Below are positions 1 through 64,000 of a stretch of DNA of 64,000 bases, piece by piece; position 1 is the first letter of the stretch, and each line of letters begins with the position of its first letter. The position numbers were made by a program, and so were the translations under genes. The stretch spans positions 501,001 through 565,000 of the forward strand of contig JADJYM010000012.1 in the NCBI GenBank assembly GCA_016719755.1. The letters run 5' to 3'. This DNA is from Novosphingobium sp. GTDB taxonomy: Bacteria; Pseudomonadota; Alphaproteobacteria; Sphingomonadales; Sphingomonadaceae. The notes under the pieces were generated by a model, which saw only the letters and a list, made by a program, of their open reading frames with translations, was not told the DNA's origin and did no database searches.

Positions 1-649
1 AAAAGGCCGCCGCCGTCTTGAGCGCGGCATAGGACAGGCCGTCGGTCTCGCGCGTCAGCGGGCCGACCGCGGCAAGGCGTTCCAGCATCATCAGCAACGT
101 TCCCGCACAGGCGCGCGGCGAAAGCGTGGCGGGCAGGCGTCCGGCGGACTGGGCGCGGGCGACAGCGGCGGACAGGGCCTCCATCATCGGCGCGGCCTGC
201 TCCATCCGCGACTGCAGGAAGCGTGTATCGCCTTCCTCGGCGGCAAGGTTGCGGACCCGGAAGATCGTGCGGTTGCGGTTCCACAGCTGGGTATAGGCAT
301 CGACGAAGTCGCGCGCCGCCGCCTGGCCGCCCTCGGCCAGCCAGTCGCGTGCGGCCAGGGCTTCAAGCTCGCTGGAAGTCTGCGAGGCCGTTTCCAGAGC
401 CGCCAGCACCACTTCCGGAACGCCCCGGAAATAGACGTAGAACGTCGCGGGAGAGGTCCTCGCGGCGCGGGCCACGTCGACCACCGACACGTCGCGCAGG
501 CCCTTGCTTTCCAGCAGCTCAACCGTGGTGTCGATCAGCACCTGGCGGGTCCGTTCACCCTTGGAGCCGATCTTCTGCCCGTAGTGGTTATAGCCTGAAT
601 CGCCCACGCGGACGGCAATGGCTTCGGCAGTGTCGGTTTCAGCTGTCAT
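1..649 (-). CDS. TetR/AcrR-family transcriptional regulator (C-terminus off the left edge)
   Basis: An open frame runs leftward from an ATG at 649 to the window edge, about 216 codons. Residues about 28-75 form a TetR DNA-binding domain: a helix beginning GERTRQVLIDTTVELLESKG, then the recognition part VVDVARAARTSPATFYVYF. The remainder is helical and alanine-rich, as in TetR ligand-binding domains. It is followed on the same strand by nothing visible and is separated by 70 bp from the CrtC-like gene. TetR proteins usually repress adjacent catabolic or efflux genes; the target here is unknown. The family call is firm; the ligand and the C-terminal end cannot be given. Confidence 0.85.
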   Translation of the reverse strand, partial: MTAETDTAEAIAVRVGDSGYNHYGQKIGSKGERTRQVLIDTTVELLESKGLRDVSVVDVARAARTSPATFYVYFRGVPEVVLAALETASQTSSELEALAARDWLAEGGQAAARDFVDAYTQLWNRNRTIFRVRNLAAEEGDTRFLQSRMEQAAPMMEALSAAVARAQSAGRLPATLSPRACAGTLLMMLERLAAVGPLTRETDGLSYAALKTAAAF

Positions 650-719
650 GGCGGTCCCCTTCGCCCATTGCGCCGATTAGCGCAACAAACTGAGGGACCG
701 TCAACCCCGCGCGGCGGGT

Positions 720-1778
720 TCAGCGCGACGTGGCCTTGAGCGCATCGCACATCCGCACGAAATGGCGCGGATTCCACACGTCCTGATCCTCGCCCCAGCC
801 GATCTTGCCGTCGAATTCCCAGCGGATCAGCTGGTTCGTGCCATAGCCGGCCTCGCTCATCCGGCTGACCGCCATGCCCTCGATCTCCATGGTCCGCCCG
901 TCGCGGTCGGCCAGCTCGACCTGGATGTGGCTGCACCAGCCGGTCTGAGGATCACGGAAAGCGCGCATCCGGCTGCGGCTGCCGTCAAGATCGCCATAGA
1001 CGCCGCCGCGCAGCAGGTAGCCGCCGTTCATCGGGCTCCAGCCGTCGGCCGTGCCGTCCTGCGGGCGGACGAAGCCGAGGAACCCGGTTTCGCCATCCGA
1101 ATGACCGAAGATGTACTGGATGCGCCCGCGTCCGCGCTCGCGCTCGATTTCGCGCCAGCGCGGCCCGCCGGGATCGCGCACCCGGTCAAGATCGGTGGCA
1201 TAGCTCTGCTTGCGGCTTTGCGCATAAGGCCCGCCGCGCGGGCCCCAGGTGCGGTCGCGCACCGACCAGCAATCGAGCCGGATATCTTCACCCCGCAGCC
1301 GCAGCGTGCCTTCGACCTTGCCGAGCTGGTCATAGTGCGGGGTCTGGATGAACGGCGGTTCGCCCGGTTCGAAGCGGCGCGGCGGGTGCGCGCCGGTGAA
1401 CACGAAATCAAGCGCGAAGTCGCGGTCCTTGTCCTCGTACTGCAGGTGGTACTTCATCCCCGGCTCCAGCATTTTCAGGCTGTAGCCGATTCCCGGGAAA
1501 GTCACGTCGCGCAGGTCCGGCGTTTCGGGCACCGGCACTTCCTCCACCTTGCGGTAATAGGCCATGCGGGCCTGGTCCCAGCCGTCCGGCCCCCAGCAGA
1601 AAATGCGCGAGGTCAGCGTCTTGCGGTTGGGATAATAGGGGGTGTGAATCCATCCGCCGATCCCGCGCTCGGGCACGTTCCACGACCACCAGTTGGTTTC
1701 CGTTTCATAGGGATCGTCGGAAAGCTGGTGGTAGCAATCGTCCTCGGGCTTGAAGGCGTAGGGATCGGGGGCGGTCAT
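720..1778 (-). CDS. CrtC/AttH-like lipocalin-fold protein (DUF7064/DUF7065 type)
   Basis: 352 aa, soluble, no signal peptide. It is rich in Trp and aromatic residues (NWWSWNVPERGIGGW near the N-terminus; RLDCWSVRDRTWGPR near residue 175), a pattern I associate with the hydroxyneurosporene-synthase (CrtC)/AttH-like double-lipocalin superfamily common in sphingomonad and mycobacterial catabolic clusters. Start ATG 1778 has a GAGAGGA ribosome site about 6 nt upstream. The promoter side carries a palindrome shared with two other places in this island. Neighbours are CoA-transferase, P450 and dehydrogenase genes, so a role in binding or transforming a hydrophobic substrate is inferred. The reaction is unknown, and the family assignment rests on pattern memory. 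Confidence 0.6.
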   Translation of the reverse strand: MTAPDPYAFKPEDDCYHQLSDDPYETETNWWSWNVPERGIGGWIHTPYYPNRKTLTSRIFCWGPDGWDQARMAYYRKVEEVPVPETPDLRDVTFPGIGYSLKMLEPGMKYHLQYEDKDRDFALDFVFTGAHPPRRFEPGEPPFIQTPHYDQLGKVEGTLRLRGEDIRLDCWSVRDRTWGPRGGPYAQSRKQSYATDLDRVRDPGGPRWREIERERGRGRIQYIFGHSDGETGFLGFVRPQDGTADGWSPMNGGYLLRGGVYGDLDGSRSRMRAFRDPQTGWCSHIQVELADRDGRTMEIEGMAVSRMSEAGYGTNQLIRWEFDGKIGWGEDQDVWNPRHFVRMCDALKATSR

Positions 1779-1811
1779 GGTAGTCCTCTCTCGGGTCAGC
1801 TTATAGTCTCT

Positions 1812-1831
1812 TAGTATACCAGGTTATACAA
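1812..1831. promoter_or_regulatory. candidate FCD/GntR operator, site A
   Basis: The 20-mer TAGTATACCAGGTTATACAA is an imperfect palindrome and lies 34 bp upstream of the CrtC-like gene's ATG at 1778. It matches the site in front of the GntR gene (9340-9359) at 16 of 20 positions. The half-site TTGTATAACC on the minus strand fits the TNGTNNNACNA pattern known for FadR/FCD-type GntR proteins. Function is inferred. Confidence 0.5.
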
Positions 1832-1846
1832 GAGGCAAGCCCTGGA

Positions 1847-3076
1847 TCAGGCAATCGCGCCCTTGGCCTTGAGCGCCTCGATCCGGTCCCACTCCATGCC
1901 CATTTCCATCAGGAACAGCTCGGTATGCTCGCTCGCCTCGGGCGCGCGGGTGTTGCTGACCACTTCCTTGTTGAACTGGACCGGGTTGGAAACCAGCTTG
2001 ATCGGCTTGCCGCCATCGGCGCTTTCAACCTCGAAGATCCAGCCGTTGGCCTGGACCTGCTCGTCCTTTTCCACGTCGAGGGGGGACTGGTAGGCGGCCC
2101 ACTGGCCCTTCATCGACTTGAGCCGTTCCAGCCAGTAGGCGAAGGGCTGGCGCAGCATCGCCTCGCGCACCAGCAGGTGCGCGGCTTCCGAGTTTTCGTT
2201 CAGCTTCTCGATCGTCGAAAAGCGCGGGTCCCGCGCGCATTCTGGAATGCCAAGGTGGGTGAAGGTATCCTCGATCAGTTGCGAAGGCGAAAGCACCGTA
2301 AGGTTGATGTAGCCGCCGTCGCTGGTCTTGAACACGCCCATGAACGGGTTGGTGCCGATCACCGTCTTGCCGGGCATGGCATTGGCGAAGGGATCGACCT
2401 GCATTTCCATGCAGACGTCGATCGCGCAGGCGGTTGCCCAGATGCCCGATGAGAGCAGCGAAACGTCCACCTCCAGCGCCTCGCCGGTGCGTTCGCGGTG
2501 GAACAGCGCGGCGGCGATCCCGCCGGCGATGTTCATGCCGCCGATGGTATCGCCATAGGCCGGCCCGGGCTGGGTCAGCGGCCAGTCAAGCTCGCGCGGA
2601 GTTGCCAGGATCGCGGAACCGCCGCGCGCCCAGTAGGCGGTGGAATCGAACCCGCCCTTGTCGCGCTCCGGCCCCTTTTCGCCAAAGGCGCTGCCGCGCA
2701 CGTAGATGATGTTGGGGTTCGCGGCACGCAGGTGCTCAACGTCGATCTTCAGCTTCTGCCGGGCGCTGGGCAGATAATTGGTCAGGAAGATGTCGCAGCT
2801 TTTGGCGATCTCGTAGAGCAGTTCCTGCCCCTCGGGCGTGGAGATATCGATGCCGACGCTGCGCTTGCCCCGGTTGGGGTGCTGCATCAGCGCGTTGCGA
2901 CGCTGATCCACGGCAAAGCGCTGCAATTCCTTGATCCCGCGCTGCGCGTCGCCGCGCACCGGGTGCTCGATCTTGATCACGTCGGCGCCCCAGTCGGTAA
3001 GCACCGCGCCGGCTGCCGGCACGAACGTGAACTGCGCAACCTCGAGCATGCGCACGCCCTTCATCACATGGGTCAT
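1847..3076 (-). CDS. CaiB/BaiF-family (type III) CoA-transferase
   Basis: 409 aa, the usual length for this family. It begins with the typical GVRMLEVAQF...GAVLTDWGADVIKIEHP segment. The candidate catalytic aspartate is Asp144 in the KGGFDSTAYWARGG segment, and the family's glycine-rich segment GPAYGDTIGGMNIAGG follows. Such enzymes move CoA from an acyl-CoA donor to a carboxylate, activating it for beta-oxidation-like degradation. Start ATG 3076 has GGGGAG 8 nt upstream. It lies in a tightly packed leftward series with the aldehyde dehydrogenase, 14 bp downstream of that gene, which would supply a carboxylic acid. The acid itself is unknown. Confidence 0.88.
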   Translation of the reverse strand: MTHVMKGVRMLEVAQFTFVPAAGAVLTDWGADVIKIEHPVRGDAQRGIKELQRFAVDQRRNALMQHPNRGKRSVGIDISTPEGQELLYEIAKSCDIFLTNYLPSARQKLKIDVEHLRAANPNIIYVRGSAFGEKGPERDKGGFDSTAYWARGGSAILATPRELDWPLTQPGPAYGDTIGGMNIAGGIAAALFHRERTGEALEVDVSLLSSGIWATACAIDVCMEMQVDPFANAMPGKTVIGTNPFMGVFKTSDGGYINLTVLSPSQLIEDTFTHLGIPECARDPRFSTIEKLNENSEAAHLLVREAMLRQPFAYWLERLKSMKGQWAAYQSPLDVEKDEQVQANGWIFEVESADGGKPIKLVSNPVQFNKEVVSNTRAPEASEHTELFLMEMGMEWDRIEALKAKGAIA

Positions 3077-3090
3077 GGCTTAATCTCCCC

Positions 3091-4575
3091 TCACTTCGCG
3101 CTGAACGAGATCACCTTTTGATAGGTGAATTCGTTGAGCCCATCCTCGCCATATTCGCGGCCATAGCCCGAGCGCTTGATCCCGCCGAACGGCGCATCGG
3201 ACTGCATCGTCCCCGCTCCGCCATTGATCGAAACACCGCCGGTGCGGATGCGCAGCGCCATGTCGAACGCCTTGCCCGCATCGGCCGACCAGATCGCGCC
3301 GGACAGGCCGAAATCGCTGGCATTGGCCATGGCGATCGCTTCCTCGTCATCGTCGTAACCGATCACCGCGCCGATCGGGCCGAACACTTCCTCCTGTGCG
3401 AGGCGGCTGTCGTTCCTTACGTTGTCGAACAGGGTCGGCTGGAAATAGAAGCCCTTGTCCAGCCCGTCCGGGCGGCGGCCGCCCGCGACCAGCGTTGCGC
3501 CTTCGTCCTGGGCGATGGCGACGTAATCCTCGGTGCGCTTGCGCGCCACTTCGCGGATCAGCGGGCCATAGCTGACCGCGGGATCGGCGGGATTGCCGAT
3601 CTTGATGTGGGCCATCATGCCACGCAGCATCTCGACAAACTGCGGGCGGACCGAATTGTGGACGATGTGCCGGGTGGTCAGCGCGCAGCCCTGCCCGCAG
3701 TGGACGGTAAAGCCGCCCAGACCTGCCATCGCAGCACCCTGAAGGTCCGCATCGGGCCGCACGATCAGCGCCGACTTGCCGCCCAGTTCCATCACGATCC
3801 GCTTTAGCGTGGGCGCCCCCTGGGCCTGGATCATCGACCCGACCTTGTCTGATCCGGTGAAGTGAACAAGGTCCACGCGCGGATCGGTGGTGAGCAGCTT
3901 GCCAGCCTCGATATCGCCGGTGACAATGCTCAGCACGCCCCTGGGCAGCCCCACCTCGTCGGCGATCTCGCCCAGGATCAGCGCCTCGAACGGGGTGTAG
4001 GGCGAAGGCTTGAGCACCACGGTGCAGCCCACGGCCAGAGCCGGGATCACCTTGCCGACGTTGAGGAAGAACGGAAAGTTGTAGGGCGAAATTGCCGCCA
4101 CCACCCCCACCGGCTCGCGGCTGACCACCCCGGTGCCCAGCGTGGTCGTGCCCTGCGCGTTGGGGGTCAGTTCCACCGGCAGGCTGGTCAGCGCCGGGCG
4201 GCTGGCGATCTCCACCGTGCGGCGGGCGTGCTTCATCGGGATGCCGTATTGCAGGAAGCCGGCGAGCATCTGCGTCGCCCCCGCTTCGGCCACGATCAGG
4301 CGCACGATCTCGTCCTTGCGCGCATCCAGCGCATCGAGGAAGCGGGTCAGCACGGCCTGGCGCTGCGCCACCGGCAGGCGCGGCCAGTCGCCGTGATCGA
4401 AGGCATGGCGCGCGGCGGCAATCGCCGCCTCGACCTGCGCCGCGCTGCCCACGGCGGCGCGGCCCAGCACGCTTTCGTCGGCGGGGTTGATCACGTCCTC
4501 CAGCACGTCGGCCGGTTGCCATTCGCCGCCGATGTAGACGCACCCGGGATGCTTCAGATTGAACTGCATTGTCAT
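3091..4575 (-). CDS. NAD(P)-dependent aldehyde dehydrogenase
   Basis: 494 aa, full length for the superfamily. Visible are the SPYNFP segment (about 163-168), the cofactor-binding FTGSDKVG (about 239), the general-base Glu263 in MELGGKS, and catalytic Cys297 in HCGQGCALTTR; the 34-residue Glu-Cys spacing is canonical. It should oxidise an aldehyde intermediate to a carboxylate in the cytoplasm. The start overlaps the thioesterase stop as ATGA, implying translational coupling. A second ATG at 4569 has a better-spaced GAGAGGA site and could be the true start. The substrate probably comes from the P450 or an SDR of the same cluster, which is inference. Confidence 0.9.
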   Translation of the reverse strand: MTMQFNLKHPGCVYIGGEWQPADVLEDVINPADESVLGRAAVGSAAQVEAAIAAARHAFDHGDWPRLPVAQRQAVLTRFLDALDARKDEIVRLIVAEAGATQMLAGFLQYGIPMKHARRTVEIASRPALTSLPVELTPNAQGTTTLGTGVVSREPVGVVAAISPYNFPFFLNVGKVIPALAVGCTVVLKPSPYTPFEALILGEIADEVGLPRGVLSIVTGDIEAGKLLTTDPRVDLVHFTGSDKVGSMIQAQGAPTLKRIVMELGGKSALIVRPDADLQGAAMAGLGGFTVHCGQGCALTTRHIVHNSVRPQFVEMLRGMMAHIKIGNPADPAVSYGPLIREVARKRTEDYVAIAQDEGATLVAGGRRPDGLDKGFYFQPTLFDNVRNDSRLAQEEVFGPIGAVIGYDDDEEAIAMANASDFGLSGAIWSADAGKAFDMALRIRTGGVSINGGAGTMQSDAPFGGIKRSGYGREYGEDGLNEFTYQKVISFSAK

Positions 4576-5012
4576 TCCTCTCCCACTTCAGGCGGCGGCG
4601 ACAGCGGCGACGGCCTGAAAGTTCCATTCATTCTCAATACCGCCCGGCCATCGACCAGCGCCACGCCCTGGACATGGACGATCCGGTCCGCCTCGCGCAC
4701 GATCTCGCAGCGGCTTTCCACCCACGAGCCGAGCGGCACGGCCTCCAGAAAGTCGACCGCCATGCTGATCGTCAGCGCGCCGTGGGCGCGGTTGACAGTC
4801 GCCTGCCGGACCATGGCGATGTCCGCAAAGGTCGATAACCAGCCGCCGTGGCAGATCCCGCGCGGGTTGCAGTGGCGTTCCTCCACGAAAAAGCCCGACA
4901 CCGCGTGGCCGGGATCGTTGCGCCGCCAGATCGTGCCGTTGTGCGCCACGAACCCGCGCAGCTGCGGATCGAAAAAGCCTTCAGGCAGGTCGCGCGGGGC
5001 GGCATCGCTCAT
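4572..5012 (-). CDS. PaaI-type hotdog-fold acyl-CoA thioesterase
   Basis: 146 aa single hotdog domain. The CHGGWLSTFADIAM segment (about 54-67) is the family's HGG motif followed by the acidic residue on the hotdog helix. The C-terminal half is the usual series of beta-strands. Thioesterases of this type release CoA from aromatic or branched acyl-CoAs and often rescue CoA in aromatic catabolism. The stop overlaps the aldehyde dehydrogenase start, and the P450 stop at 5009 overlaps this start by 4 nt, so all three are probably one transcript. The substrate is unknown. Confidence 0.82.
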   Translation of the reverse strand: MSDAAPRDLPEGFFDPQLRGFVAHNGTIWRRNDPGHAVSGFFVEERHCNPRGICHGGWLSTFADIAMVRQATVNRAHGALTISMAVDFLEAVPLGSWVESRCEIVREADRIVHVQGVALVDGRAVLRMNGTFRPSPLSPPPEVGEE

Positions 5013-6289
5013 CCGGCGGGCGTCCAGACGATCGGCAGGTTGCGGATCGACAGCAGGCCCGGCACCACGGTGGTATCGGCCCCCGGCTTCACGGTGAAGG
5101 TCGGCACGCGCTTGACGAATTCATCGACCAGGATGCGCAGCTCGCGCCGGGCGAGGTGCGCGCCAAGGCACAGGTGGATGCCGCCCACGAAAGTGTAGTG
5201 GCGGTTGACGGGCCGCGCCGGATCGAAGGTGCGCGGGTCCGGGAACTGGGCGGGGTCGAAATTGCCGGAGGAGTTGAGGCAGGTGATGTAATCCCCGGCC
5301 TTCAGAGTCACCCCGTCCCATTCCAGGTCCTTCTTCACCAGCCGGAACGAGTTCACCAGCGGCTGCATCCGCAGGAATTCCTCGACCGCCGTGTTGGTGA
5401 GGCCCGGCTCGTCGCGCAGGCGCTGCTGGAGCGCCTGATCCAGCGCCATACGCCGGAACATCTGGCTGATGGTGGAGGCAACGGTATCGAGCCCGCCAAG
5501 CCACAGGAACCAGGTCATCCCGATCACCTCGTCGGGCGTCAGCGGCCTGCCCTCGATCTCGCCGTTGGCGATGTAGCTGCCCAGCTTGTCGTCCGGATTC
5601 TTGCGCTTTTCCGCGATGAATTCGCGCAGATAGGCGATCACCTGGGTAACTGCCGCGCCCATCCGCGCATGATCGCGCGAATGCAGGATCTCGTACTCCC
5701 AGGCCAGGAACTGCTCGAACATCGCGAACGGCAGGCCCATCAGATCAAGGAACACGCGGACCGGATAGACCCGGCCGAAATCATGGGCGATGTCGACCTC
5801 GCCCCGGTGCGCAAACTCCTCGATCATCTCGACCGCCAGCGCGCGCACCTTGGGCTCCAGCTTCTGGAGCGCGACGGGGGTGAAATGGACGTTGAGGAAG
5901 CGGCGGTACTTCGCGTGATCGGGCGGATCGATCCCCAGCGGGATCGAGGGAAAGGTCTCTCCGGCCAGCAGCTGGAACTGCGCGACGCCCTTGGTGCTGA
6001 AGTATTCGTTGTCCTCGTAGACCCGGCGGATGTCCTCGTAGTGCGAGACGCACCAGGTTCCGCACGTCTTGTCGCTGAACCCATAGGGGCTGAACAGCAG
6101 GCGCGGTACGCCAGGAGCGCGCAGCCTGTCGGTTTCGGCATAGGGATCAAGCAGGTCGTTGGCCTCGCCCCCCATGGCGAAGCGGATATCGACCACCCGC
6201 TCGCGCGGGACATGGTCGGGGGCGGGCAGATCGATCTGCCACGAGGCGAGGAGCGATGCGGCGGCGGGTGCGGGGTCAGCGTGAACCAT
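5009..6289 (-). CDS. bacterial class I cytochrome P450
   Basis: 426 aa, cytosolic. The I-helix oxygen-binding motif is LGGLDT (264-269, a variant of AGxDT). The K-helix ExxR is Glu304-Arg307. The haem loop FVGGIHLCLG places the ligand at Cys374. The N-terminus MVHADPAPAAASLLASW at ATG 6289 is favoured because the frame upstream of it overlaps the SDR gene and is not conserved-looking. P450s of this class need a ferredoxin and reductase; none is encoded nearby. It lies within a run of SDR, aldehyde dehydrogenase and CoA-transferase genes, so hydroxylation of the cluster's substrate is the inferred role. Confidence 0.92.
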   Translation of the reverse strand: MVHADPAPAAASLLASWQIDLPAPDHVPRERVVDIRFAMGGEANDLLDPYAETDRLRAPGVPRLLFSPYGFSDKTCGTWCVSHYEDIRRVYEDNEYFSTKGVAQFQLLAGETFPSIPLGIDPPDHAKYRRFLNVHFTPVALQKLEPKVRALAVEMIEEFAHRGEVDIAHDFGRVYPVRVFLDLMGLPFAMFEQFLAWEYEILHSRDHARMGAAVTQVIAYLREFIAEKRKNPDDKLGSYIANGEIEGRPLTPDEVIGMTWFLWLGGLDTVASTISQMFRRMALDQALQQRLRDEPGLTNTAVEEFLRMQPLVNSFRLVKKDLEWDGVTLKAGDYITCLNSSGNFDPAQFPDPRTFDPARPVNRHYTFVGGIHLCLGAHLARRELRILVDEFVKRVPTFTVKPGADTTVVPGLLSIRNLPIVWTPAG

Positions 6290-6291
6290 GA

Positions 6292-7038
6292 TCAGAAATC
6301 CGTTCCTCCGTCGATGTTGATCAGCGCGCCCGTGAGGTAGGCCGCCTTGTCGGAAAGCAGGAAGGCGATGAGCTCTCCCGCCTCGTGCGGGTCGCCGATC
6401 CGGTCGAGCGCGGCCTTCATGCCGAAGCTGTCGCGCATTTTCCGCCACAAGGCTGCTTCGGTGCCGCTGTGCACCGGTTCTGAGCCGGTGAGAGCCTCTG
6501 TGGCGAAAGCGCCCGGCGCGATGCAATTGGCGCGGATTCCCGCCGCTCCGTGGGCTTTTGCCAGCCCCTTGGTCAACACCGCGACCGCCGCCTTCATTGC
6601 CGCGTAATGCAGCAGCGCAGGCTTGGGCGCATGGATCGAATAGGCCGCGCAGGTAACAATCGAGCCTCCACCGCCCTCGCTCAGCGCCGGAACCGCGACC
6701 CGCAGCGCGCGGACCACGGTCATCAGCTGGGTATCGAAGCATTCGGCCCAATCAGCATCGGTCAGGTCAAGCGCCTCGCCCCGCGCCAGGATCGGCCCGG
6801 CGGTGACGGCGATGCCATCAAGACCACCAAGGCGCTGAATCGCCCGCTCCACCGCCATTTCCAGGCCGCCGTCATCGCTGCCCTCGCCAATCGCGCCAAG
6901 CGCCGCGGCAACGCTTGCCGCGCGCGCGCCGTCCCGGCCGACGAGGGCCACCCGGTGCCCCTCGCCCGCCAGAATGCGCGCGGCGGCATGGCCAAGGCCA
7001 CTCGTCCCGCCGACCACGATGTGCGCCCTGGCGGTCAC
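6292..7038 (-). CDS. SDR-family oxidoreductase
   Basis: 248 aa classical short-chain dehydrogenase. The GGTSGLG nucleotide-binding motif is at residues 10-16, the catalytic motif is YAAMK in SIHAPKPALLHYAAMKAA, and the C-terminus ends with the family's ALINIDGGTDF. The start is taken as GTG 7038, which overlaps the amidohydrolase stop as GTGA; there is no good internal alternative. It ends 3 bp before the P450 start. It probably interconverts an alcohol and a ketone using NAD(P). The substrate is not predictable. Confidence 0.85.
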   Translation of the reverse strand: MTARAHIVVGGTSGLGHAAARILAGEGHRVALVGRDGARAASVAAALGAIGEGSDDGGLEMAVERAIQRLGGLDGIAVTAGPILARGEALDLTDADWAECFDTQLMTVVRALRVAVPALSEGGGGSIVTCAAYSIHAPKPALLHYAAMKAAVAVLTKGLAKAHGAAGIRANCIAPGAFATEALTGSEPVHSGTEAALWRKMRDSFGMKAALDRIGDPHEAGELIAFLLSDKAAYLTGALINIDGGTDF

Positions 7039-8348
7039 GCCGAGGCGAACATCCGTTCGATATCGCCCGAGGTCACCGGCCGCCGCGCCTTGCCGATCGC
7101 GTCCATGCTGTCGGTCTTGAGGCCGCCGAGGTTGTGGCGGGGGCTGACATCCACGTCCTTGCCCAGCTCGCGCAGGTGCCCGACGGTGCAATTCTCGCGC
7201 CCGCCGTTGAGGCCGAAGGCATCGAAGCTGTATTCGCGCATCACGTTGAGGTGGGTGATCTTGTCGATGGTGTCCTTCGTCAGGCCATTGACCGACGCCC
7301 ACAGGTACTCGGGCACGTTCGGCCAGACCGTGTCGGAATGCGGATAGTCGCACTCGTAGGCGACCATGTCCTCGTTCATGTATTCAAGGTTCTTGAGCCC
7401 GAACTGGTCGTCGATGAAGCAGCTGATTATGTGCCGCTTGAACAGGTCCGAAGGCCGCTCCCCGCCAAAGTCGGTGAAGGTCCATTCGTGGTGGTGTTCG
7501 TGGGTGAAGTCGGCCCGCTCAAGGAAGTAGGGCACCCAGCCGATCCCGCCTTCGGAAAGCGCCATCCGCAGTTCCGGATAGCGCTTCCAGAAGGTCGCGA
7601 AGGTCCAGTCGGCCGCCGAATTGGCGATCGAGATCGGCATGGCGGTGATCCAGGCGTCGATCGGGCTTTCGCTGGAGGGATGCAGCGCCCGCGCACCAGT
7701 GCCGATATGGCAGTTGATGACGATCCGGCTGTCGTTGCAGGCCTTCCAGAACGGCTCCCAGTATTCGTTGTGGATGCTGGGCAGGCCGATGTTGGCGGGA
7801 TTGTCTGAGAACGACACGGCATGGACGCCAAGGTCGCTCATCCGCTTCAGTTCCTTCAGCGTCTCGCCCATGTCCCAGCTGGGCACCAGGCACATCGGGA
7901 TGAACCGGCCAGGCGCGCTGGCGCACCATTCCTGCACGTGCCAGTCGTTCCAGGCACGGCAGGCGCGCAGGGCCTCTTCCGGATCCTTCTTCGCCATGGC
8001 GACGAACACCCCGCCGGCGAAACTGGGCATGGTCGGGAAATTGAGGCTGGCCAGCACACCGTTGGCGTTCATGTCATCGACCCGCAGCCTGGGATCATAG
8101 GTGCCGGGGCGCAGCTGGTCGAAGGCCGAAGGCTCCATCCCGTATTCGCTGCGCGGCCGGCCGACCACGGCGTTGAGGCCGATGGTGGGGAACCGCTGAT
8201 CGTTCCACAGCCAGATGTCCTTGCCGTTCTCCTTGACGATGCGCGGAGCGCGATCCCTGTGCGCCTCGGGATAGTGGCGGATGAATGCCTCGGGCGGTTC
8301 GATGGCGTGGTCATCGATGCTGATGATGACCATGTCTTCCATGTTCAT
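7035..8348 (-). CDS. amidohydrolase-2 (ACMSD-like) family metal-dependent hydrolase/decarboxylase
   Basis: 437 aa. The N-terminal IDDHAIEPPE carries the metal-binding Asp-x-His element. CHIGTGA near the middle supplies another His, and the C-terminal YECDYPHSDTVWPN carries the conserved Asp/His pair. This layout fits the amidohydrolase-related family that includes ACMSD and gamma-resorcylate decarboxylase. Start ATG 8348 has GGGAGAA 6 nt upstream. It is the first gene of the SDR-P450-thioesterase-ALDH-CoA transferase series, and a 21-bp palindromic region precedes it. Whether it hydrolyses, hydrates or decarboxylates cannot be told. Confidence 0.82.
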   Translation of the reverse strand: MNMEDMVIISIDDHAIEPPEAFIRHYPEAHRDRAPRIVKENGKDIWLWNDQRFPTIGLNAVVGRPRSEYGMEPSAFDQLRPGTYDPRLRVDDMNANGVLASLNFPTMPSFAGGVFVAMAKKDPEEALRACRAWNDWHVQEWCASAPGRFIPMCLVPSWDMGETLKELKRMSDLGVHAVSFSDNPANIGLPSIHNEYWEPFWKACNDSRIVINCHIGTGARALHPSSESPIDAWITAMPISIANSAADWTFATFWKRYPELRMALSEGGIGWVPYFLERADFTHEHHHEWTFTDFGGERPSDLFKRHIISCFIDDQFGLKNLEYMNEDMVAYECDYPHSDTVWPNVPEYLWASVNGLTKDTIDKITHLNVMREYSFDAFGLNGGRENCTVGHLRELGKDVDVSPRHNLGGLKTDSMDAIGKARRPVTSGDIERMFASA

Positions 8349-8388
8349 GGGTATTCTCCCGCTGCCGGTCGCTGCTCACGCGACTCAA

Positions 8389-8409
8389 TAATTGATAGAT
8401 CGTCAATTA
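8389..8409. promoter_or_regulatory. inverted repeat upstream of the amidohydrolase-P450 operon
   Basis: Perfect 7-bp arms TAATTGA and TCAATTA are separated by a 7-bp spacer, in AT-rich DNA 41 bp upstream of ATG 8348. The position suits an operator or promoter for the leftward operon. It differs from the GntR-type motif at sites A-C, so a different regulator, possibly the TetR protein, may bind it. This is inference. Confidence 0.4.
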
Positions 8410-8506
8410 ATCACAGCATGAAGCCGGGTGCAACACACGAATGCACGAAATCGCCGCGCAAAACGCGCGCCGAGCCGATGCGATTCTGAAAGGCTGGGCG
8501 CCCGGC

Positions 8507-9295
8507 CTAGCTGCCGAGCGAATCGACCACCCGGACGCCCTCGCCCTCGCTGGTCCAGGTGGCGTTGGCATTGGTGAGGTGCAGGCGCCAGTGGGCCACG
8601 GCTTCCTCGACATTGCCCGCCTCGATCAGATCGACGACCTTGATGTAGGACTTCAGACCCGCGCGGTGGCTTTTCTGCCGCTGTTCGCGGCTGCGCGGGT
8701 AGCGCTTCTGGAATTCGACCTGGTGCTTGCCGGCCAGATTGAGCAGCATCCGGCTGAGGAAGGTGATGGTCTTCAGGCCCGTCGCCGCGACCAGCGCCTG
8801 GTGGAAGGTTTCGACCTTCTCGATAAAGGCCTCATGGTTGTCTGCATCAAGCAGGCGGCCCATCTGTGCCAGCAGCGCGCGCAGATCGCCGATCGCGCCG
8901 CGCCCCTTGTCGGTGGCCAGCCAGCGCACCACGGAAGGTTCGATTGCCAGCCGCGCCTGGTAAAGGTCGGCGATGGTCGTGCCCTGCGATTCCAGCACGT
9001 AACCGGCATAGCGCGACACCAGATCGACCGAGGGCTTGTGGACCTTGGCCCCGGTGCGCGAACCGCGCACCACGCTGATCAGCCCTTCCGCCTCAAGGAT
9101 GCGGAAAGCTTCGCGCAGGGTCGGGCGCGAAATGCCAAGGGTTTCCATGAGCTGACCTTCGGGGGGAAGCGAATCGCCCTCGCCAATCTCCCCGCGCACG
9201 ATCTGGGCACGGATCTTGTCCGCCACGATTTCGCTGGTTTTGGGCACGTGAATACGCTGGGGCAAGCCGAAATCATCGTCCGAGCCAAGCGCCAT
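8507..9295 (-). CDS. GntR-family (FCD/FadR subfamily) transcriptional regulator
   Basis: 262 aa. A winged-helix domain occupies about residues 15-80 (VADKIRAQIVRGEIGEGDSL, then SRPTLREAFRILEAEGLI). A helical FCD ligand-binding domain follows, from about 100 to 245. FCD regulators respond to organic acids or CoA esters and usually repress the neighbouring catabolic genes. The gene sits inside the island, preceded by a palindrome at 9340-9359 that recurs upstream of two other genes, so it is probably autoregulated and controls the island. The ligand is unknown. Confidence 0.9.
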   Translation of the reverse strand: MALGSDDDFGLPQRIHVPKTSEIVADKIRAQIVRGEIGEGDSLPPEGQLMETLGISRPTLREAFRILEAEGLISVVRGSRTGAKVHKPSVDLVSRYAGYVLESQGTTIADLYQARLAIEPSVVRWLATDKGRGAIGDLRALLAQMGRLLDADNHEAFIEKVETFHQALVAATGLKTITFLSRMLLNLAGKHQVEFQKRYPRSREQRQKSHRAGLKSYIKVVDLIEAGNVEEAVAHWRLHLTNANATWTSEGEGVRVVDSLGS

Positions 9296-9339
9296 CGCCT
9301 ATTCCCCTCCGCCCAAACGGCGGCTTCCGCGCCGCTAGA

Positions 9340-9359
9340 TAGTAAACTTGGTTTTACAA
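9340..9359. promoter_or_regulatory. candidate FCD/GntR operator, site B (autoregulatory)
   Basis: TAGTAAACTTGGTTTTACAA lies 45 bp upstream of the GntR gene start. On the minus strand TTGTAAAACCA matches TNGTNNNACNA exactly, and the 20-mer is an imperfect palindrome sharing 16 of 20 bases with site A at 1812-1831. Confidence 0.55.
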
Positions 9360-9388
9360 CTAAAGGGATTTCTGGACGTGAGGCGGAC

Positions 9389-10249
9389 TTATCCACCAAA
9401 CGAAAGACCCTCGTTGAGCGTCCACTTGCCGTTTCGCCCCCGCACCCAGCCTCCCGCGGCCCAGGTGCCGCCGTCCACCGGCAGAGTGATCCCCGTTACA
9501 TAGCTCGCCAGCGCAGAGCAAAGAAAAACCGCCGCATCGCCGCATTCGGTATCGATCCCTTCACGCCCCAGCGGGATCAGGCGGTTCATCGCGTCGACCT
9601 CGTCCGCGTCGCGCTGGCGCCAGCTGGCCGGGTCGACCGGACCGCTGCGATTGCCCTGGTTGCCCGGGGTAACGGTATGATCGGGAGCCAGGCAGTTGAC
9701 CCGGATGCCATGGCCCGAAAGCTCAATAGCCATCGACTTGGTGAAGCTGACCATCCCGGCCTTGCACGCGGCATAGACTGCGAAATTTGGCGCGGCGCGC
9801 TCTGCCTCGATCGAGGCGACGTTCAGGATCGCCCCGCCCTTCGCCCCGCGGATCATCAGCGGCGCGGCCGCGTGGGTTGCCGCCAGCATCGACACAAGAT
9901 TGATGTCGATATGTCGCCGCCAGCTGCGCTCGCTCTGCTCAAGGAACGGCCGCCCCGAAACCCCGCCGGCATTGTTGACCAGGATGTCGAGCCGTCCGAA
10001 CCGGGCATCGGTCGCGGCAATCGCGGTGCGGATCGCCTCGGCATCCATCGCGTCTCCGGGGATGGCCAGGGCCTCGCGGCCCAGTTCGCGGATCCGCGCG
10101 GCGGTTTCCTTGGCGCGCTCGGGCACGATCTCGAACACGGCGACGTCCGCGCCCGCTTCGGCCAGCCCCAGCGCGATGGCCCTCCCGATCCCGCCACCCC
10201 CGGCAGTGACGAAGGCGACCTGTCCGTCCAGGCGTCCGCGCGTATTCAT
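9389..10249 (-). CDS. SDR-family NAD(P)-dependent oxidoreductase
   Basis: 286 aa. The TAGGGGIGRA Rossmann motif is at about 16-25, NNAGG at about 91, and the catalytic pair is YAACK with an upstream Ser in NVASIEAERAAPNF. The C-terminus is longer than usual after the PVDGG motif. Start ATG 10249 has GAGGAGC upstream. It lies between the VOC gene and the GntR gene on the same strand. Probable role: oxidation or reduction of a hydroxyl or keto group in the island's pathway. The substrate is not predictable. Confidence 0.85.
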   Translation of the reverse strand: MNTRGRLDGQVAFVTAGGGGIGRAIALGLAEAGADVAVFEIVPERAKETAARIRELGREALAIPGDAMDAEAIRTAIAATDARFGRLDILVNNAGGVSGRPFLEQSERSWRRHIDINLVSMLAATHAAAPLMIRGAKGGAILNVASIEAERAAPNFAVYAACKAGMVSFTKSMAIELSGHGIRVNCLAPDHTVTPGNQGNRSGPVDPASWRQRDADEVDAMNRLIPLGREGIDTECGDAAVFLCSALASYVTGITLPVDGGTWAAGGWVRGRNGKWTLNEGLSFGG

Positions 10250-10261
10250 GGGTCTTGCTCC

Positions 10262-10690
10262 TCAGGCGCCGCGAAAGGTGCGGCAATATTCGATGCGGTG
10301 GCCATCCGGATCGCGCAGGTAGAAGAACTCCGCGTCCTTGCCCTGCCTGATGCCATCGGCGTCAATCGGGAAACCCGGCGTCTCGCTATCGTCGAACCGC
10401 GCGCCGCGCTGCGCCAGTTCGCGGCGCAGCGGTGCGAGCGGCTGGCGGGTCATCAGCGCCATGCCGACGCGCTGGTCACCCACGGCAGCGCCCTGCTTCG
10501 CCGGCAGCAGCCAGACCTTCACCCCGCCAAGCCGGAAACAGGCCATGGCCGTAGCCTTGCCTGCAAGCGTCCGGTCCTCGCCCCGAAACAGCGGCTCGGC
10601 CCCGAACACCCGCGAATACCAGGCGATCGACGCCTCTAGATCGGCAACCCGCAGGTTGAGATCGAGTTTCGCGTCGAGCGGATCAGTCAT
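10262..10690 (-). CDS. VOC (glyoxalase/extradiol dioxygenase fold) family protein
   Basis: 142 aa from ATG 10690; an upstream TTG would add one residue. The pattern LNLRVADLEASIAWYSRVFG near the start and the terminal EFFYLRDPDGHRIEYCRTF are typical of a VOC unit, with the metal-binding Glu in HRIEY. Members include glyoxalases, epimerases and ring-cleavage enzymes; length and sequence do not discriminate. The start overlaps the end of the following SDR-like gene by 8 nt, so the genes are co-transcribed. Confidence 0.78.
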   Translation of the reverse strand: MTDPLDAKLDLNLRVADLEASIAWYSRVFGAEPLFRGEDRTLAGKATAMACFRLGGVKVWLLPAKQGAAVGDQRVGMALMTRQPLAPLRRELAQRGARFDDSETPGFPIDADGIRQGKDAEFFYLRDPDGHRIEYCRTFRGA

Positions 10691-11183
10691 CAAGCCCGAC
10701 GCCCATTACCGCGCCCGTCACATAGGCCGCATAGTCGCTGGCGAGATAGGCGACGAGATTGCCCAGCGTTTCGCCCCGGTCATGGGTCTGCACCGTGTTC
10801 ACCCGGATACCGTCGCGCGCCCATTCGACGCCAAGCGTCTTGGTGAGATTGCCAAGCGCCCCTCCGGCGGCGGCCTGGTCCGCGCCCAGCGCCTGTTCGG
10901 GCGCGCCGACAAAGACAATCGCCCCGCCGCGCCGCGCCGCGCGGCGATGGGCGGCGAAATCCTGCGCCAGCAGGAAGCGCTGATCGAGCCCGGCATCAAG
11001 CGTCGCGCGCCATTGATCATGAGTAAGCTTGTGCGCGGGCACGTCCCGAGGCTGGGGCGCGACGTGGATCAGCACGTCGCAATCAGCCTGATCGACCAGT
11101 TCTGCTCCCTGCGCCTCGAGGGCGGCGGCAATGGCCGGACTGTCCCCCGCCAGGCGGGCGGTCTTGCCTGTCAGCCAGCCCAT
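10683..11183 (-). CDS. short SDR-like protein lacking the catalytic residues
   Basis: 166 aa, two thirds of a normal SDR. The N-terminus TGKTARLAGDSPAIAAALEA replaces the TGxxxGxG cofactor motif, and the region where YxxxK should be reads LGADQAAAGGALGNLTK, lacking both Tyr and Lys. The C-terminal YVTGAVMGVGLDD keeps the SDR end signature. Start ATG 11183 shares its A with the upstream SDR stop (TGATG). It is probably a non-catalytic partner or a decayed paralogue of the adjacent SDR; heterodimeric SDRs with one inactive subunit are known. There is no frame break, so it is not an obvious pseudogene. Confidence 0.65.
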   Translation of the reverse strand: MGWLTGKTARLAGDSPAIAAALEAQGAELVDQADCDVLIHVAPQPRDVPAHKLTHDQWRATLDAGLDQRFLLAQDFAAHRRAARRGGAIVFVGAPEQALGADQAAAGGALGNLTKTLGVEWARDGIRVNTVQTHDRGETLGNLVAYLASDYAAYVTGAVMGVGLDD

Positions 11184-12064
11184 CAGCGCCACCCCCACGG
11201 ACCTTCGGCGCGTTCGCGCGGCGGGATGTAATCGGGCATCATCAGCGAGCGGCGCAGGCTTTCCCCTCCGTCCTGCAGGATTACCTGCCCGGTAAGCCCG
11301 CCCAGCAGATCGGTGCAGGTCATGGCCGAGAGCCAGCCGAACTCGTAAATCGAGCCGGTCCGGCCGGCGGGGATCATGTTCTGCAGCGCTTCGGTCCCGC
11401 CCTCGCGCCGCCCGGCGGTGGAAGTGGCGTGGGGAAAGAACCCGGCTGCGATCGCATTGACGCGGATGCCGTGCGGCGCCCAGTCGCGCGCCAGCTTGCG
11501 GGTCATGGTCGCCTGCGCGGTCTTGGCGGCGGCGGAGTGGGCATCGCCCGGAAAGCCGGTCCAGATGTACTGCGCCGAATTGATCACGATCGCCCCACCC
11601 TGACCGGCGGCAATTCTGCGCCGCGCGAACTCGGCCGAGCACAGGAAGGTTCCGTCGATGGCGATCCGCGTCACCGCGTTCCAGGCATTGGCCGAAATGT
11701 CCTGGGCCAGGATGGGAAAGTTCGCGCCCGCGTTGTTGGCCAGCAGGCTGACCGCCCCCAGCACCCGCTCCGCTTCGTCAAAGGCAGCAGAGATCTGTTC
11801 CGGCAGGCGCACGTCGCAGCTCATCGCGTGGACCTGTCCGCCCAGCGCCCCGATCTGGTGGGCGCCGTCTTCGGCCTTTTCAAGACTGCGACCCATCACC
11901 GCAACCCGCGCCCCGCCCTGCGCAAAGGCGCGCGCCATGGCCAGCCCCATGCCCGAGCCGCCGCCAGTGACCAGCGCGGTCTGCCCGGCGAACACGTCGG
12001 CAGGATAGGGCGGCTCCTCGAACGGGGGCGGCAGGGCCACGATATGGTGGGCTGGTACAAGCAT
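11183..12064 (-). CDS. SDR-family oxidoreductase
   Basis: 293 aa from ATG 12064, chosen because GGGAGA lies 8 nt upstream; a longer frame from 12094 lacks a ribosome site. It carries TGGGSGMG (about residues 33-40) and NNAG, with SAQYIWTGFPGDAHSAAAKTA at the active-site position, where the usual Tyr is replaced by His in HSAAAK. That resembles dienoyl-CoA reductase-like SDRs, which use other residues. It is the first gene of a leftward operon with the short SDR and the VOC gene, divergent from the SMP-30 gene over a shared promoter region. An enoyl- or dienoyl-CoA reductase is possible but unproven. Confidence 0.75.
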   Translation of the reverse strand: MLVPAHHIVALPPPFEEPPYPADVFAGQTALVTGGGSGMGLAMARAFAQGGARVAVMGRSLEKAEDGAHQIGALGGQVHAMSCDVRLPEQISAAFDEAERVLGAVSLLANNAGANFPILAQDISANAWNAVTRIAIDGTFLCSAEFARRRIAAGQGGAIVINSAQYIWTGFPGDAHSAAAKTAQATMTRKLARDWAPHGIRVNAIAAGFFPHATSTAGRREGGTEALQNMIPAGRTGSIYEFGWLSAMTCTDLLGGLTGQVILQDGGESLRRSLMMPDYIPPRERAEGPWGWR

Positions 12065-12118
12065 GCTAAAAGTCTCCCGAACGCAGGGTTGCAAGCCGTG
12101 CGGGAGAGTGTCAAGACC

Positions 12119-12138
12119 TGTCTAACCAGGTAATACAG
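12119..12138. promoter_or_regulatory. candidate FCD/GntR operator, site C (divergent promoter)
   Basis: TGTCTAACCAGGTAATACAG lies between the divergent SDR (start 12064) and SMP-30 (start 12148) genes. The core ACCAGGT and the right half match site A; the left half is degenerate (13 of 20 identical). It ends 9 bp before the SMP-30 ATG, overlapping its ribosome-site region. Confidence 0.4.
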
Positions 12139-12147
12139 GAGAGGCTG

Positions 12148-13005
12148 ATGGAGATCATTGCGGAAGGGCTCGCGTTTCCGGAAGGACCGGTGGTCATGGG
12201 CGATGGCTCGGTCATCGTCGTCGAACTGTCGGGCGGGCGGATCACCCGCTGCTGGAACGGGCGCAAGGAAACCGTGTGCGAGATCGGCGGCGGCCCGAAC
12301 GGCGCGGCGATCGGCCCCGACGGCGCGCTGTGGGTCTGCAACAACGGCGGGCTAGACATCGCGAAGTTCCAGAACGCCAGCGGCCCCGGAAACGAGGGCC
12401 GGATCGAGCGGATCGACCTTTCGACCGGCAGGTGCGAGCGGGTCTATGACAGCTGCGACGGTCTGGCGCTGCAGGCCCCCAACGATCTGGTGTTCGATGC
12501 CGATGGACGGCTGTGGTTCACCGACCTTGGCAAGTCGGTCGACGGACACCACACCCCCAGCGGGCTGTTCACCGCCCTGACCGACGGCACTTCGATCAAG
12601 GCGATCCACCGCCGCGCGGTATCCTACAACGGGATCGGCCTCTCCCCCGATGGCCAATACGTCTACTGCGCCGATACCCACCAGGCGCGGCTCTGGCGGT
12701 TCGAGCGCAAGGTGGAATCGCAGCGCCCGACCTGGATCGCAACCGCGCCCGGCCCCTGCGGGTTCGACAGCCTGGCAGTGACGGCGGCGGGCAACATCTG
12801 CGTCGCCACGCTGTTCACTGGCGGGATCACCACGATCACGCCTGAGGGCGCAACCCGCCACCGCGCCTTCGACGATACCTATGTCACCAACATCGCATTC
12901 GGGGGCGAGGACATGGGGGACGCCTGGATTACCCTTTCCAGCAGCGGCCAGCTGATCCGAACCCGCTGGGACGAACCGGGCCTGAGGCTGCACTTCAATG
13001 GCTGA
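12148..13005 (+). CDS. SMP-30/gluconolactonase/LRE-like beta-propeller lactonase
   Basis: 285 aa. The start MEIIAEGLAFPEGPV carries the metal-ligand Glu of SMP-30 enzymes (FPEGP), followed by GGGPNGAAIGPDGALWVCNN (metal-binding Asn), LQAPNDLVFDADGRLWFTD and YNGIGLSPDGQYVY, that is, propeller blades with the expected Asn/Asp ligands. It probably hydrolyses a lactone intermediate. Start ATG 12148 has AGGAGAGG upstream. It is the first gene of a rightward operon with the SnoaL, MarR, phosphotransferase, acyl-CoA dehydrogenase, SDR and quinone oxidoreductase genes. Confidence 0.88.
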   Translation: MEIIAEGLAFPEGPVVMGDGSVIVVELSGGRITRCWNGRKETVCEIGGGPNGAAIGPDGALWVCNNGGLDIAKFQNASGPGNEGRIERIDLSTGRCERVYDSCDGLALQAPNDLVFDADGRLWFTDLGKSVDGHHTPSGLFTALTDGTSIKAIHRRAVSYNGIGLSPDGQYVYCADTHQARLWRFERKVESQRPTWIATAPGPCGFDSLAVTAAGNICVATLFTGGITTITPEGATRHRAFDDTYVTNIAFGGEDMGDAWITLSSSGQLIRTRWDEPGLRLHFNG

Positions 13006-13423
13006 CCTTGCCGGGGACCGCGACGCGATCCGCCACCTGCTGGCCTCCTATACCTACAACGGTGACCGCGGGCGGATCGACGGCCTTGCCGCCTGCTTCG
13101 CCGGGGACGGAACGCTGGAGTTTCCCGGCGCGCTGGCGACCGGTCCGGCGGCAATCGTCGCGGCGCTGACCGCAGGCGGGCCAGCCGATCCCGCGCGAAC
13201 CTTCGTGCGCCACCACATCACCAATCCGCTGGTCGAGGTGGACGGGGACAGTGCCACCGCGCGCAGCTATTTTACGGTCTACAGCAACAACGGACCCGAC
13301 CACGCCGGAACCTACAACGACCGGCTGGTCAGGACTGCGGAGGGCTGGCGGTTCGCTCACCGGCAGGTGCGGATCGACTGGCAATCCCCCGTCACCCTGT
13401 TCAGAGCGATGACCACGCGCTGA
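12998..13423 (+). CDS. SnoaL/NTF2-like family protein
   Basis: 141 aa alpha+beta cone-fold protein. The start DRDAIRHLLASYTYNGDRGRIDGLAACFAGDG is typical of SnoaL_4-type proteins (ring dehydratases, hydroxylase small subunits, isomerases), and the central FVRHHITNPLVEV His pair resembles that class. It overlaps the lactonase gene by 8 nt, so the two are translationally coupled and act in the same pathway. The reaction is uncertain. Confidence 0.75.
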   Translation: MADLAGDRDAIRHLLASYTYNGDRGRIDGLAACFAGDGTLEFPGALATGPAAIVAALTAGGPADPARTFVRHHITNPLVEVDGDSATARSYFTVYSNNGPDHAGTYNDRLVRTAEGWRFAHRQVRIDWQSPVTLFRAMTTR

Positions 13424-13431
13424 GAATTATT

Positions 13432-13466
13432 TGACACTTTAGTGTCATTTCGACACATTGTTGTCA
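13432..13466 (+). promoter_or_regulatory. tandem MarR-type operators with probable promoter
   Basis: The perfect 16-bp palindrome TGACACTTTAGTGTCA (13432-13447) is followed 19 bp later by a similar imperfect one, CGACACATTGTTGTCA (13451-13466), which runs into the MarR start codon. TTGACA at 13431-13436 is a perfect -35 hexamer, with a weak -10 (CACATT, 13454-13459) at 17-bp spacing. The expected transcript start falls at or next to the ATG, so the message may be leaderless. Autorepression by the MarR protein is inferred. Confidence 0.6.
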
Positions 13467-13927
13467 TGTCTGAACAGCGATTCTCCGATTTCGAGCGCTT
13501 CGCCGACGAGGTGGCGCGGCTGCGCGGGCGGATGCGCGCGCTGTTCGCCGAAGTGCGGGCCGAGGCGGGCCTCGCGGAAATGGAACTCACGGTCCTCACC
13601 GCCACGGTCAACGCCGCAAAGGCGCCGACCGCCGCGCAGATCGGGCGAAGCCTTGGCCACCCCCGGCAGGTGGTGCAACGCGCCGCCAACCGCCTTGCCG
13701 AGCTGGGGCTGGTCGAGTTTGCGGACAATCCGGACCACAAGCGCGCCTCGCTGATCGTGGCGACCAATGCGGGACGCGTGCTCAAGGCCGCCGACCACGC
13801 CCGCGCCCAGGCGATCACCGCCGATCTGCTTGCGCGGATCGATGCCCGCGCCTTTGCCGAGGCAGCCGATCGGCTGGGCGCGATCCGCGCCGAAATCGAA
13901 GCCTATCTGCGGGAGAGCGCAGCATGA
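13466..13927 (+). CDS. MarR-family transcriptional regulator
   Basis: 153 aa from ATG 13466; a GTG 24 nt upstream is possible but lies inside the palindromes. A winged-helix domain spans about 30-105: APTAAQIGRSLGHPRQVVQR is the recognition region, and DHKRASLIVATNAGR is the wing. It probably represses its own gene and the downstream phosphotransferase and acyl-CoA dehydrogenase genes through the paired operators in front of it. The inducer is likely a pathway ligand or its CoA ester, which is inference. Confidence 0.88.
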   Translation: MSEQRFSDFERFADEVARLRGRMRALFAEVRAEAGLAEMELTVLTATVNAAKAPTAAQIGRSLGHPRQVVQRAANRLAELGLVEFADNPDHKRASLIVATNAGRVLKAADHARAQAITADLLARIDARAFAEAADRLGAIRAEIEAYLRESAA

Positions 13928-14991
13928 CCGTTCCAGCCGAACTCGCCGATGTCGAGCGCCTGACCGCCTGGCTGGATACCCATATCCCGGAACTGGGCAG
14001 CGGTCCGCTGCGGGTCGAGCAGCTTCACGGCGGCACGTCCAACGTGATCCTGACCCTCGACCGGGGCGACGAGCGCAACATGGTGCTGCGCCGCCCGCCA
14101 GCCGTGCCCCCGCCGGGCAGCGAAAAGGGAGTGCTGCGCGAGGCACGGGTGCTGACCGCGCTCAACGGCACGCCGGTGCCGCACCCCCACTGCTTCGGCG
14201 CCTGCGAGGATAACGGCGTGATCGGCGCGCCGTTCTACGTCATGGAGCGCGTACCCGGCTGGGCTGCAGAACTGCGCGACGAGCACATCTTTCACCGCGC
14301 GCCGTTCGACAAGGCCCCGTGCGAGTACGGCATCGCCTATGCCATGGTCGATGGCCTGATCGCGCTTGCCAATGTCGATTACCGCGCGGTCGGCCTCGAA
14401 GGCTTTGGCAAACCGGACAATTTCCTTGAGCGGCAAGTCGATCGCTGGGAAGGGCAGATCCGCTCCTACCCGGCACTTTACGGCACCGAGTGGCGCGAGA
14501 TCCCCGGATTCGCTTACGCCCGCGACTGGCTGCGTGATCATCTGCCCGATGATTTCCAACCCGGGATAATCCACGGCGATGTCGGCACCCCCAACGCCCT
14601 CTTCGCCTTCGACCGTCCCGCCCGCCTGACCGCGCTGATCGACTGGGAGCTTTCGACCATCGGCGACCCGCTGATCGACCTGGCCTGGTTCACCGGCCGC
14701 CTGCGCGACGAAGACCGGCCCAGCGAAATTGGCGAGGCGACGCTCTACAACGTGGCCAATTTCCCGACCCGGCAGGAACTGGCCCGCTATTACGCCGCCG
14801 GCACCGGGCGTGATCTGGGCAGCTTCGACTTCTACTGTGTACTCGCCGCCTACAAGAGCGGCTGCATCCTTGAATACAAGGTCGCGCAAAGCGCCGCCGG
14901 AATCCTGCCCCGGCAGACCGGAATCTTTTTCGACAAGCTGGTGCGCGCGGCCTTCGCGCGGGCCGAAATGCTGGCCCGCAAGGCGGGCTGA
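13924..14991 (+). CDS. phosphotransferase (APH/ACAD10-like kinase fold)
   Basis: 355 aa. The GGTSNVILTL segment near residue 38 is the P-loop-like strand of the APH fold. The catalytic loop HGDVGTPN is at about 217-224, and the metal-binding motif LIDWELSTIGDPLIDLAW follows. Proteins of this type occur next to acyl-CoA dehydrogenases (fused in eukaryotic ACAD10/11), where phosphorylation of a 4-hydroxyacyl-CoA precedes elimination. Here it directly precedes an acyl-CoA dehydrogenase gene, supporting a 4-hydroxy acid degradation step by analogy. The start overlaps the MarR stop as ATGA. Confidence 0.85.
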   Translation: MTVPAELADVERLTAWLDTHIPELGSGPLRVEQLHGGTSNVILTLDRGDERNMVLRRPPAVPPPGSEKGVLREARVLTALNGTPVPHPHCFGACEDNGVIGAPFYVMERVPGWAAELRDEHIFHRAPFDKAPCEYGIAYAMVDGLIALANVDYRAVGLEGFGKPDNFLERQVDRWEGQIRSYPALYGTEWREIPGFAYARDWLRDHLPDDFQPGIIHGDVGTPNALFAFDRPARLTALIDWELSTIGDPLIDLAWFTGRLRDEDRPSEIGEATLYNVANFPTRQELARYYAAGTGRDLGSFDFYCVLAAYKSGCILEYKVAQSAAGILPRQTGIFFDKLVRAAFARAEMLARKAG

Positions 14992-14999
14992 GGAGAGCG

Positions 15000-16280
15000 A
15001 TGATGTGGAGTTTCCAGACCGACCCCGAAGTGCAGGCCCAGCTCGACTGGATGCTCGATTTCGTGAAGCGCGAGGTCGAACCGCTTGACTACCGCTTCCC
15101 CGGCCACGGCGCCCCTTATGATGTGGCCAACGCGGAAAGCCGCGCGGCTATCCGGCCCTTGCAGGATGAGGTGAGGAAGCGCGGCCTGTGGGCCTGCCAC
15201 CTTGGCCCGCACCTTGGCGGGCCGGGATATGGCCAGGTCCGTCTCGCGCTGATGAACGAAGTCCTCGGCCGCGCCTACTGGGCGCCCACGGTCTTCGGCA
15301 CCGCCGCGCCCGATACCGGCAATGCCGAAATCCTCGCCCTGTTCGGCACGGATGAGCAGAAAACGACCTACCTGAAGCCGCTGATGGACGGCGATATCGT
15401 CTCGTGCTTTTCCATGACCGAACCGCAGGCCGGAGCCGATCCCAAGGAGTTCATCTGTAGGGCTTGGCAGGACGGCGATGAATGGGTGATCGAGGGCGAG
15501 AAGTGGTTCTCCTCCAACGCCCGCTTCGCTGCTTTCCTGATCGTCATGGCGGTGACCAATCCGGAGAACCCTCCGCACGGGCGGATGAGCATGTTCATCG
15601 TCCCGACCGACACGCCGGGCGTCGAAATCCTGCGCAACGTCAAGACGCTGGGGGACAGCCACCACAGCGATGACGGCACCCACGCCTATATCCGCTACAA
15701 TCAGGTGCGCGTGCCGCTTGATGCGATGCTGGGGGCACCGGGCGAGGGCTTCAAGGTCGCGCAGGCACGGCTTGGCGGAGGCCGTGTCCACCACGCGATG
15801 CGCACGGTCGGCAAGTGCCAGCGCGCGCTCGACATGATGGTCGAACGCGCCAATTCGCGCCGCACCCAGGGCAAGCTGCTGGCCGAACACCAGTTCGTGC
15901 AAGGCATGATCGCCGACAGCTATATAGAGCTGGAACAGTACCGCCTGCTGGTGCTGAAAACCGCGTGGGCGATTGACGAGGTCGAGGCGGGCCGCTCCCC
16001 GCCGGTTGCCCCGCGCACGCTGATCGCGATGTGCAAGGTGCAGATGGCGAAGGTTTACCACGACATCGTCCAGCGCGCGATCCACCTCCACGGCAGCCTG
16101 GGAGTGACGCTGGAACTGCCACTGGCCGACTGGTGGGCGGGCGCCGCCAGCCTTGCGCTCGCCGACGGCCCGACCGAAGTCCACAAGATCCAGGTCGCCA
16201 AGGCCTTGCTCAAGCGCGGACCGGAAGCCCCGGGACTGTTCCCCAGCGAACATATCCCGACCCGGATGGGCTGGGGCTGA
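15000..16280 (+). CDS. acyl-CoA dehydrogenase (ACAD10/11-like)
   Basis: 426 aa. The mid-domain FAD-binding segment CFSMTEPQAGADPKEF and the following GEKWFSSNARFAAFLIVMAV are canonical for the family, and the C-terminal helical domain contains RIHLHGSLGVTLELPL-like sequence (QRAIHLHGSLGVTLELP). It lacks an evident standard catalytic Glu motif, so chain specificity is open. Two tandem ATGs (15000, 15003) follow GGAGAG. Placed after the ACAD10-like kinase gene, it may take part in 4-hydroxyacyl-CoA conversion. FAD-dependent, with electrons going to ETF. Confidence 0.87.
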   Translation: MMWSFQTDPEVQAQLDWMLDFVKREVEPLDYRFPGHGAPYDVANAESRAAIRPLQDEVRKRGLWACHLGPHLGGPGYGQVRLALMNEVLGRAYWAPTVFGTAAPDTGNAEILALFGTDEQKTTYLKPLMDGDIVSCFSMTEPQAGADPKEFICRAWQDGDEWVIEGEKWFSSNARFAAFLIVMAVTNPENPPHGRMSMFIVPTDTPGVEILRNVKTLGDSHHSDDGTHAYIRYNQVRVPLDAMLGAPGEGFKVAQARLGGGRVHHAMRTVGKCQRALDMMVERANSRRTQGKLLAEHQFVQGMIADSYIELEQYRLLVLKTAWAIDEVEAGRSPPVAPRTLIAMCKVQMAKVYHDIVQRAIHLHGSLGVTLELPLADWWAGAASLALADGPTEVHKIQVAKALLKRGPEAPGLFPSEHIPTRMGWG

Positions 16281-16283
16281 TCG

Positions 16284-16401
16284 TCATCCCGGGCCTGACG
16301 ACAGGCTCACGACAGGCTTGACCCGGGGGCGGTGGCGGTAAAACCTGCGCAAAATGGCAAGGCCTGAGCGGCCAGCGATCCCGGCCTGCGCCGGGATGAC
16401 G
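16284..16401. repeat. REP-like palindromic intergenic element
   Basis: The outer parts are inverted copies: CGTCATCCCGG at the left and CCGGGATGACG at the right. The right unit alone forms a perfect hairpin, ATCCCGGC-CTGC-GCCGGGAT (16378-16397). This CGTCATCCCGG unit is a common extragenic palindrome in alphaproteobacteria and separates the acyl-CoA dehydrogenase from the next SDR gene. A similar unit occurs at 41699-41719. Confidence 0.65.
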
Positions 16402-16416
16402 CGAATGAGGAGAGAG

Positions 16417-17160
16417 ATGATGGACCCGCTGTTCGATTTCACCGGCAAGGTGGTGCTGGTCACCGGCGGCAGCCGCGGCCTTGGCTATCAGATGGTCAAG
16501 GCCTTTGCAGAGCGCGGCGCGGATGTGATCATCGCCAGCCGCAAGCTGGAAAACTGCGAAAAGGTGGCCGATGAATGCCGCGCGCTGGAGCGCAAGGCGA
16601 TGGCCTTTGCCATGCACGCCGGACGCTGGGCGGATTGCGATGCGCTGCTGGAAGCAGCCTGGGCCGAATTCGGGCGGATCGACGTGCTGATCAACAATGC
16701 CGGGATGTCACCCGCCTGTCCCAGTCACGAAATACCGGAAACCCTGTTCGATTCGGTGCTCAACCTCAACTTCAAGGGGCCCTTCCGCCTTGCCAGCCAG
16801 ACAGCCCACCGGATGAGCCAAGGCCAGGGCGGCTGCATCATCAATATCAGTTCCTCGGGATCGCTGATGGCCCTGCCGATGGTCGTGCCCTATGGCGCAG
16901 CCAAGGCGGCGCTCAACGCGATGACCGTGTCGCTGGCGAAGGAATATGGTCCCAAGGTGCGGGTCAACACGCTCTGCCCCGGCCCGTTCCTGACCGACAT
17001 TTCCGAGGCCTGGGATCCCGACAAGCGCGAGCACCAGCCGGTCGCGCTCGGCCGTCCCGGCTATCCGGCGGAGATCGTCACCGGTGCGCTGATGCTGGCC
17101 AGCCCCGCCTCGTCCTATACCACCGGCGCGCTGCTGCAGGTCGACGGCGGGCCACGCTGA
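16417..17160 (+). CDS. SDR-family oxidoreductase
   Basis: 247 aa from ATG 16417, which follows GAGGAGAG; the frame is open further upstream but runs through the repeat. It has TGGSRGLG (about residues 14-21), NNAGMS, the catalytic YGAAK, and a C-terminal GALLQVDGGPR. It is a classical SDR, likely oxidising a 3-hydroxyacyl-CoA or an alcohol in the pathway. The stop and the next start share an A (TGATG). Confidence 0.87.
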   Translation: MMDPLFDFTGKVVLVTGGSRGLGYQMVKAFAERGADVIIASRKLENCEKVADECRALERKAMAFAMHAGRWADCDALLEAAWAEFGRIDVLINNAGMSPACPSHEIPETLFDSVLNLNFKGPFRLASQTAHRMSQGQGGCIINISSSGSLMALPMVVPYGAAKAALNAMTVSLAKEYGPKVRVNTLCPGPFLTDISEAWDPDKREHQPVALGRPGYPAEIVTGALMLASPASSYTTGALLQVDGGPR

Positions 17161-18137
17161 TGCCGCGCGGCGTGATTGCCGATGCCTTCGGTCCACCCGA
17201 AACCTACGCCTTGCGCGACCTGCCAGAACGCGCGCTCGCCCCGAACGAGGTCCGCGTGGAGATCAAGGCGGCGGGGATCAGCTATGTCGACGTGCTGACC
17301 GCCGCCGGGCAGTATCAGGTCAAGCCGCCGCTGCCCTTCGTTCCAGGTAGCGAGGCGGCAGGCGTGGTCGGCGAAGTCGGCAGCGCGGTAACCGCCTTCG
17401 CCCCCGGCGACCGGGTGGTCGCAAGCGGCTGGGGCGGGATGTTTGCGGAGGAAACCGTAATGCACCAGCGCGCCCTTCGGCACATTCCGGATGGCATGGA
17501 CCTCGCCCAGGCGGCGGTGTTTCCAGTGAGCTACGCCACGGCCTGGCACGCGCTGGTTGATCGCGGGCAGGTGCGCGCGGGCGAGGCGGTACTGGTGCTC
17601 GGCGCGGGCGGAGCAACCGGCTATGCGGCGGTCCAGGTGGCGAAGCATCTCGGCGCGCGGGTGATCGGCTCGGCCTCGAGCGAGGCCAAGCGCGCACTGG
17701 CTCTGGCGGGCGGCGCGGATGCAGCGGTAGAGGCGCGCGCCGAGGATTGGCGCGAACAGGTCAAGGCGGCAAACGGCGGCAAGCCGGTCAATGTGGTGTT
17801 CGATCCGGTCGGCGGCGAGGCCACCGATCCCGCGTTCCGCTGCCTCGGCTGGGGCGGACGACATCTGGTGATCGGCTTTCCCGGCGGGATCGCCGCGCTG
17901 CGCACCAACCTGCCGCTGCTGAAAGGGGCATCGCTGGTCGGCGTGGACATCCGCCAGTTCGGGGAGATCGAGCCGGACAAGGCCAATGCCAACCGCGAGG
18001 AAACGTTCCGGCTGGCGGCAACGGGCGTACTCAAACCCGCGATTGCGCGGACCTACCGCCTCGAAGACTTCGCGGCGGCGATGGCCGATGCGGCATCGGG
18101 GCAGAGCGCGGGGCGGATCGTGCTGACGATGGGGTGA
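17160..18137 (+). CDS. quinone oxidoreductase-like MDR-family NADPH oxidoreductase
   Basis: 325 aa medium-chain dehydrogenase/reductase without zinc-ligand motifs. The N-terminal GroES-like domain has GISYVDVLTAAGQY and VPGSEAAGVVGEVG; the Rossmann domain has LVLGAGGATGYAAVQVAKHLGARVIG; RIVLTMG ends the protein. Relatives reduce quinones or enoyl groups with NADPH. It is last in the rightward operon, overlapping the SDR by 1 nt. IS debris begins about 70 bp downstream, so the island has been cut or bordered there. Confidence 0.87.
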   Translation: MPRGVIADAFGPPETYALRDLPERALAPNEVRVEIKAAGISYVDVLTAAGQYQVKPPLPFVPGSEAAGVVGEVGSAVTAFAPGDRVVASGWGGMFAEETVMHQRALRHIPDGMDLAQAAVFPVSYATAWHALVDRGQVRAGEAVLVLGAGGATGYAAVQVAKHLGARVIGSASSEAKRALALAGGADAAVEARAEDWREQVKAANGGKPVNVVFDPVGGEATDPAFRCLGWGGRHLVIGFPGGIAALRTNLPLLKGASLVGVDIRQFGEIEPDKANANREETFRLAATGVLKPAIARTYRLEDFAAAMADAASGQSAGRIVLTMG

Positions 18138-18209
18138 GGACGAGAGGAGGTGTCAGTCTGATGCGAAACGCTCTCTGTTGGTCAGACGCCCCCTACCCCG
18201 CGCTGCACC

Positions 18210-18596
18210 TCAGGCCATGAGGTTTTGCCACTCGGCCAAGGCGGCCGAGCGGCGAAGCTTGTAGGCCTGGCGGTCGACGAGATGGCGTTCCTGGTTGAAG
18301 TGGTTATGCAGCGATGCGTGCACGGAGGCGAACTTCTGTAGCGACTTCATTTGCCGGAACCGCTGCATCGCCCGCTCTCCTCGTCGAAAGGGTAGATGGG
18401 AGTTTTCGACGCGGTTGTTTGCATGGCGGCCCATTTCACGGCGGTACTCGTTGCCGAGCTCGCGCATCGCGGTGGGGTAGGGTCTCAGTCCGTCGGTAAC
18501 GATCACCTCGGCTTTGCCATGGCGCTTCAGCGCCTTGCGCATGAGCCGCAAGGCCGCTGCTTTATCGCGCGTTTTGGTGACGTAGGATTCAAGCAC
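18210..18596 (-). pseudogene. IS6-family transposase, C-terminal fragment
   Basis: 128 residues correspond to the C-terminal half of an IS6/IS26-type DDE transposase: LESYVTKTRDKAAALRLMRK, then VIVTDGLRPYPTAM (second catalytic Asp) and NRVENSHLPFRRGERAM (catalytic Glu). The N-terminal helix-turn-helix and first Asp are missing because the frame abuts the IS3 end at 18597. I could not find the missing N-terminal part on the far side of the IS3 (22185 onward), so more than a simple insertion occurred. Confidence 0.8.
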
Positions 18597-19004
18597 TGAA
18601 TAGCCCCTAGTTTTCTAGACGCCTTCCGCTTTCAAAATCTGCCGCCGTTCGAACTCGACGGGTGACAGCATCCCGTTCCTGACGTGCTTGCGCACCGGGT
18701 TGTAGAACATCTCGATGTAATCGAACACGTCCTGCCGGGCTTCCTCGCGTGTTTTATAGGTCCGGCGCCGGATGCGTTCGCGCTTGAGCGAGGAGAAGAA
18801 GCTCTCGGCCACGGCATTGTCATGACAGTTGCCGCGTCGGCTCATTGAGTGCTCAAGATTGTGAGCCCGGTCTGGCGCAGCTAAGTCGAACTTGTAGACC
18901 GGCGTGCAAAAGGGACCCCGTTAGCGGGGTGATCGGCGTCTAAAAGGGACCCCTCATTCTGATGGTGTAGCGAGCTGTCTGGTTTTCCAGGTGGCGAGAT
19001 CGGG

Positions 19005-20598
<1,594 letters not shown>

Positions 20599-20612
<14 letters not shown>

Positions 20613-21327
20613 GATGATCGAGGCGATGCGCTCGCTCGGCCTCAAGGGCATGGCAGGGGCCTTCGACGAGGCGGTCACCACCGGGCTGCAGCGCAAGCGC
20701 ACGACCCATGAGATCCTGGCCGACCTGCTGCGCGCCGAAGCCGCGCATCGTCATGCCGCCTCGATCCGCTATCGCATGACCGCGGCCAAGCTGCCGGTAA
20801 TCAAGGACATCGACGCCTTCGTGTTCGAGGGGACCCCGATCAACGAAGGGCTGGTGCGCTCCCTTCACGCAGGTTCGTTCGTACCTGGTCGCCGGAACAT
20901 CGTGCTCATCGGCGGGACCGGGACGGGCAAGACCCATCTGGCCACCGCGATCACCGCCGGCGTCGTGCGTGCTGGCGCTCGCGGACGCTACTTCAACACG
21001 GTCGATCTCGTCACTCGGCTCGAAGAAGAAGCTCGCATCGGCAAGGCTGGCGCCATCGCAGCCCAGCTCGGCAGGCTCGATCTCGTGGTGCTCGATGAAC
21101 TGGGCTATCTACCGTTCGCCCGCTCAGGCGGCCAGCTGCTGTTCCATCTGATCAGCAAGCTCTACGAGCAGACCTCGGTCATCATCACCACCAACCTGGC
21201 CTTCGGCGAATGGCCCACCGTGTTCGGCGACCCCAAAATGACCACTGCGCTGCTCGACCGCATCACCCACCATTGCGATATCGTCGAGACAGGCAACGAC
21301 AGCTGGCGCTTCAAAAACCGCAGCTGA
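20599..21327 (+). CDS. istB: IS21-family helper ATPase IstB
   Basis: 242 aa AAA+ ATPase that assists IstA in target capture. Walker A is GGTGTGKTH (about 104-112), Walker B is [10 protein letters not shown] (about 155-164), and the sensor segment is [13 protein letters not shown]. The start overlaps the istA stop by 14 nt. It appears intact and differs from the second copy by only scattered substitutions. Confidence 0.95.
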
Positions 21328-21828
21328 CCCAATCAGAAAAACGGCCCTCGCGCTGCTGCCGCCTCCGGTCGGGCTACGCCCTCCCTACGCCGCCAGCAGC
21401 GCGAAACACGCGCCCAGCATCAACCAATCCCCGCAACTGCAAGGGGGTCCCTTTTGCACGCCGATAGGGGGTCCCGATTGAACGCCGATTGACAGTCGAA
21501 CTGGCGATCCAGAGTATTGTCGACCGCCAGGGACGGCTTGCCGCCATAGCTACCTGGCCGGCGCTTGTAACCGACCTGCGCCCTGATCCCCGCCAGCCTG
21601 GTTAGCCGGGCAACGCGGTTCGGACTGCAGGTCTCGCCATGATCCAGCAGGTCATCGTGCAGCTTGCGGTAGCCATAGACCTTGCCACTGTCGTTCCAGG
21701 CCTGCCGCAGCAACTCGGTCTGCCGCGCATCTTCCCAAGCCCGCTGACTCAGCGGGCTCTTCTGCCACGCATAGAAACCGCTTGGCTGGATGCGCAGGCA
21801 CCGACACATCGACCGCACCCGGAACTGG

Positions 21829-22125
21829 TCACGATGCTGCGCAACAAACGCGTATCTCACTTTGCATCCATGGCGAAATACGCGGTGGCTTTTTTAGGAT
21901 GTCACGCTCCTCGGTCACCCGGGCCAGCTCGCGCTTCAACTGCCGGATCTCGGCATCCTTGTTGGCATCGCCGGATACCACCTTCGCGAACCGTCGCTTC
22001 CATGCATACAGCGAGTGCGGGCTGACCCCGTGCCGCTGAGAAACCTCCGCTACCGGATAACCACGCTCGATGATCTGGGCCACCGCATCACGCTTGAACT
22101 CATCACTGAAATTGGGCTTCCCCAT
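21829..22125 (-). CDS. IS3-family transposase orfA (HTH_Tnp_1)
   Basis: 98 residues, starting KPNFSDEFKRDAVAQIIERG with a helix-turn-helix (VAEVSQRHGVSPHSLYAWKRR) and a leucine-zipper-like coiled coil ending EERDILKK. The slippery sequence AAAAAAG (21889-21895, minus strand) precedes the orfB region, as expected for programmed -1 frameshifting that yields the OrfAB fusion. With orfB broken downstream only this product can be made. Confidence 0.82.
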   Translation of the reverse strand: MGKPNFSDEFKRDAVAQIIERGYPVAEVSQRHGVSPHSLYAWKRRFAKVVSGDANKDAEIRQLKRELARVTEERDILKKPPRISPWMQSEIRVCCAAS

Positions 22126-22184
22126 CGTCGCCTCCTGTCCTCAAAATTAGGATAGAAGGCGTCCAGAAATCTAGGGGCTATTCA

Positions 22185-22845
22185 GTGCGCCCTCGTCGTT
22201 TTCCAAGATCGTCAGCGAAGGCAGCAGGGGGTACCGCGAAGCGCGCAGGCCTTCAGCGCTGGTTGGAATCCAAGGCTGTTCAGGTTGCCTCTCTACCAGT
22301 GCACGGAAACGGCAGTGGGGGATGGCTGACTTCTATTGCCGTCAGGGTCGACAAGCGAAATTACCGAACCATCTATTTCCCACTTGGCGCTCAGAATTCC
22401 TCTCCTCTTATCAAGTTAACTCAGATCCTGAGACCTAATCAGCAGTTCTCAGTGCACGTCATCTTGTTGCGCATGAGGGCTCGGTAAGCAATGCCTCGGC
22501 TCTGTTTCAACAGGCCAAGGTTGGCATGCCTTGGGGCAGCTTGACGTTGAGTCCGCACAGGGCCTCACGCGTAGCATGCAATCGAGTTCGATGCGGGAGG
22601 AATCTACAGACCCTACCGGAGTCCAACGGCCCAATTGCCACCTAATAAAACCCTTTTAATTCAGTTGAATATACTCATCTACCAAATCCAGCGCAGTCGA
22701 GAGCTTGGGAGAATATCGGGCCGAAGAGAGCAAAAACGGGTCGTATCCATCGCGAGGCGGTGGAGAGGCTTTTACCTATAACCCTTGAAACCCACGGGAT
22801 TTTTAGCGCCGAACCCAAGGAATAGGATGATTCCAATGGGTTAAA
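22185..22845. other. AT-richer region between IS3 and tRNA-Ser, no confident gene
   Basis: An open frame (22185-22487, plus strand) starts at the IS border and ends LLRMRAR; it contains GWLTSIAVRVDKRNYRTIYF but I do not recognise it. It could be the tail of a gene truncated by the IS3. From 22490 to 22845 I see no plausible coding frame. Composition is visibly lower in GC than the housekeeping DNA to the right, which suggests remnant foreign DNA adjacent to the tRNA 3' end. Confidence 0.4.
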
Positions 22846-22936
22846 TGGCGGAGCGGGAGGGATTCGAACCCTCGATACGCTTTTGACGTATACTCACTTT
22901 CCAGGCGAGCGCCTTCGACCACTCGGCCACCGCTCC
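22846..22936 (-). tRNA. tRNA-Ser (anticodon GGA)
   Basis: Read on the minus strand: acceptor GGAGCGG pairs with CCGCTCC. The anticodon arm has CTCGC/GTGAG around loop CTGGAAA (anticodon GGA). A long variable arm (about TATACGTCAAAAGCGTAT) marks a class II serine tRNA. The T-arm GGGTTCGAATCCC and an encoded CCA end at 22846. Length is 91 nt. Its 3' end faces the IS-rich region to the left, the usual orientation for integration of genomic islands. Confidence 0.95.
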
Positions 22937-23010
22937 GCGTGCACTGGAAGGGGCGCCCTAGCGTGGGTGCGGGGGTTTCGCAAGGGCGGCGGCTCTGGCA
23001 GGGTAGGGCA

Positions 23011-23415
23011 ATGGATCGTTCCTTTGGCCTTGCCCCTTCCGCCGCCGAGATCGAGGCGCTGGCGCGCGCTGCGCTGGAGCGGTTGCCGGAGGCGTTTCGC
23101 GTGCACCTGGACGGGGTGCTGCTGCTGGTCGAAGACTTCGCCGATCCGGAAACGCTGGCCGACATGGGGATCGAGGACCCTTTCGAGCTGACCGGGCTCT
23201 ATGAAGGAGTGCCGGTGGGGGAGAAGCATTCCGCTCCGTCCGGGACCATGCCCGACCGGATCCGGCTGTTCCGTTCGCCCATCCTGGATGAGTGGATCGC
23301 GCGGGGGGACGAAAGCCTTGAACATCTGGTCGCCCACGTTGTGATCCACGAGGTCGGGCATCACTTCGGCCTCAGCGATGCCGACATCGAGGCGCTGGAG
23401 GACGCGGCGGACTGA
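23011..23415 (+). CDS. zincin-like metallopeptidase family protein (DUF1025)
   Basis: 134 aa from ATG 23011. The C-terminal HVVIHEVGHHFGLSD carries HExxH plus the downstream elements typical of the small zincin_1 (PF06262-like) family; the N-terminal half has VLLLVEDFADPE. These small proteins have a minimal metalloprotease fold with unknown substrates. The gene ends about 40 bp before the PPIase gene and follows the tRNA gene on the opposite strand. Confidence 0.85.
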   Translation: MDRSFGLAPSAAEIEALARAALERLPEAFRVHLDGVLLLVEDFADPETLADMGIEDPFELTGLYEGVPVGEKHSAPSGTMPDRIRLFRSPILDEWIARGDESLEHLVAHVVIHEVGHHFGLSDADIEALEDAAD

Positions 23416-23455
23416 TGGCCTTCCCGCCTGTCCCCCGCTCTGGCAGGATAGCGCG

Positions 23456-24499
23456 ATGATCAAGCTGCCGCTCGCCGCCCTCCTCCCTGCCCTGCTCGCC
23501 GCTGCGCCGCTTGGCGCGCAGGACAAACCGCCAGCGCTGGCGCCTTCGGAAATCGTCGCCGCCGCACCCAGGGCGGACTGGAAGGCAATCGCGGCTTCCG
23601 ACCTGCTGGTGATGGACCTTGCCCCCGACGCGAAGGGCAAGCCGCGCCGCGCGGTGATCCAGCTGATGCCGCCGCCGTTCTCGCAAGGGTGGATCGGCAA
23701 CATCCGCAAGCTCGCGGCAGCACGCTGGTGGGACGGACTTTCGATCAACCGGGTGCAGGACAATTATGTCGTGCAGTGGGGCGATGCCGAGGGGGAGGAC
23801 CCGAAGAAGGCTAAGGCTCTGCCGGCCCGGTTGGCGGTGCTTGCGGAAAGCGATTACCTGACCACGGCCCACGCCGCGCCGTTCGGCGGCCCCTCCAAGA
23901 CCGTTCCGCCGTTCACCAATTCGAGTTTCACCGACATCTACGTCAATCAAGATGGCCCGGACCTGCTGCAGAGAGGTGGCTGGTCAGGCTTTTCGATGGG
24001 CTGGCCGGTTGCTGTGCTTTCAGTCAACCCGCGCAAGGGGAAGGAGGACAGTTACACCGATGTAACCGGACGCACTGTCGGATTGATGTGGCCCGTCCAC
24101 TGCTACGGCATGGTCGGCGTCGGACGGAACCTCTCCCCCGACACCGGCTCTGGCGCCGAACTCTACACCGTGATTGGCCATGCCCCGCGCCATCTGGATC
24201 GCAACATCGCGCTGGTCGGGCGGGTGATCGAGGGGATCGAGCATTTGTCCAGCCTGCCGCGCGGCACCGGGTCGCTGGGGTTCTACGAGACGCCGGAGGA
24301 GCGCACGGCGATCCTTTCGGTGCGGATGGGGAGCGAGGTAGCAGGCCTTCCCGCCTACGAATACCTCTCCACCGAGAGCCAGAGCTTCGCCGCCTATGCC
24401 GATGCGCGGGCCAACCGGCGCGATGCCTTTTTTATCCGGCCCGCTGGCGGCGCGGACGTGTGCAACATTCCGGTGCCGGTGCGGCGGGTGAAGGGGTGA
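23456..24499 (+). CDS. secreted/periplasmic cyclophilin-type peptidyl-prolyl isomerase
   Basis: 347 aa from ATG 23456. A signal peptide is clear: [22 protein letters not shown] with cleavage after GAQ or GA. The mature part has a divergent cyclophilin layout: [47 protein letters not shown] corresponds to the first half, and [33 protein letters not shown] to the second. It should assist folding of periplasmic proteins. The GTG of the next gene overlaps the stop (GTGA). Confidence 0.82.
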
Positions 24500-24807
24500 G
24501 CGAAACCCTGACCCACACCGGGACCCTGTGGCGCTGGACTGGCGGCACCAATGGCACATGGCATTTCCTGAGCATCGACGGCGCGGCGGGCGAGGCGTTG
24601 TCGGCCACGGCGCTGATGCGGCGGATGGAGCGGACCATCGGCGGGTTCGGATCGCTGAAAGTGCGCGCCGCGATCGGGGAGAGCCGGTTCGCCACTTCGG
24701 TATTTCCGTCGAAGAGCCAGGGCTGGATGCTGCCGGTCAAGGCCAGCGTGCGCCGCGCCGAGGATCTGGCCGAGGGCGACGGGGTGACCGTGACGCTGGA
24801 ATTCTGA
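24496..24807 (+). CDS. DUF1905 domain-containing protein
   Basis: 103 aa from GTG 24496, overlapping the PPIase stop. WRWTGGTNGTWHFLSIDG near the start and KVRAAIGESRFATSVFPSKSQGWMLPVKASVRRAEDLAEGDGVTV are characteristic of the small DUF1905 beta-barrel family. Function unknown; coupling to the PPIase is probably incidental to dense packing. Confidence 0.8.
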   Translation: MSETLTHTGTLWRWTGGTNGTWHFLSIDGAAGEALSATALMRRMERTIGGFGSLKVRAAIGESRFATSVFPSKSQGWMLPVKASVRRAEDLAEGDGVTVTLEF

Positions 24808-24945
24808 ACGGTTCAAGGAGCGCGCCCGGCGCGGCGTGTCTCGACTGCGCTCGACACGAACGGGGAAGGCAGGGGATTTTGTCGCAGATCGGGGGCGAGT
24901 AGGAAAACGGTTTCCCGCCGCGCAGCGCCGGAGAGCGGCATCCCG

Positions 24946-27036
<2,091 letters not shown>

Positions 27037-27043
27037 TTGGGGC

Positions 27044-27541
27044 CTATGTGGGCGCAAGGCCGGGGGCAGGGCAAGGGGCTGCACACTCTTCCCGCGATTT
27101 TGTGTCGTGACCTTCCAGGGCTTGCCGGGCGCGCGCCTCGGCCCGGTCGATCCGTACGAGCATGGCAAGAAGCGCGATATTATCAGCCCTTTGCACCGCG
27201 CCCAGCACCTGCCCGCGCCGCACCACGGGCCGCCACAGACCGTTGTCGACCCTGTATCGCAGGTCCGGCAGTGTGACCTTTGCGCCGCTTGGGCAAAACC
27301 CCAGCACCGCGTCCCAGGCGGCGGCAAAGCTGGCCGCGTCGGCGCGGCGGCGCAGGCGATAGGCCGTTTCGCGCGCCATCCCGACCGCGCGCGCCGCCGC
27401 GCTGACCGAGCGGGTCACGGCAAGGTGGCCAAGGAATTCCGCCTGGCGCAGCGGTGTCCAGCCATCGGCGCGGGCGCGCAGGGGGACGGGATGGAAGGCG
27501 GGCACGCGGCGGGCGGGACGGGGCACAAGATAGGTCTTCAT
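27044..27541 (-). CDS. small helix-turn-helix protein of unknown function
   Basis: 165 aa, arginine-rich. Residues about 28-70 (TPLRQAEFLGHLAVTRSVSAAARAVGMARETAYRLRRR) form a LysR-like helix-turn-helix of a type often seen as a short orphan protein in sphingomonads. No effector domain is recognisable; the C-terminal part is basic and disordered-looking. It ends 8 bp upstream of the spoT ATG on the same strand, so it may be co-transcribed with spoT. Role unknown. Confidence 0.7.
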   Translation of the reverse strand: MKTYLVPRPARRVPAFHPVPLRARADGWTPLRQAEFLGHLAVTRSVSAAARAVGMARETAYRLRRRADAASFAAAWDAVLGFCPSGAKVTLPDLRYRVDNGLWRPVVRRGQVLGAVQRADNIALLAMLVRIDRAEARARQALEGHDTKSREECAAPCPAPGLAPT

Positions 27542-27678
27542 CCCGCAGGATAAGCCACACTTGCGCGAAGTAGGAAAGCGGAGAGGCTTTGCCGCAACAG
27601 GCCCTGCCCCGGCCTCTCCTGCGGGCGGGAGGGGAGAATGCCTTGGCCTTCACGGGTATACGAAAAGCGCCCCCCCGT

Positions 27679-28536
27679 TCAGCTCCAGGCGGCTTCGGGC
27701 GGCAGGCTCATCAGGATCGCGTCGATATTGCCGCCGGTCTTGAGGCCGAACAGCGTGCCCCGGTCATAGACCAGGTTGAATTCGGCATAGCGCCCGCGCC
27801 ATTCCAGCTGCTGGCGCTTTTCCGCCTCGTTCCACGCCATGCCCATGCGGCGACGGACAATCTTCGGGAACGCGGCAAGGAAAGCTTCGCCGACATCGCG
27901 GGTGAAGGCGAAGTTCGCTTCCCACCGGGCCGCGTCGGCGCATTCGAGGTGGTCATAGAAAATCCCCCCCACGCCGCGCGCGACGCCGCGGTGGGGGATG
28001 AAGAAGTAGTCGTCGGCCCAGGCCTTGAAGCGCGGGTAATATTCCGGATCGTGCGCGTCGCAGGCGGCCCGGTAGGCGGCGTGGAATTCGGCCGTGTCCT
28101 CATCATAGGGGATCGGCGGGTTGAGATCGCCGCCGCCGCCGAACCACGCCAGCCGTGTGGTCAGGAAGCGGGTGTTCATGTGCACGGCGGGAACGTGCGG
28201 GTTGGCCATGTGCGCGACCAGGCTGATCCCGGTGGCGGTGAAGCCGGGACTGTCCTCGCTCGCGCCGTTGATCGACCCTGCGAAACCCGGGGCAAAGCGG
28301 CCGTGGACGGTGGAGACGTTGACCCCCACCTTCTCGAACACCTTGCCCTTCATCAGCCCGCGCGTGCCGCCGCCGGGGTTCGGGTTCCCCTCTTCCTCGC
28401 GCTGCCATGCCAGATAATCGAAACGGGCATCGCTGCCGGCCTCGGCCTCGATGCTCTCGAACTCGGCGCAGATCCGGTCGCGCAGGGTTTCGAACCACTG
28501 CCGGGCGCGGTCGGTATAGGGGGTCCAGTCGGTCAT
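27679..28536 (-). CDS. hemF: oxygen-dependent coproporphyrinogen III oxidase
   Basis: 285 aa from ATG 28536. Signature segments: GGGTRGLMKGKVFEKVGVNVS, VHMNTRFLTTRLAWFGGGGDLNP (active site), HRGVARGVGGIFYD, and AEFNLVYDRGTLFGLKTGGN. It converts coproporphyrinogen III to protoporphyrinogen IX with O2 in haem synthesis, in the cytoplasm as a dimer. It is a single-gene unit divergent from pdeM (44 bp between starts). Confidence 0.95.
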   Translation of the reverse strand: MTDWTPYTDRARQWFETLRDRICAEFESIEAEAGSDARFDYLAWQREEEGNPNPGGGTRGLMKGKVFEKVGVNVSTVHGRFAPGFAGSINGASEDSPGFTATGISLVAHMANPHVPAVHMNTRFLTTRLAWFGGGGDLNPPIPYDEDTAEFHAAYRAACDAHDPEYYPRFKAWADDYFFIPHRGVARGVGGIFYDHLECADAARWEANFAFTRDVGEAFLAAFPKIVRRRMGMAWNEAEKRQQLEWRGRYAEFNLVYDRGTLFGLKTGGNIDAILMSLPPEAAWS

Positions 28537-28580
28537 GTCCGGCCCTTGCCAAGCCAGAGCCGATCCGGCAAGGAAAAGCC

Positions 28581-29258
28581 ATGGTTCCCTTTTCGTTCGC
28601 TGGTGAGGAGTTTGCGCTGACGGGGGCTCACGCGCTCTACTGGCCGCGCGAGCGCGCCCTGCTGGTGGCCGATCTGCACCTTGAAAAGGCCAGCTTCTTC
28701 GCGCGGTTCGGGCAGATGCTGCCCCCCTATGACAGCCGCGAGACGCTGGAGCGGGTGGCGCTGGCGATCCGCGAAACGGGCGCGCGGCGGGTGTTCTGCC
28801 TGGGCGACAATTTCCACGATGCGGGCGGCGCGGAGCGGCTGGAAACCCATGCCGCCGGGATGCTCGCCGCGCTGACCCGCGCGACCGACTGGGTCTGGGT
28901 GGCGGGCAACCATGACAAGGGCGCGGTGCGCGAAGGCACGCTGGTCGATGAACTGTCCATCGCGGGGCTGCTGCTGCGGCACGAGGCACGGGCGGGGGAG
29001 ACCCGCCCCGAACTGTCGGGCCACTGGCACCCGCGCCTGAAGATCACCGCGCGCGGCCGCCGGATCGTGCGCCCCTGCTGGGTGGCGAGCGAGCGCAAGC
29101 TGATCCTCCCCGCCTTCGGCGCGCTGACCGGCGGTATGGACGCCGCCGACCCGGCAATCATCGGTGTGATGCAACCCGCGCGCGCCGTGGACGCGGTGCT
29201 GGGGGTGCAGGGCAGGCTGGTGCGGTTGCCGCTGTGGCGAGAGTCCATTTCCGCCTGA
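28581..29258 (+). CDS. pdeM: ligase-associated DNA damage response endonuclease PdeM (metallophosphoesterase)
   Basis: 225 aa. Calcineurin-like motifs in order: LVADLHLEK, FCLGDNFHD, VAGNHDK, SGHWHPR. This is the short PdeM family, usually encoded with LigD-like ligases, Lhr-type helicases and exonucleases in DNA repair sets; those partners are not in this window. Start ATG 28581 follows AAGGAAA. The stop lies inside a copy of the dispersed repeat TCCGCCTGACGGCGGTGCGG. Confidence 0.87.
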   Translation: MVPFSFAGEEFALTGAHALYWPRERALLVADLHLEKASFFARFGQMLPPYDSRETLERVALAIRETGARRVFCLGDNFHDAGGAERLETHAAGMLAALTRATDWVWVAGNHDKGAVREGTLVDELSIAGLLLRHEARAGETRPELSGHWHPRLKITARGRRIVRPCWVASERKLILPAFGALTGGMDAADPAIIGVMQPARAVDAVLGVQGRLVRLPLWRESISA

Positions 29259-29270
29259 CGGCGGTGCGGA
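29249..29270 (+). repeat. dispersed repeat core 1, copy at pdeM end
   Basis: TCCGCCTGACGGCGGTGCGG with its own GCCTGACGGC inverted symmetry, overlapping the pdeM stop codon. The same core occurs at 31948-31965, 35674-35693, 35706-35725 and, inverted, at 39003-39020. Here it stands alone, without the hairpin and second core seen at the other sites. Confidence 0.7.
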
Positions 29271-29355
29271 CAGCCGGATAACAAACTTCCTTCCCCCGGG
29301 CCGCGATTCGCTTTAAGAGCGCGCGCGTAGAGCAATCGCTACAGGAGAACACAAC

Positions 29356-29898
29356 ATAGCACCCCCACCCCGGCGCATGATGGCGCCCCCCGTGAAGAGC
29401 GGGCCGCGCTACAACCAGATGATCACGTCCGACAAGGTCCGCGTGATCGACGAGAACGGCGAAAACATCGGCGTGATGTACACGCGCGAGGCGATCGAGC
29501 AGGCGGCAGAGGTCGGGCTCGATCTCGTCGAGGTTTCGCCCAACGCCGACCCGCCGGTGTGCAAGTTCCTCGATGTCGGCAAGTTCCGCTACGAGGCGCA
29601 GAAGAAGGCCAACCTCGCCCGCAAGTCGCAGAAGACGCAGGAGATCAAGGAGATCAAGATGCGTCCGAACATCGACGACCACGACTATGACGTGAAGATG
29701 CGCGCGATCCACAAGTTCATCGGCGAAGGTGACAAGGTGAAGGTCACCCTGCGCTTCCGCGGGCGCGAGCTTTCGCACCAGCAGATCGGCATGAACCTGC
29801 TCAAGCGCGTGCAGGAAGACACCGCCGAGGACGCCAAGATCGAGGCCTATCCCCGCATGGAAGGCCGCCAGATGCTGATGGTGCTTTCACCCAAGTAA
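29356..29898 (+). CDS. infC: translation initiation factor IF-3, probable AUA start codon
   Basis: 180 aa from ATA 29356. The IF-3 N-domain ([20 protein letters not shown]), linker ([20 protein letters not shown]) and C-domain ([33 protein letters not shown]) are complete. The first ATG (29377) has no ribosome site, whereas AGGAGA (29343-29348) is 7 nt upstream of the in-frame ATA, and the intervening IAPPPRR matches the proline/arginine-rich N-terminus of relatives. infC in many bacteria uses AUU, AUC or AUA so that IF-3 represses its own initiation; the same control is inferred here. IF-3 binds the 30S subunit and proof-reads initiation. Confidence 0.93.
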
Positions 29899-29937
29899 GC
29901 GCGGCATAGCGCAGAGGCCAATGCCAGGGGAGCGGCG

Positions 29938-31341
29938 ATGACGGCAAAACGCATCGGCTTCTGGCTTGGCCTTGCCGCTTTCCTTGCCACCCTGATTCTG
30001 CCCGTGCCGCAAGGCATGCCCCCTGCCGCCTGGCCGACCGCCGGGCTGGTGGCGTGGATGGCGCTGTGGTGGATGACCGAAGCCCTGCCGCTTTCGGTTA
30101 CCGCGCTGCTGCCGTTCATCGTCCTGCCGCTGCTGGGGGTGGCCGATGCAAACAAGGCTGCGGCGGCCTATTATTCGCCCACCATGTTCCTGTTCGTCGG
30201 CGGCGCCTTTCTGGCGCTGGCGATCGAGCGGACCGGGCTGCACCGCCGCCTTGCACTCGCCATCCTGCGCCACGCGGGCCACACCAGCGCGCAATTGCTG
30301 CTGGCGGTGATGGCCGCGACCGCGCTGATTTCGATGTTCATTTCCAACACCTCGACCGCGCTGATCATGATGCCGATGGCGCTGGCCATGCTGGCGGCGG
30401 GCGGCGCGCGGGAGGGCGAGACCGAAGGGCTGGCCGGAGCCCTGCCGATGGGCGTGGCCTTCGCCGCGACGCTGGGCGGGTTCGGCACGATCGTTGGCAC
30501 GCCGACCAACGCGATTGCCGTCGCCCTGCTCCAGAAAAGCCTGGGGGTGGAGATCACTTTCCTGGAATGGAGCCTTTACGGCCTGCCGCTCGTGCTGCTG
30601 TCGGTGCCGCTGGCGGCCTGGATCATCGCCCGCGTTCAGCGCCTGCACGAGGATCGCTTCGATCCGCGCGCCGCGCGCGCCGCGATCCACCTGCCCCCGG
30701 ACTGGAGCCCGGCGGAACGGCGGCTCGCCCCGATCTTTGCGGCGACCGTCGCGGCCTGGGTGGCGCTGCCCTGGCTCAAGGGGTTCGTGCCGCCCGGCGG
30801 GCTGGACGACGGGACCATCGCCGCGATCGCCGGTCTGCTGCTGTTCATCGTGCCCGACGGCACGGGCCGTCCGCTGCTCAACTGGACCGAGGCGATGCGC
30901 GCGCCCTGGGGGGTGATCCTGATGTTCGGCGGCGGGCTGGCGCTGGCGATGGGCATGTCGGAAAGCGGCCTTGCCACCTGGCTGGGGCAGATGCTGCTGC
31001 CGCTGCGCGCGGTGCCGCTGCCGGTGGTGGCGCTGGTGCTGGTCGGCTTCGTGGTGCTGATCACCGAATTTGCCAGCAACATGGCGGCGGCCAGCGGGAT
31101 CATGCCGGTGGTTGCCGCGCTGGTTGCCGCGCTGGGGGCCGATCCGATCCTGCTGGCCCTGCCCGCCGCGATGGCGGCCAGCTGGGGCTTCATGCTGCCC
31201 GCCGGGACCGGTCCCAACGCGCTGGCCTGGGCGACCGGCCACATCGCCATGCCGCGCGTGGTCAGGGCCGGGCTGCTGCTGGATCTGGCGGGCGTGTTCC
31301 TGATGGTCGGAATCGTCTGGGGCATCGCCGCGCTGGTCTGA
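29938..31341 (+). CDS. DASS/SLC13-family dicarboxylate (or anion):sodium symporter
   Basis: 467 aa, 11-12 predicted membrane segments. The family's two SNT-like sodium/substrate motifs are visible: ISMFISNTSTALIMMPMALA (about residue 140) and LITEFASNMAAASGIMPVVA (about 375). PTMFLFVGGAFLALAIERTG is another conserved region, as is GTPTNAIA. It probably takes up C4-dicarboxylates or related anions across the inner membrane. No regulatory pair of genes adjoins it; it follows infC by 39 bp. Confidence 0.87.
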   Translation: MTAKRIGFWLGLAAFLATLILPVPQGMPPAAWPTAGLVAWMALWWMTEALPLSVTALLPFIVLPLLGVADANKAAAAYYSPTMFLFVGGAFLALAIERTGLHRRLALAILRHAGHTSAQLLLAVMAATALISMFISNTSTALIMMPMALAMLAAGGAREGETEGLAGALPMGVAFAATLGGFGTIVGTPTNAIAVALLQKSLGVEITFLEWSLYGLPLVLLSVPLAAWIIARVQRLHEDRFDPRAARAAIHLPPDWSPAERRLAPIFAATVAAWVALPWLKGFVPPGGLDDGTIAAIAGLLLFIVPDGTGRPLLNWTEAMRAPWGVILMFGGGLALAMGMSESGLATWLGQMLLPLRAVPLPVVALVLVGFVVLITEFASNMAAASGIMPVVAALVAALGADPILLALPAAMAASWGFMLPAGTGPNALAWATGHIAMPRVVRAGLLLDLAGVFLMVGIVWGIAALV

Positions 31342-31404
31342 GCGGCGCGCGGCGATGCGCCATGACGCTTGCGGGAAAGCCGCGCTTGTGCTTGGGCCAG
31401 CGCC

Positions 31405-31905
31405 ATGAGCCACGAACCGCATGACAAGCTGCTGCCCGACAACGAAGCCGCGCCCAGGCGCCCCGGTCTGGTGCGGATGAACGAGGGCCAGTGGGCCGGC
31501 TGGTACCACTACGAACCCGCCGACGCGTTCGAGGATCACACCGGGCCATTCTATTGCAAGCCCGACGGGGACCGCTCGATCATCTGCGGCTTCCTGCCCG
31601 ATGCCAAGAACTGCAACGCCGGAGGCAACATCCACGGCGGCACGCTGATGACCTTCGCGGACTATGCGCTGTTTATGATCGCGGGCGGGATGGACGCCTC
31701 GGTCCATGGGGTGACCGTCACCTGCAACAGCGAATTCGTCGGCGCCGCCGAACCCGGCCGCCTGCTGACCGCGCGCGGCGAAGTGATCCGCGCGGGTTTC
31801 TCGATGGTCTTCGTGCGCGGCGTGATCAGCGATGGGGAACGCCCGGTGATGGCGTTTTCCGGCACGATCAAGCGCGTGCCCGGCGGGCAGAAGGGCAGCG
31901 GCTAG
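31405..31905 (+). CDS. PaaI-family hotdog thioesterase
   Basis: 166 aa from ATG 31405. CNAGGNIHGGTLMTFADYALFMIAGG carries the HGG motif and the helix Asp. It is distinct from the thioesterase at 4572-5012. It may hydrolyse acyl-CoA thioesters in the cytoplasm; the substrate is unknown. It lies downstream of the DASS transporter and upstream of an intergenic repeat. Confidence 0.82.
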   Translation: MSHEPHDKLLPDNEAAPRRPGLVRMNEGQWAGWYHYEPADAFEDHTGPFYCKPDGDRSIICGFLPDAKNCNAGGNIHGGTLMTFADYALFMIAGGMDASVHGVTVTCNSEFVGAAEPGRLLTARGEVIRAGFSMVFVRGVISDGERPVMAFSGTIKRVPGGQKGSG

Positions 31906-31947
31906 GGTTTTTTAGCTGCCTGACGGCTTTCGCGGAGAGTCCCTTTT

Positions 31948-32008
31948 CCGCCTGACGGCGGTGCAGGAAGCCCATACGGGCTTCCCTGGCCTGGCCGGCC
32001 CGCTCCCC
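31948..32008. repeat. composite intergenic repeat (core 1, hairpin, degenerate core 2)
   Basis: TCCGCCTGACGGCGGTGC (31948-31965) is followed by a perfect hairpin GGAAGCCC-ATAC-GGGCTTCC (31966-31985). A GGCCTGGCCGGCCCGCTCCCCC stretch follows that resembles, but does not equal, core 2 found at 35746 and 38894. It lies between the ends of two convergent genes and could serve as a bidirectional terminator; no U-run is present. Confidence 0.6.
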
Positions 32009-33262
32009 CTACTCCTCCCCCATCATCCGGTCGGCGGAAGACGTCACCGCCACGTCCATCGTCACATTGCCCAGCGTGCGCATGATGTCGGGCAGCATTT
32101 CCACCGCCACCAGCAGCGCCAGCGGAGCGATCGGCACGCCCATCGCGTTGGCGATCGGGCCGACCGAGATCACGAAGCTGATCGTGCCGGGCAATGAGAC
32201 GGAACTGAGCGAGACCAGGAAGGCCACGAACACCCCCGCCGCCAGCGCCGCCGGGGACAGCGGCACGCCGGTCAGCTTGGCGGCATAGATCGCCACGGCC
32301 ATGTTCATCGCCGGGCTGGTCGCGCGGAAGATCGCCACGGCCAGCGGCAGGACGAAGTCGGCGGTCGATTCGCGCACGCCCAGCCGCCGGGTCGCGGCAA
32401 GCATGGCGGGCAGGCTGGCAAGCGAGGACTGGGTTGAGATTGCCACCGCGTGGACCGGCACCATCGCCCGCGCGAACCGGCCCAGCGGCTGGCGGGCCAC
32501 CACCACGGCCACCACGAAGCCGCCGATCAGCACCACCAGCCCCGCCGCGCTTACCACCAGGATATAGTGCGCCAGCGCGCCGATCGCCTCGGCCCCGGTC
32601 TGCGCGGCAAGCGATACGGCAAGGCCGAACACGCCCAGCGGCGCAAGCATCAGCACCCAGCCGACCACCACCATCATCGCCGCCGCCAGACCTTCGAAGA
32701 ACTGCACGATCAGGCGGCGCGGGGCATCGGCCACGCGGGTCAGCGCCAGCGCGAAGACCGAGGCGAAGATCACCACCGGCAGCATCGCGCCCGAAGCGGC
32801 AGCGGCGAAGATGTTTTCCGGCATCATCGCGTTCAGGATATCCGCCACGCCCGGCACCTTGCCCGCATCCGCCGCGCCGCCGCTCAGCGCCTGGGCGGCG
32901 GATGCGGGAATCGGGAACAGCGCCAGCAGCGAGGGCACCAGCAGCGCCGCCATGGTCCCCGCGGTCAGCAGCACGGCCACGAACAGGCCGACCGCGCGCC
33001 GGGCGAGGTGCCCGCCGCCCGCCGCCGCCAGGGTCTGCGAAATGCCGGTGACGACAAGGCCGATCACCAGCGGCAGGATCGTCAGTTGCAGGGCGCGCAG
33101 CCACAGGCTGCCCATCGGTTCGGCCACGGCCAGCAGGGGGGCGAGAGCAGCCGTGTCCTTCAGCGCGATCCCCGCCAGAAACCCGGCTGCCAGCCCCGCG
33201 AAAGTCAGCGCGGCGGGCACCCGTATTTCAGGAAAGCCGCTGGCGGCCGCTGGTTGCTGCAT
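32009..33262 (-). CDS. DAACS-family dicarboxylate/amino acid:cation symporter
   Basis: 417 aa from ATG 33262, with GGGAG 5 nt upstream; a GTG at 33268 is an alternative. It has eight or so hydrophobic helices and the HP1-like serine motif AISTQSSLASLPAMLAA. The ATSPAMNMAVAIYAAKL motif corresponds to TM7 NMDG/NMNT of glutamate transporters, and SLPGTISFVISVGPI is in HP2. It likely imports dicarboxylates or acidic amino acids with Na+ or H+. It is divergent from glmM. Confidence 0.88.
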   Translation of the reverse strand: MQQPAAASGFPEIRVPAALTFAGLAAGFLAGIALKDTAALAPLLAVAEPMGSLWLRALQLTILPLVIGLVVTGISQTLAAAGGGHLARRAVGLFVAVLLTAGTMAALLVPSLLALFPIPASAAQALSGGAADAGKVPGVADILNAMMPENIFAAAASGAMLPVVIFASVFALALTRVADAPRRLIVQFFEGLAAAMMVVVGWVLMLAPLGVFGLAVSLAAQTGAEAIGALAHYILVVSAAGLVVLIGGFVVAVVVARQPLGRFARAMVPVHAVAISTQSSLASLPAMLAATRRLGVRESTADFVLPLAVAIFRATSPAMNMAVAIYAAKLTGVPLSPAALAAGVFVAFLVSLSSVSLPGTISFVISVGPIANAMGVPIAPLALLVAVEMLPDIMRTLGNVTMDVAVTSSADRMMGEE

Positions 33263-33356
33263 GGTCACTCCCCGAACCCGTCGATCAAGCGCGTGACTTT
33301 AGCGCCGCTGCGCGACATAGCAATTTTTCAGGATATTCGGGGATATGGCAGGGGCC

Positions 33357-34700
33357 ATGGGACGCAACTATTTTGGCACCGACGGCATTCGCGGGCGCAC
33401 CAATGCCGGAGTGATGACCGCAGCAACCGCGATGAAGGTGGGGCAGGCCGCCGGCCGCCGCTTCCTGCGCGGCAGCCACCGCCACCGCGTTGTGATCGGC
33501 AAGGACACCCGCCTGTCGGGCTATATGCTGGAAAACGCGCTGGTCGCGGGCTTTACCAGCGTGGGCATGGATGTGGTCCTGCTGGGGCCGATGCCAACCC
33601 CGGCGGTCGCCCTGCTGACGCGCGAGCTGCGCGCGGATGTGGGCGTGATGATCTCTGCCAGCCACAACCCCTATGAGGACAACGGCATCAAGCTGTTCGG
33701 CCCGGACGGCTTCAAGCTGTCGGACGAGGACGAGCTGGCGATCGAGGCGATGCTGGGCGAGGATCAGCCGCTTGCCCCGGCGCCGGAAATCGGCCGCGCC
33801 CGCCGGATCGAGGACGCGCGCGGGCGCTATATCCACGCGGTCAAGGGCTCGCTGCCCGATGACGTGCGGCTCGACGGCCTCAAGATCGCCGTCGATTGCG
33901 CGAACGGTGCGGCCTATCAGGTTGCCCCATCCGCGATCTGGGAACTGGGCGCGGAAGTCGTCGCGGTGGGCGTTTCTCCCAACGGCACCAACATCAACGA
34001 CAAGTGCGGATCGACTCACCCCGCCCTGCTGAGCGAAACCGTGGTGGCAAGCGGCGCCGACATCGGCATCGCGCTGGATGGCGATGCCGACCGGCTGATC
34101 GTGGTCGACGAAAAGGGCCAGACCGTGGACGGCGACCAGATCATGGCGCTGATCGGCAGCCAGCTGGCGCTGCGCGGCGCGCTGCGCGGCGGCGGCGTGG
34201 TGGCGACGGTGATGTCGAACCTGGGGCTCGAACGCTTTCTCGCCGGGCAGGGGCTGGACCTGTTCCGCAGCAAGGTGGGTGACCGCCACGTGCTGGAAGA
34301 GATGAAGGCGCGCGGCTGCAATGTCGGCGGCGAACAGTCGGGCCACATGATCCTGCTCGATCACGGCACCACCGGCGACGGCACCATTGCCGCGCTTCAG
34401 GTGCTGGCCGCGCTGGTCCGTTCGGGCCGCCGGGCGAGCGAGCTGCTCCACCTGTTCGATCCCGTGCCGCAGCTGCTGCGCAATGTCCGCTTTGCGGGCG
34501 GCAAGCCGCTGGAGGACGCGCGGGTCAAGGCGGTGATCGCCGAGGTCGAGGCGGGGCTGGCCGGCAAGGGGCGGCTGGTGATCCGCCCCTCGGGCACCGA
34601 ACCGGTGATCCGCGTCATGGCCGAAGGCGACGACGCGGGCGAGGTGGAGGCCGCCGTCGCCGCGATCTGCGACGCCGTGCAGGAGGCCGCCAATGCTTGA
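33357..34700 (+). CDS. glmM: phosphoglucosamine mutase
   Basis: 447 aa from ATG 33357; an ATG at 33345 adds four residues, and homologues begin near M-x-(R/K)[10 protein letters not shown], favouring 33357. The phosphoserine is Ser102 in [15 protein letters not shown]. The metal-binding loop is [13 protein letters not shown], the sugar-binding motif is GGEQSGHMI, and the phosphate-binding loop is [12 protein letters not shown]. It converts glucosamine-6-P to glucosamine-1-P for UDP-GlcNAc, and so for peptidoglycan and LPS. It begins a tight trio with the DUF1272 gene and thiD. Confidence 0.95.
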
Positions 34701-34917
34701 AATGCGCCCTGATTGCGAAAAGTGCGGTGCGGACCTGCCCGCCGACCTGCCCGGCGCCTTCATCTGCAGCTTTGAGTGCACCTTCTGCACCGAATGCGCC
34801 GACGGACTGGACGAGCGCTGCCCCAACTGCGGGGGCGAACTGCTTGACCGACCGACCCGGGCAAAACATCTGCACACGAAGGCCCCGCCAGCCACCGAGC
34901 GCCGGTTCAAGGGATGA
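34693..34917 (+). CDS. DUF1272 small zinc-ribbon protein
   Basis: 74 aa. Cys pairs [24 protein letters not shown] and CPNCGG look like a double zinc site, the hallmark of the DUF1272 family. Function unknown. It overlaps glmM by 8 nt and thiD by 4 nt (ATGA), so all three are translationally coupled. Confidence 0.85.
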
Positions 34918-35663
34918 GCCTTCCCCGCATCCTGTCCATCGCCGGGTCCGATTCCTCGGGCGGCGCGGGCATCCAGGCCGACATCAAGACGATCACCATG
35001 CTGGGCGGCTATGCGATGACCGCAATCACCGCGATCACCGCGCAAAACACGCTGGGAGTCAGCATGGTCGAGGCGCTCTCGCCGGAAATGGTCGCGGGCC
35101 AGATCGACGCCTGCGTGGATGACATCGGCGTCGATGCGGTAAAGATCGGGATGCTCGGCTCGCCCGCCGTGGCCCATGCCGTGGCCGACCGGCTGGAAGG
35201 GATCGGCGTGCCGGTGGTGTTCGACCCGGTGATGATCGCCACCAGCGGCGCGGCGCTGGCCGATGCGGATACCATCGCCGCATTCGAGCGGCTGATGCAG
35301 CTTGCCGCGCTGACCACCCCCAATGTCCCCGAACTGGCCGCGCTGGGCGGGCACGATGGCATGGCGGCGCGGGCAATCGCCTATCTCGCCAAGGGCGGCG
35401 ACGCGGAGGGCGAGCGGGTGGAGGACTGGCTGATGCTGCCGGGCGAGCCGCCGCACGTGATGGCCGGCACGCGGATCCACACCCGCCACACCCACGGCAC
35501 GGGCTGCACCCTGTCGAGCGCGATCGCGACCTTCCTGGGGCGGGGGCTGGACCTCACCGATGCGGTCGACCGTGCCCGCCTGTTCGTCCGCAGCGCCCTG
35601 CGCGCCGCGCCGGGGTTCGGGGCGGGCCATGGGCCGCTGGGTCACGCGGAAGCGCGGGGATAG
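34914..35663 (+). CDS. thiD: hydroxymethylpyrimidine/phosphomethylpyrimidine kinase
   Basis: 249 aa ribokinase-like fold. SIAGSDSSGGAGIQADIKTI at the N-terminus, DPVMIATSGAAL in the middle, and the anion-hole/catalytic motif HTHGTGCTLSSAIA near the C-terminus. It phosphorylates HMP and HMP-P in thiamine synthesis. No TPP riboswitch or other thi genes adjoin it. Confidence 0.93.
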   Translation: MSLPRILSIAGSDSSGGAGIQADIKTITMLGGYAMTAITAITAQNTLGVSMVEALSPEMVAGQIDACVDDIGVDAVKIGMLGSPAVAHAVADRLEGIGVPVVFDPVMIATSGAALADADTIAAFERLMQLAALTTPNVPELAALGGHDGMAARAIAYLAKGGDAEGERVEDWLMLPGEPPHVMAGTRIHTRHTHGTGCTLSSAIATFLGRGLDLTDAVDRARLFVRSALRAAPGFGAGHGPLGHAEARG

Positions 35664-35673
35664 GGAGTTCGGA

Positions 35674-35772
35674 TCCGCCTCACGGCGGTGCGGGAGGAGT
35701 CCTTTTCCGCCTCACGGCGGTGCGGACAGGGCATCCGCCCTGACCTTGCAACACCAGCCCGCTCCCCCGGCC
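35674..35772. repeat. composite intergenic repeat (two core 1, hairpin, core 2)
   Basis: Two tandem copies of TCCGCCTCACGGCGGTGCGG (35674-35693 and 35706-35725) are followed by a hairpin CAGGGC-ATCC-GCCCTG (35727-35742). Core 2, beginning TTGCAACACCAGCCCGCTCC, spans 35746-35772. The order core 1 - hairpin - core 2 is the same as in the repeat at 38873-39020 read on its minus strand. It lies between the convergent ends of thiD and the LOG-family gene. Confidence 0.7.
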
Positions 35773-35780
35773 AGAACCCT

Positions 35781-36653
35781 TCACCCCAGCTCGTAGAAAT
35801 CCACGATCTTGTCCCAGGCGTCCTCTGCGGTTTCCACCCAGTGGAACAGGCTGAGGTCGGCGTGGTTGATCACGCCTTCATCGGCCAGGGCCTCGAAATC
35901 GATCACCCGGCTCCAGAACTCGCGCCCGAACAGCAGGATCGGGATCGGCTTCATCTTGCCGGTCTGGATCAGGGTCAGCAGCTCGAAGAATTCATCGAAG
36001 GTGCCAAAACCGCCCGGGAACACCGCCACCGCCTTGGCGCGCAGCAGGAAGTGCATCTTGCGCAGCGCGAAGTAGTGGAACTGGAACGCCAGGCGCGGGG
36101 TGACATAGGTGTTGGGGGCCTGCTCGTGCGGCAGGACGATGTTAAGCCCGATCGTCTCCGCCCCGGCCTCCACCGCGCCGCGATTCGCCGCTTCCATGAT
36201 CGAGGGCCCGCCGCCCGAGCAGACCACGAACTGGCGCATCCCCTGCTCCACGATCGCGCAGGTCGAGGCGATGTGCGCCAGCTTGCGCGCTTCCTCGTAG
36301 TAACGGGATTTCGCCGCGAGCCGCTCGGCCACGGCCTTGCGCTCGGGCGGGGCGCTGGCGACCAGCTCCTCCGCCTGTTCGGGCGAGGGAATGCGGGCCG
36401 AGCCATAGCAGACCAGCGTGGAGCCGATCTTCGCCTCATCCAGCAGCATCTCGCACTTCAGCAGTTCCAGCTGGAAGCGCACCGGGCGCAGTTCCTCGCG
36501 CAGCAGGAAATCGGTGTCGCGGAAGGCCAGCTTGTAGGCCGGGCTGCGGGTCTGGGGGGTTGAGGCGTCATGCGCCTCGACGAAGCCGGCTTCCTGCTCG
36601 GCCTTGTAGAAGCGGCGCCGGTTGAGCCGCTTTTCGCGTTCTTCTTCAGTCAT
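35781..36653 (-). CDS. LOG-family (TIGR00730) nucleotide phosphoribohydrolase-like protein
   Basis: 290 aa. The Rossmann-like core has VVCSGGGPSIMEAANRGA and the family signature PGGFGTFDEFFELLTLIQTGK, matching PGGxGTxxE. LOG proteins release free cytokinin or ribose-5-phosphate from nucleoside monophosphates; bacterial members probably act in nucleotide salvage. The N-terminal about 60 residues extend beyond the short LOG form, as in the longer bacterial subgroup. Confidence 0.87.
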   Translation of the reverse strand: MTEEEREKRLNRRRFYKAEQEAGFVEAHDASTPQTRSPAYKLAFRDTDFLLREELRPVRFQLELLKCEMLLDEAKIGSTLVCYGSARIPSPEQAEELVASAPPERKAVAERLAAKSRYYEEARKLAHIASTCAIVEQGMRQFVVCSGGGPSIMEAANRGAVEAGAETIGLNIVLPHEQAPNTYVTPRLAFQFHYFALRKMHFLLRAKAVAVFPGGFGTFDEFFELLTLIQTGKMKPIPILLFGREFWSRVIDFEALADEGVINHADLSLFHWVETAEDAWDKIVDFYELG

Positions 36654-36745
36654 TGATGCCTCATCGCCTGTCTCGCGCCGCGTGTCAAAGGCGCGGCGCC
36701 GCCACGGTCGCGGCGGGGGTGGACAGGCTGTGTGATCGGAAGGTC

Positions 36746-36819
36746 TGGATGCCCCGCGAGGATTCGAACCTCGATAGACGGAATCAGAATCCGTAGTCTT
36801 ACCATTAGACGACGGGGCA
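36746..36819 (-). tRNA. tRNA-Gln (anticodon CTG)
   Basis: Read on the minus strand: acceptor TGCCCCG pairs with CGGGGCA. D-arm CGTCTAATGGTAAGAC; anticodon stem ACGGA/TCCGT around loop TTCTGAT (anticodon CTG); T-arm CGAGGTTCGAATCCTCG; CCA encoded at the 3' end. Length is 74 nt. Confidence 0.95.
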
Positions 36820-37001
36820 ACAGGCGGGTGCCTCTAGGGCGGCAGCGGCCCCGCGTCAAGCCGGGGAAATCGCCGCACTTGCCGGGGGGCCATGCAGCGG
36901 GTATTCCTGTTTTCAGGTACCCGCCGCGTCCGGCGGGAAAACAATAAAGAGTGCAGTTCCTATGGCGGAAAAATCTCCGCCGGTGATGCGCAAGGAGGCG
37001 G
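36820..37001. other. intergenic region with a strong hairpin
   Basis: At 36897-36924 GCGGGTA pairs with TACCCGC, with an inner CCTG-TTTT-CAGG stem and a 2-nt bulge. It lies upstream of the tRNA-Gln gene (minus strand) and of ppx (plus strand). It could be a leader structure or terminator; no other feature is seen. Confidence 0.35.
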
Positions 37002-38200
37002 GTGAAGGTTACGCGTTGCAGACGGATGCACAGAATTTCGCATCCGATGAAGCGGGTTGCCCTGCCCCCCACGCGCCGGCCCGGTGGCCGATCGGAAAAT
37101 CCCGCCCCGCGCGACGTCGCGGCAGGGCCCGCGCGGCCCGTCCAGGCAGGTTCCGATTCCCGGCACCATCCCTTTCACCGGCAAGCCTTCGCGGCGATCG
37201 ACCTTGGCACCAACAATTGCCGCCTGCTGATCGCGCGCCCCTCTGGCGAGCATTTCGTGGTGATCGACGCTTTCAGCCGGGTCGTGCGACTGGGCGAAGG
37301 CCTCGCCCAGACCGGCAGGCTGAGCCAGGCGGCGATGGACCGCGCGGTCGCGGCGCTGCAGATCTGCGCCGACAAGCTTAAGCGCCGCAACGTCCACCTG
37401 GCCCGCTCGGTCGCGACCGAGGCTTGCCGCCGGGCGGAGAACGGCCAGGAATTCATCGCCCGGGTCAAGGCCGAAACCGGCATCGCGCTCGATATCATTT
37501 CCGCCAAGGAAGAGGCGCGTCTGGCGGTGCTGGGCTGCCATCTGCTGCTGGAACAGGGCGATGGTCCGGCGATGATTTTCGATATTGGCGGCGGTTCGAC
37601 CGAACTGGTGCTGGTCGACTGCGAAGGGGGCGAAGTGCCGCGTATCCATGACTGGCATTCCGTCCCCTGGGGCGTCGTCTCGCTGACCGAAACCTGCGGG
37701 GACGAACCGCCGGACGCCGAAGGGCGCGCCGCGCGCTATGCCCTGATGTGCGATACCGTGCGCGAAAGCCTGGCCCCCTTTGCCGAGCGGATTGCCGGGC
37801 ACAGGGAAGCACCGTCCAGTGCCATGCCGCTGCGGCTGCTGGGCACCAGCGGCACGGTGACGACTCTGGCCAGCCTGCACCTGGAACTGCCGCAATACGA
37901 TCGCCGGGCGGTCGACGGGCTGATCGTGCCCGCCCGCTCGATGCGCGACCTGTCGCAGCGGATCGCGGGGATGGGGCCGCCGAACGGCGCGCCCAGCCCT
38001 GCATCGGACGCGAAAGATCGGATCTGGTGGTGGCGGGCTGCGCAATTCTGGAAGCGATTCTCGACCTGTGGCCCGCCGACCGGCTGGGCGTGGCCGACCG
38101 CGGCATCCGCGAAGGCATCCTGCGCGGCCTGATCGCCGCCGGGGACGAGGGCGAGCGCAGCCGCGCCGCCCTGCGCCGCACCCGCAGGCTCGTTTCGTGA
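37002..38200 (+). pseudogene. ppx: Ppx/GppA-family exopolyphosphatase, frameshifted
   Basis: The N-terminal half has FAAIDLGTNNCRLLIARPSG (phosphate-binding), SVATEACRRAENGQEF, and FDIGGGSTELVLVD; GTSGTVTTLASLHLELP follows. After MGPP the frame is lost near 37974-37981. The neighbouring frame continues ERRAQPCIGRERSDLVVAGC to the C-terminal TRRLVS and stop at 38200. One missing base restores a continuous protein. The start is uncertain: GTG 37002 follows AAGGAGG closely, and ATG 37047 is an alternative. It hydrolyses polyphosphate or pppGpp if functional. Sequencing error is as likely as a real pseudogene. Confidence 0.82.
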
Positions 38201-38853
38201 GGGGCGCGGGCAAGACCGGCGAGCGGCTCAAGACCGCGCGCAAGCGGACCGCCAGTTCAGCGCGCTGGCTTTCGCGCCAGCTTGCCGATCCCTATGTCCG
38301 CCAGGCCAAGGCCGAAGGCTGGCGCAGCCGGGCCGCCTTCAAACTGCTGGAACTGGATGACAAGTACCACCTGCTGAAAAACGCGCGGCGCGTGGTCGAC
38401 CTTGGCATCGCGCCGGGCGGCTGGAGCCAGGTGGTGCGCAAGCGTGCGCCCAGGGCCGCCGTGGTCGGCATCGACCTGCTCCCCACCGAGCCGATCGAGG
38501 GCGTGACGATCTTCGAGATGGACTTCATGGCCGATGAGGCCCCGGCGGCGCTTGCCGAGGCGCTCGACGGGCCGCCGGACCTGGTCATTTCCGACATGGC
38601 CGCCAATACCGTGGGCCACAAGCAGACCGACCACCTGCGCACCATGGGCCTGGTCGAAACCGCCGCCGACTTCGCGATCCACAACCTGGCGCCGGGCGGC
38701 AACTTCATCGCCAAGGTGCTGGCGGGAGGGACCGATACCGATCTGCTGGCCCTGCTCAAGCAGCACTTCACGACCGTGAAGCACGCCAAGCCCCCGGCGA
38801 GCCGCAAGGATTCGTCCGAATGGTACGTGATCGCGCAGGGGTTCAAGGGCTGA
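38197..38853 (+). CDS. rlmE: 23S rRNA (uridine-2'-O)-methyltransferase
   Basis: 218 aa from GTG 38197, overlapping the ppx stop as GTGA. The SAM-binding motif VVDLGIAPGGWSQVV, the catalytic K-D-K-E tetrad region (RSRAAFKLLELDDKY; VISDMAANTVGHK; NFIAKVL; SSEWYVIA) and overall FtsJ layout are complete. It methylates U2552 of 23S rRNA in late 50S assembly. Confidence 0.94.
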   Translation: MRGAGKTGERLKTARKRTASSARWLSRQLADPYVRQAKAEGWRSRAAFKLLELDDKYHLLKNARRVVDLGIAPGGWSQVVRKRAPRAAVVGIDLLPTEPIEGVTIFEMDFMADEAPAALAEALDGPPDLVISDMAANTVGHKQTDHLRTMGLVETAADFAIHNLAPGGNFIAKVLAGGTDTDLLALLKQHFTTVKHAKPPASRKDSSEWYVIAQGFKG

Positions 38854-38872
38854 CGTAGAGCTTCGTTGGTGC

Positions 38873-39020
38873 GCCAATCGCCTCCGGATTGGCTTGCAAC
38901 ACCAGCCCGCTCCCCCGGCCCGACCACCCAAAGGGTGCCATAAATGGGGGTCGGGCCGGGGGAGCGGGCTGGTGTTGCAAGGGAAGCCCGGACGGGCTTC
39001 CCGCACCGCCGTCAGGCGGA
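38873..39020. repeat. composite intergenic repeat with a 33-bp-arm inverted repeat
   Basis: Units in order: hairpin GCCAATC-GATTGGC (38873-38893); left arm of a perfect 33-bp inverted repeat (38893-38925, CTTGCAACACCAGCCCGCTC...); a 23-nt loop (38926-38948); right arm (38949-38981). Next is a perfect hairpin GGGAAGCCC-GGAC-GGGCTTCCC (38981-39002), then inverted core 1 (39003-39020). It lies between the convergent rlmE and cytochrome c genes, and two copies of core 2 face each other. Confidence 0.75.
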
Positions 39021-39041
39021 CACAAGAATCCCGGAACCAGC

Positions 39042-39072
39042 AAAAAAGGCGGAGCCTTGCGGCCCCGCCTTT
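39042..39072 (-). terminator. rho-independent terminator of the cytochrome c gene
   Basis: On the minus strand, stem AAAGGCGGGGCC and GGCTCCGCCTTT (one mismatch) around loop GCAA is followed by TTTTTT. It lies 33 bp after the cytochrome c stop at 39105. Confidence 0.85.
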
Positions 39073-39104
39073 CCTGAATTTCGAGGCCTTGCCGCCCCTG
39101 CCGC

Positions 39105-39986
39105 TTACTTGGTCTTCATGTAGGCGATCAGGTTGGCGCGTTCCTGCGGGTTGCTGCTGCCGGCATAGCTCATCTTGGTGCCAGCCGCGAAAGCGCTGGG
39201 CTTGGCGAGCCAGGCGTCGAGCGTGGCGTCATCCCAGGTGCCGCCCTTGGCCTTGAGCGCATCCGAATAGGCGAACGAGCCGGCGGCCACGCCCTTGCCG
39301 ACAATCCCGGCCAGGTTCGGACCGACGCCATTGGCGCCGCCCGCGTCGATGGTGTGGCAGGCCTTGCACTTGGCAAAGGCCTTTTCACCCGCAGCGGCAT
39401 CGCCGACCAGCGCGGCCGTTTCGGGCGCGGCGCCTTCTTCACCGGCGGCGGGCGCAGCCGGAGCGGCGGGCAGCGGCAGGTTGGAACCCTGGCTGTTGAG
39501 ATAGACGATCAGGTTCGCGCGCTCGGCCGCGTCAGGCAGACCGGCGAAGCTCATCTTGTTGCCTTCGGCAAACTTCTTGGGGTTGTGGAGCCACTCGTTC
39601 ATCGAGGCGAAGTCCCACTTGCCGCCCTTGCCCTTCAGCGCGTCCGAATAGGCGAAGCCGGTGGAGCCGATCGCGCGGCCCATCACGGCGTGGAGGTTCG
39701 GGCCGATGCCCGCCGCGCCGCCCGCGTTGATCGTGTGGCAGCTCATGCACTTCTTGAAGGTCGCTTCGCCCTTGGCGGCATCGGCGCTGGCGAGCAGCGT
39801 TTCGAACGGCACTTCATCCTTGCCGCCGCCGCCTTCACCTTCGCCGCCCTCGATGGCGTAGCCGGGCTTTTCCGGGGCATGGGTCTTGCCCGCTTCGAAG
39901 TAGCGATAGCTGAGGCTGGAAAGGGCCAGTGCAACCATGCCCGAACCCAGCACCCAGCCGGCGATCGTATTGAAACGGTTTTCCAT
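39105..39986 (-). CDS. membrane-anchored dihaem cytochrome c
   Basis: 293 aa. An N-terminal transmembrane anchor (about residues 8-28, GWVLGSGMVALALSSLSYRY) is followed by two class I cytochrome c domains with haem sites CMSCH (about 80) and CKACH (about 210). The second matches the first over most of its length: GIGPNLHAVMG/GVGPNLAGIVG, and KMSFAGL/KMSYAGS for the axial Met. They are joined by an Ala/Pro-rich linker. It is probably a periplasmic electron shuttle between bc1 and oxidase, like CycM. It has its own terminator. Confidence 0.9.
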   Translation of the reverse strand: MENRFNTIAGWVLGSGMVALALSSLSYRYFEAGKTHAPEKPGYAIEGGEGEGGGGKDEVPFETLLASADAAKGEATFKKCMSCHTINAGGAAGIGPNLHAVMGRAIGSTGFAYSDALKGKGGKWDFASMNEWLHNPKKFAEGNKMSFAGLPDAAERANLIVYLNSQGSNLPLPAAPAAPAAGEEGAAPETAALVGDAAAGEKAFAKCKACHTIDAGGANGVGPNLAGIVGKGVAAGSFAYSDALKAKGGTWDDATLDAWLAKPSAFAAGTKMSYAGSSNPQERANLIAYMKTK

Positions 39987-40152
39987 CGATTATGCCCCGT
40001 GGGAGATGCTTGAGCGCTTTGCGCGCCGCTCTAGTGTCGGTCCAAGCGGAGCGCAAGGGGCATTGCGGCGGCTGCAAATGGGCCTTAGCCACTGCCCACA
40101 GGTTTTCCCCGCTTCTGCCGGGCGAAGGGCCGCAAACCACGGTGGGAACGGG

Positions 40153-41676
40153 ATGAGCTGGAAGAACGAAGTCGCGGAATTGCGCCGCCGCCGCAAGCTG
40201 GCCGAACAGATGGGCGGCGCGGAAAAGGTCGCGCGCCAGCACGCACGGGGCAAGCTGGACGCCCGGGCGCGAATCAAGGGACTGGTCGATCCCGGATCTT
40301 TCCGCGAAATCGGCAAGATCGCGGGCAAGGGCAGCTATGGCCCGGACGGCGAACTGCTGGACCTGGCGCCGTCCAACCTGGTGTTCGGCCGCGCCAACAT
40401 CGAGGGCCGCCCGGTGGTGGCAAGCGCCGACGATTTCACCGTGCGCGGCGGGGCGGCGGATGCGGCGATCCACCGCAAGTTCGTGGCCTGCGAGCAGATG
40501 GCCCACACCCTGAAGATCCCGCTGATCCGGATGATCGACGGCACTGGCGGGGGAGGATCGGTCAAGACGCTGGAAGAGATCGGCGCCACCTATGTTCCCG
40601 CCACTCCCGGCTGGGGTGAGATCGTGAAGAATCTCGAATCCGTGCCGGTAGTCGCCCTGGCGCTGGGGCCGACTGCCGGGCTGGGCGCGGCGCGGGTTGT
40701 CGCCAGCCACTATTCGATCATGGTCAAGGGCCTCAGCCAGCTGTTCGCCGCCGGTCCCGCCGTGGTCGAGGCGATCGGCGAGGCGAGCGACAAGGAATCG
40801 CTGGGCGGCAGCGTGATCCACACCCGGAACGGCGTGGTCGACGAGGAAGTGGCAAGCGAGGCCGAGGCCTTTGCCCGCGCCCGCCGCTTCCTGTCCTACC
40901 TGCCCAGCCATGTCGGCCAGCATGCCCCGCGCACGGTCTGCGCCGATCCCGCCGACCGCCGCGATCCGGCGCTGGTCGACCTCGTCCCGCGCGAGGCGAA
41001 GCAGGTCTATTCGATGCGCCGCCTGCTGGGCATGGTGTTCGATGAAGGGTCGGTGTTCGAAATGGGCCGGATGTGGGGCCGCGCGCTGATCACCGCCTTT
41101 GCCCGGCTGGACGGGCGGGTCGTGGCGGTGATGGCCAGCGACCCAAGCTTTCTGGGCGGATCGTGGGAAGCGCGCAGCAGCGAAAAGGCGGAGCGCTTCA
41201 TCAAGCTGGCCGACCAGTTCCGCCTGCCGGTGGTCCACCTGGTCGACAATCCCGGCTTCATGATCGGGCGCGAGGCGGAAATGGCGGGCACGATCCGCTA
41301 TGGCGTGCAGGCGATGAACGCGATCTACAAGGCCACCGTGCCGCTGTGCTGCGTGGTGATCCGCCGCGCCTATGGCATCGCAGGCTCCGCGATGAGCAAT
41401 GCCGAGGCATTCCAGTACCGCTTCGCCTGGCCATCAGGCGATTGGGGCAGCTTGCCGATCGAGGGCGGAATCGAGGTGGCCTACAAAAGCGAGATCGAGG
41501 CGGCAGCGGACCCGCTCGCCCACCTTGAGGCGATTCGCGCCCGGCTCAACCTGGTGCGCAGCCCGTTCCGCACGGCGGAGAAGTTCGGGATCGAGGACAT
41601 CATCGACCCGCGCGAAACACGGCCCCTGCTGTGCGAATTCGCGGACCTCGCCTGGCGGGCGCTGGGATCTGACTGA
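40153..41676 (+). CDS. acyl-CoA carboxylase carboxyltransferase (beta) subunit
   Basis: 507 aa. Two crotonase-like carboxyltransferase domains: the N-half has RARIKGLVDPGSF, PVVASADDFTVRGGA and the acyl-CoA-binding GTGGGGSVKTLE; the C-half has VFEMGRMWGRALITAFARLD, VHLVDNPGFMIGREAE and VIRRAYGIAGSAMSNA. It carboxylates an acyl-CoA from biotin carried by an alpha subunit, which is not in this window. Length and motifs fit propionyl/methylcrotonyl/acetyl-type subunits; the substrate cannot be set. Start ATG 40153. Confidence 0.87.
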   Translation: MSWKNEVAELRRRRKLAEQMGGAEKVARQHARGKLDARARIKGLVDPGSFREIGKIAGKGSYGPDGELLDLAPSNLVFGRANIEGRPVVASADDFTVRGGAADAAIHRKFVACEQMAHTLKIPLIRMIDGTGGGGSVKTLEEIGATYVPATPGWGEIVKNLESVPVVALALGPTAGLGAARVVASHYSIMVKGLSQLFAAGPAVVEAIGEASDKESLGGSVIHTRNGVVDEEVASEAEAFARARRFLSYLPSHVGQHAPRTVCADPADRRDPALVDLVPREAKQVYSMRRLLGMVFDEGSVFEMGRMWGRALITAFARLDGRVVAVMASDPSFLGGSWEARSSEKAERFIKLADQFRLPVVHLVDNPGFMIGREAEMAGTIRYGVQAMNAIYKATVPLCCVVIRRAYGIAGSAMSNAEAFQYRFAWPSGDWGSLPIEGGIEVAYKSEIEAAADPLAHLEAIRARLNLVRSPFRTAEKFGIEDIIDPRETRPLLCEFADLAWRALGSD

Positions 41677-41698
41677 CCTCGTCCCGCGCCCTACCGTT

Positions 41699-41719
41699 GT
41701 CCCGGATCAGGTCCGGGAC
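41699..41719. repeat. REP-like hairpin at convergent gene ends
   Basis: Perfect arms GTCCCGGA and TCCGGGAC surround TCAGG. It overlaps the stop codon of glpD and follows the carboxyltransferase gene. Part of the CCCGG-type extragenic palindromes seen also at 16284-16401. Confidence 0.6.
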
Positions 41720-43171
41720 GACGCCATATAGGCTTCGATCTCAGCCACCTGCGCCGCGTCCAGCCGCAGGCCCAGCTTGGTGCGCCGCCAGACCACATCC
41801 TGGGCGCTGACCGCCCATTCCTTAGCCATCAGGTAATCAACCTCGGCCTGGCATAGCCCGGCGCCGAATTCGCGGCCGCGTGGGCGATCGAGCCAGCGCC
41901 GGGCGCGGGTGCCATAGGCCCGGGCGATCCGGTCCGCATCGGCGGGGGCAAGCACGGGGTACTCTGCCGCCAGTTCGGCGATCAGCGCGGGCAGCCCCCT
42001 CCACCGCAAAGTCGCCGCCGGGCAGCGGTGCGCTGGTGGTCCAGGCCGGACCGGTGAGCGCGGGGAGCCGCGCGGCGAGCCGGTCCACCGCTTCCTCCGC
42101 AAGGTGACGATAGGTGGTGATCTTGCCGCCATAGACCGACAGCAGCGGCGCGCCCTCGCCCTCTTCCGACAGGTCGAGCCGGTAGCCGCGCGTCGCCGCC
42201 TCGGGCCGGCCCGAGCCATCGTCGATCAGCGGACGCACCCCGGAAAAGGTCCAGACCACGTCGGCCGGAGTGACGGGCCGCGCGAAATAGCGGCTCGCGC
42301 CCTCGCACAGATAGGCGATTTCCTCGTCGCTGGCCCTGACCGGATCGCCGGGCTGCTGATCGGCATCGGTCGTGCCGATCAGGGTGAAGTCCCGCTCATA
42401 GGGAATGGCGAAGAAGATCCGCCCGTCCGGCAACTGGAAGAAATAGGCGTAGGCGTGATCGAACAGGCGCTTCACCACGATATGGCTGCCGCGCACCAGC
42501 CGCATCGCCTGGGCGGGCTGTTCGCCGATCAGCCCTTCGACTTCCAGCACCGCGGGGCCAGCCGCATTGACCAGCGCCGCGGCGTGGAAAGTGCCCGCCG
42601 GAGTTTCGATCCGCCAGCCGCCGTTATCGCGCCGCGCGGCAGTCACCGGTGTGCGAGTCAGCACCGTGGCCCCGTGCTCCGCCGCATCGCGGGCATTGAG
42701 CACCACCAGCCGGGCATCATCGACCCAGCCGTCGGAATATTCGAAGCCGGTGCGCAAGCCGGGGACCAGCGGCGTTCCCGCCGGATGGCGGCGCAGGTCC
42801 ACGGTGCGCGTCGTCGGCAGCAGGCGGCGCCCGCCGATGTGATCGTACAGCAGCAGCCCCAGCCGCAGCAGCCAGCGCGGGCGCAGCCCCTTCACGTGGG
42901 GCAGCACGAAGCGCAGAGGGTGGATGATGTGCGGGGCGATTCTCCACAGCGCTTCGCGCTCGGACAGCGATTCGCGCACCAGGGCGAATTCGTAGTGCTC
43001 CAGATAGCGCAGGCCGCCGTGGATCAGCTTGGTCGAGGCCGAGGAGGTTCCCTGCGCCAGATCGCCGCGTTCCAGCAGCAGCACCCGCGCGCCGCGCCCC
43101 GCCGCATCGCGCGCAATCCCCGCGCCGTTGACGCCCCCACCGATCACCACCAGATCGAAGCGCTGATCCAT
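41707..43171 (-). pseudogene. glpD: glycerol-3-phosphate dehydrogenase, frameshifted
   Basis: The FAD-binding GxGxxG segment DLVVIGGGVNGAGIARDAAG, then GTSSASTKLIHGGLRYLEHYE, GSHIVVKRLFDHAYAYFFQ and GGKITTYRHLAEEAVDRLA, are diagnostic. The frame breaks after FAVEG. In the +1 frame it continues LPALIAELAAEYPVLAPADADRIARAYG to the stop at 41707. Removing one G from the G5 run (41995-41999 on the plus strand is C5) restores the frame. Full length would be about 488 aa. It oxidises glycerol-3-P to DHAP, feeding quinone. Homopolymer error is the simplest explanation. Confidence 0.87.
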
Positions 43172-43190
43172 GATTCCCCTGCCTCTGGCC

Positions 43191-44471
43191 CTACCGCAGA
43201 CCTGGATCGGGGTTCTGCCTTGCCTGGCCGGGCGGAATCAAGCGCCGGAACAGCCGCCCGCGCTCGCTGTAGAGCACCAGCAGCAGCGCCGACAGACCGC
43301 AGCCCAGCAGCCCCAGCGCCAGCGGCCGCGCACTGCCATCGAAGGCATGGCCAATCCACGCCCCGATCAGCGCGCCCAACGCCATGCGGCTGAAGGCCTG
43401 GAACGATGCCGCCGCCCCCGCCATCCGCGCGAAGGGCTGAAGCGCGATCGAACCGAAATTGGCACCGGTGAACCCGATCAGGCAGATGTTGGCCGCCATC
43501 AGCGGCAGGAACTGCCACAGCGTCTCGCCCGGCTGGAATGCCTGCCAGACCTGCACCGCGCTGACCGCGATGAACAAGAGCAGCGCGGTGTGCGATACCC
43601 GCCGCGCGCCGAACCGCTCGACGATCCGCGAATTGGAGAAATTGGCGATTGCCATGCCGCCCGCCATGGCCGCAAAAATCAGCGGGAAGGTATCCCCAGC
43701 GCCAAAATGCTCGGCCACCAGCTGCTGCGAGGAATTGATATAGCCGAACATCGCCCCGGTCAGCATCGCGCCGCCGATCATGTAGCCCAGCGCCTGGCGG
43801 TTGCTGGCCGCCAGCCACATGTTGCCCGCGATTGTGGCCGGGCAGATCTCCTGCCGGAATTCGGGGCGTAGCGTTTCGGGCAGGCGCAACCAGACCCACA
43901 GCGCGGCGACCAGTGCCATCACGGCCATGCCGCCGAAGATCCAGCGCCAACTGGCAATCTGCATCACCGCCTGGCCATAGGAAGGCGCGATCATCGGCAC
44001 GATCATGAAGACCACGGTGATGGTCGACATCATCCGTGCCATGCGGTCACCTTCGAACCGGTCGCGGATGATTGCGCCGGGCAGAACGGCCAGCCCGGCG
44101 GAGGAAATCGCCTGAATCACCCGGCAGGCCAGCAGCGCGGTAAAATCCTGCACCAGCGCGCTGGCCACAGCCATGGCGATATAGCAGGCCAGACTGACAA
44201 GCAGCACCGGGCGGCGGCCATAGCGGTCGGCCAGGGCGCCGGGCAGCAGCGAACCGATGCCCGAACCCAGCAGGAACAGCCCGACCACCAACTGCCGGTC
44301 ATTGGGATCGCTGACCTTCAGGTCCGCCGCAATCTCGCCCAGCGCGGGCAGCATGGCATCAATGCTGAGCGCCTGGAGCGACATCAGCATGGCCATCAGC
44401 GCGATGAATTCGCGCGGGCCGATCCGCTCTGGCGCGGCCTGGTTGAAGGGATTGGGCATTCCCTGTTCCAT
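43191..44471 (-). CDS. MFS multidrug efflux transporter (Bcr/CflA family)
   Basis: 426 aa, 12 hydrophobic segments. [20 protein letters not shown] is motif A between TM2 and TM3, and [17 protein letters not shown] is its second-half counterpart. [21 protein letters not shown] is the Bcr/CflA-like TM4. The start is uncertain: ATG 44471 or ATG 44459, the latter closer to a purine-rich stretch. It probably exports drugs or metabolites with a proton. It ends 20 bp upstream of the glpD ATG, on the same strand. Confidence 0.87.
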
Positions 44472-44544
44472 GGCCGCTGATGGCGCCGCTGGCCATACCT
44501 TTTGCATCTGTTTCGCAATTGGGCGGCGCTGTAGGATGCCCCGC

Positions 44545-45491
44545 ATGAGCGAACAGGCTGGCGGCAATGACGAGGACGACGACCGCGCGCCCGGCCTGCG
44601 CAAGATCATCCATGTCGACATGGACGCCTTCTACGCCAGCGTCGAGCAGCGCGACGAACCCGAATTGCGCGGCAAGCCCGTTGCGGTGGGCGGGGATGGC
44701 CCGCGCGGCGTGCTGTCCACCTGCAGCTACGAGGCGCGGGCGTTCGGCTGCCGTTCGGCCATGCCGTCGATCACTGCCCGGCGGCTGTGTCCGCAGCTGA
44801 TTTTCCGCCGCCCGCGCTTTGCCGTCTACACCCAGGTGTCGCGCCAGATCCGCGCCATCTTCCGCGACTACACCCCGCACGTCGAGCCATTGAGCCTGGA
44901 CGAGGCCTATCTCGACGTGACCGAGGACCTGCGCGGGATCGGCGGCGCTTCTTCGGGATCGGCCCGCGCGGCGCGGAGAAAATGGCATCGCTGGGGATCG
45001 AGACCGGCGCCGACCTTGCCGCCAAGGACATCGCCTTTCTGCGGGAACATTTCGGATCGCAGGCCGATTACCTCTACCGTGCGGCGCGGGGGATCGACCT
45101 GCGCCGGGTCAAGGCCAACCGGGCGCGCAAGTCGGTGGGGGCGGAACGCACGCTGGAAAAGGACATCTCGTCCGGCCCCGCTTTACGCGAAGTGCTGGAC
45201 CGCATCGTCCAGCTGACCTGGGACCGGATCGAGCGCAGCGAGGCGCAGGGCCGCACCGTGACGCTGAAGCTCAAGCACGATGATTTCAGCGGCCTCACCC
45301 GCGCCCGCACGCTGGATGAACCCGTCAGGAATGGCGCCATGCTCGCGGCGGTCGGCCATGCCCTGCTCGATGAAGTGCTCCCCCTTGCCCGCCCGGTGCG
45401 GCTGGTCGGGCTGACGCTGTCGCACCTTGACAGCGAAGAGGCGGTCAGTCCTCCGCCCGCGGGCAGGGACGCGCAGCTTTCGCTGCTGTAA
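44545..45491 (+). pseudogene. dinB: DNA polymerase IV (DinB), internally deleted and frameshifted
   Basis: The palm is intact: [20 protein letters not shown] (catalytic Asp), [16 protein letters not shown], and [17 protein letters not shown] (catalytic Asp-Glu). Then the frame jumps: the second half reads [28 protein letters not shown] to AQLSLL in another frame. In relatives about 45-55 residues lie between EDLRGIG and FFGIGP. A short direct repeat GGGATCGGC flanks the junction (about 44936-44966), suggesting deletion by slippage. Family: error-prone translesion polymerase. As written, no complete enzyme is made. Confidence 0.85.
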
Positions 45492-45941
45492 GCCAGCCGG
45501 GCAGGCCCGCGGCAAGGGCGGGCGAAAGGTTGGCAGGCAGCGCCGCTTCGCCAAAGAACGCCGCCTCGATCACCTCGCGCCCGTCCGGTGAGAGCGGGCC
45601 AGAGGCCGTGCCGGTGACGAGGTGCACCCGGTTGACCGTGCCGGACAGCGGCTCGTCCGCTACCGCGAAGAGGCGCGGATCATCCAGCGTGCAGCCGGTT
45701 TCCTCCAGCAGTTCGCGGCAGGCGGCGGCAAGCGGCTGCTCGCCCCGGGCGATCCCGCCGCCGGGCAGCATCCACCGCCCGCTGCCATAGGAATGGCGGA
45801 TCAGCAGCACCCGCCCTTGCCCGTCAAAGGCCAGCACCCGGCAGCCCAGCAGCAGCGGCTGGCGCAGCCGCCACCACTGCTTGCGCAGCGCATGAGCGAA
45901 ACGCAGCCCCGCGCGGTGGAGCGGCGCGGGAAGGAGGCGGA

Positions 45942-45945
<4 letters not shown>
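45445..45945 (-). CDS. NUDIX hydrolase
   Basis: 166 aa from ATG 45945. The Nudix box GGIARGEQPLAAACRELLEETG is complete (GX5EX7REUXEEXGU). RVLLIRHSYGSGRWMLPGG precedes it, as in ADP-ribose/NADH-type or MutT-like enzymes. It hydrolyses a nucleoside diphosphate derivative; the substrate is not predictable. Its end overlaps dinB by 47 nt (convergent), and its start overlaps the membrane protein stop as ATGA. Confidence 0.85.
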
Positions 45946-49285
<3,340 letters not shown>

Positions 49286-49297
49286 GCCAAAGCCCGC

Positions 49298-49731
49298 TCA
49301 GCCCAGCCCGTCGACCAGCCGGCGCATGGCCGCCATGAAGGCGGCCTGCTCTGCGGGCGGACGGGGCGCCATGATGTCCTGCTGCACCAGACGGACAATG
49401 GGGAGCAGCGCAGCGTGGACGCGGCTGCCTTCGTCCGTCAGCCGCACCTCGCGGGCGCGGCGGTCAGCCGCGCTGATCGTGCGCTCGACCAGCCCCTTGC
49501 CTTCCAGCCGGTCGACCACCCCGCCGATTGTCGCGCGGTCATAGGCGATAAGCTGTGCCAGGGTTGCCTGGTCGATCCCCGGCCGGGCGGCCAGCGCATC
49601 CATCGCCGCGAACTGCACCGGGGTGATGTCGAACCCCGCCTCGCGCATCCGGGCGGCGAAAACCTGGGTCGATTGCTGCTGGAGCGCCGGATCAGGTGGC
49701 CGGGCATCCGTATATGTCCATGCGCCGCCAT
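49298..49731 (-). pseudogene. MarR-family regulator, N-terminal frameshift
   Basis: The C-terminal 116 residues are a clear MarR winged helix: FDITPVQFAAMDALAARPG, DQATLAQLIAYDRATIGGVVDRLEGKGLVER, DRRAREVRLTDEG. The expected N-terminus MAAHGHIRMPGHLIRR is in another frame from ATG 49731. Inserting one C near 49683 joins it to LQQQSTQVFAARMREAG, giving 144 aa. It is convergent with ligI and probably regulates the lig block or itself, given the inverted repeat upstream. Indel probably a sequencing artefact. Confidence 0.78.
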
Positions 49732-49795
49732 CCTTTCCAAGCCCGCGGGAAGCCCGCTCCGCCGCGATCCTAGTCCATTACGGCACCAATAGAAA

Positions 49796-49836
49796 GTATA
49801 CTTACTTTTCTCGTTGACCGGATATAGTAAGTATGC
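49796..49836. promoter_or_regulatory. candidate MarR operator/promoter region
   Basis: GTATACTTAC (49796-49805) and GTAAGTATGC (49827-49836) are inverted (9 of 10) in an AT-rich stretch 65-105 bp upstream of the MarR start. MarR proteins usually bind such palindromes in their own promoter. Beyond, to 49915, I see no gene. Confidence 0.4.
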
Positions 49837-49915
49837 AAATCAATTTGCGGGACGGGCCGCGACTCCTCTCGCGCGCACCGCATTGGAGAGTGACGGATGC
49901 AGTTTTGACCGGCCC

Positions 49916-51169
49916 CCACTCAGTGGTCCGCATTGATTGTTAGTGCAAGATTGCCTCCGCCGCCATGGCTGACCGCAGGTGGAGCGAAGCGGAACCGGAG
50001 GGCAGCCATGGCGGCACCGTTGTCTCGGGAGCCGGCGGCCGATATCCCTAGCGAGCTGTGCGGCCTGACGGTGTTGTAGTGCTGCCGCCAAGCTTCGATC
50101 AGGATCCTGCCTCGGCCAGAGTGTAGAAGATCTCACCGTTCAAGAGTTCGTCGCGCATCGAGCCGTTGAAGGACTCGCAGTAGCCATTCTCCCACGGACT
50201 GCCGGGTGTGATGTAGAGCGTCTTCACGCCGATCCTTGCCAGCCATGCTTGCACGGCATTGGCGATGAACTCGGGGCCGTTGTCTGACCGTATGTGTGCC
50301 GGCGGCCCCGGGTGACGAACAGCTCGGCGAGAGCCGCCAGCACGTCTTCGCTTCTGAACCGCCTGGCTACCGGCAAAGCCAGGCATTCCCGGCTGGCCTC
50401 ATCGATGATCGACAGGATCCGGAACTTGCGGCCGTCATGGGTACGTCCCTCGACGAAGTCGTAAGACCAAACGTGCCCCGGATACTCGGGCCGCAGCCGG
50501 ATGCACGATCCGTCATTGAGCCAGAGCCTGCCCCGCTTCGGCTGCTTCTGCGGCACCTTGAGACCCTCGCGCCGCCAGATGCGCTCGACCCGCTTGCGGT
50601 TAACCTGCCATCCCGCATCGCGCAGCAAAGCCGTCACTCGGCGATAGCCATAGCGGCCAAACTGCCGGGCAAGCGCGATAATGTCATCGGTAAGAGCGCC
50701 TTCGTCATCTGCCCCGCGAGGCACCTTGCGCTGTGTCGATCGATGTTGGCCAAGAACACGGCAGACCCGTCGCTCCGGAAACCGCCATCATGCCCATGAT
50801 ATGATCGATGCAGCGCCGTCGGCGCGCGGGGCTCAGAAGTTTCCTTGGCAGCCTCCTGCAGGATCAGCTTGTCCAGGGTCAGGTCCGATACCGCACGGCG
50901 CAGCCGGCGTTCTCCTTCTCGAGCTCTTTCATCCGCCGCGCCTGGTCGGTCTTCAGGCCGCCATACTCCCGGCGCCAGCGGTAATAGGTCTGCTCCGTGA
51001 CACCAATCCGTCGGCACGCATCCGCAACCACCCCGCCCTGAGCCAGAACAATCTCCGCTTCACGCAGCTTGCCGATGATCTCCTCCGGCCTGTGCTTCCT
51101 TGCCATTCCATTCCTCCTTCGTGGCAAAATCTAAAACAGAAAATGGGCCACTCAGAAGGGGGCAGATCA
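49916..51169 (-). mobile_element. IS3-family element (IS407-like group), degenerate
   Basis: 1254 bp. Imperfect terminal repeats: TGACCGGCCCCCACTCAGTGG at the left, cut here, and TGATCTGCCCCCTTCTGAGTG read inward from 51169. No matching target duplication (left flank CAGTTT, right flank CTGGTG). It encodes orfA and orfB on the minus strand with several single-base indels. Unrelated to the IS3 element at 18597-22184. Confidence 0.8.
49940..51106 (-). pseudogene. IS3-family orfA/orfB transposase genes with several indels
   Basis: OrfA starts at 51106 (ARKHRPEEIIGKLREAEIVL; helix-turn-helix VADACRRIGVTEQTYYRWRREYG), then loses frame after KENA, where relatives read RLRRAVSDLTLDKLILQEAAK. OrfB: GRYGYRRVTALLRDAGWQVN, YPGHVWSYDFVEGRTHDGRK (first Asp), then AHIRSDNGPEFIANAVQAWL (second Asp) and PGSPWENGYCESFNG (Glu) in shifted frames; it ends at a TAA at 49940 after correction. 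At least four or five indels are needed, so it is either dead or poorly sequenced. Confidence 0.8.
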
Positions 51170-51580
51170 CTGGTGCGGGTTCGCCATGTTCGACTTGCGT
51201 GGCCCACATGCTTTCCGCGCGCGCGACCAGGCAGGTCCAATCCTGGCCGAATTCGGCGTAGGTTGTCTTAGAGCGCGAGGACCGTCTCCTCCTCGCTCCA
51301 GCGTTTCCGTAGACTGCCTTCGTCCCCCATGACGATGTTTTGAGCCAGGCCGCCCAGTGGCGCAAGTGGCTTGGACTGCCGTGGTTTCTCCGGCGGGCAC
51401 AAGTTCCCTTCGATCCGGGCGGCCGTTTTGTGCACCGGACCTGGCCGCACGCGTTCAGCCATCAATGCCCGGCCCGCACCGGTTCGCGGGCGCTCACCCG
51501 TGTTGGGCATGACGTCTGCCCTTGGCCGTGCGGCCTGTCGGTTTGGTGCAACGAGCCACCAGATACGAAAGGACAAATCC
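51170..51580. other. accessory DNA remnant, no complete gene
   Basis: About 410 bp between the IS3 end and the small split gene. On the minus strand near 51190-51270 an open stretch reads TYAEFGQDWTCLVARAES followed by MWATQVEHGEPAP and is cut by the IS3 end; it looks like part of a plasmid-type protein that I cannot name. The other open frames appear fortuitous. Confidence 0.4.
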
Positions 51581-51832
51581 ATGGCCCGCAACAATTCCGC
51601 ACCGGCAGCCGAAGCCAAGGCCCCGGACTTTATCGCCTGGCACGTCGCCAACAGAGGCGACAAGGCTGTCAATCGGCGTTCAATCGGGACCCCCTATCGG
51701 CGCGCAAAAGGGACCCCCTTTGCGCTGCGAGGGTCGGTTGATACTGGGCGCAGGTTTCGCGCTGCTGGCGGCGTAGGGAGGGCGTAGCCCGACCGGAGAC
51801 GGCAGCAGCGCGAAGGCGTTTCTTCGAGGTGG

Positions 51833-52561
51833 TCAGCTGCGGTGCTTGAAGCGCCAGCTGTCGTTGCCGGTCTCGACGATATCGCAATGGTGGGTGATGC
51901 GGTCGAGCAGCGCGGTGGTCATTTTGGGATCGCCGAAGACGGTGGGCCACTCGCCGAAGGCCAGGTTGGTGGTGATGATGACCGAGGTCTTCTCGTAGAG
52001 CTTGCTGATGAGGTGGAACAGCAGCTGCCCGCCTGATTTGGCGAACGGCAGGTAGCCCAATTCGTCGAGGACCACGACGTCGAGCCGGCTGAGCTGGGCG
52101 GCCATGGCGCCGGCCTTGCCGATGCGGGCTTCCTCCTCGAGCCGGGTGACGAGGTCCACCGTGTTGAAGTAGCGGCCGCGGGCACCGGAACAGACGACGC
52201 TGGCGGTGATCGCGGTGGCCAGGTGGGTCTTGCCGGTTCCCGTCCCGCCGATGAGCACGATATTGCGCCGTCCTGGCAGGAACGAACCCGCGTGTAGCGA
52301 ACGCACCAACCCCTCGTTGATCGGGGTGCCCTCGAACACGAAGGCATCGAGGTCCTTGACAACCGGCAGCTTGGCTGCGGTCATGCGGTAGCGGATCGAG
52401 GCAGCATGGCGATGCGCCGCTTCCGCTCGTAGCAGGTCGGTCAGGATCTCGTGGGTCGTGCGCTTGCGCTGGAGCCCTGTAGTGACGGCCTCATCGAACG
52501 CCCCGGCCATGCCCCTGAGGCCGAGCCCGCGCATCGCCTCGATCATCTCATGCCGCTGCAT
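51833..52561 (-). CDS. istB: IS21-family helper ATPase IstB, copy 2
   Basis: 242 aa from ATG 52561. GGTGTGKTH (Walker A), [10 protein letters not shown] (Walker B), [13 protein letters not shown]. It differs from copy 1 at scattered positions (for example VVKDLDAF versus [15 protein letters not shown] versus WRFKNRS), so the copies have diverged slightly or were acquired separately. The start overlaps the istA stop by 14 nt. Confidence 0.95.
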
Positions 52562-54062
52562 CGAGGCCCCGCACCGCATCGTATCGGGCGCAGTCCGCGA
52601 TCGGCGGATGGCTGAGCTTGAGATCGACGACCACGTCGAGGGGCCTCTCGGATAGTGGCTCGCGGTATCGGGCCAGGATGTTGAGGATCACCTCGTCGCT
52701 GGCCGCACCGGCATCAAGCGCTTCGCGGATCGCAGCCTCGACCGCGTCCAGGCCATCGGTCAGCACAGCGGCCAGCACGCGCACGAAGCGCCGGTCGGCC
52801 TCGTCACCGCTCCCCAGTTTGCGGCGCAGCCGCGCCAGTGCCGGCGGCAGGTCCCAGCCCTGGAAGGGCGCACCGTTGCGCAAGGCGCCGGGCTTGTTGG
52901 CCAGGACGGGCAGGTAGTGCCAGGGATCGTAGATCGTCCGGTCACGGCCGAAGTGCCGGGCATGCTCGGCGATGACCTCGTCGCCGAGGCGCACGACGAT
53001 CCGGTCGGCATAGGCACGGACCTGGACGGCACGCCGCGCGGCCTTGGCCATGACAGAATAGCGGTTGCGGTCGAAGCTGATCAGGCAGGTGCCGGTCACG
53101 GCGTGGGTTGTCTCATGGAAGCCATCGAACGGTGCCAGCATCGGCTGCAAAGATGGCCGCTCGAGATCCAGCGCCTCGGCCACGGTCAGTTCCTTCTGCT
53201 CGGGATGGGGATGCAACGCGGCCCAGCGCAGGCACTCGGCCTCCAGCCATCCGCTGAGCTCTTCGATGCTGGCGAAGCGCAGACGGGGCTGGAAGAAACG
53301 GCCGCGGATGGTCTGGACCTGGTTCTCGACCTGACCCTTCTCCCATCCCGCCGCCGGCGAGCAGGCCGTGGGCTCGACCATATAATGATCCGCCATGACC
53401 AGGAACCGGCGGTTGAACACCCGCTGTTTGCCCACGAAGACCGCGGCGACAGCGGTCTTCATGTTATCGTAGATCCCGCGCAGCGGAACGCCGCCGAAGA
53501 AGGCGAAGCCCCGGGCATGGGCATCGAACACCATCTCCTGGGTCTCGCGGGGATAGGCTCGGACGTAGACCGCCCGAGACGCGCACAGCCGCATATGCGC
53601 CACCTTCACCCGCATCGGCTTGCCGGCGATCTCCACGTCCTCGTGGCTCCAGTCGAACTGGTAGGCTTCGCCAGGCTGGAACAACAGCGGGATGAAGGCA
53701 GGTGCGCCGTCGCCCGCATCCTTGCGCCGGGCTTCCGCCCAGCGCCGGGCGTAGCGCCGGACCGCGTCGTAGGAACCCTCAAACCCCTCGCGGCACAGCA
53801 GGTCATGGATCCGGGTCATGCGCAGCCGATCGCGCCGATGCCGGGCCTCGTTCTCCGTCAGCAGCGTATCAAGGCGCTCCTGGAACGGCCCAAGCCGGGG
53901 CAGCGGTTGAACCGTGCGGTGATAATCGAACGCGCCTTCCGGCGCCCGGATCGCCTTGCGCACCACCTTGCGAGACAGACGCAGATCCCGCGCAATCGCC
54001 TTGATCGCCTTCCCACTGGCGTGCTCGCGCCGGATCCGAACGACTGTCTCCACTATCAACAT
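52548..54062 (-). CDS. istA: IS21-family transposase IstA, copy 2
   Basis: 504 aa from ATG 54062. Helix-turn-helix [20 protein letters not shown]; catalytic segments [10 protein letters not shown] and [30 protein letters not shown] is continuous here, which defines the extra 31 residues in copy 1. It forms the transpososome with IstB. Confidence 0.95.
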
Positions 54063-54328
54063 CCCGATCTCGCTACCTGGAAAACCAGGCAGCCAGCTAC
54101 ACCATCGGAATGAGGGGTCCCTTTTAGACGCCAATCACCCCGCTAACGGGGTCCCTTTTGCACGCCGGTCCACACCACAAGGCCTTCTGGACCAAGGTTG
54201 GAGCAGCGTGGTTCCACCGCGACCGCAAGGGCGTTTCGCTTCAGCTGGAGGTCGTGCCGATCAATGGCCGCATCGTCCTGCGCACGCCGCTCGACGACGA
54301 GGCCAAAGGGGAGCAGCCGGGCGCTTAG

Positions 54329-54477
54329 CGCCCGGCCTCGATCGCGGATACGACGTTGCGATTGGCGCAGCGTCATATCAGGCCTTTCCCGATTATCTTT
54401 GCGCGAGTTGCGTGCGTTTTGCGATCAGCCCAGGCTGGCACGCTTGCTTAGATCGGCCACTGGAAATGGCTCTGTCA
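54329..54477. other. intergenic remnant between the split gene and IS256
   Basis: No credible coding frame or RNA gene is seen. The region ends with TTTCGCGAG (54478-54486), the left copy of the IS256 target duplication. Confidence 0.4.
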
Positions 54478-54535
54478 TTTCGCGAGGTCGCGTCCGTCAA
54501 GGTGGTGTAATTTCGGCTGTGGCCGTGGGCCATCG

Positions 54536-55749
54536 TCAGGCGGCTTTGGCGGTGATGTGTAGGGGCTGATTTTCCTCCTCGATCATGGGTTGGTTGAGTT
54601 CGGCCATGCCTTCGATCTGCATGTATCGGTGCTGGAGCTGCCACTCGTCGTTCTGCTCCATCAGCACAGCCCCGACGAGGCGGATGATGCTGTCTTCGTT
54701 CGGGAAGATTCCGACGACGTCGGCGCGGCGCTTGACCTCCTTGTTGAGCCGCTCGAGCGGATTGGTTGAGTGTAACTTCGTGCGGTGCTGGGTGGGAAAG
54801 CCGGTGTAGGCGAGCACGTCGGTTTCGGCCTCGTCCATGCAGGCGCCGAGCTTGGGCCAACGGGTGCGCAACTGGTCGGCGACCTGTCGCCAGACCTGCG
54901 TTGCGCTTTTCTGATCGGGCTGCAGGAAGACCTGGCGGATCGCGGCGGCGACGACAGTGTTCTGGCCCTTGGGCACATAGGACAGGGCATTGCGCATGAA
55001 GTGCACCCGGCAGCGCTGCCAGGTGGCGCCCATGACGCGGGTGATCGCGCCCTTGAGGCCCTCGTGAGCATCGGAGATGACCAGCTTCACGCCGGTAAGA
55101 CCGCGCCGAACAAGGTCCTTCAGGAAGTCGGACCAGAAGACCTCCGCTTCCGAGGGGCCGATATGCAGGCCGACGATCTCGCGCCGGCCCTCGGTGTTGA
55201 CGGCCATGGCGATTATTGCGGCAACGCTGATGATCCGCCCGCCTTCGCGTACCTTGAGATAGGTGGCATCGAGCCAGAGATACGGCCATTCGCCGGTGAG
55301 CGGGCGTTTCAGAAAGGCATGGACGCGCTCGTCAATGTCCTTGCAAAGCTTGGAGACGGTGGACTTGGAGATGCCGGTCATGCCCATGGCCTGGACGAGT
55401 TCATCGACCCGCCGGGTGCTGACCCCGCCGATCCACGCTTCCTGGATCACCGCAACCAGCGCTTTCTCGACCATCTTGCGGGGCTCAAGGAAGCCCGGAA
55501 AGTAGGACCCAGCACGCAGCTTGGGGATTTTCAGGTTCAGCGTGCCTACCCGGGTATCCAGCGAACGGTCGCGATAGCCGTTGCGCCAGGTCGCGCGCTC
55601 GCTGCTGCGTTCGTGGCGACCCGCGCCGATCAGGCCATCAACGTCGGCCTCCATGATCAGCTGCAGCACGTTCTCGGCGATGGTGCGCAAAAATCCGGTT
55701 GGCCGCCCTTCGCAGCAAGCTCTTCGATCAGTAATCTGTCCTCGGTCAT
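54536..55749 (-). pseudogene. IS256-family (mutator-type) transposase with a one-base frameshift
   Basis: From MTEDRLLIEELAAKGGQPDF (ATG 55749) the frame breaks at an A5 run (55689-55693). It resumes RTIAENVLQLIMEADVDGLIGAGRHERSS to the stop at 54536. The DDE region is complete: YLWLDATYLKVREGG (Asp), VKLVISDAHEGLKGAI (Asp), STNPLERLNKEVKRRADVVG (Glu). A missing base in the run restores about 404 aa. Possibly a sequencing error; otherwise the N-terminal DNA-binding part is lost. Confidence 0.85.
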
Positions 55750-55828
55750 CGGGAACTCCTCTTCGTCACGGTTGAAGTGTGCAAACTCCACCATAACGAT
55801 GAACCCGGTGGCCACCAGCGACGCCGCA

Positions 55829-55858
55829 TTCCGGGGTGGGGCATGCCCCACCCCGGAA
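55829..55858. repeat. 30-bp perfect palindrome upstream of the IS256 transposase
   Basis: Each half (TTCCGGGGTGGGGCA and its complement) mirrors the other around GCATGC. It lies between the right end of the IS256 and the transposase start, where a hairpin would block transcription or translation entering from outside. The function is inferred. Confidence 0.6.
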
Positions 55859-55920
55859 TACACCATCGCCTACACCGGAAATTACACCACGAGCGCGGAC
55901 GCTAACTTTCGCGAGCCTGG

Positions 55921-56514
55921 CTAAGACCTTGCGAAAGCAAGCAGCGGCTCGATCTCGCCACCATCCGCTGCCCTCAGCGCCGCGACATAAGCTCTTCTGG
56001 TTTCACCCGGATCGACCAGATTGGCCCTGCCCCAAGTGAAGCGGGGCTGGCCCATCTCCGTTGCGAGCAGGTCAGCGACCAGGCGGGAGTGCCGACGATT
56101 GCCGTTGGGGAATGGGTGTATGGACACCAGCCGGGGGGAGAAGCGGATCGCAATCTCGTCCGGGGGGTAGGTGGCGTTGTCTACCCAGTACCGCGCATCG
56201 TGGACGAGCTCTCGTACCGCCATGGGAATGCGGTAGGCGTCGATGCCGATATTGCGCGGAGTCTTGCGATACTGGCCTGCCCACTTCCAGACTTCGCCGA
56301 ACATCCGTTTGTGCAGATCCCGCAGGAATGCATCGTAGAGCACGTCAACATTGCGCGCGCGCCGGAGCCAGAGGCTGGCCCGGGTGATGTTGATCTGCTC
56401 GGCTTCGTTCAGTTCGGCTCTGGTGGTGATGTAGGTCGGAATAAGCTGTTCGCGTTCTTCCGCTTCGAGCGGCGTATTGGCTTCGTCTTCACCGTCGTAG
56501 AGAGGATCGGTCAT
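55921..56514 (-). CDS. mobile mystery protein B (Fic-domain protein)
   Basis: 197 aa Fic/DOC-fold protein. The Fic motif region HPFPNGNRRHSRLVADLLAT corresponds to HPFxxGNGR with the second Gly replaced by Arg. LYDAFLRDLHKRMFGEVWKWAGQYR precedes it. This matches the family TIGR calls mobile mystery protein B, which accompanies mystery protein A on mobile elements. Fic proteins transfer AMP or similar groups to targets; the HTH partner likely controls expression. The start overlaps the A gene as ATGA. Confidence 0.85.
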   Translation of the reverse strand: MTDPLYDGEDEANTPLEAEEREQLIPTYITTRAELNEAEQINITRASLWLRRARNVDVLYDAFLRDLHKRMFGEVWKWAGQYRKTPRNIGIDAYRIPMAVRELVHDARYWVDNATYPPDEIAIRFSPRLVSIHPFPNGNRRHSRLVADLLATEMGQPRFTWGRANLVDPGETRRAYVAALRAADGGEIEPLLAFARS

Positions 56515-56978
56515 TCATCCTCCCACAGGTAGCGCAGCGGCTCATTCAGGATCTCGGCAGTCAGACGCGCAAGTTCCTCCTGCATCTGCCCAGTGGTTAG
56601 AGACTGGTTCTCCAGCATCATGCCCTGTGCAACGGGACCGAACTGATCGAGAGCTTTGGCTGCCGCGCGGTCGCGCACGATCTCGTCGAGCGGTGCCTTG
56701 GGCACGAGCGCGTAAACAAGCTGGCAGTTGAGCGCCTCGGCAGCCTCTCGCAGGGATTTGAGGGTAGTGGCGTCGGTTGCCTCCGCCTTTTCCAGCGCGA
56801 TAATACGCGACTGCACCACGCCCATGCGCTTGGCGAGCTGGCGCGATGTCATGCCCAGCGAATCGCGGATAGCGCGTATCCAGCCCCCGTGCGGACGCGG
56901 GAGGCTTTGTTCCCGCAGAAAGGCGAGCTTCCTGTCGAGGTTTTTTCGAGCCAGTTCGGCTTGCCGATCCTTGATCAT
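56511..56978 (-). CDS. mobile mystery protein A (HTH regulator/antitoxin-like)
   Basis: 155 aa from ATG 56978, which has GGAGGA 7-8 nt upstream; a longer start at 56996 lacks this. An XRE-type helix-turn-helix lies at about 35-75 (RDSLGMTSRQLAKRMGVVQSRIIALEKAEA). It is preceded by a helical RQAELARKNLDRKLAFLREQ and followed by QLVYALVPKAPLDEIVRD, typical of mystery protein A. It probably represses the A-B operon from the adjacent palindrome. Confidence 0.87.
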   Translation of the reverse strand: MIKDRQAELARKNLDRKLAFLREQSLPRPHGGWIRAIRDSLGMTSRQLAKRMGVVQSRIIALEKAEATDATTLKSLREAAEALNCQLVYALVPKAPLDEIVRDRAAAKALDQFGPVAQGMMLENQSLTTGQMQEELARLTAEILNEPLRYLWEDE

Positions 56979-56994
56979 CGCAGTCCTCCGCTGC

Positions 56995-57010
56995 ATTTAT
57001 GATCATAAAT
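56995..57010. promoter_or_regulatory. palindromic operator of the mobile mystery operon
   Basis: ATTTATGATCATAAAT is a perfect 16-bp palindrome 17 bp upstream of the A gene start. Further GATCATT/TGATCA-like half-sites occur up to about 57090 in this AT-rich tract, so multiple operator copies are likely. Binding by the HTH protein is inferred. Confidence 0.6.
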
Positions 57011-57154
57011 AAGTGATTTTGTCAAAGGGTAAAGATCATTAATAAATGGTCATATGACACCATTATGATCACTTTTATGTGATTACCATTCGAAGTTTGA
57101 GCGGCGAACGTCCGCGACAGAGCTTGTGGGCGCAACGGCGCGTGCCATATCCTT

Positions 57155-59275
57155 CTACGCGGTAATCCTCAATTCAGATCCGATTTCAATGACATCGGCA
57201 TCATCTGGAACCTCGAGCTGCATTTCGTCGATCCAGCTCGAAACCCAGTCTCGTCTCGCTTGAGACCAAGCATCGAATATCGGTAGCTTCCGATAGATCG
57301 CGCGAGTTCGAATGATCTCATCGACAATGGCGCGGACGATCGCAGGGACTCGATGACGGTTCAGCTCCGCCCTGACGAGCCCTTCGTCGGCGCTGAGGCT
57401 AGCAATGATCGATCTGCCATAACCTGGTTGCTCCAACTGATCTTCAAAAGCTCCGATCAGCGTGGCCAAAATATCTTGCAGCCCTGTGGTGACGAAGGGG
57501 GCAGAAATGACGACTTGGTCGTTTATCTGCCGGTTATGCCACGCCAAAAGGAATTGGCTGACCGAACGAAAGATATCGAGAAAATTTGCCAGCCCGCCCA
57601 GATTTCCTCGATCGACATGCCGCTCAAGGCGCGTACGGATATGTCGCTGGACGAACTCCCAGATAGCTTCGCGCAATTCGGCGACCGACGCGCCGCTTGA
57701 CCCAATAGCCCAATGTTCGGGAACGTCGCCCGAAAAAGGATCGCGCGCTCGCCAGCGCCCAAAACCTCCACTGCCCGAAATGGCACCGTCGTGGAACCGA
57801 ATGTTTGTCCGGTTGATGAAATCGATCGCCTCGTCGATTCCGCCAAGAGCATCGACGTATTCAATAAGGCCGTCGCCACTTTCGATCACTCTCTGCAGCC
57901 TATTAGCTGCGGCGGATCCTCCTCCACGATCGCGCAGCAACCGTGGCAGTTGCTTTACGGAACAAAGCTGACTCTTCACTTCGCAACCGTAAAGCATGGC
58001 ACGAAGCTGACCCACTGCCGGCTGGTCGAACTTGGCTTGGTCATCGTCCTTCAGTGCCAGGACGAAATCAGCCTTCTCCACGCCGAGGTTCCAGGAGAGA
58101 GTTGGCAGCGTGTCACCACGTTTGAATATTCGCAATGAAAGGTCAGTCGCGTCTGCGGGTATCGCTGATGTTGCCAGAAGCTGACCTTCTTCGGTCAGGA
58201 CAAGCGATTGCAGCTTCAACCCGTGAGGCTCCTGGACCGGAGGGGCGGGTTCAGCAATCGCCACCGACATGAATCTTTCGGGTTCAATCTTCGCAAACTT
58301 CAGGTCGTCTTGCTTCAACGCCCCGGCTGCGTTCTGTTTGGTCGCGAACCAGAGACATGCCTCGCTATTGCCGCCAGAAAGAGCGGCATTGGACATGTTC
58401 GCGCTCCCGGCGAGCCAATAAGTGGATTCTGGTGTTTGGAAGGCGAGTGCCTTTGCGTGCATCTTTCGCCCAGCCTTTTTCGATGTGGCCGAAATCAGTT
58501 CCAGATCTCCAATCGAATCGCGCAGCTCCACAAACCTCTCTACCGGTAAATTGCTATAACCGGACTGGCTGACGATCTGGATGGTTGCTGTGGGGAAAAG
58601 CGCCCTTATCCGCTCAACCATACGAAGGTTGCTGTCGAAAAATGGGGCGAGCATCACGACCTTGCGAACATCTGTGTTACTCATGCGCGCGACTATCTGT
58701 GGCCAGAGCGGACCATCGTGACTGGAGAGCAGTTCGATGTCCTGCGTGCTGACATCGGCATCGCCTAGCCAAGAAAAGGCGTTCTCGAGCCGATCGAATA
58801 TATCCTTCTTCAGCCACTTCGACACCGGCCCCGCTTCTTGGGCGTAGCGCTGGAATTGACGAAATATCGAAGCGATCAGGGGGGCATTTGCGTTTCGATC
58901 GTCGCCGCTCGACGACTCCAGCGTCGAGATCAACTCGAAGTTATGTCCTGTTCCGGCAGATGTGCAGTTATTGCTGCCAACCGACGCAATCACCTTTTCC
59001 TCGCCGATCGAAAGGTACAATTTCGGATGGAACACTCCGCCAGTTCTACTGATAGGAATAACGAAGTAGTTCCGATCGAAACCTTGCCCCTGCTTGTTGT
59101 TTTCGAGGATGTCCCGGTAGCGGTCATTGTCGATGAAAACGATCACCGTAGCGCCATCGAACGCCGGAGTGGGGAGTATGCGCCGCTCGAAAAAGTGCGA
59201 ATCAAAATCATATGTAGCAACGAACGCAAACTTACCCCTGATCTTCTTCAAGAACTCAAGGAAATCGACGGTCAC
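57155..59275 (-). CDS. phospholipase-D-like (PLD) nuclease/phosphodiesterase-type protein
   Basis: 706 aa from GTG 59275, chosen because it overlaps the upstream stop as GTGA and has GGAGGA 9 nt before it; a longer frame to 59332 overlaps that gene. Two HxK-type PLD half-motifs: VFHPKLYLSIGEEKVIASVG (His-Lys at 83-85, then GSNN at 100-103) and KMHAKALAFQTPESTYWLAG (His-Lys at 273-275, then GSAN at 290-293). The two catalytic halves are at the N-terminus, as in PLD nucleases and DISARM DrmC. The C-terminal 350 residues are unfamiliar. Lower-GC, AT-ending codons unlike the core genome. Role in DNA cleavage is inferred. Confidence 0.75.
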   Translation of the reverse strand: MTVDFLEFLKKIRGKFAFVATYDFDSHFFERRILPTPAFDGATVIVFIDNDRYRDILENNKQGQGFDRNYFVIPISRTGGVFHPKLYLSIGEEKVIASVGSNNCTSAGTGHNFELISTLESSSGDDRNANAPLIASIFRQFQRYAQEAGPVSKWLKKDIFDRLENAFSWLGDADVSTQDIELLSSHDGPLWPQIVARMSNTDVRKVVMLAPFFDSNLRMVERIRALFPTATIQIVSQSGYSNLPVERFVELRDSIGDLELISATSKKAGRKMHAKALAFQTPESTYWLAGSANMSNAALSGGNSEACLWFATKQNAAGALKQDDLKFAKIEPERFMSVAIAEPAPPVQEPHGLKLQSLVLTEEGQLLATSAIPADATDLSLRIFKRGDTLPTLSWNLGVEKADFVLALKDDDQAKFDQPAVGQLRAMLYGCEVKSQLCSVKQLPRLLRDRGGGSAAANRLQRVIESGDGLIEYVDALGGIDEAIDFINRTNIRFHDGAISGSGGFGRWRARDPFSGDVPEHWAIGSSGASVAELREAIWEFVQRHIRTRLERHVDRGNLGGLANFLDIFRSVSQFLLAWHNRQINDQVVISAPFVTTGLQDILATLIGAFEDQLEQPGYGRSIIASLSADEGLVRAELNRHRVPAIVRAIVDEIIRTRAIYRKLPIFDAWSQARRDWVSSWIDEMQLEVPDDADVIEIGSELRITA

Positions 59276-61035
59276 GAAACTACGTCCTCCAGAAGGAAGT
59301 TGAGCATTTCCTGGCCATCCGGCGTCAGGCATTGACCTTTTTCCGGATCGCGGTCGATCAGCCGCAAGTCTCTCAAAACCTGCATCGCGCTTGGGAATCG
59401 GGGGTTTCCGGAATCCACATCGTCACGGGTGAGCCCCGTCCCCACGACCATCGGGCCATCAACTCGGAATAGCGGGGGACTTCCGCCAAACCCCTTTTCG
59501 TAACTCATTGTTTCGTGCTGACGCACCACAAATCGGCTTACAACCCGATACAAAATTTCCCGGTTTGGCGTGTTCCACCAGTCTTCGAAATCCAAAGCGA
59601 GCATGCGCGCGACCGTTGGCATGGCGACGTCAGCACTTGGATCGAATACCTTCTGGGCGTTCCATCCTTTATGAGCATCGGCAACGGTCAGATCGTATCG
59701 AAGCATCAGGCAGTATAGCAACATAGCGGCGACCGCCGCGCCCGCGGACCCAGAAACCAAGTCCTGCTCGATAAGCGCGTCACGGAGAAATCGTTCGACG
59801 AACGGATTTGATGCGAAAATCTCGGATGAACCAGCAACGCCGCTTGTCTGACCGGGAACGTCAATCGCCAGCAATGCCAAGGAAGCGGCCGGGGTAAGAT
59901 CCAAGAACGGGACGGGAAACTCTACGCCGAATAGCTCGCCGAGCACTTCGGCTGCTTCGACATTGTCAAACGCCTCAATTACGTCTGCGACAGCCCTACC
60001 GGCTGGGTAATTCAGGATCGCACGAACAAAGCTGGCCAGCAGCGATTCTAGGGCGATTGTCAGATAGTTATGGAACTGGAAAATGCGCCAGCGCTCAGAT
60101 ATATCGATCAGCGAAGGCAGCAATTCCACCGACACGGCCTCGTCTTCCTCGTCGAAGATCATCCGATAGTATGCCAAGTCGCCGAACGATCGCTCGTCGA
60201 GTTCCACACCTGCATCAGCTGTGACCAAAGTCGCCCATAAAAGGAGCAGCAGGCTCATGCGTCGCCGATAATGGGAATTAAGCTGGGAGTCGCTATCGGT
60301 CGAGAAAAACAGATCGCGCAATGGTAAAAGGTCGAACTCCTCTGCCGCTCGCAATTCACACAGCCCTGCCGAGGCGCCGAATTCCTCGAGCACATCCAGA
60401 TCCATCGATCCGCCTTCTGGCCCCATTTTAACAAATTCTGTTCCCGCAACCGCTTGACCGAAGGCGGTGGCTAATTCGCGCCCCTTGGCGGACAATTCGC
60501 CAGAGGTCAGGTTGTTGGATTGGCCGTTTTCGTCCTCATCGTCGGCTGTATCAGGGCTCGCGCTCTCCGCGAAAATGCCAAGATTGATCAGGGACCCCTT
60601 GTACGCAGCGAACCCACTGGCGTTGTCGCGCAGATGGCTCCATTGGCCAAGATCAATCGAGCGCTTACTTGAATTCGCCGCAAGATCGACCGCTCGATTG
60701 GAACCCTGCAGAGACCCACCTTCACACGGATTGCCGTTGTGATGAAGGACCGCACCCAGCGTCATTGCCCTTTCGTCAATCAAGACAAACCGCATAAGCT
60801 GGTCGAAGTCGCCCTTGCCCCTCGTTCGATCTTGGGCGCGCTGGAATGCCCATGGGAAAAAAGAATAATAACGGGCGCGCGGCGTGATCGAGGTAATGCA
60901 ATGTAACAATTCAGCGCCTAGGCGTGCACCAACCCGAAGCGTCATGCCCAGCGGATCACCGGTACCCGATGACGGCAGCTCGCTGTTCCAATTGAGCAAC
61001 GCGACACCGGTTGGAAGGCGCTTGAGATTTAGCAA
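59272..61035 (-). CDS. unrecognised 587-aa protein paired with the PLD gene
   Basis: 587 aa from TTG 61035, after a GGGGG stretch. An ATG 30 codons further in is an alternative. No transmembrane segment or nucleotide-binding motif was recognised. The N-terminal ITPRARYYSFFPWAFQRAQ recalls the TRARYF-x-PW signature I associate with DUF6361-like proteins encoded beside PLD genes in defence loci; this is memory, unverified. The C-terminus (MQVLRDLRLIDRDPEKGQCL) resembles a winged helix. It overlaps the PLD gene by 4 nt. Its composition, like the PLD gene's, is unlike the core genome. Confidence 0.7.
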   Translation of the reverse strand: MLNLKRLPTGVALLNWNSELPSSGTGDPLGMTLRVGARLGAELLHCITSITPRARYYSFFPWAFQRAQDRTRGKGDFDQLMRFVLIDERAMTLGAVLHHNGNPCEGGSLQGSNRAVDLAANSSKRSIDLGQWSHLRDNASGFAAYKGSLINLGIFAESASPDTADDEDENGQSNNLTSGELSAKGRELATAFGQAVAGTEFVKMGPEGGSMDLDVLEEFGASAGLCELRAAEEFDLLPLRDLFFSTDSDSQLNSHYRRRMSLLLLLWATLVTADAGVELDERSFGDLAYYRMIFDEEDEAVSVELLPSLIDISERWRIFQFHNYLTIALESLLASFVRAILNYPAGRAVADVIEAFDNVEAAEVLGELFGVEFPVPFLDLTPAASLALLAIDVPGQTSGVAGSSEIFASNPFVERFLRDALIEQDLVSGSAGAAVAAMLLYCLMLRYDLTVADAHKGWNAQKVFDPSADVAMPTVARMLALDFEDWWNTPNREILYRVVSRFVVRQHETMSYEKGFGGSPPLFRVDGPMVVGTGLTRDDVDSGNPRFPSAMQVLRDLRLIDRDPEKGQCLTPDGQEMLNFLLEDVVS

Positions 61036-61308
61036 ATGACCCCCAGCAAATTCAGACGGTTCACGATATCAAACAATCCTCCGCGTTGCCTCGCTCCAAT
61101 ATTGCCTCAAGCCGCGCGGCTGGTCGAAGCTGGAAGTGCCGATAGGCTTCTCCATTCGGGTTATCTTTGTTGGATGGTTCGAACGCCCTGCGGACACGTT
61201 TGCGTCAGTAGTCAGTGTTGCTTCGGGTTATGCTTAAGACCGACCGCAAGGGCTAAAACAGCGCCCTCGCTCTTCTCTTAGTTAGCAGTGAATAGGTTCG
61301 TCGAGGCA

Positions 61309-62511
61309 TCAATTGTTGGCCTGGCCTCGCTTTAGCTGATCAAGGTAATCGGCCCACCATTGCGCCATCTCGACGCGTTCGGCCCAATGCGCACCGCGAT
61401 GGTAAGCTGCCCGAACGGCATCCTTATCCTTGTGAGCCAATGCCCTTTCGATGGCATCGGGAGACCACTTGCCCGACTCGTTGAGCAAGGTGCTGGCCAT
61501 GGCCCGGAAGCCATGGGCAGTCATTTCGTCACCGGCATAGCCAAGCCGCCGCAGCGCTGCGTTGACCGTGTTCTCGGACATCGGTGATTTCGGCGTCCTG
61601 ATCGACGGGAAAACATACTTCCCGCCGCCGGTGAAAGCCTTCGCCTCCTTCAGCACAGCGATAGCCTGCCTGGACAAGGGAACTGCGTGTTCGAGGCGGG
61701 TCTTCATCTTTGCGGGAGGGATGCGCCACACCGCATCGTCGAGATCGATCTCCCGCCATTCCGCGTGACGCAGTTCGCCTGGCCGGACAAATACCAGCGG
61801 CGAGAACAGGAGCGCATACTTGGTTGTCGGATACCCCTCATAGCCATCGATCGCGCGCAGCAGTTCGCCGACGCGCCGGGAATCGAGGATCGCGGCGAAA
61901 TGCTTTGGTTTGCGACTGGCGAGCGCGCCGCGCAGATCACGGGTCGGATCGACCTTGGCTAACTGGTTGGCGACCGCGAACCGGAACACCTGTCCAGCGA
62001 ACTGGAGCGTCCGGTGAGCCTTCTCGTCGTTCTTGGACGCTTCATAAGGCCGGACAGCCTCCAGAACCTCTACCGGCTCGATCTCGACAATCGGACGGTT
62101 GCCCAGCTTCTTTTGCAGCAGGCTCAGAAACCACTCGCGCTTGCGGACCGTCGCTGCCGCCAGCCCATCCCGCCGGTTCTTCTCAATGTAAGCTTTGGCG
62201 ACCGCGCTGAAGGTGTTCAGTGCGCTGATCTTGGCAGCAATCTTGTCGCGGCGTTTCTGATCAGCCGGATCGATACCTTTGGCCAGGCTCCCCCTGGCCG
62301 TATCGCGGGCATCGCGAGCGTCACGGAGCTTCAATTCAGGATAGGACCCCAAGGCAAGCTTCTTCTCGACCCCGGCGCCATTGCGGAATTTCATTCGCCA
62401 AAGCCGTCCGCCCGAGGGGGTCACGAGCAGATAAAGGCCCTTCTCGTCGGCAACCTTGTAAGCCTTGGCTTTGGGTTTGAGGGCGCGGATCGCAGTCTCT
62501 GTCAGAGCCAT
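61309..62511 (-). CDS. tyrosine site-specific integrase (P4 type, DUF4102)
   Basis: 400 aa from ATG 62511, within an inverted repeat. The N-terminal arm-binding DUF4102 domain is LTETAIRALKPKAKAYKVADEKGLYLLV. Catalytic residues: Arg in VRPGELRHAEWREI, HxxR in TAHGFRAMASTLLNE, His in ALAHKDKDAVRAAYHRG and Tyr in AYHRG. It integrates and excises an island at an attachment site, usually a tRNA; no tRNA lies next to it here. Downstream lie the PLD pair and the mobile mystery genes. Confidence 0.93.
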   Translation of the reverse strand: MALTETAIRALKPKAKAYKVADEKGLYLLVTPSGGRLWRMKFRNGAGVEKKLALGSYPELKLRDARDARDTARGSLAKGIDPADQKRRDKIAAKISALNTFSAVAKAYIEKNRRDGLAAATVRKREWFLSLLQKKLGNRPIVEIEPVEVLEAVRPYEASKNDEKAHRTLQFAGQVFRFAVANQLAKVDPTRDLRGALASRKPKHFAAILDSRRVGELLRAIDGYEGYPTTKYALLFSPLVFVRPGELRHAEWREIDLDDAVWRIPPAKMKTRLEHAVPLSRQAIAVLKEAKAFTGGGKYVFPSIRTPKSPMSENTVNAALRRLGYAGDEMTAHGFRAMASTLLNESGKWSPDAIERALAHKDKDAVRAAYHRGAHWAERVEMAQWWADYLDQLKRGQANN

Positions 62512-62565
62512 TTGGGGGCCTTTCGAATTTGGGGTTGGCGAAGGCCCCCACAAAAGGCCCCCAAA
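62511..62565. promoter_or_regulatory. integrase promoter with 13-bp inverted repeats
   Basis: TTTGGGGGCCTTT (62511-62523, including the start codon region) and AAAGGCCCCCAAA (62553-62565) are exact inverse copies; a further AAGGCCCCCA half-site is at 62541-62550. These could be arm-type or operator sites for the integrase or an excisionase. Function inferred. Confidence 0.5.
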
Positions 62566-62650
62566 TCGTCGCGGCTGCAGGCGAATTTCAGCGAACCTTG
62601 GCGGCCAAGCCAAGGCAATTTATCGCAGATTTCCGGGGTTTTAGCAACCT

Positions 62651-63109
62651 TCAGCGGTCAATGGCGAAGGTGAAGGTGGTGCCGCTTACGTGAGGCGCAG
62701 ATGGATCGGCTGACTTGTCGCATGTCGAGTGCTCGTTTTTGGCGGATTTGCGTGTGCTGAGTTCGAGTCCGCTTACGTGACCCACACTCGTGACCGAGTG
62801 TTCAAGGAGAGCCTTGGCCAGCGCCTCTTTCGTTGCCGGTGAACGCCCTTCGAGGTCGTCCAGTACGGCGTCGATCCAGCGACGATCAGCCTCGGTTGCC
62901 GCGAAGCCCGAAGGCCCCTGACCCCGCGTTAACGGTCTCGGATCATCCCGAAGAACATCACGGGCTTCGCCGATGTCGGGTGATGACTGGAGACCGTCCG
63001 GGTTATCAACCCAAGCAGCATCAGGAGACGCTTCTCCAGCCCCGTGGGAGCGTTCAGGGATGCTCGGCCCCATGATGCCGTCGATGCCCTCCGAAGCGTC
63101 CTCAGCCAT
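62651..63109 (-). CDS. hypothetical protein in the recombinase operon
   Basis: 152 aa, no recognised domain. Acidic and Pro/Ser/Asp-rich N-terminus, then a short helical segment EADRRWIDAVLDDLEGRSPATKEALAKALLEH. It starts 2 bp after the serine recombinase stop, so the two are probably co-transcribed. I do not recognise it and cannot suggest a function beyond the association. Confidence 0.5.
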   Translation of the reverse strand: MAEDASEGIDGIMGPSIPERSHGAGEASPDAAWVDNPDGLQSSPDIGEARDVLRDDPRPLTRGQGPSGFAATEADRRWIDAVLDDLEGRSPATKEALAKALLEHSVTSVGHVSGLELSTRKSAKNEHSTCDKSADPSAPHVSGTTFTFAIDR

Positions 63110-63111
63110 CC

Positions 63112-63710
63112 TCAGGCGGCTTTCTTAAGGTCGGTCATACGGGCCTTGATCCGGGAGACCGACCCCACACCGACCTTGGCCTTCTTGGCCGTGACCGAGA
63201 GACTGACGCCTTGAGCGAGCAGCTTCTCGACCTTCTTCACCTTCAAGGGATCGAGCCGTGGCCTTCCTGCTCGTTTTGTCGAACGAGCCAAGCCTGCCAT
63301 GATCCTCTGCCTCAGGATCGAACGTTCGAACTCGGCAAAGACTGAGAGCATCGAGAACATGGCTCGGCCTGCCGGTGTCGAGGTATCGAGCCCTTGTGTG
63401 TGGAGATAGAGATCGACGCCGCGTTCGTTGATCTCGCCAAGGAAGCTCACGAGATGCTGGAGGGACCTTCCGAGACGATCCACCGACCAGCATGCGATCA
63501 GGTCGATCTCCTTCCGCGCGACCATCTTCATGAGCTTGTCGTAGCCGGGGCGTTTGTCCCGGCCTTTGGCTCCTGAGATGCCTTCATCGGCAAGGGTCTC
63601 GACGATGTGCCAGTCGAGGCGCTGGGCGACGGCTGGAGTTCTTGAAGTTGGTTCTCGACGGTCTGCTGATCAGTCGAGACGCGGAGATAGAGGGCAACGC
63701 GTTTGGTCAT
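63112..63710 (-). pseudogene. serine recombinase (resolvase/invertase family) with a one-base frameshift
   Basis: From ATG 63710: MTKRVALYLRVSTDQQTVEN (catalytic Ser in LRVST) then a frame change near 63633. Adding one base joins LQELQ to AVAQRLDWHIVETLADEG and the long frame KLMKMVARKEIDLIACWSVDRLGRSLQH (catalytic Arg pair). It ends with an HTH (DPLKVKKVEKLLAQGVSLSVTAKKAKVGVG). Full length would be about 199 aa, resolvase-like. It precedes the hypothetical and the integrase. Could be a sequencing error. Confidence 0.83.
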
Positions 63711-63790
63711 CCATCCGGACTCTCACAGATTTGAGAATTGTCCAGAAAATGTGGCACGCTGGCGCACTACCGCATTGCGAGGAGCCGAAG

Positions 63791-64000
63791 ATGTCTCGAA
63801 CACCACCCTACTCAGGCACCACAGGGTACCGCGATCCAGTTTCGATTCTTGTCTTCAATAAGGAAGGGACCACAGTCTACTCGCGCTTGATCCGCCGAGT
63901 GCCTATTCGACTGGCTTTACGAGAAGGCGGCACCATCGACGTTGTGCGATACGACGGGCGCTACTGGCCGACGTACGAGCCCGAGACATTGCCCGACCAA
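63791..64000 (+). CDS. hypothetical protein (C-terminus off the right edge)
   Basis: An open frame of 70 codons from ATG 63791 (GGAG 7 nt upstream) to the edge, starting MSRTPPYSGTTGYRDPVSIL and including YSRLIRRVPIRLALREGGTI. No family recognised. Divergent from the recombinase. Confidence 0.45.
   Translation, partial: MSRTPPYSGTTGYRDPVSILVFNKEGTTVYSRLIRRVPIRLALREGGTIDVVRYDGRYWPTYEPETLPDQ

What the first reader, a model, noticed from the sequence alone, without database searches (positions are those of the whole stretch)
57155..61035. Unfamiliar two-gene PLD system in an integrase-bounded accessory region
A 587-aa protein of no recognised family and a 706-aa protein with two HxK PLD half-motifs are translationally coupled (GTGA overlap at 59272-59275). 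They lie between a tyrosine integrase and a mobile mystery pair, in DNA whose composition differs from the core genome. This is the typical setting of phage-defence or plasmid-exclusion modules. PLD proteins act as nucleases in DISARM (DrmC) and elsewhere. The N-terminal TPRARYYSFFPW of the 587-aa protein recalls DUF6361-like proteins, from memory. A two-component sensor/nuclease is the inference.
Basis: partly seen in the sequence, partly recalled or inferred. Interest (0 to 1): 0.78.

Follow-up and report, generated by a model that had tools for sequence, protein, structure and literature searches.

The report
Two-gene relative of Azaca defence
Two linked bacterial genes, one of them resembling a DNA-cutting enzyme, form a travelling unit that resembles part of a known virus-defence system but lacks its helicase gene, and that in many microbes sits beside other defence genes; what it does has not been tested.

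Summary
In detail: a 587-aa and a 706-aa gene, same strand, 4-nt overlap, two HxK half-sites, low-GC DNA, an integrase on one side and a mobile-mystery A/B pair on the other. "No recognised family" can be improved. Both proteins are remote relatives of the first two Azaca proteins. The PLD protein matches ZacB (E 3.9e-16; profile-profile E 7.9e-18). The Azaca helicase ZacC is absent. The pair is a conserved unit: the PLD gene directly follows in 73 of 80 genome loci, and both genes lie together in 21 of 21 plasmid loci examined, four in reversed order. Defence-type genes (by similarity to seed proteins) lie near 35 of 89 loci against 0 of 60 control stretches. Best reading: a helicase-less, Azaca-like two-gene defence module with a Tdp1-fold PLD protein and a helical partner. 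Nuclease activity and anti-phage function are inferred, not shown. New variant of a known kind.

The parts
59272..61035 (-). ZacA-like protein, 587 aa (P0002)
   Evidence: ORF; PADLOC ZacA E 0.0027 over residues 48-80; profile-profile with 5 ZacA: prob 88, E 3.1e-6, 51 columns; predicted helical fold pLDDT 87
60814..60972 (-). N-terminal block shared with ZacA/DUF6361 (residues 22-74); holds TPRARYYSFFPW at 60850-60885
   Evidence: D27, T51, R53, R55, Y56, W62 invariant in 61 aligned sequences
59278..59418 (-). possible C-terminal winged helix (residues about 540-586)
   Evidence: helix-strand-strand-helix in the model; weak Foldseek matches of 47-58 columns to ribosomal S19e (prob up to 0.90, E about 1-2); weak S19e sequence match and Sso10a; none significant
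57155..59275 (-). ZacB-like PLD protein, 706 aa (P0001)
   Evidence: PF13091 E 6.1e-7; PADLOC ZacB E 3.9e-16; Tdp1-like fold, Foldseek E 1.6e-10
59021..59029 (-). first HxK half-site, H83-P84-K85
58967..58978 (-). G100-S101-N102-N103 of the first half-site
58451..58459 (-). second HxK half-site, H273-A274-K275
58397..58408 (-). G290-S291-A292-N293 of the second half-site
59272..59275 (-). GTGA stop/start overlap
   Evidence: 4-nt overlap also in L002 and L022
61309..62613 (-). P4-type tyrosine integrase (type by recall); likely ATG start at 62511
   Evidence: Pfam; 56% identical to the integrase 1.7 kb upstream of the related pair in L025
55921..56996 (-). flanking mobile mystery A (56511-56996) and B/Fic (55921-56514); not counted as part of the module
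   Evidence: NCBIfam; B also matches the PADLOC candidate PDC-S04, E 9.1e-19

Best explanation
The two genes are a mobile two-gene anti-invader defence module, related to the ZacA-ZacB half of Azaca but working without a linked ZacC helicase. Shown: remote homology of both proteins to ZacA and ZacB; near-obligate linkage in the bacterial and archaeal loci examined; conservation of two PLD half-sites; enrichment beside other defence-type genes. Inferred: the PLD protein is a phosphodiesterase that cuts nucleic acid with one active site built from both half-sites in one chain, as in Tdp1; the coupled ZacA-like protein binds it, recognises invading DNA or an infection signal (its possible C-terminal winged helix is a candidate DNA contact) and holds or releases the nuclease; the outcome is destruction of phage or plasmid DNA, or of host DNA as abortive infection.
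For: Homology: ZacB E 3.9e-16 and profile-profile E 7.9e-18 over 293 columns; 55 of 55 aligned PLD proteins, P0001 included, match ZacB at E<=1e-5; 52 of 61 aligned partners, P0002 included, match ZacA at E<=0.01, best 1.4e-8; partner profile vs ZacA prob 88, E 3.1e-6. Unit: PLD gene directly downstream in 73 of 80 genome loci; both genes together in 21 of 21 plasmid loci examined, four with swapped order; distance matrices correlate r=0.94 over 80 pairs, 0 of 2000 permutations as high. Active site: two half-sites conserved in 55 aligned sequences; Foldseek best match Tdp1 E 1.6e-10; best PDB sequence match of the profile is 7clg, E 0.0013. Context: 35 of 89 loci with a seed-defined defence gene in the flanks vs 0 of 60 control stretches; 23 of 76 after dropping loci that supplied seeds, p 2.9e-7; pair between hsdS and hsdR; Pycsar genes about 5-8 kb away in L002; a CBASS-type E1-E2 gene upstream in L068.
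Against: No activity was measured. The ZacA link of the 587-aa protein rests on about 50 columns, and its fold has no PDB match at E<=0.001. 54 of 89 loci had none of the seed defence genes nearby. The seed list is short and was drawn from the test loci, related loci were not all removed (four duplicates were), and the 60 controls come from 10 genomes of the window's class only. Tyrosine-integrase seeds were not clearly enriched: 7 of 89 against 3 of 60. Beside the window pair the only defence-type match was mobile mystery B to the untested candidate PDC-S04. L022, the closest relative, sits between what read as ordinary core genes (my reading).
Confidence: 0.62

Rival explanations
1. Plug-in nuclease: the pair is an effector cassette that borrows a translocase from whatever DNA-motor system the host has (HsdR, DrmD/DpdE-like, UvrD-type, ZacC), and works in trans here.
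For: Translocase-type seed matches in the flanks of 30 of 89 loci; HsdR adjacent on the same strand in 6 loci; DpdE/DrmD-like helicase and DrmMI-like methylase upstream in L037; Azaca itself couples homologues to a helicase. A DISARM paper proposes recruitment of alternative PLD nucleases (PMC9142583, passages read).
Against: 59 of 89 loci have no such seed match nearby; the window's genome has no HsdM_N match and only weak ZacC-model matches, both in one helicase about 450 kb away. Embedding between hsdS and hsdR also happens to another system, DarTG2 (PMC12255303, passages read).
Confidence: 0.2
2. A reduced Azaca that has lost its helicase and is decaying or needs ZacC in trans.
For: Both proteins are ZacA/ZacB relatives.
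Against: No ZacC match of 60 bits or more near any of 89 loci; only weak ones, 19-27 bits, at 5 loci. Genuine ZacA (4 of 5 detected) and ZacB score only 20-24 bits against the family models, and the window genes are under purifying selection, so this looks like an old separate family, not a recent loss.
Confidence: 0.07
3. Tdp1-like enzyme acting on protein-DNA links, such as relaxase- or terminal-protein-capped ends of plasmids and phages.
For: Tdp1 heads the fold list; both half-sites have an H-to-N spacing of 20 residues, which I recall as close to the Tdp1 arrangement; copies occur on plasmids.
Against: Tdp1 has many PDB entries, and PPK1, PLD and PssA match too; the overlap covers part of the model (TM 0.31 on the query, rmsd 10.5 for the top hit).
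Confidence: 0.05
4. Not defence: an addiction module or a lipid-active PLD carried by mobile DNA.
For: The mobile context alone does not prove defence; PssA and PLD are in the fold list.
Against: Defence-gene enrichment; both genes are large; match to the PLD restriction enzyme RE_NgoFVII (E 0.0019, below cut-off) and to 7clg.
Confidence: 0.06

Closest known systems
Azaca (ZacA/DUF6361, ZacB/PLD, ZacC/helicase)
   Same: ZacB homology over about 290 columns with the same two half-sites; ZacA-type N-terminal block; same gene order A-B
   Different: No ZacC; partner is 587 aa rather than about 392-412 aa and is not matched by PF19888; no detectable similarity outside the regions named
PADLOC candidate PDC-M27 (M27B PLD protein)
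   Same: 39 of 55 aligned PLD proteins match M27B at E<=1e-5; P0001 only E 0.051
   Different: The M27C model matches a helicase; no model named M27A was reported for the 61 partners at E<=0.01
DISARM DrmC
   Same: PLD protein; 19 of 55 aligned PLD proteins match one DrmC model at E<=1e-5
   Different: P0001 only E 2.4e-4; no DrmA, DrmB or DrmMI among the five window neighbours scanned
PLD-helicase restriction enzyme SauUSI
   Same: PLD chemistry; profile match to 7clg, E 0.0013, a 953-aa chain that I take to be SauUSI from its length and by recall
   Different: SauUSI has its motor in the same chain and forms the site from two protomers (PMC7913695, passages read); here two half-sites lie in one chain and there is no motor
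Tyrosyl-DNA phosphodiesterase 1
   Same: Fold (Foldseek E 1.6e-10, TM 0.48 on the target); two half-sites per chain (recalled for Tdp1)
   Different: About 14% identity; extra C-terminal part; prokaryotic gene pair

Membership tests
Azaca | ZacB-type PLD protein | tested here: met
   E 3.9e-16; profile-profile E 7.9e-18
Azaca | ZacA protein (DUF6361, PF19888) | tested here: not met
   PF19888 not reported for P0002 with the limit at E 1; PADLOC ZacA 15.3 bits over 33 residues; remote profile link over 51 columns only
Azaca | ZacC helicase in the operon | tested here: not met
   none found beside the window pair; ZacC seed at 60 bits near 0 of 89 loci
Azaca | anti-phage activity | not testable with these tools
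   needs phage challenge
DUF6361 (PF19888) | score over the curated cut-off of 25 bits | tested here: not met
   no match for P0002, nor for the 5 relatives scanned (L012, L016, L018; L024, L019); two ZacA controls score 299.5 and 56.8 bits
PLD superfamily | PF13091 over cut-off and HxK motifs | tested here: met
   29.8 bits against a cut-off of 27; two HxK half-sites; fold
PLD superfamily | nuclease rather than lipid activity | not testable with these tools
   needs biochemistry
DISARM | DrmA, DrmB and a Drm methylase | tested here: not met
   not found among the five window neighbours scanned; DrmMI-like and DrmD/DpdE-like genes occur only at some relatives
Type I restriction-modification accessory | Hsd genes beside the pair | tested here: not met
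   own genome has 0 HsdM_N matches; Hsd seed matches at 14 of 89 other loci

The most novel reading that the evidence does not exclude
An old, unnamed two-gene immune module spread through bacteria and haloarchaea: a Tdp1-fold phosphodiesterase plus a large helical partner for which Foldseek finds no PDB match. It exists alone, inside type I restriction operons and beside DISARM/Dpd-type motors, and Azaca is then the branch that captured a helicase.
Probability: 0.35. Interest if true: 0.75.

Novelty: new variant of a known kind. Interest (0 to 1): 0.56.

Why it matters
Azaca is listed in defence catalogues, but the passages that I read in three papers only list it and give no mechanism (searches; passages). 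A helicase-free relative would make the core chemistry testable with two proteins. It would also bear on how PLD nucleases are exchanged between restriction, DISARM-like and Azaca systems.

Tried and rejected
Rejected: P0002 as a direct DUF6361 member. S19e, BchO and TetR hits as family assignments: weak, below cut-off; only the C-terminal winged-helix hint is kept. Dependence on a type I system in this host: no HsdM_N in the genome. att repeats within 55600-64000: three two-copy direct repeats of 16-24 nt, all imperfect, none convincing as att. A sigma-70 promoter or intrinsic terminator in 56900-61400: counts no higher than in shuffles. Phage carriage: no match to P0002 in the phage collection; 2 loci in viral contigs. 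The first genome-contig scan, with P0002 alone, found no relative; the scan with alignment A1 found 100, best 80 kept. No papers for DUF6361 or for tyrosyl-DNA phosphodiesterase with phage defense; search 57 for PDC-M listed mainly unrelated papers, and the one relevant paper (PMC12988326, passages) does not name PDC-M27, Azaca or PLD. Search 68 and one search were seen as listings only, apart from the papers named. The distance between the two active-site histidines was not measured, because the model coordinates were not among the files in the Python box.

Rows dropped: alignment A5 holds P0002 and 60 loci (59 of the 76 proteins listed, plus L096); A6 holds P0001 and 54 loci. Duplicates L033, L076, L093 and L096 were left out of the 89 loci; other closely related loci were kept, so the counts are not independent. 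Of 27 plasmid records with a PLD match, 21 were opened; the 6 left are of the same species as an opened record or match the query at the same identity and span as one.
Full report
What is there. On the minus strand, 59272-61035 encodes 587 aa and 57155-59275 encodes 706 aa; they overlap by GTGA. The second protein has H83-P-K85 and H273-A-K275. Upstream lies a tyrosine integrase (61309-62613), downstream the mobile mystery A and B genes. The pair is 55.1% G+C against 66.9% in window 1-49800. The host genome carries one copy of the PLD gene, and none of the five other genomes of the same genus that were searched has a match to the partner, so the pair is accessory. Two members of the host's family have contigs of the same length as records of Croceicoccus and Altericroceibacterium, so the host is probably one of the Sphingomonadales; that is inference.

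Family. Pfam gives PLDc_2 for the 706-aa protein (E 6.1e-7) and nothing useful for the 587-aa protein. PADLOC gives ZacB at E 3.9e-16 and ZacA at E 0.0027. To test this I fetched five genuine Azaca loci found with the ZacA model (6 strong matches and a weak one in 289 class genomes; regions). There ZacA is 392-412 aa and is DUF6361 (E 4.9e-89 and 2.5e-15 in the two scanned); a PLD-type protein and a helicase follow. Profile comparison links the PLD families over 293 columns (E 7.9e-18) and the partner families over 51 columns (prob 88, E 3.1e-6). Of the aligned proteins, 55 of 55 PLD proteins match ZacB (E<=1e-5) and 52 of 61 partners match ZacA (E<=0.01). Yet genuine ZacA and ZacB score only 20-24 bits against models of this family, and one of the five ZacA proteins is missed, so I treat this as a separate family, not Azaca.

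The pair is a unit. A genome scan kept the best 80 of 100 relatives. In 73 of 80 the PLD gene directly follows the partner gene. Of the other seven, two end at contig edges (L055, L056); L027 and L067 keep a downstream remnant that lacks roughly the first 280 and 440 residues; L026, L092 and L101 have none found. Searching from the PLD side, 27 plasmid records matched; 21 were opened and all 21 carry the partner, in L187, L192, L195 and L197 after the PLD gene instead of before it; in L195 about 0.7 kb with a short ORF lies between them. They include Halorussus and Halobaculum (archaea), Streptomyces, Mycobacterium avium, Myroides and Prevotella. Distance matrices of the two proteins correlate at r=0.94 over 80 pairs; the highest of 2000 permutations was 0.10; shared species history contributes to this. 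The window's partner protein belongs to a small group (L002, L022-L026) at 37-66% identity; the other relatives in the scan have best segments at 36% or less, mostly near 25%. No tree was built.

Context. I searched the flanks of 89 loci (1.15 Mb; four duplicates dropped) and 60 fixed control stretches (1.2 Mb, 10 genomes of the window's class) with the same seed proteins at 60 bits. At least one defence-type gene (HsdM, HsdS, HsdR, SNF2/DrmD-like, DrmMI, UvrD, helicase-nuclease, CD-NTase; ZacC gave none) occurs at 35 of 89 loci and 0 of 60 controls. Because the seeds came from these loci, I repeated it without seed loci: 23 of 76 against 0 of 60 (p 2.9e-7). Type I restriction genes: 14 of 89, or 8 of 76 without seed loci (p 0.009), against 0 of 60. 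Tyrosine integrases were not clearly enriched (7 of 89 against 3 of 60). In Myroides the pair lies between hsdS and hsdR, a site where another system, DarTG2, is known to be embedded (PMC12255303, passages read). In L037 a DpdE/DrmD-like helicase and a DrmMI-like methylase lie upstream. L002 has Pycsar cyclase and TIR effector genes about 5-8 kb downstream. L068 has a CBASS-type E1-E2 gene upstream; the CD-NTase beside it is my reading. L025 has an integrase 56% identical to the window's 1.7 kb upstream, and a type I restriction gene and a SIR2/ThsA-like gene downstream. In the window itself the only defence-type neighbour found is mobile mystery B, which matches the untested candidate PDC-S04 (E 9.1e-19). 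Against this reading: 54 of 89 loci had no seed defence gene, and L022 sits between what read as core genes.

Structure and mechanism. The partner model is confident (pLDDT 87, pTM 0.89), mainly helical, and has no PDB match at E<=0.001; a short C-terminal helix-strand-strand-helix resembles the ribosomal S19e winged helix weakly. The PLD model (pLDDT 85.6, pTM 0.69) matches Tdp1 best (E 1.6e-10, TM 0.48 on the target and 0.31 on the query), then PLD, PPK1 and PssA, which I recall as having two half-sites in one chain. The best PDB sequence match of the PLD profile is 7clg (E 0.0013), which I take to be SauUSI. The half-sites lack the Asp of classical HKD and have Asn 20 residues after His; I recall this as close to the Tdp1-type HKN arrangement. 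So the likely effector is a phosphodiesterase acting on nucleic acid, and the coupled partner is its likely regulator. None of this was measured.

Is a motor needed? Azaca has one; this pair does not. A motor-type seed match lies near 30 of 89 loci and none near 59. The host genome has no HsdM_N match; its only ZacC-model matches lie in one PLD-helicase protein (my reading) about 450 kb away. I therefore favour an autonomous module and give the plug-in model 0.2.

Literature. Azaca appears with 'defense system' in 12 papers of the library, seen as a listing, with passages read in PMC12278908, PMC10952713 and PMC12629846: these passages list it and give no mechanism. DUF6361 gives no paper. The original Azaca paper (Millman and colleagues, 2022) is recalled, not read. 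The preprint on defences embedded in other systems (Payne and colleagues, 2024) was seen only in a reference list. I claim no more than that I found no description of this two-gene family in these searches.

Changes made on checking: the PDC-S04 match of mobile mystery B, the integrase control and the L195 gap were added, the integrase start and the identity limit were corrected, and 'deduplicated' was narrowed to four duplicates dropped. None of these called for a change of the odds.

Noticed in passing
L122:3585-6686 (own genome, contig C12 about 111.6-114.7 kb): A 1033-aa protein with an N-terminal PLD-like HxK region and a helicase, beside ORFs of 531 and 380 aa that read like methylase pieces: a separate restriction-like locus in the same contig. 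Family names here are my reading of the sequence.
   Followed up: partly
window 55921-56514: Mobile mystery protein B (Fic domain) matches the PADLOC candidate PDC-S04 at E 9.1e-19, so the mobile mystery pair may itself be a defence candidate.
   Followed up: no
window 54481-55913: Stretch with a transposase gene (54536-55690) that has two near-identical copies (99.7-99.8%) further along the contig (L020), so the left side of the accessory region has been reshuffled by insertion sequences.
   Followed up: partly
window 62675-64000: 1.3 kb inverted duplicate (99.8%) in L020 16490-17815; it holds part of a serine recombinase that matches only positions 57-142 of the Resolvase domain.
   Followed up: partly
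L187, L192, L195, L197: The two genes occur in the reversed order (PLD first), still next to each other or 0.7 kb apart.
   Followed up: partly
L027, L067: Downstream PLD remnant lacks its N-terminal part, perhaps inactivated copies.
   Followed up: no
L012, L015, L017, L082: The pair shares a set of neighbours across four loci, perhaps one mobile element.
   Followed up: no
L117: The pair on a Mycobacterium avium plasmid is followed by a methyltransferase matching MTase_III and an annotated restriction endonuclease, with an AbiEii-type gene upstream. Described only.
   Followed up: no
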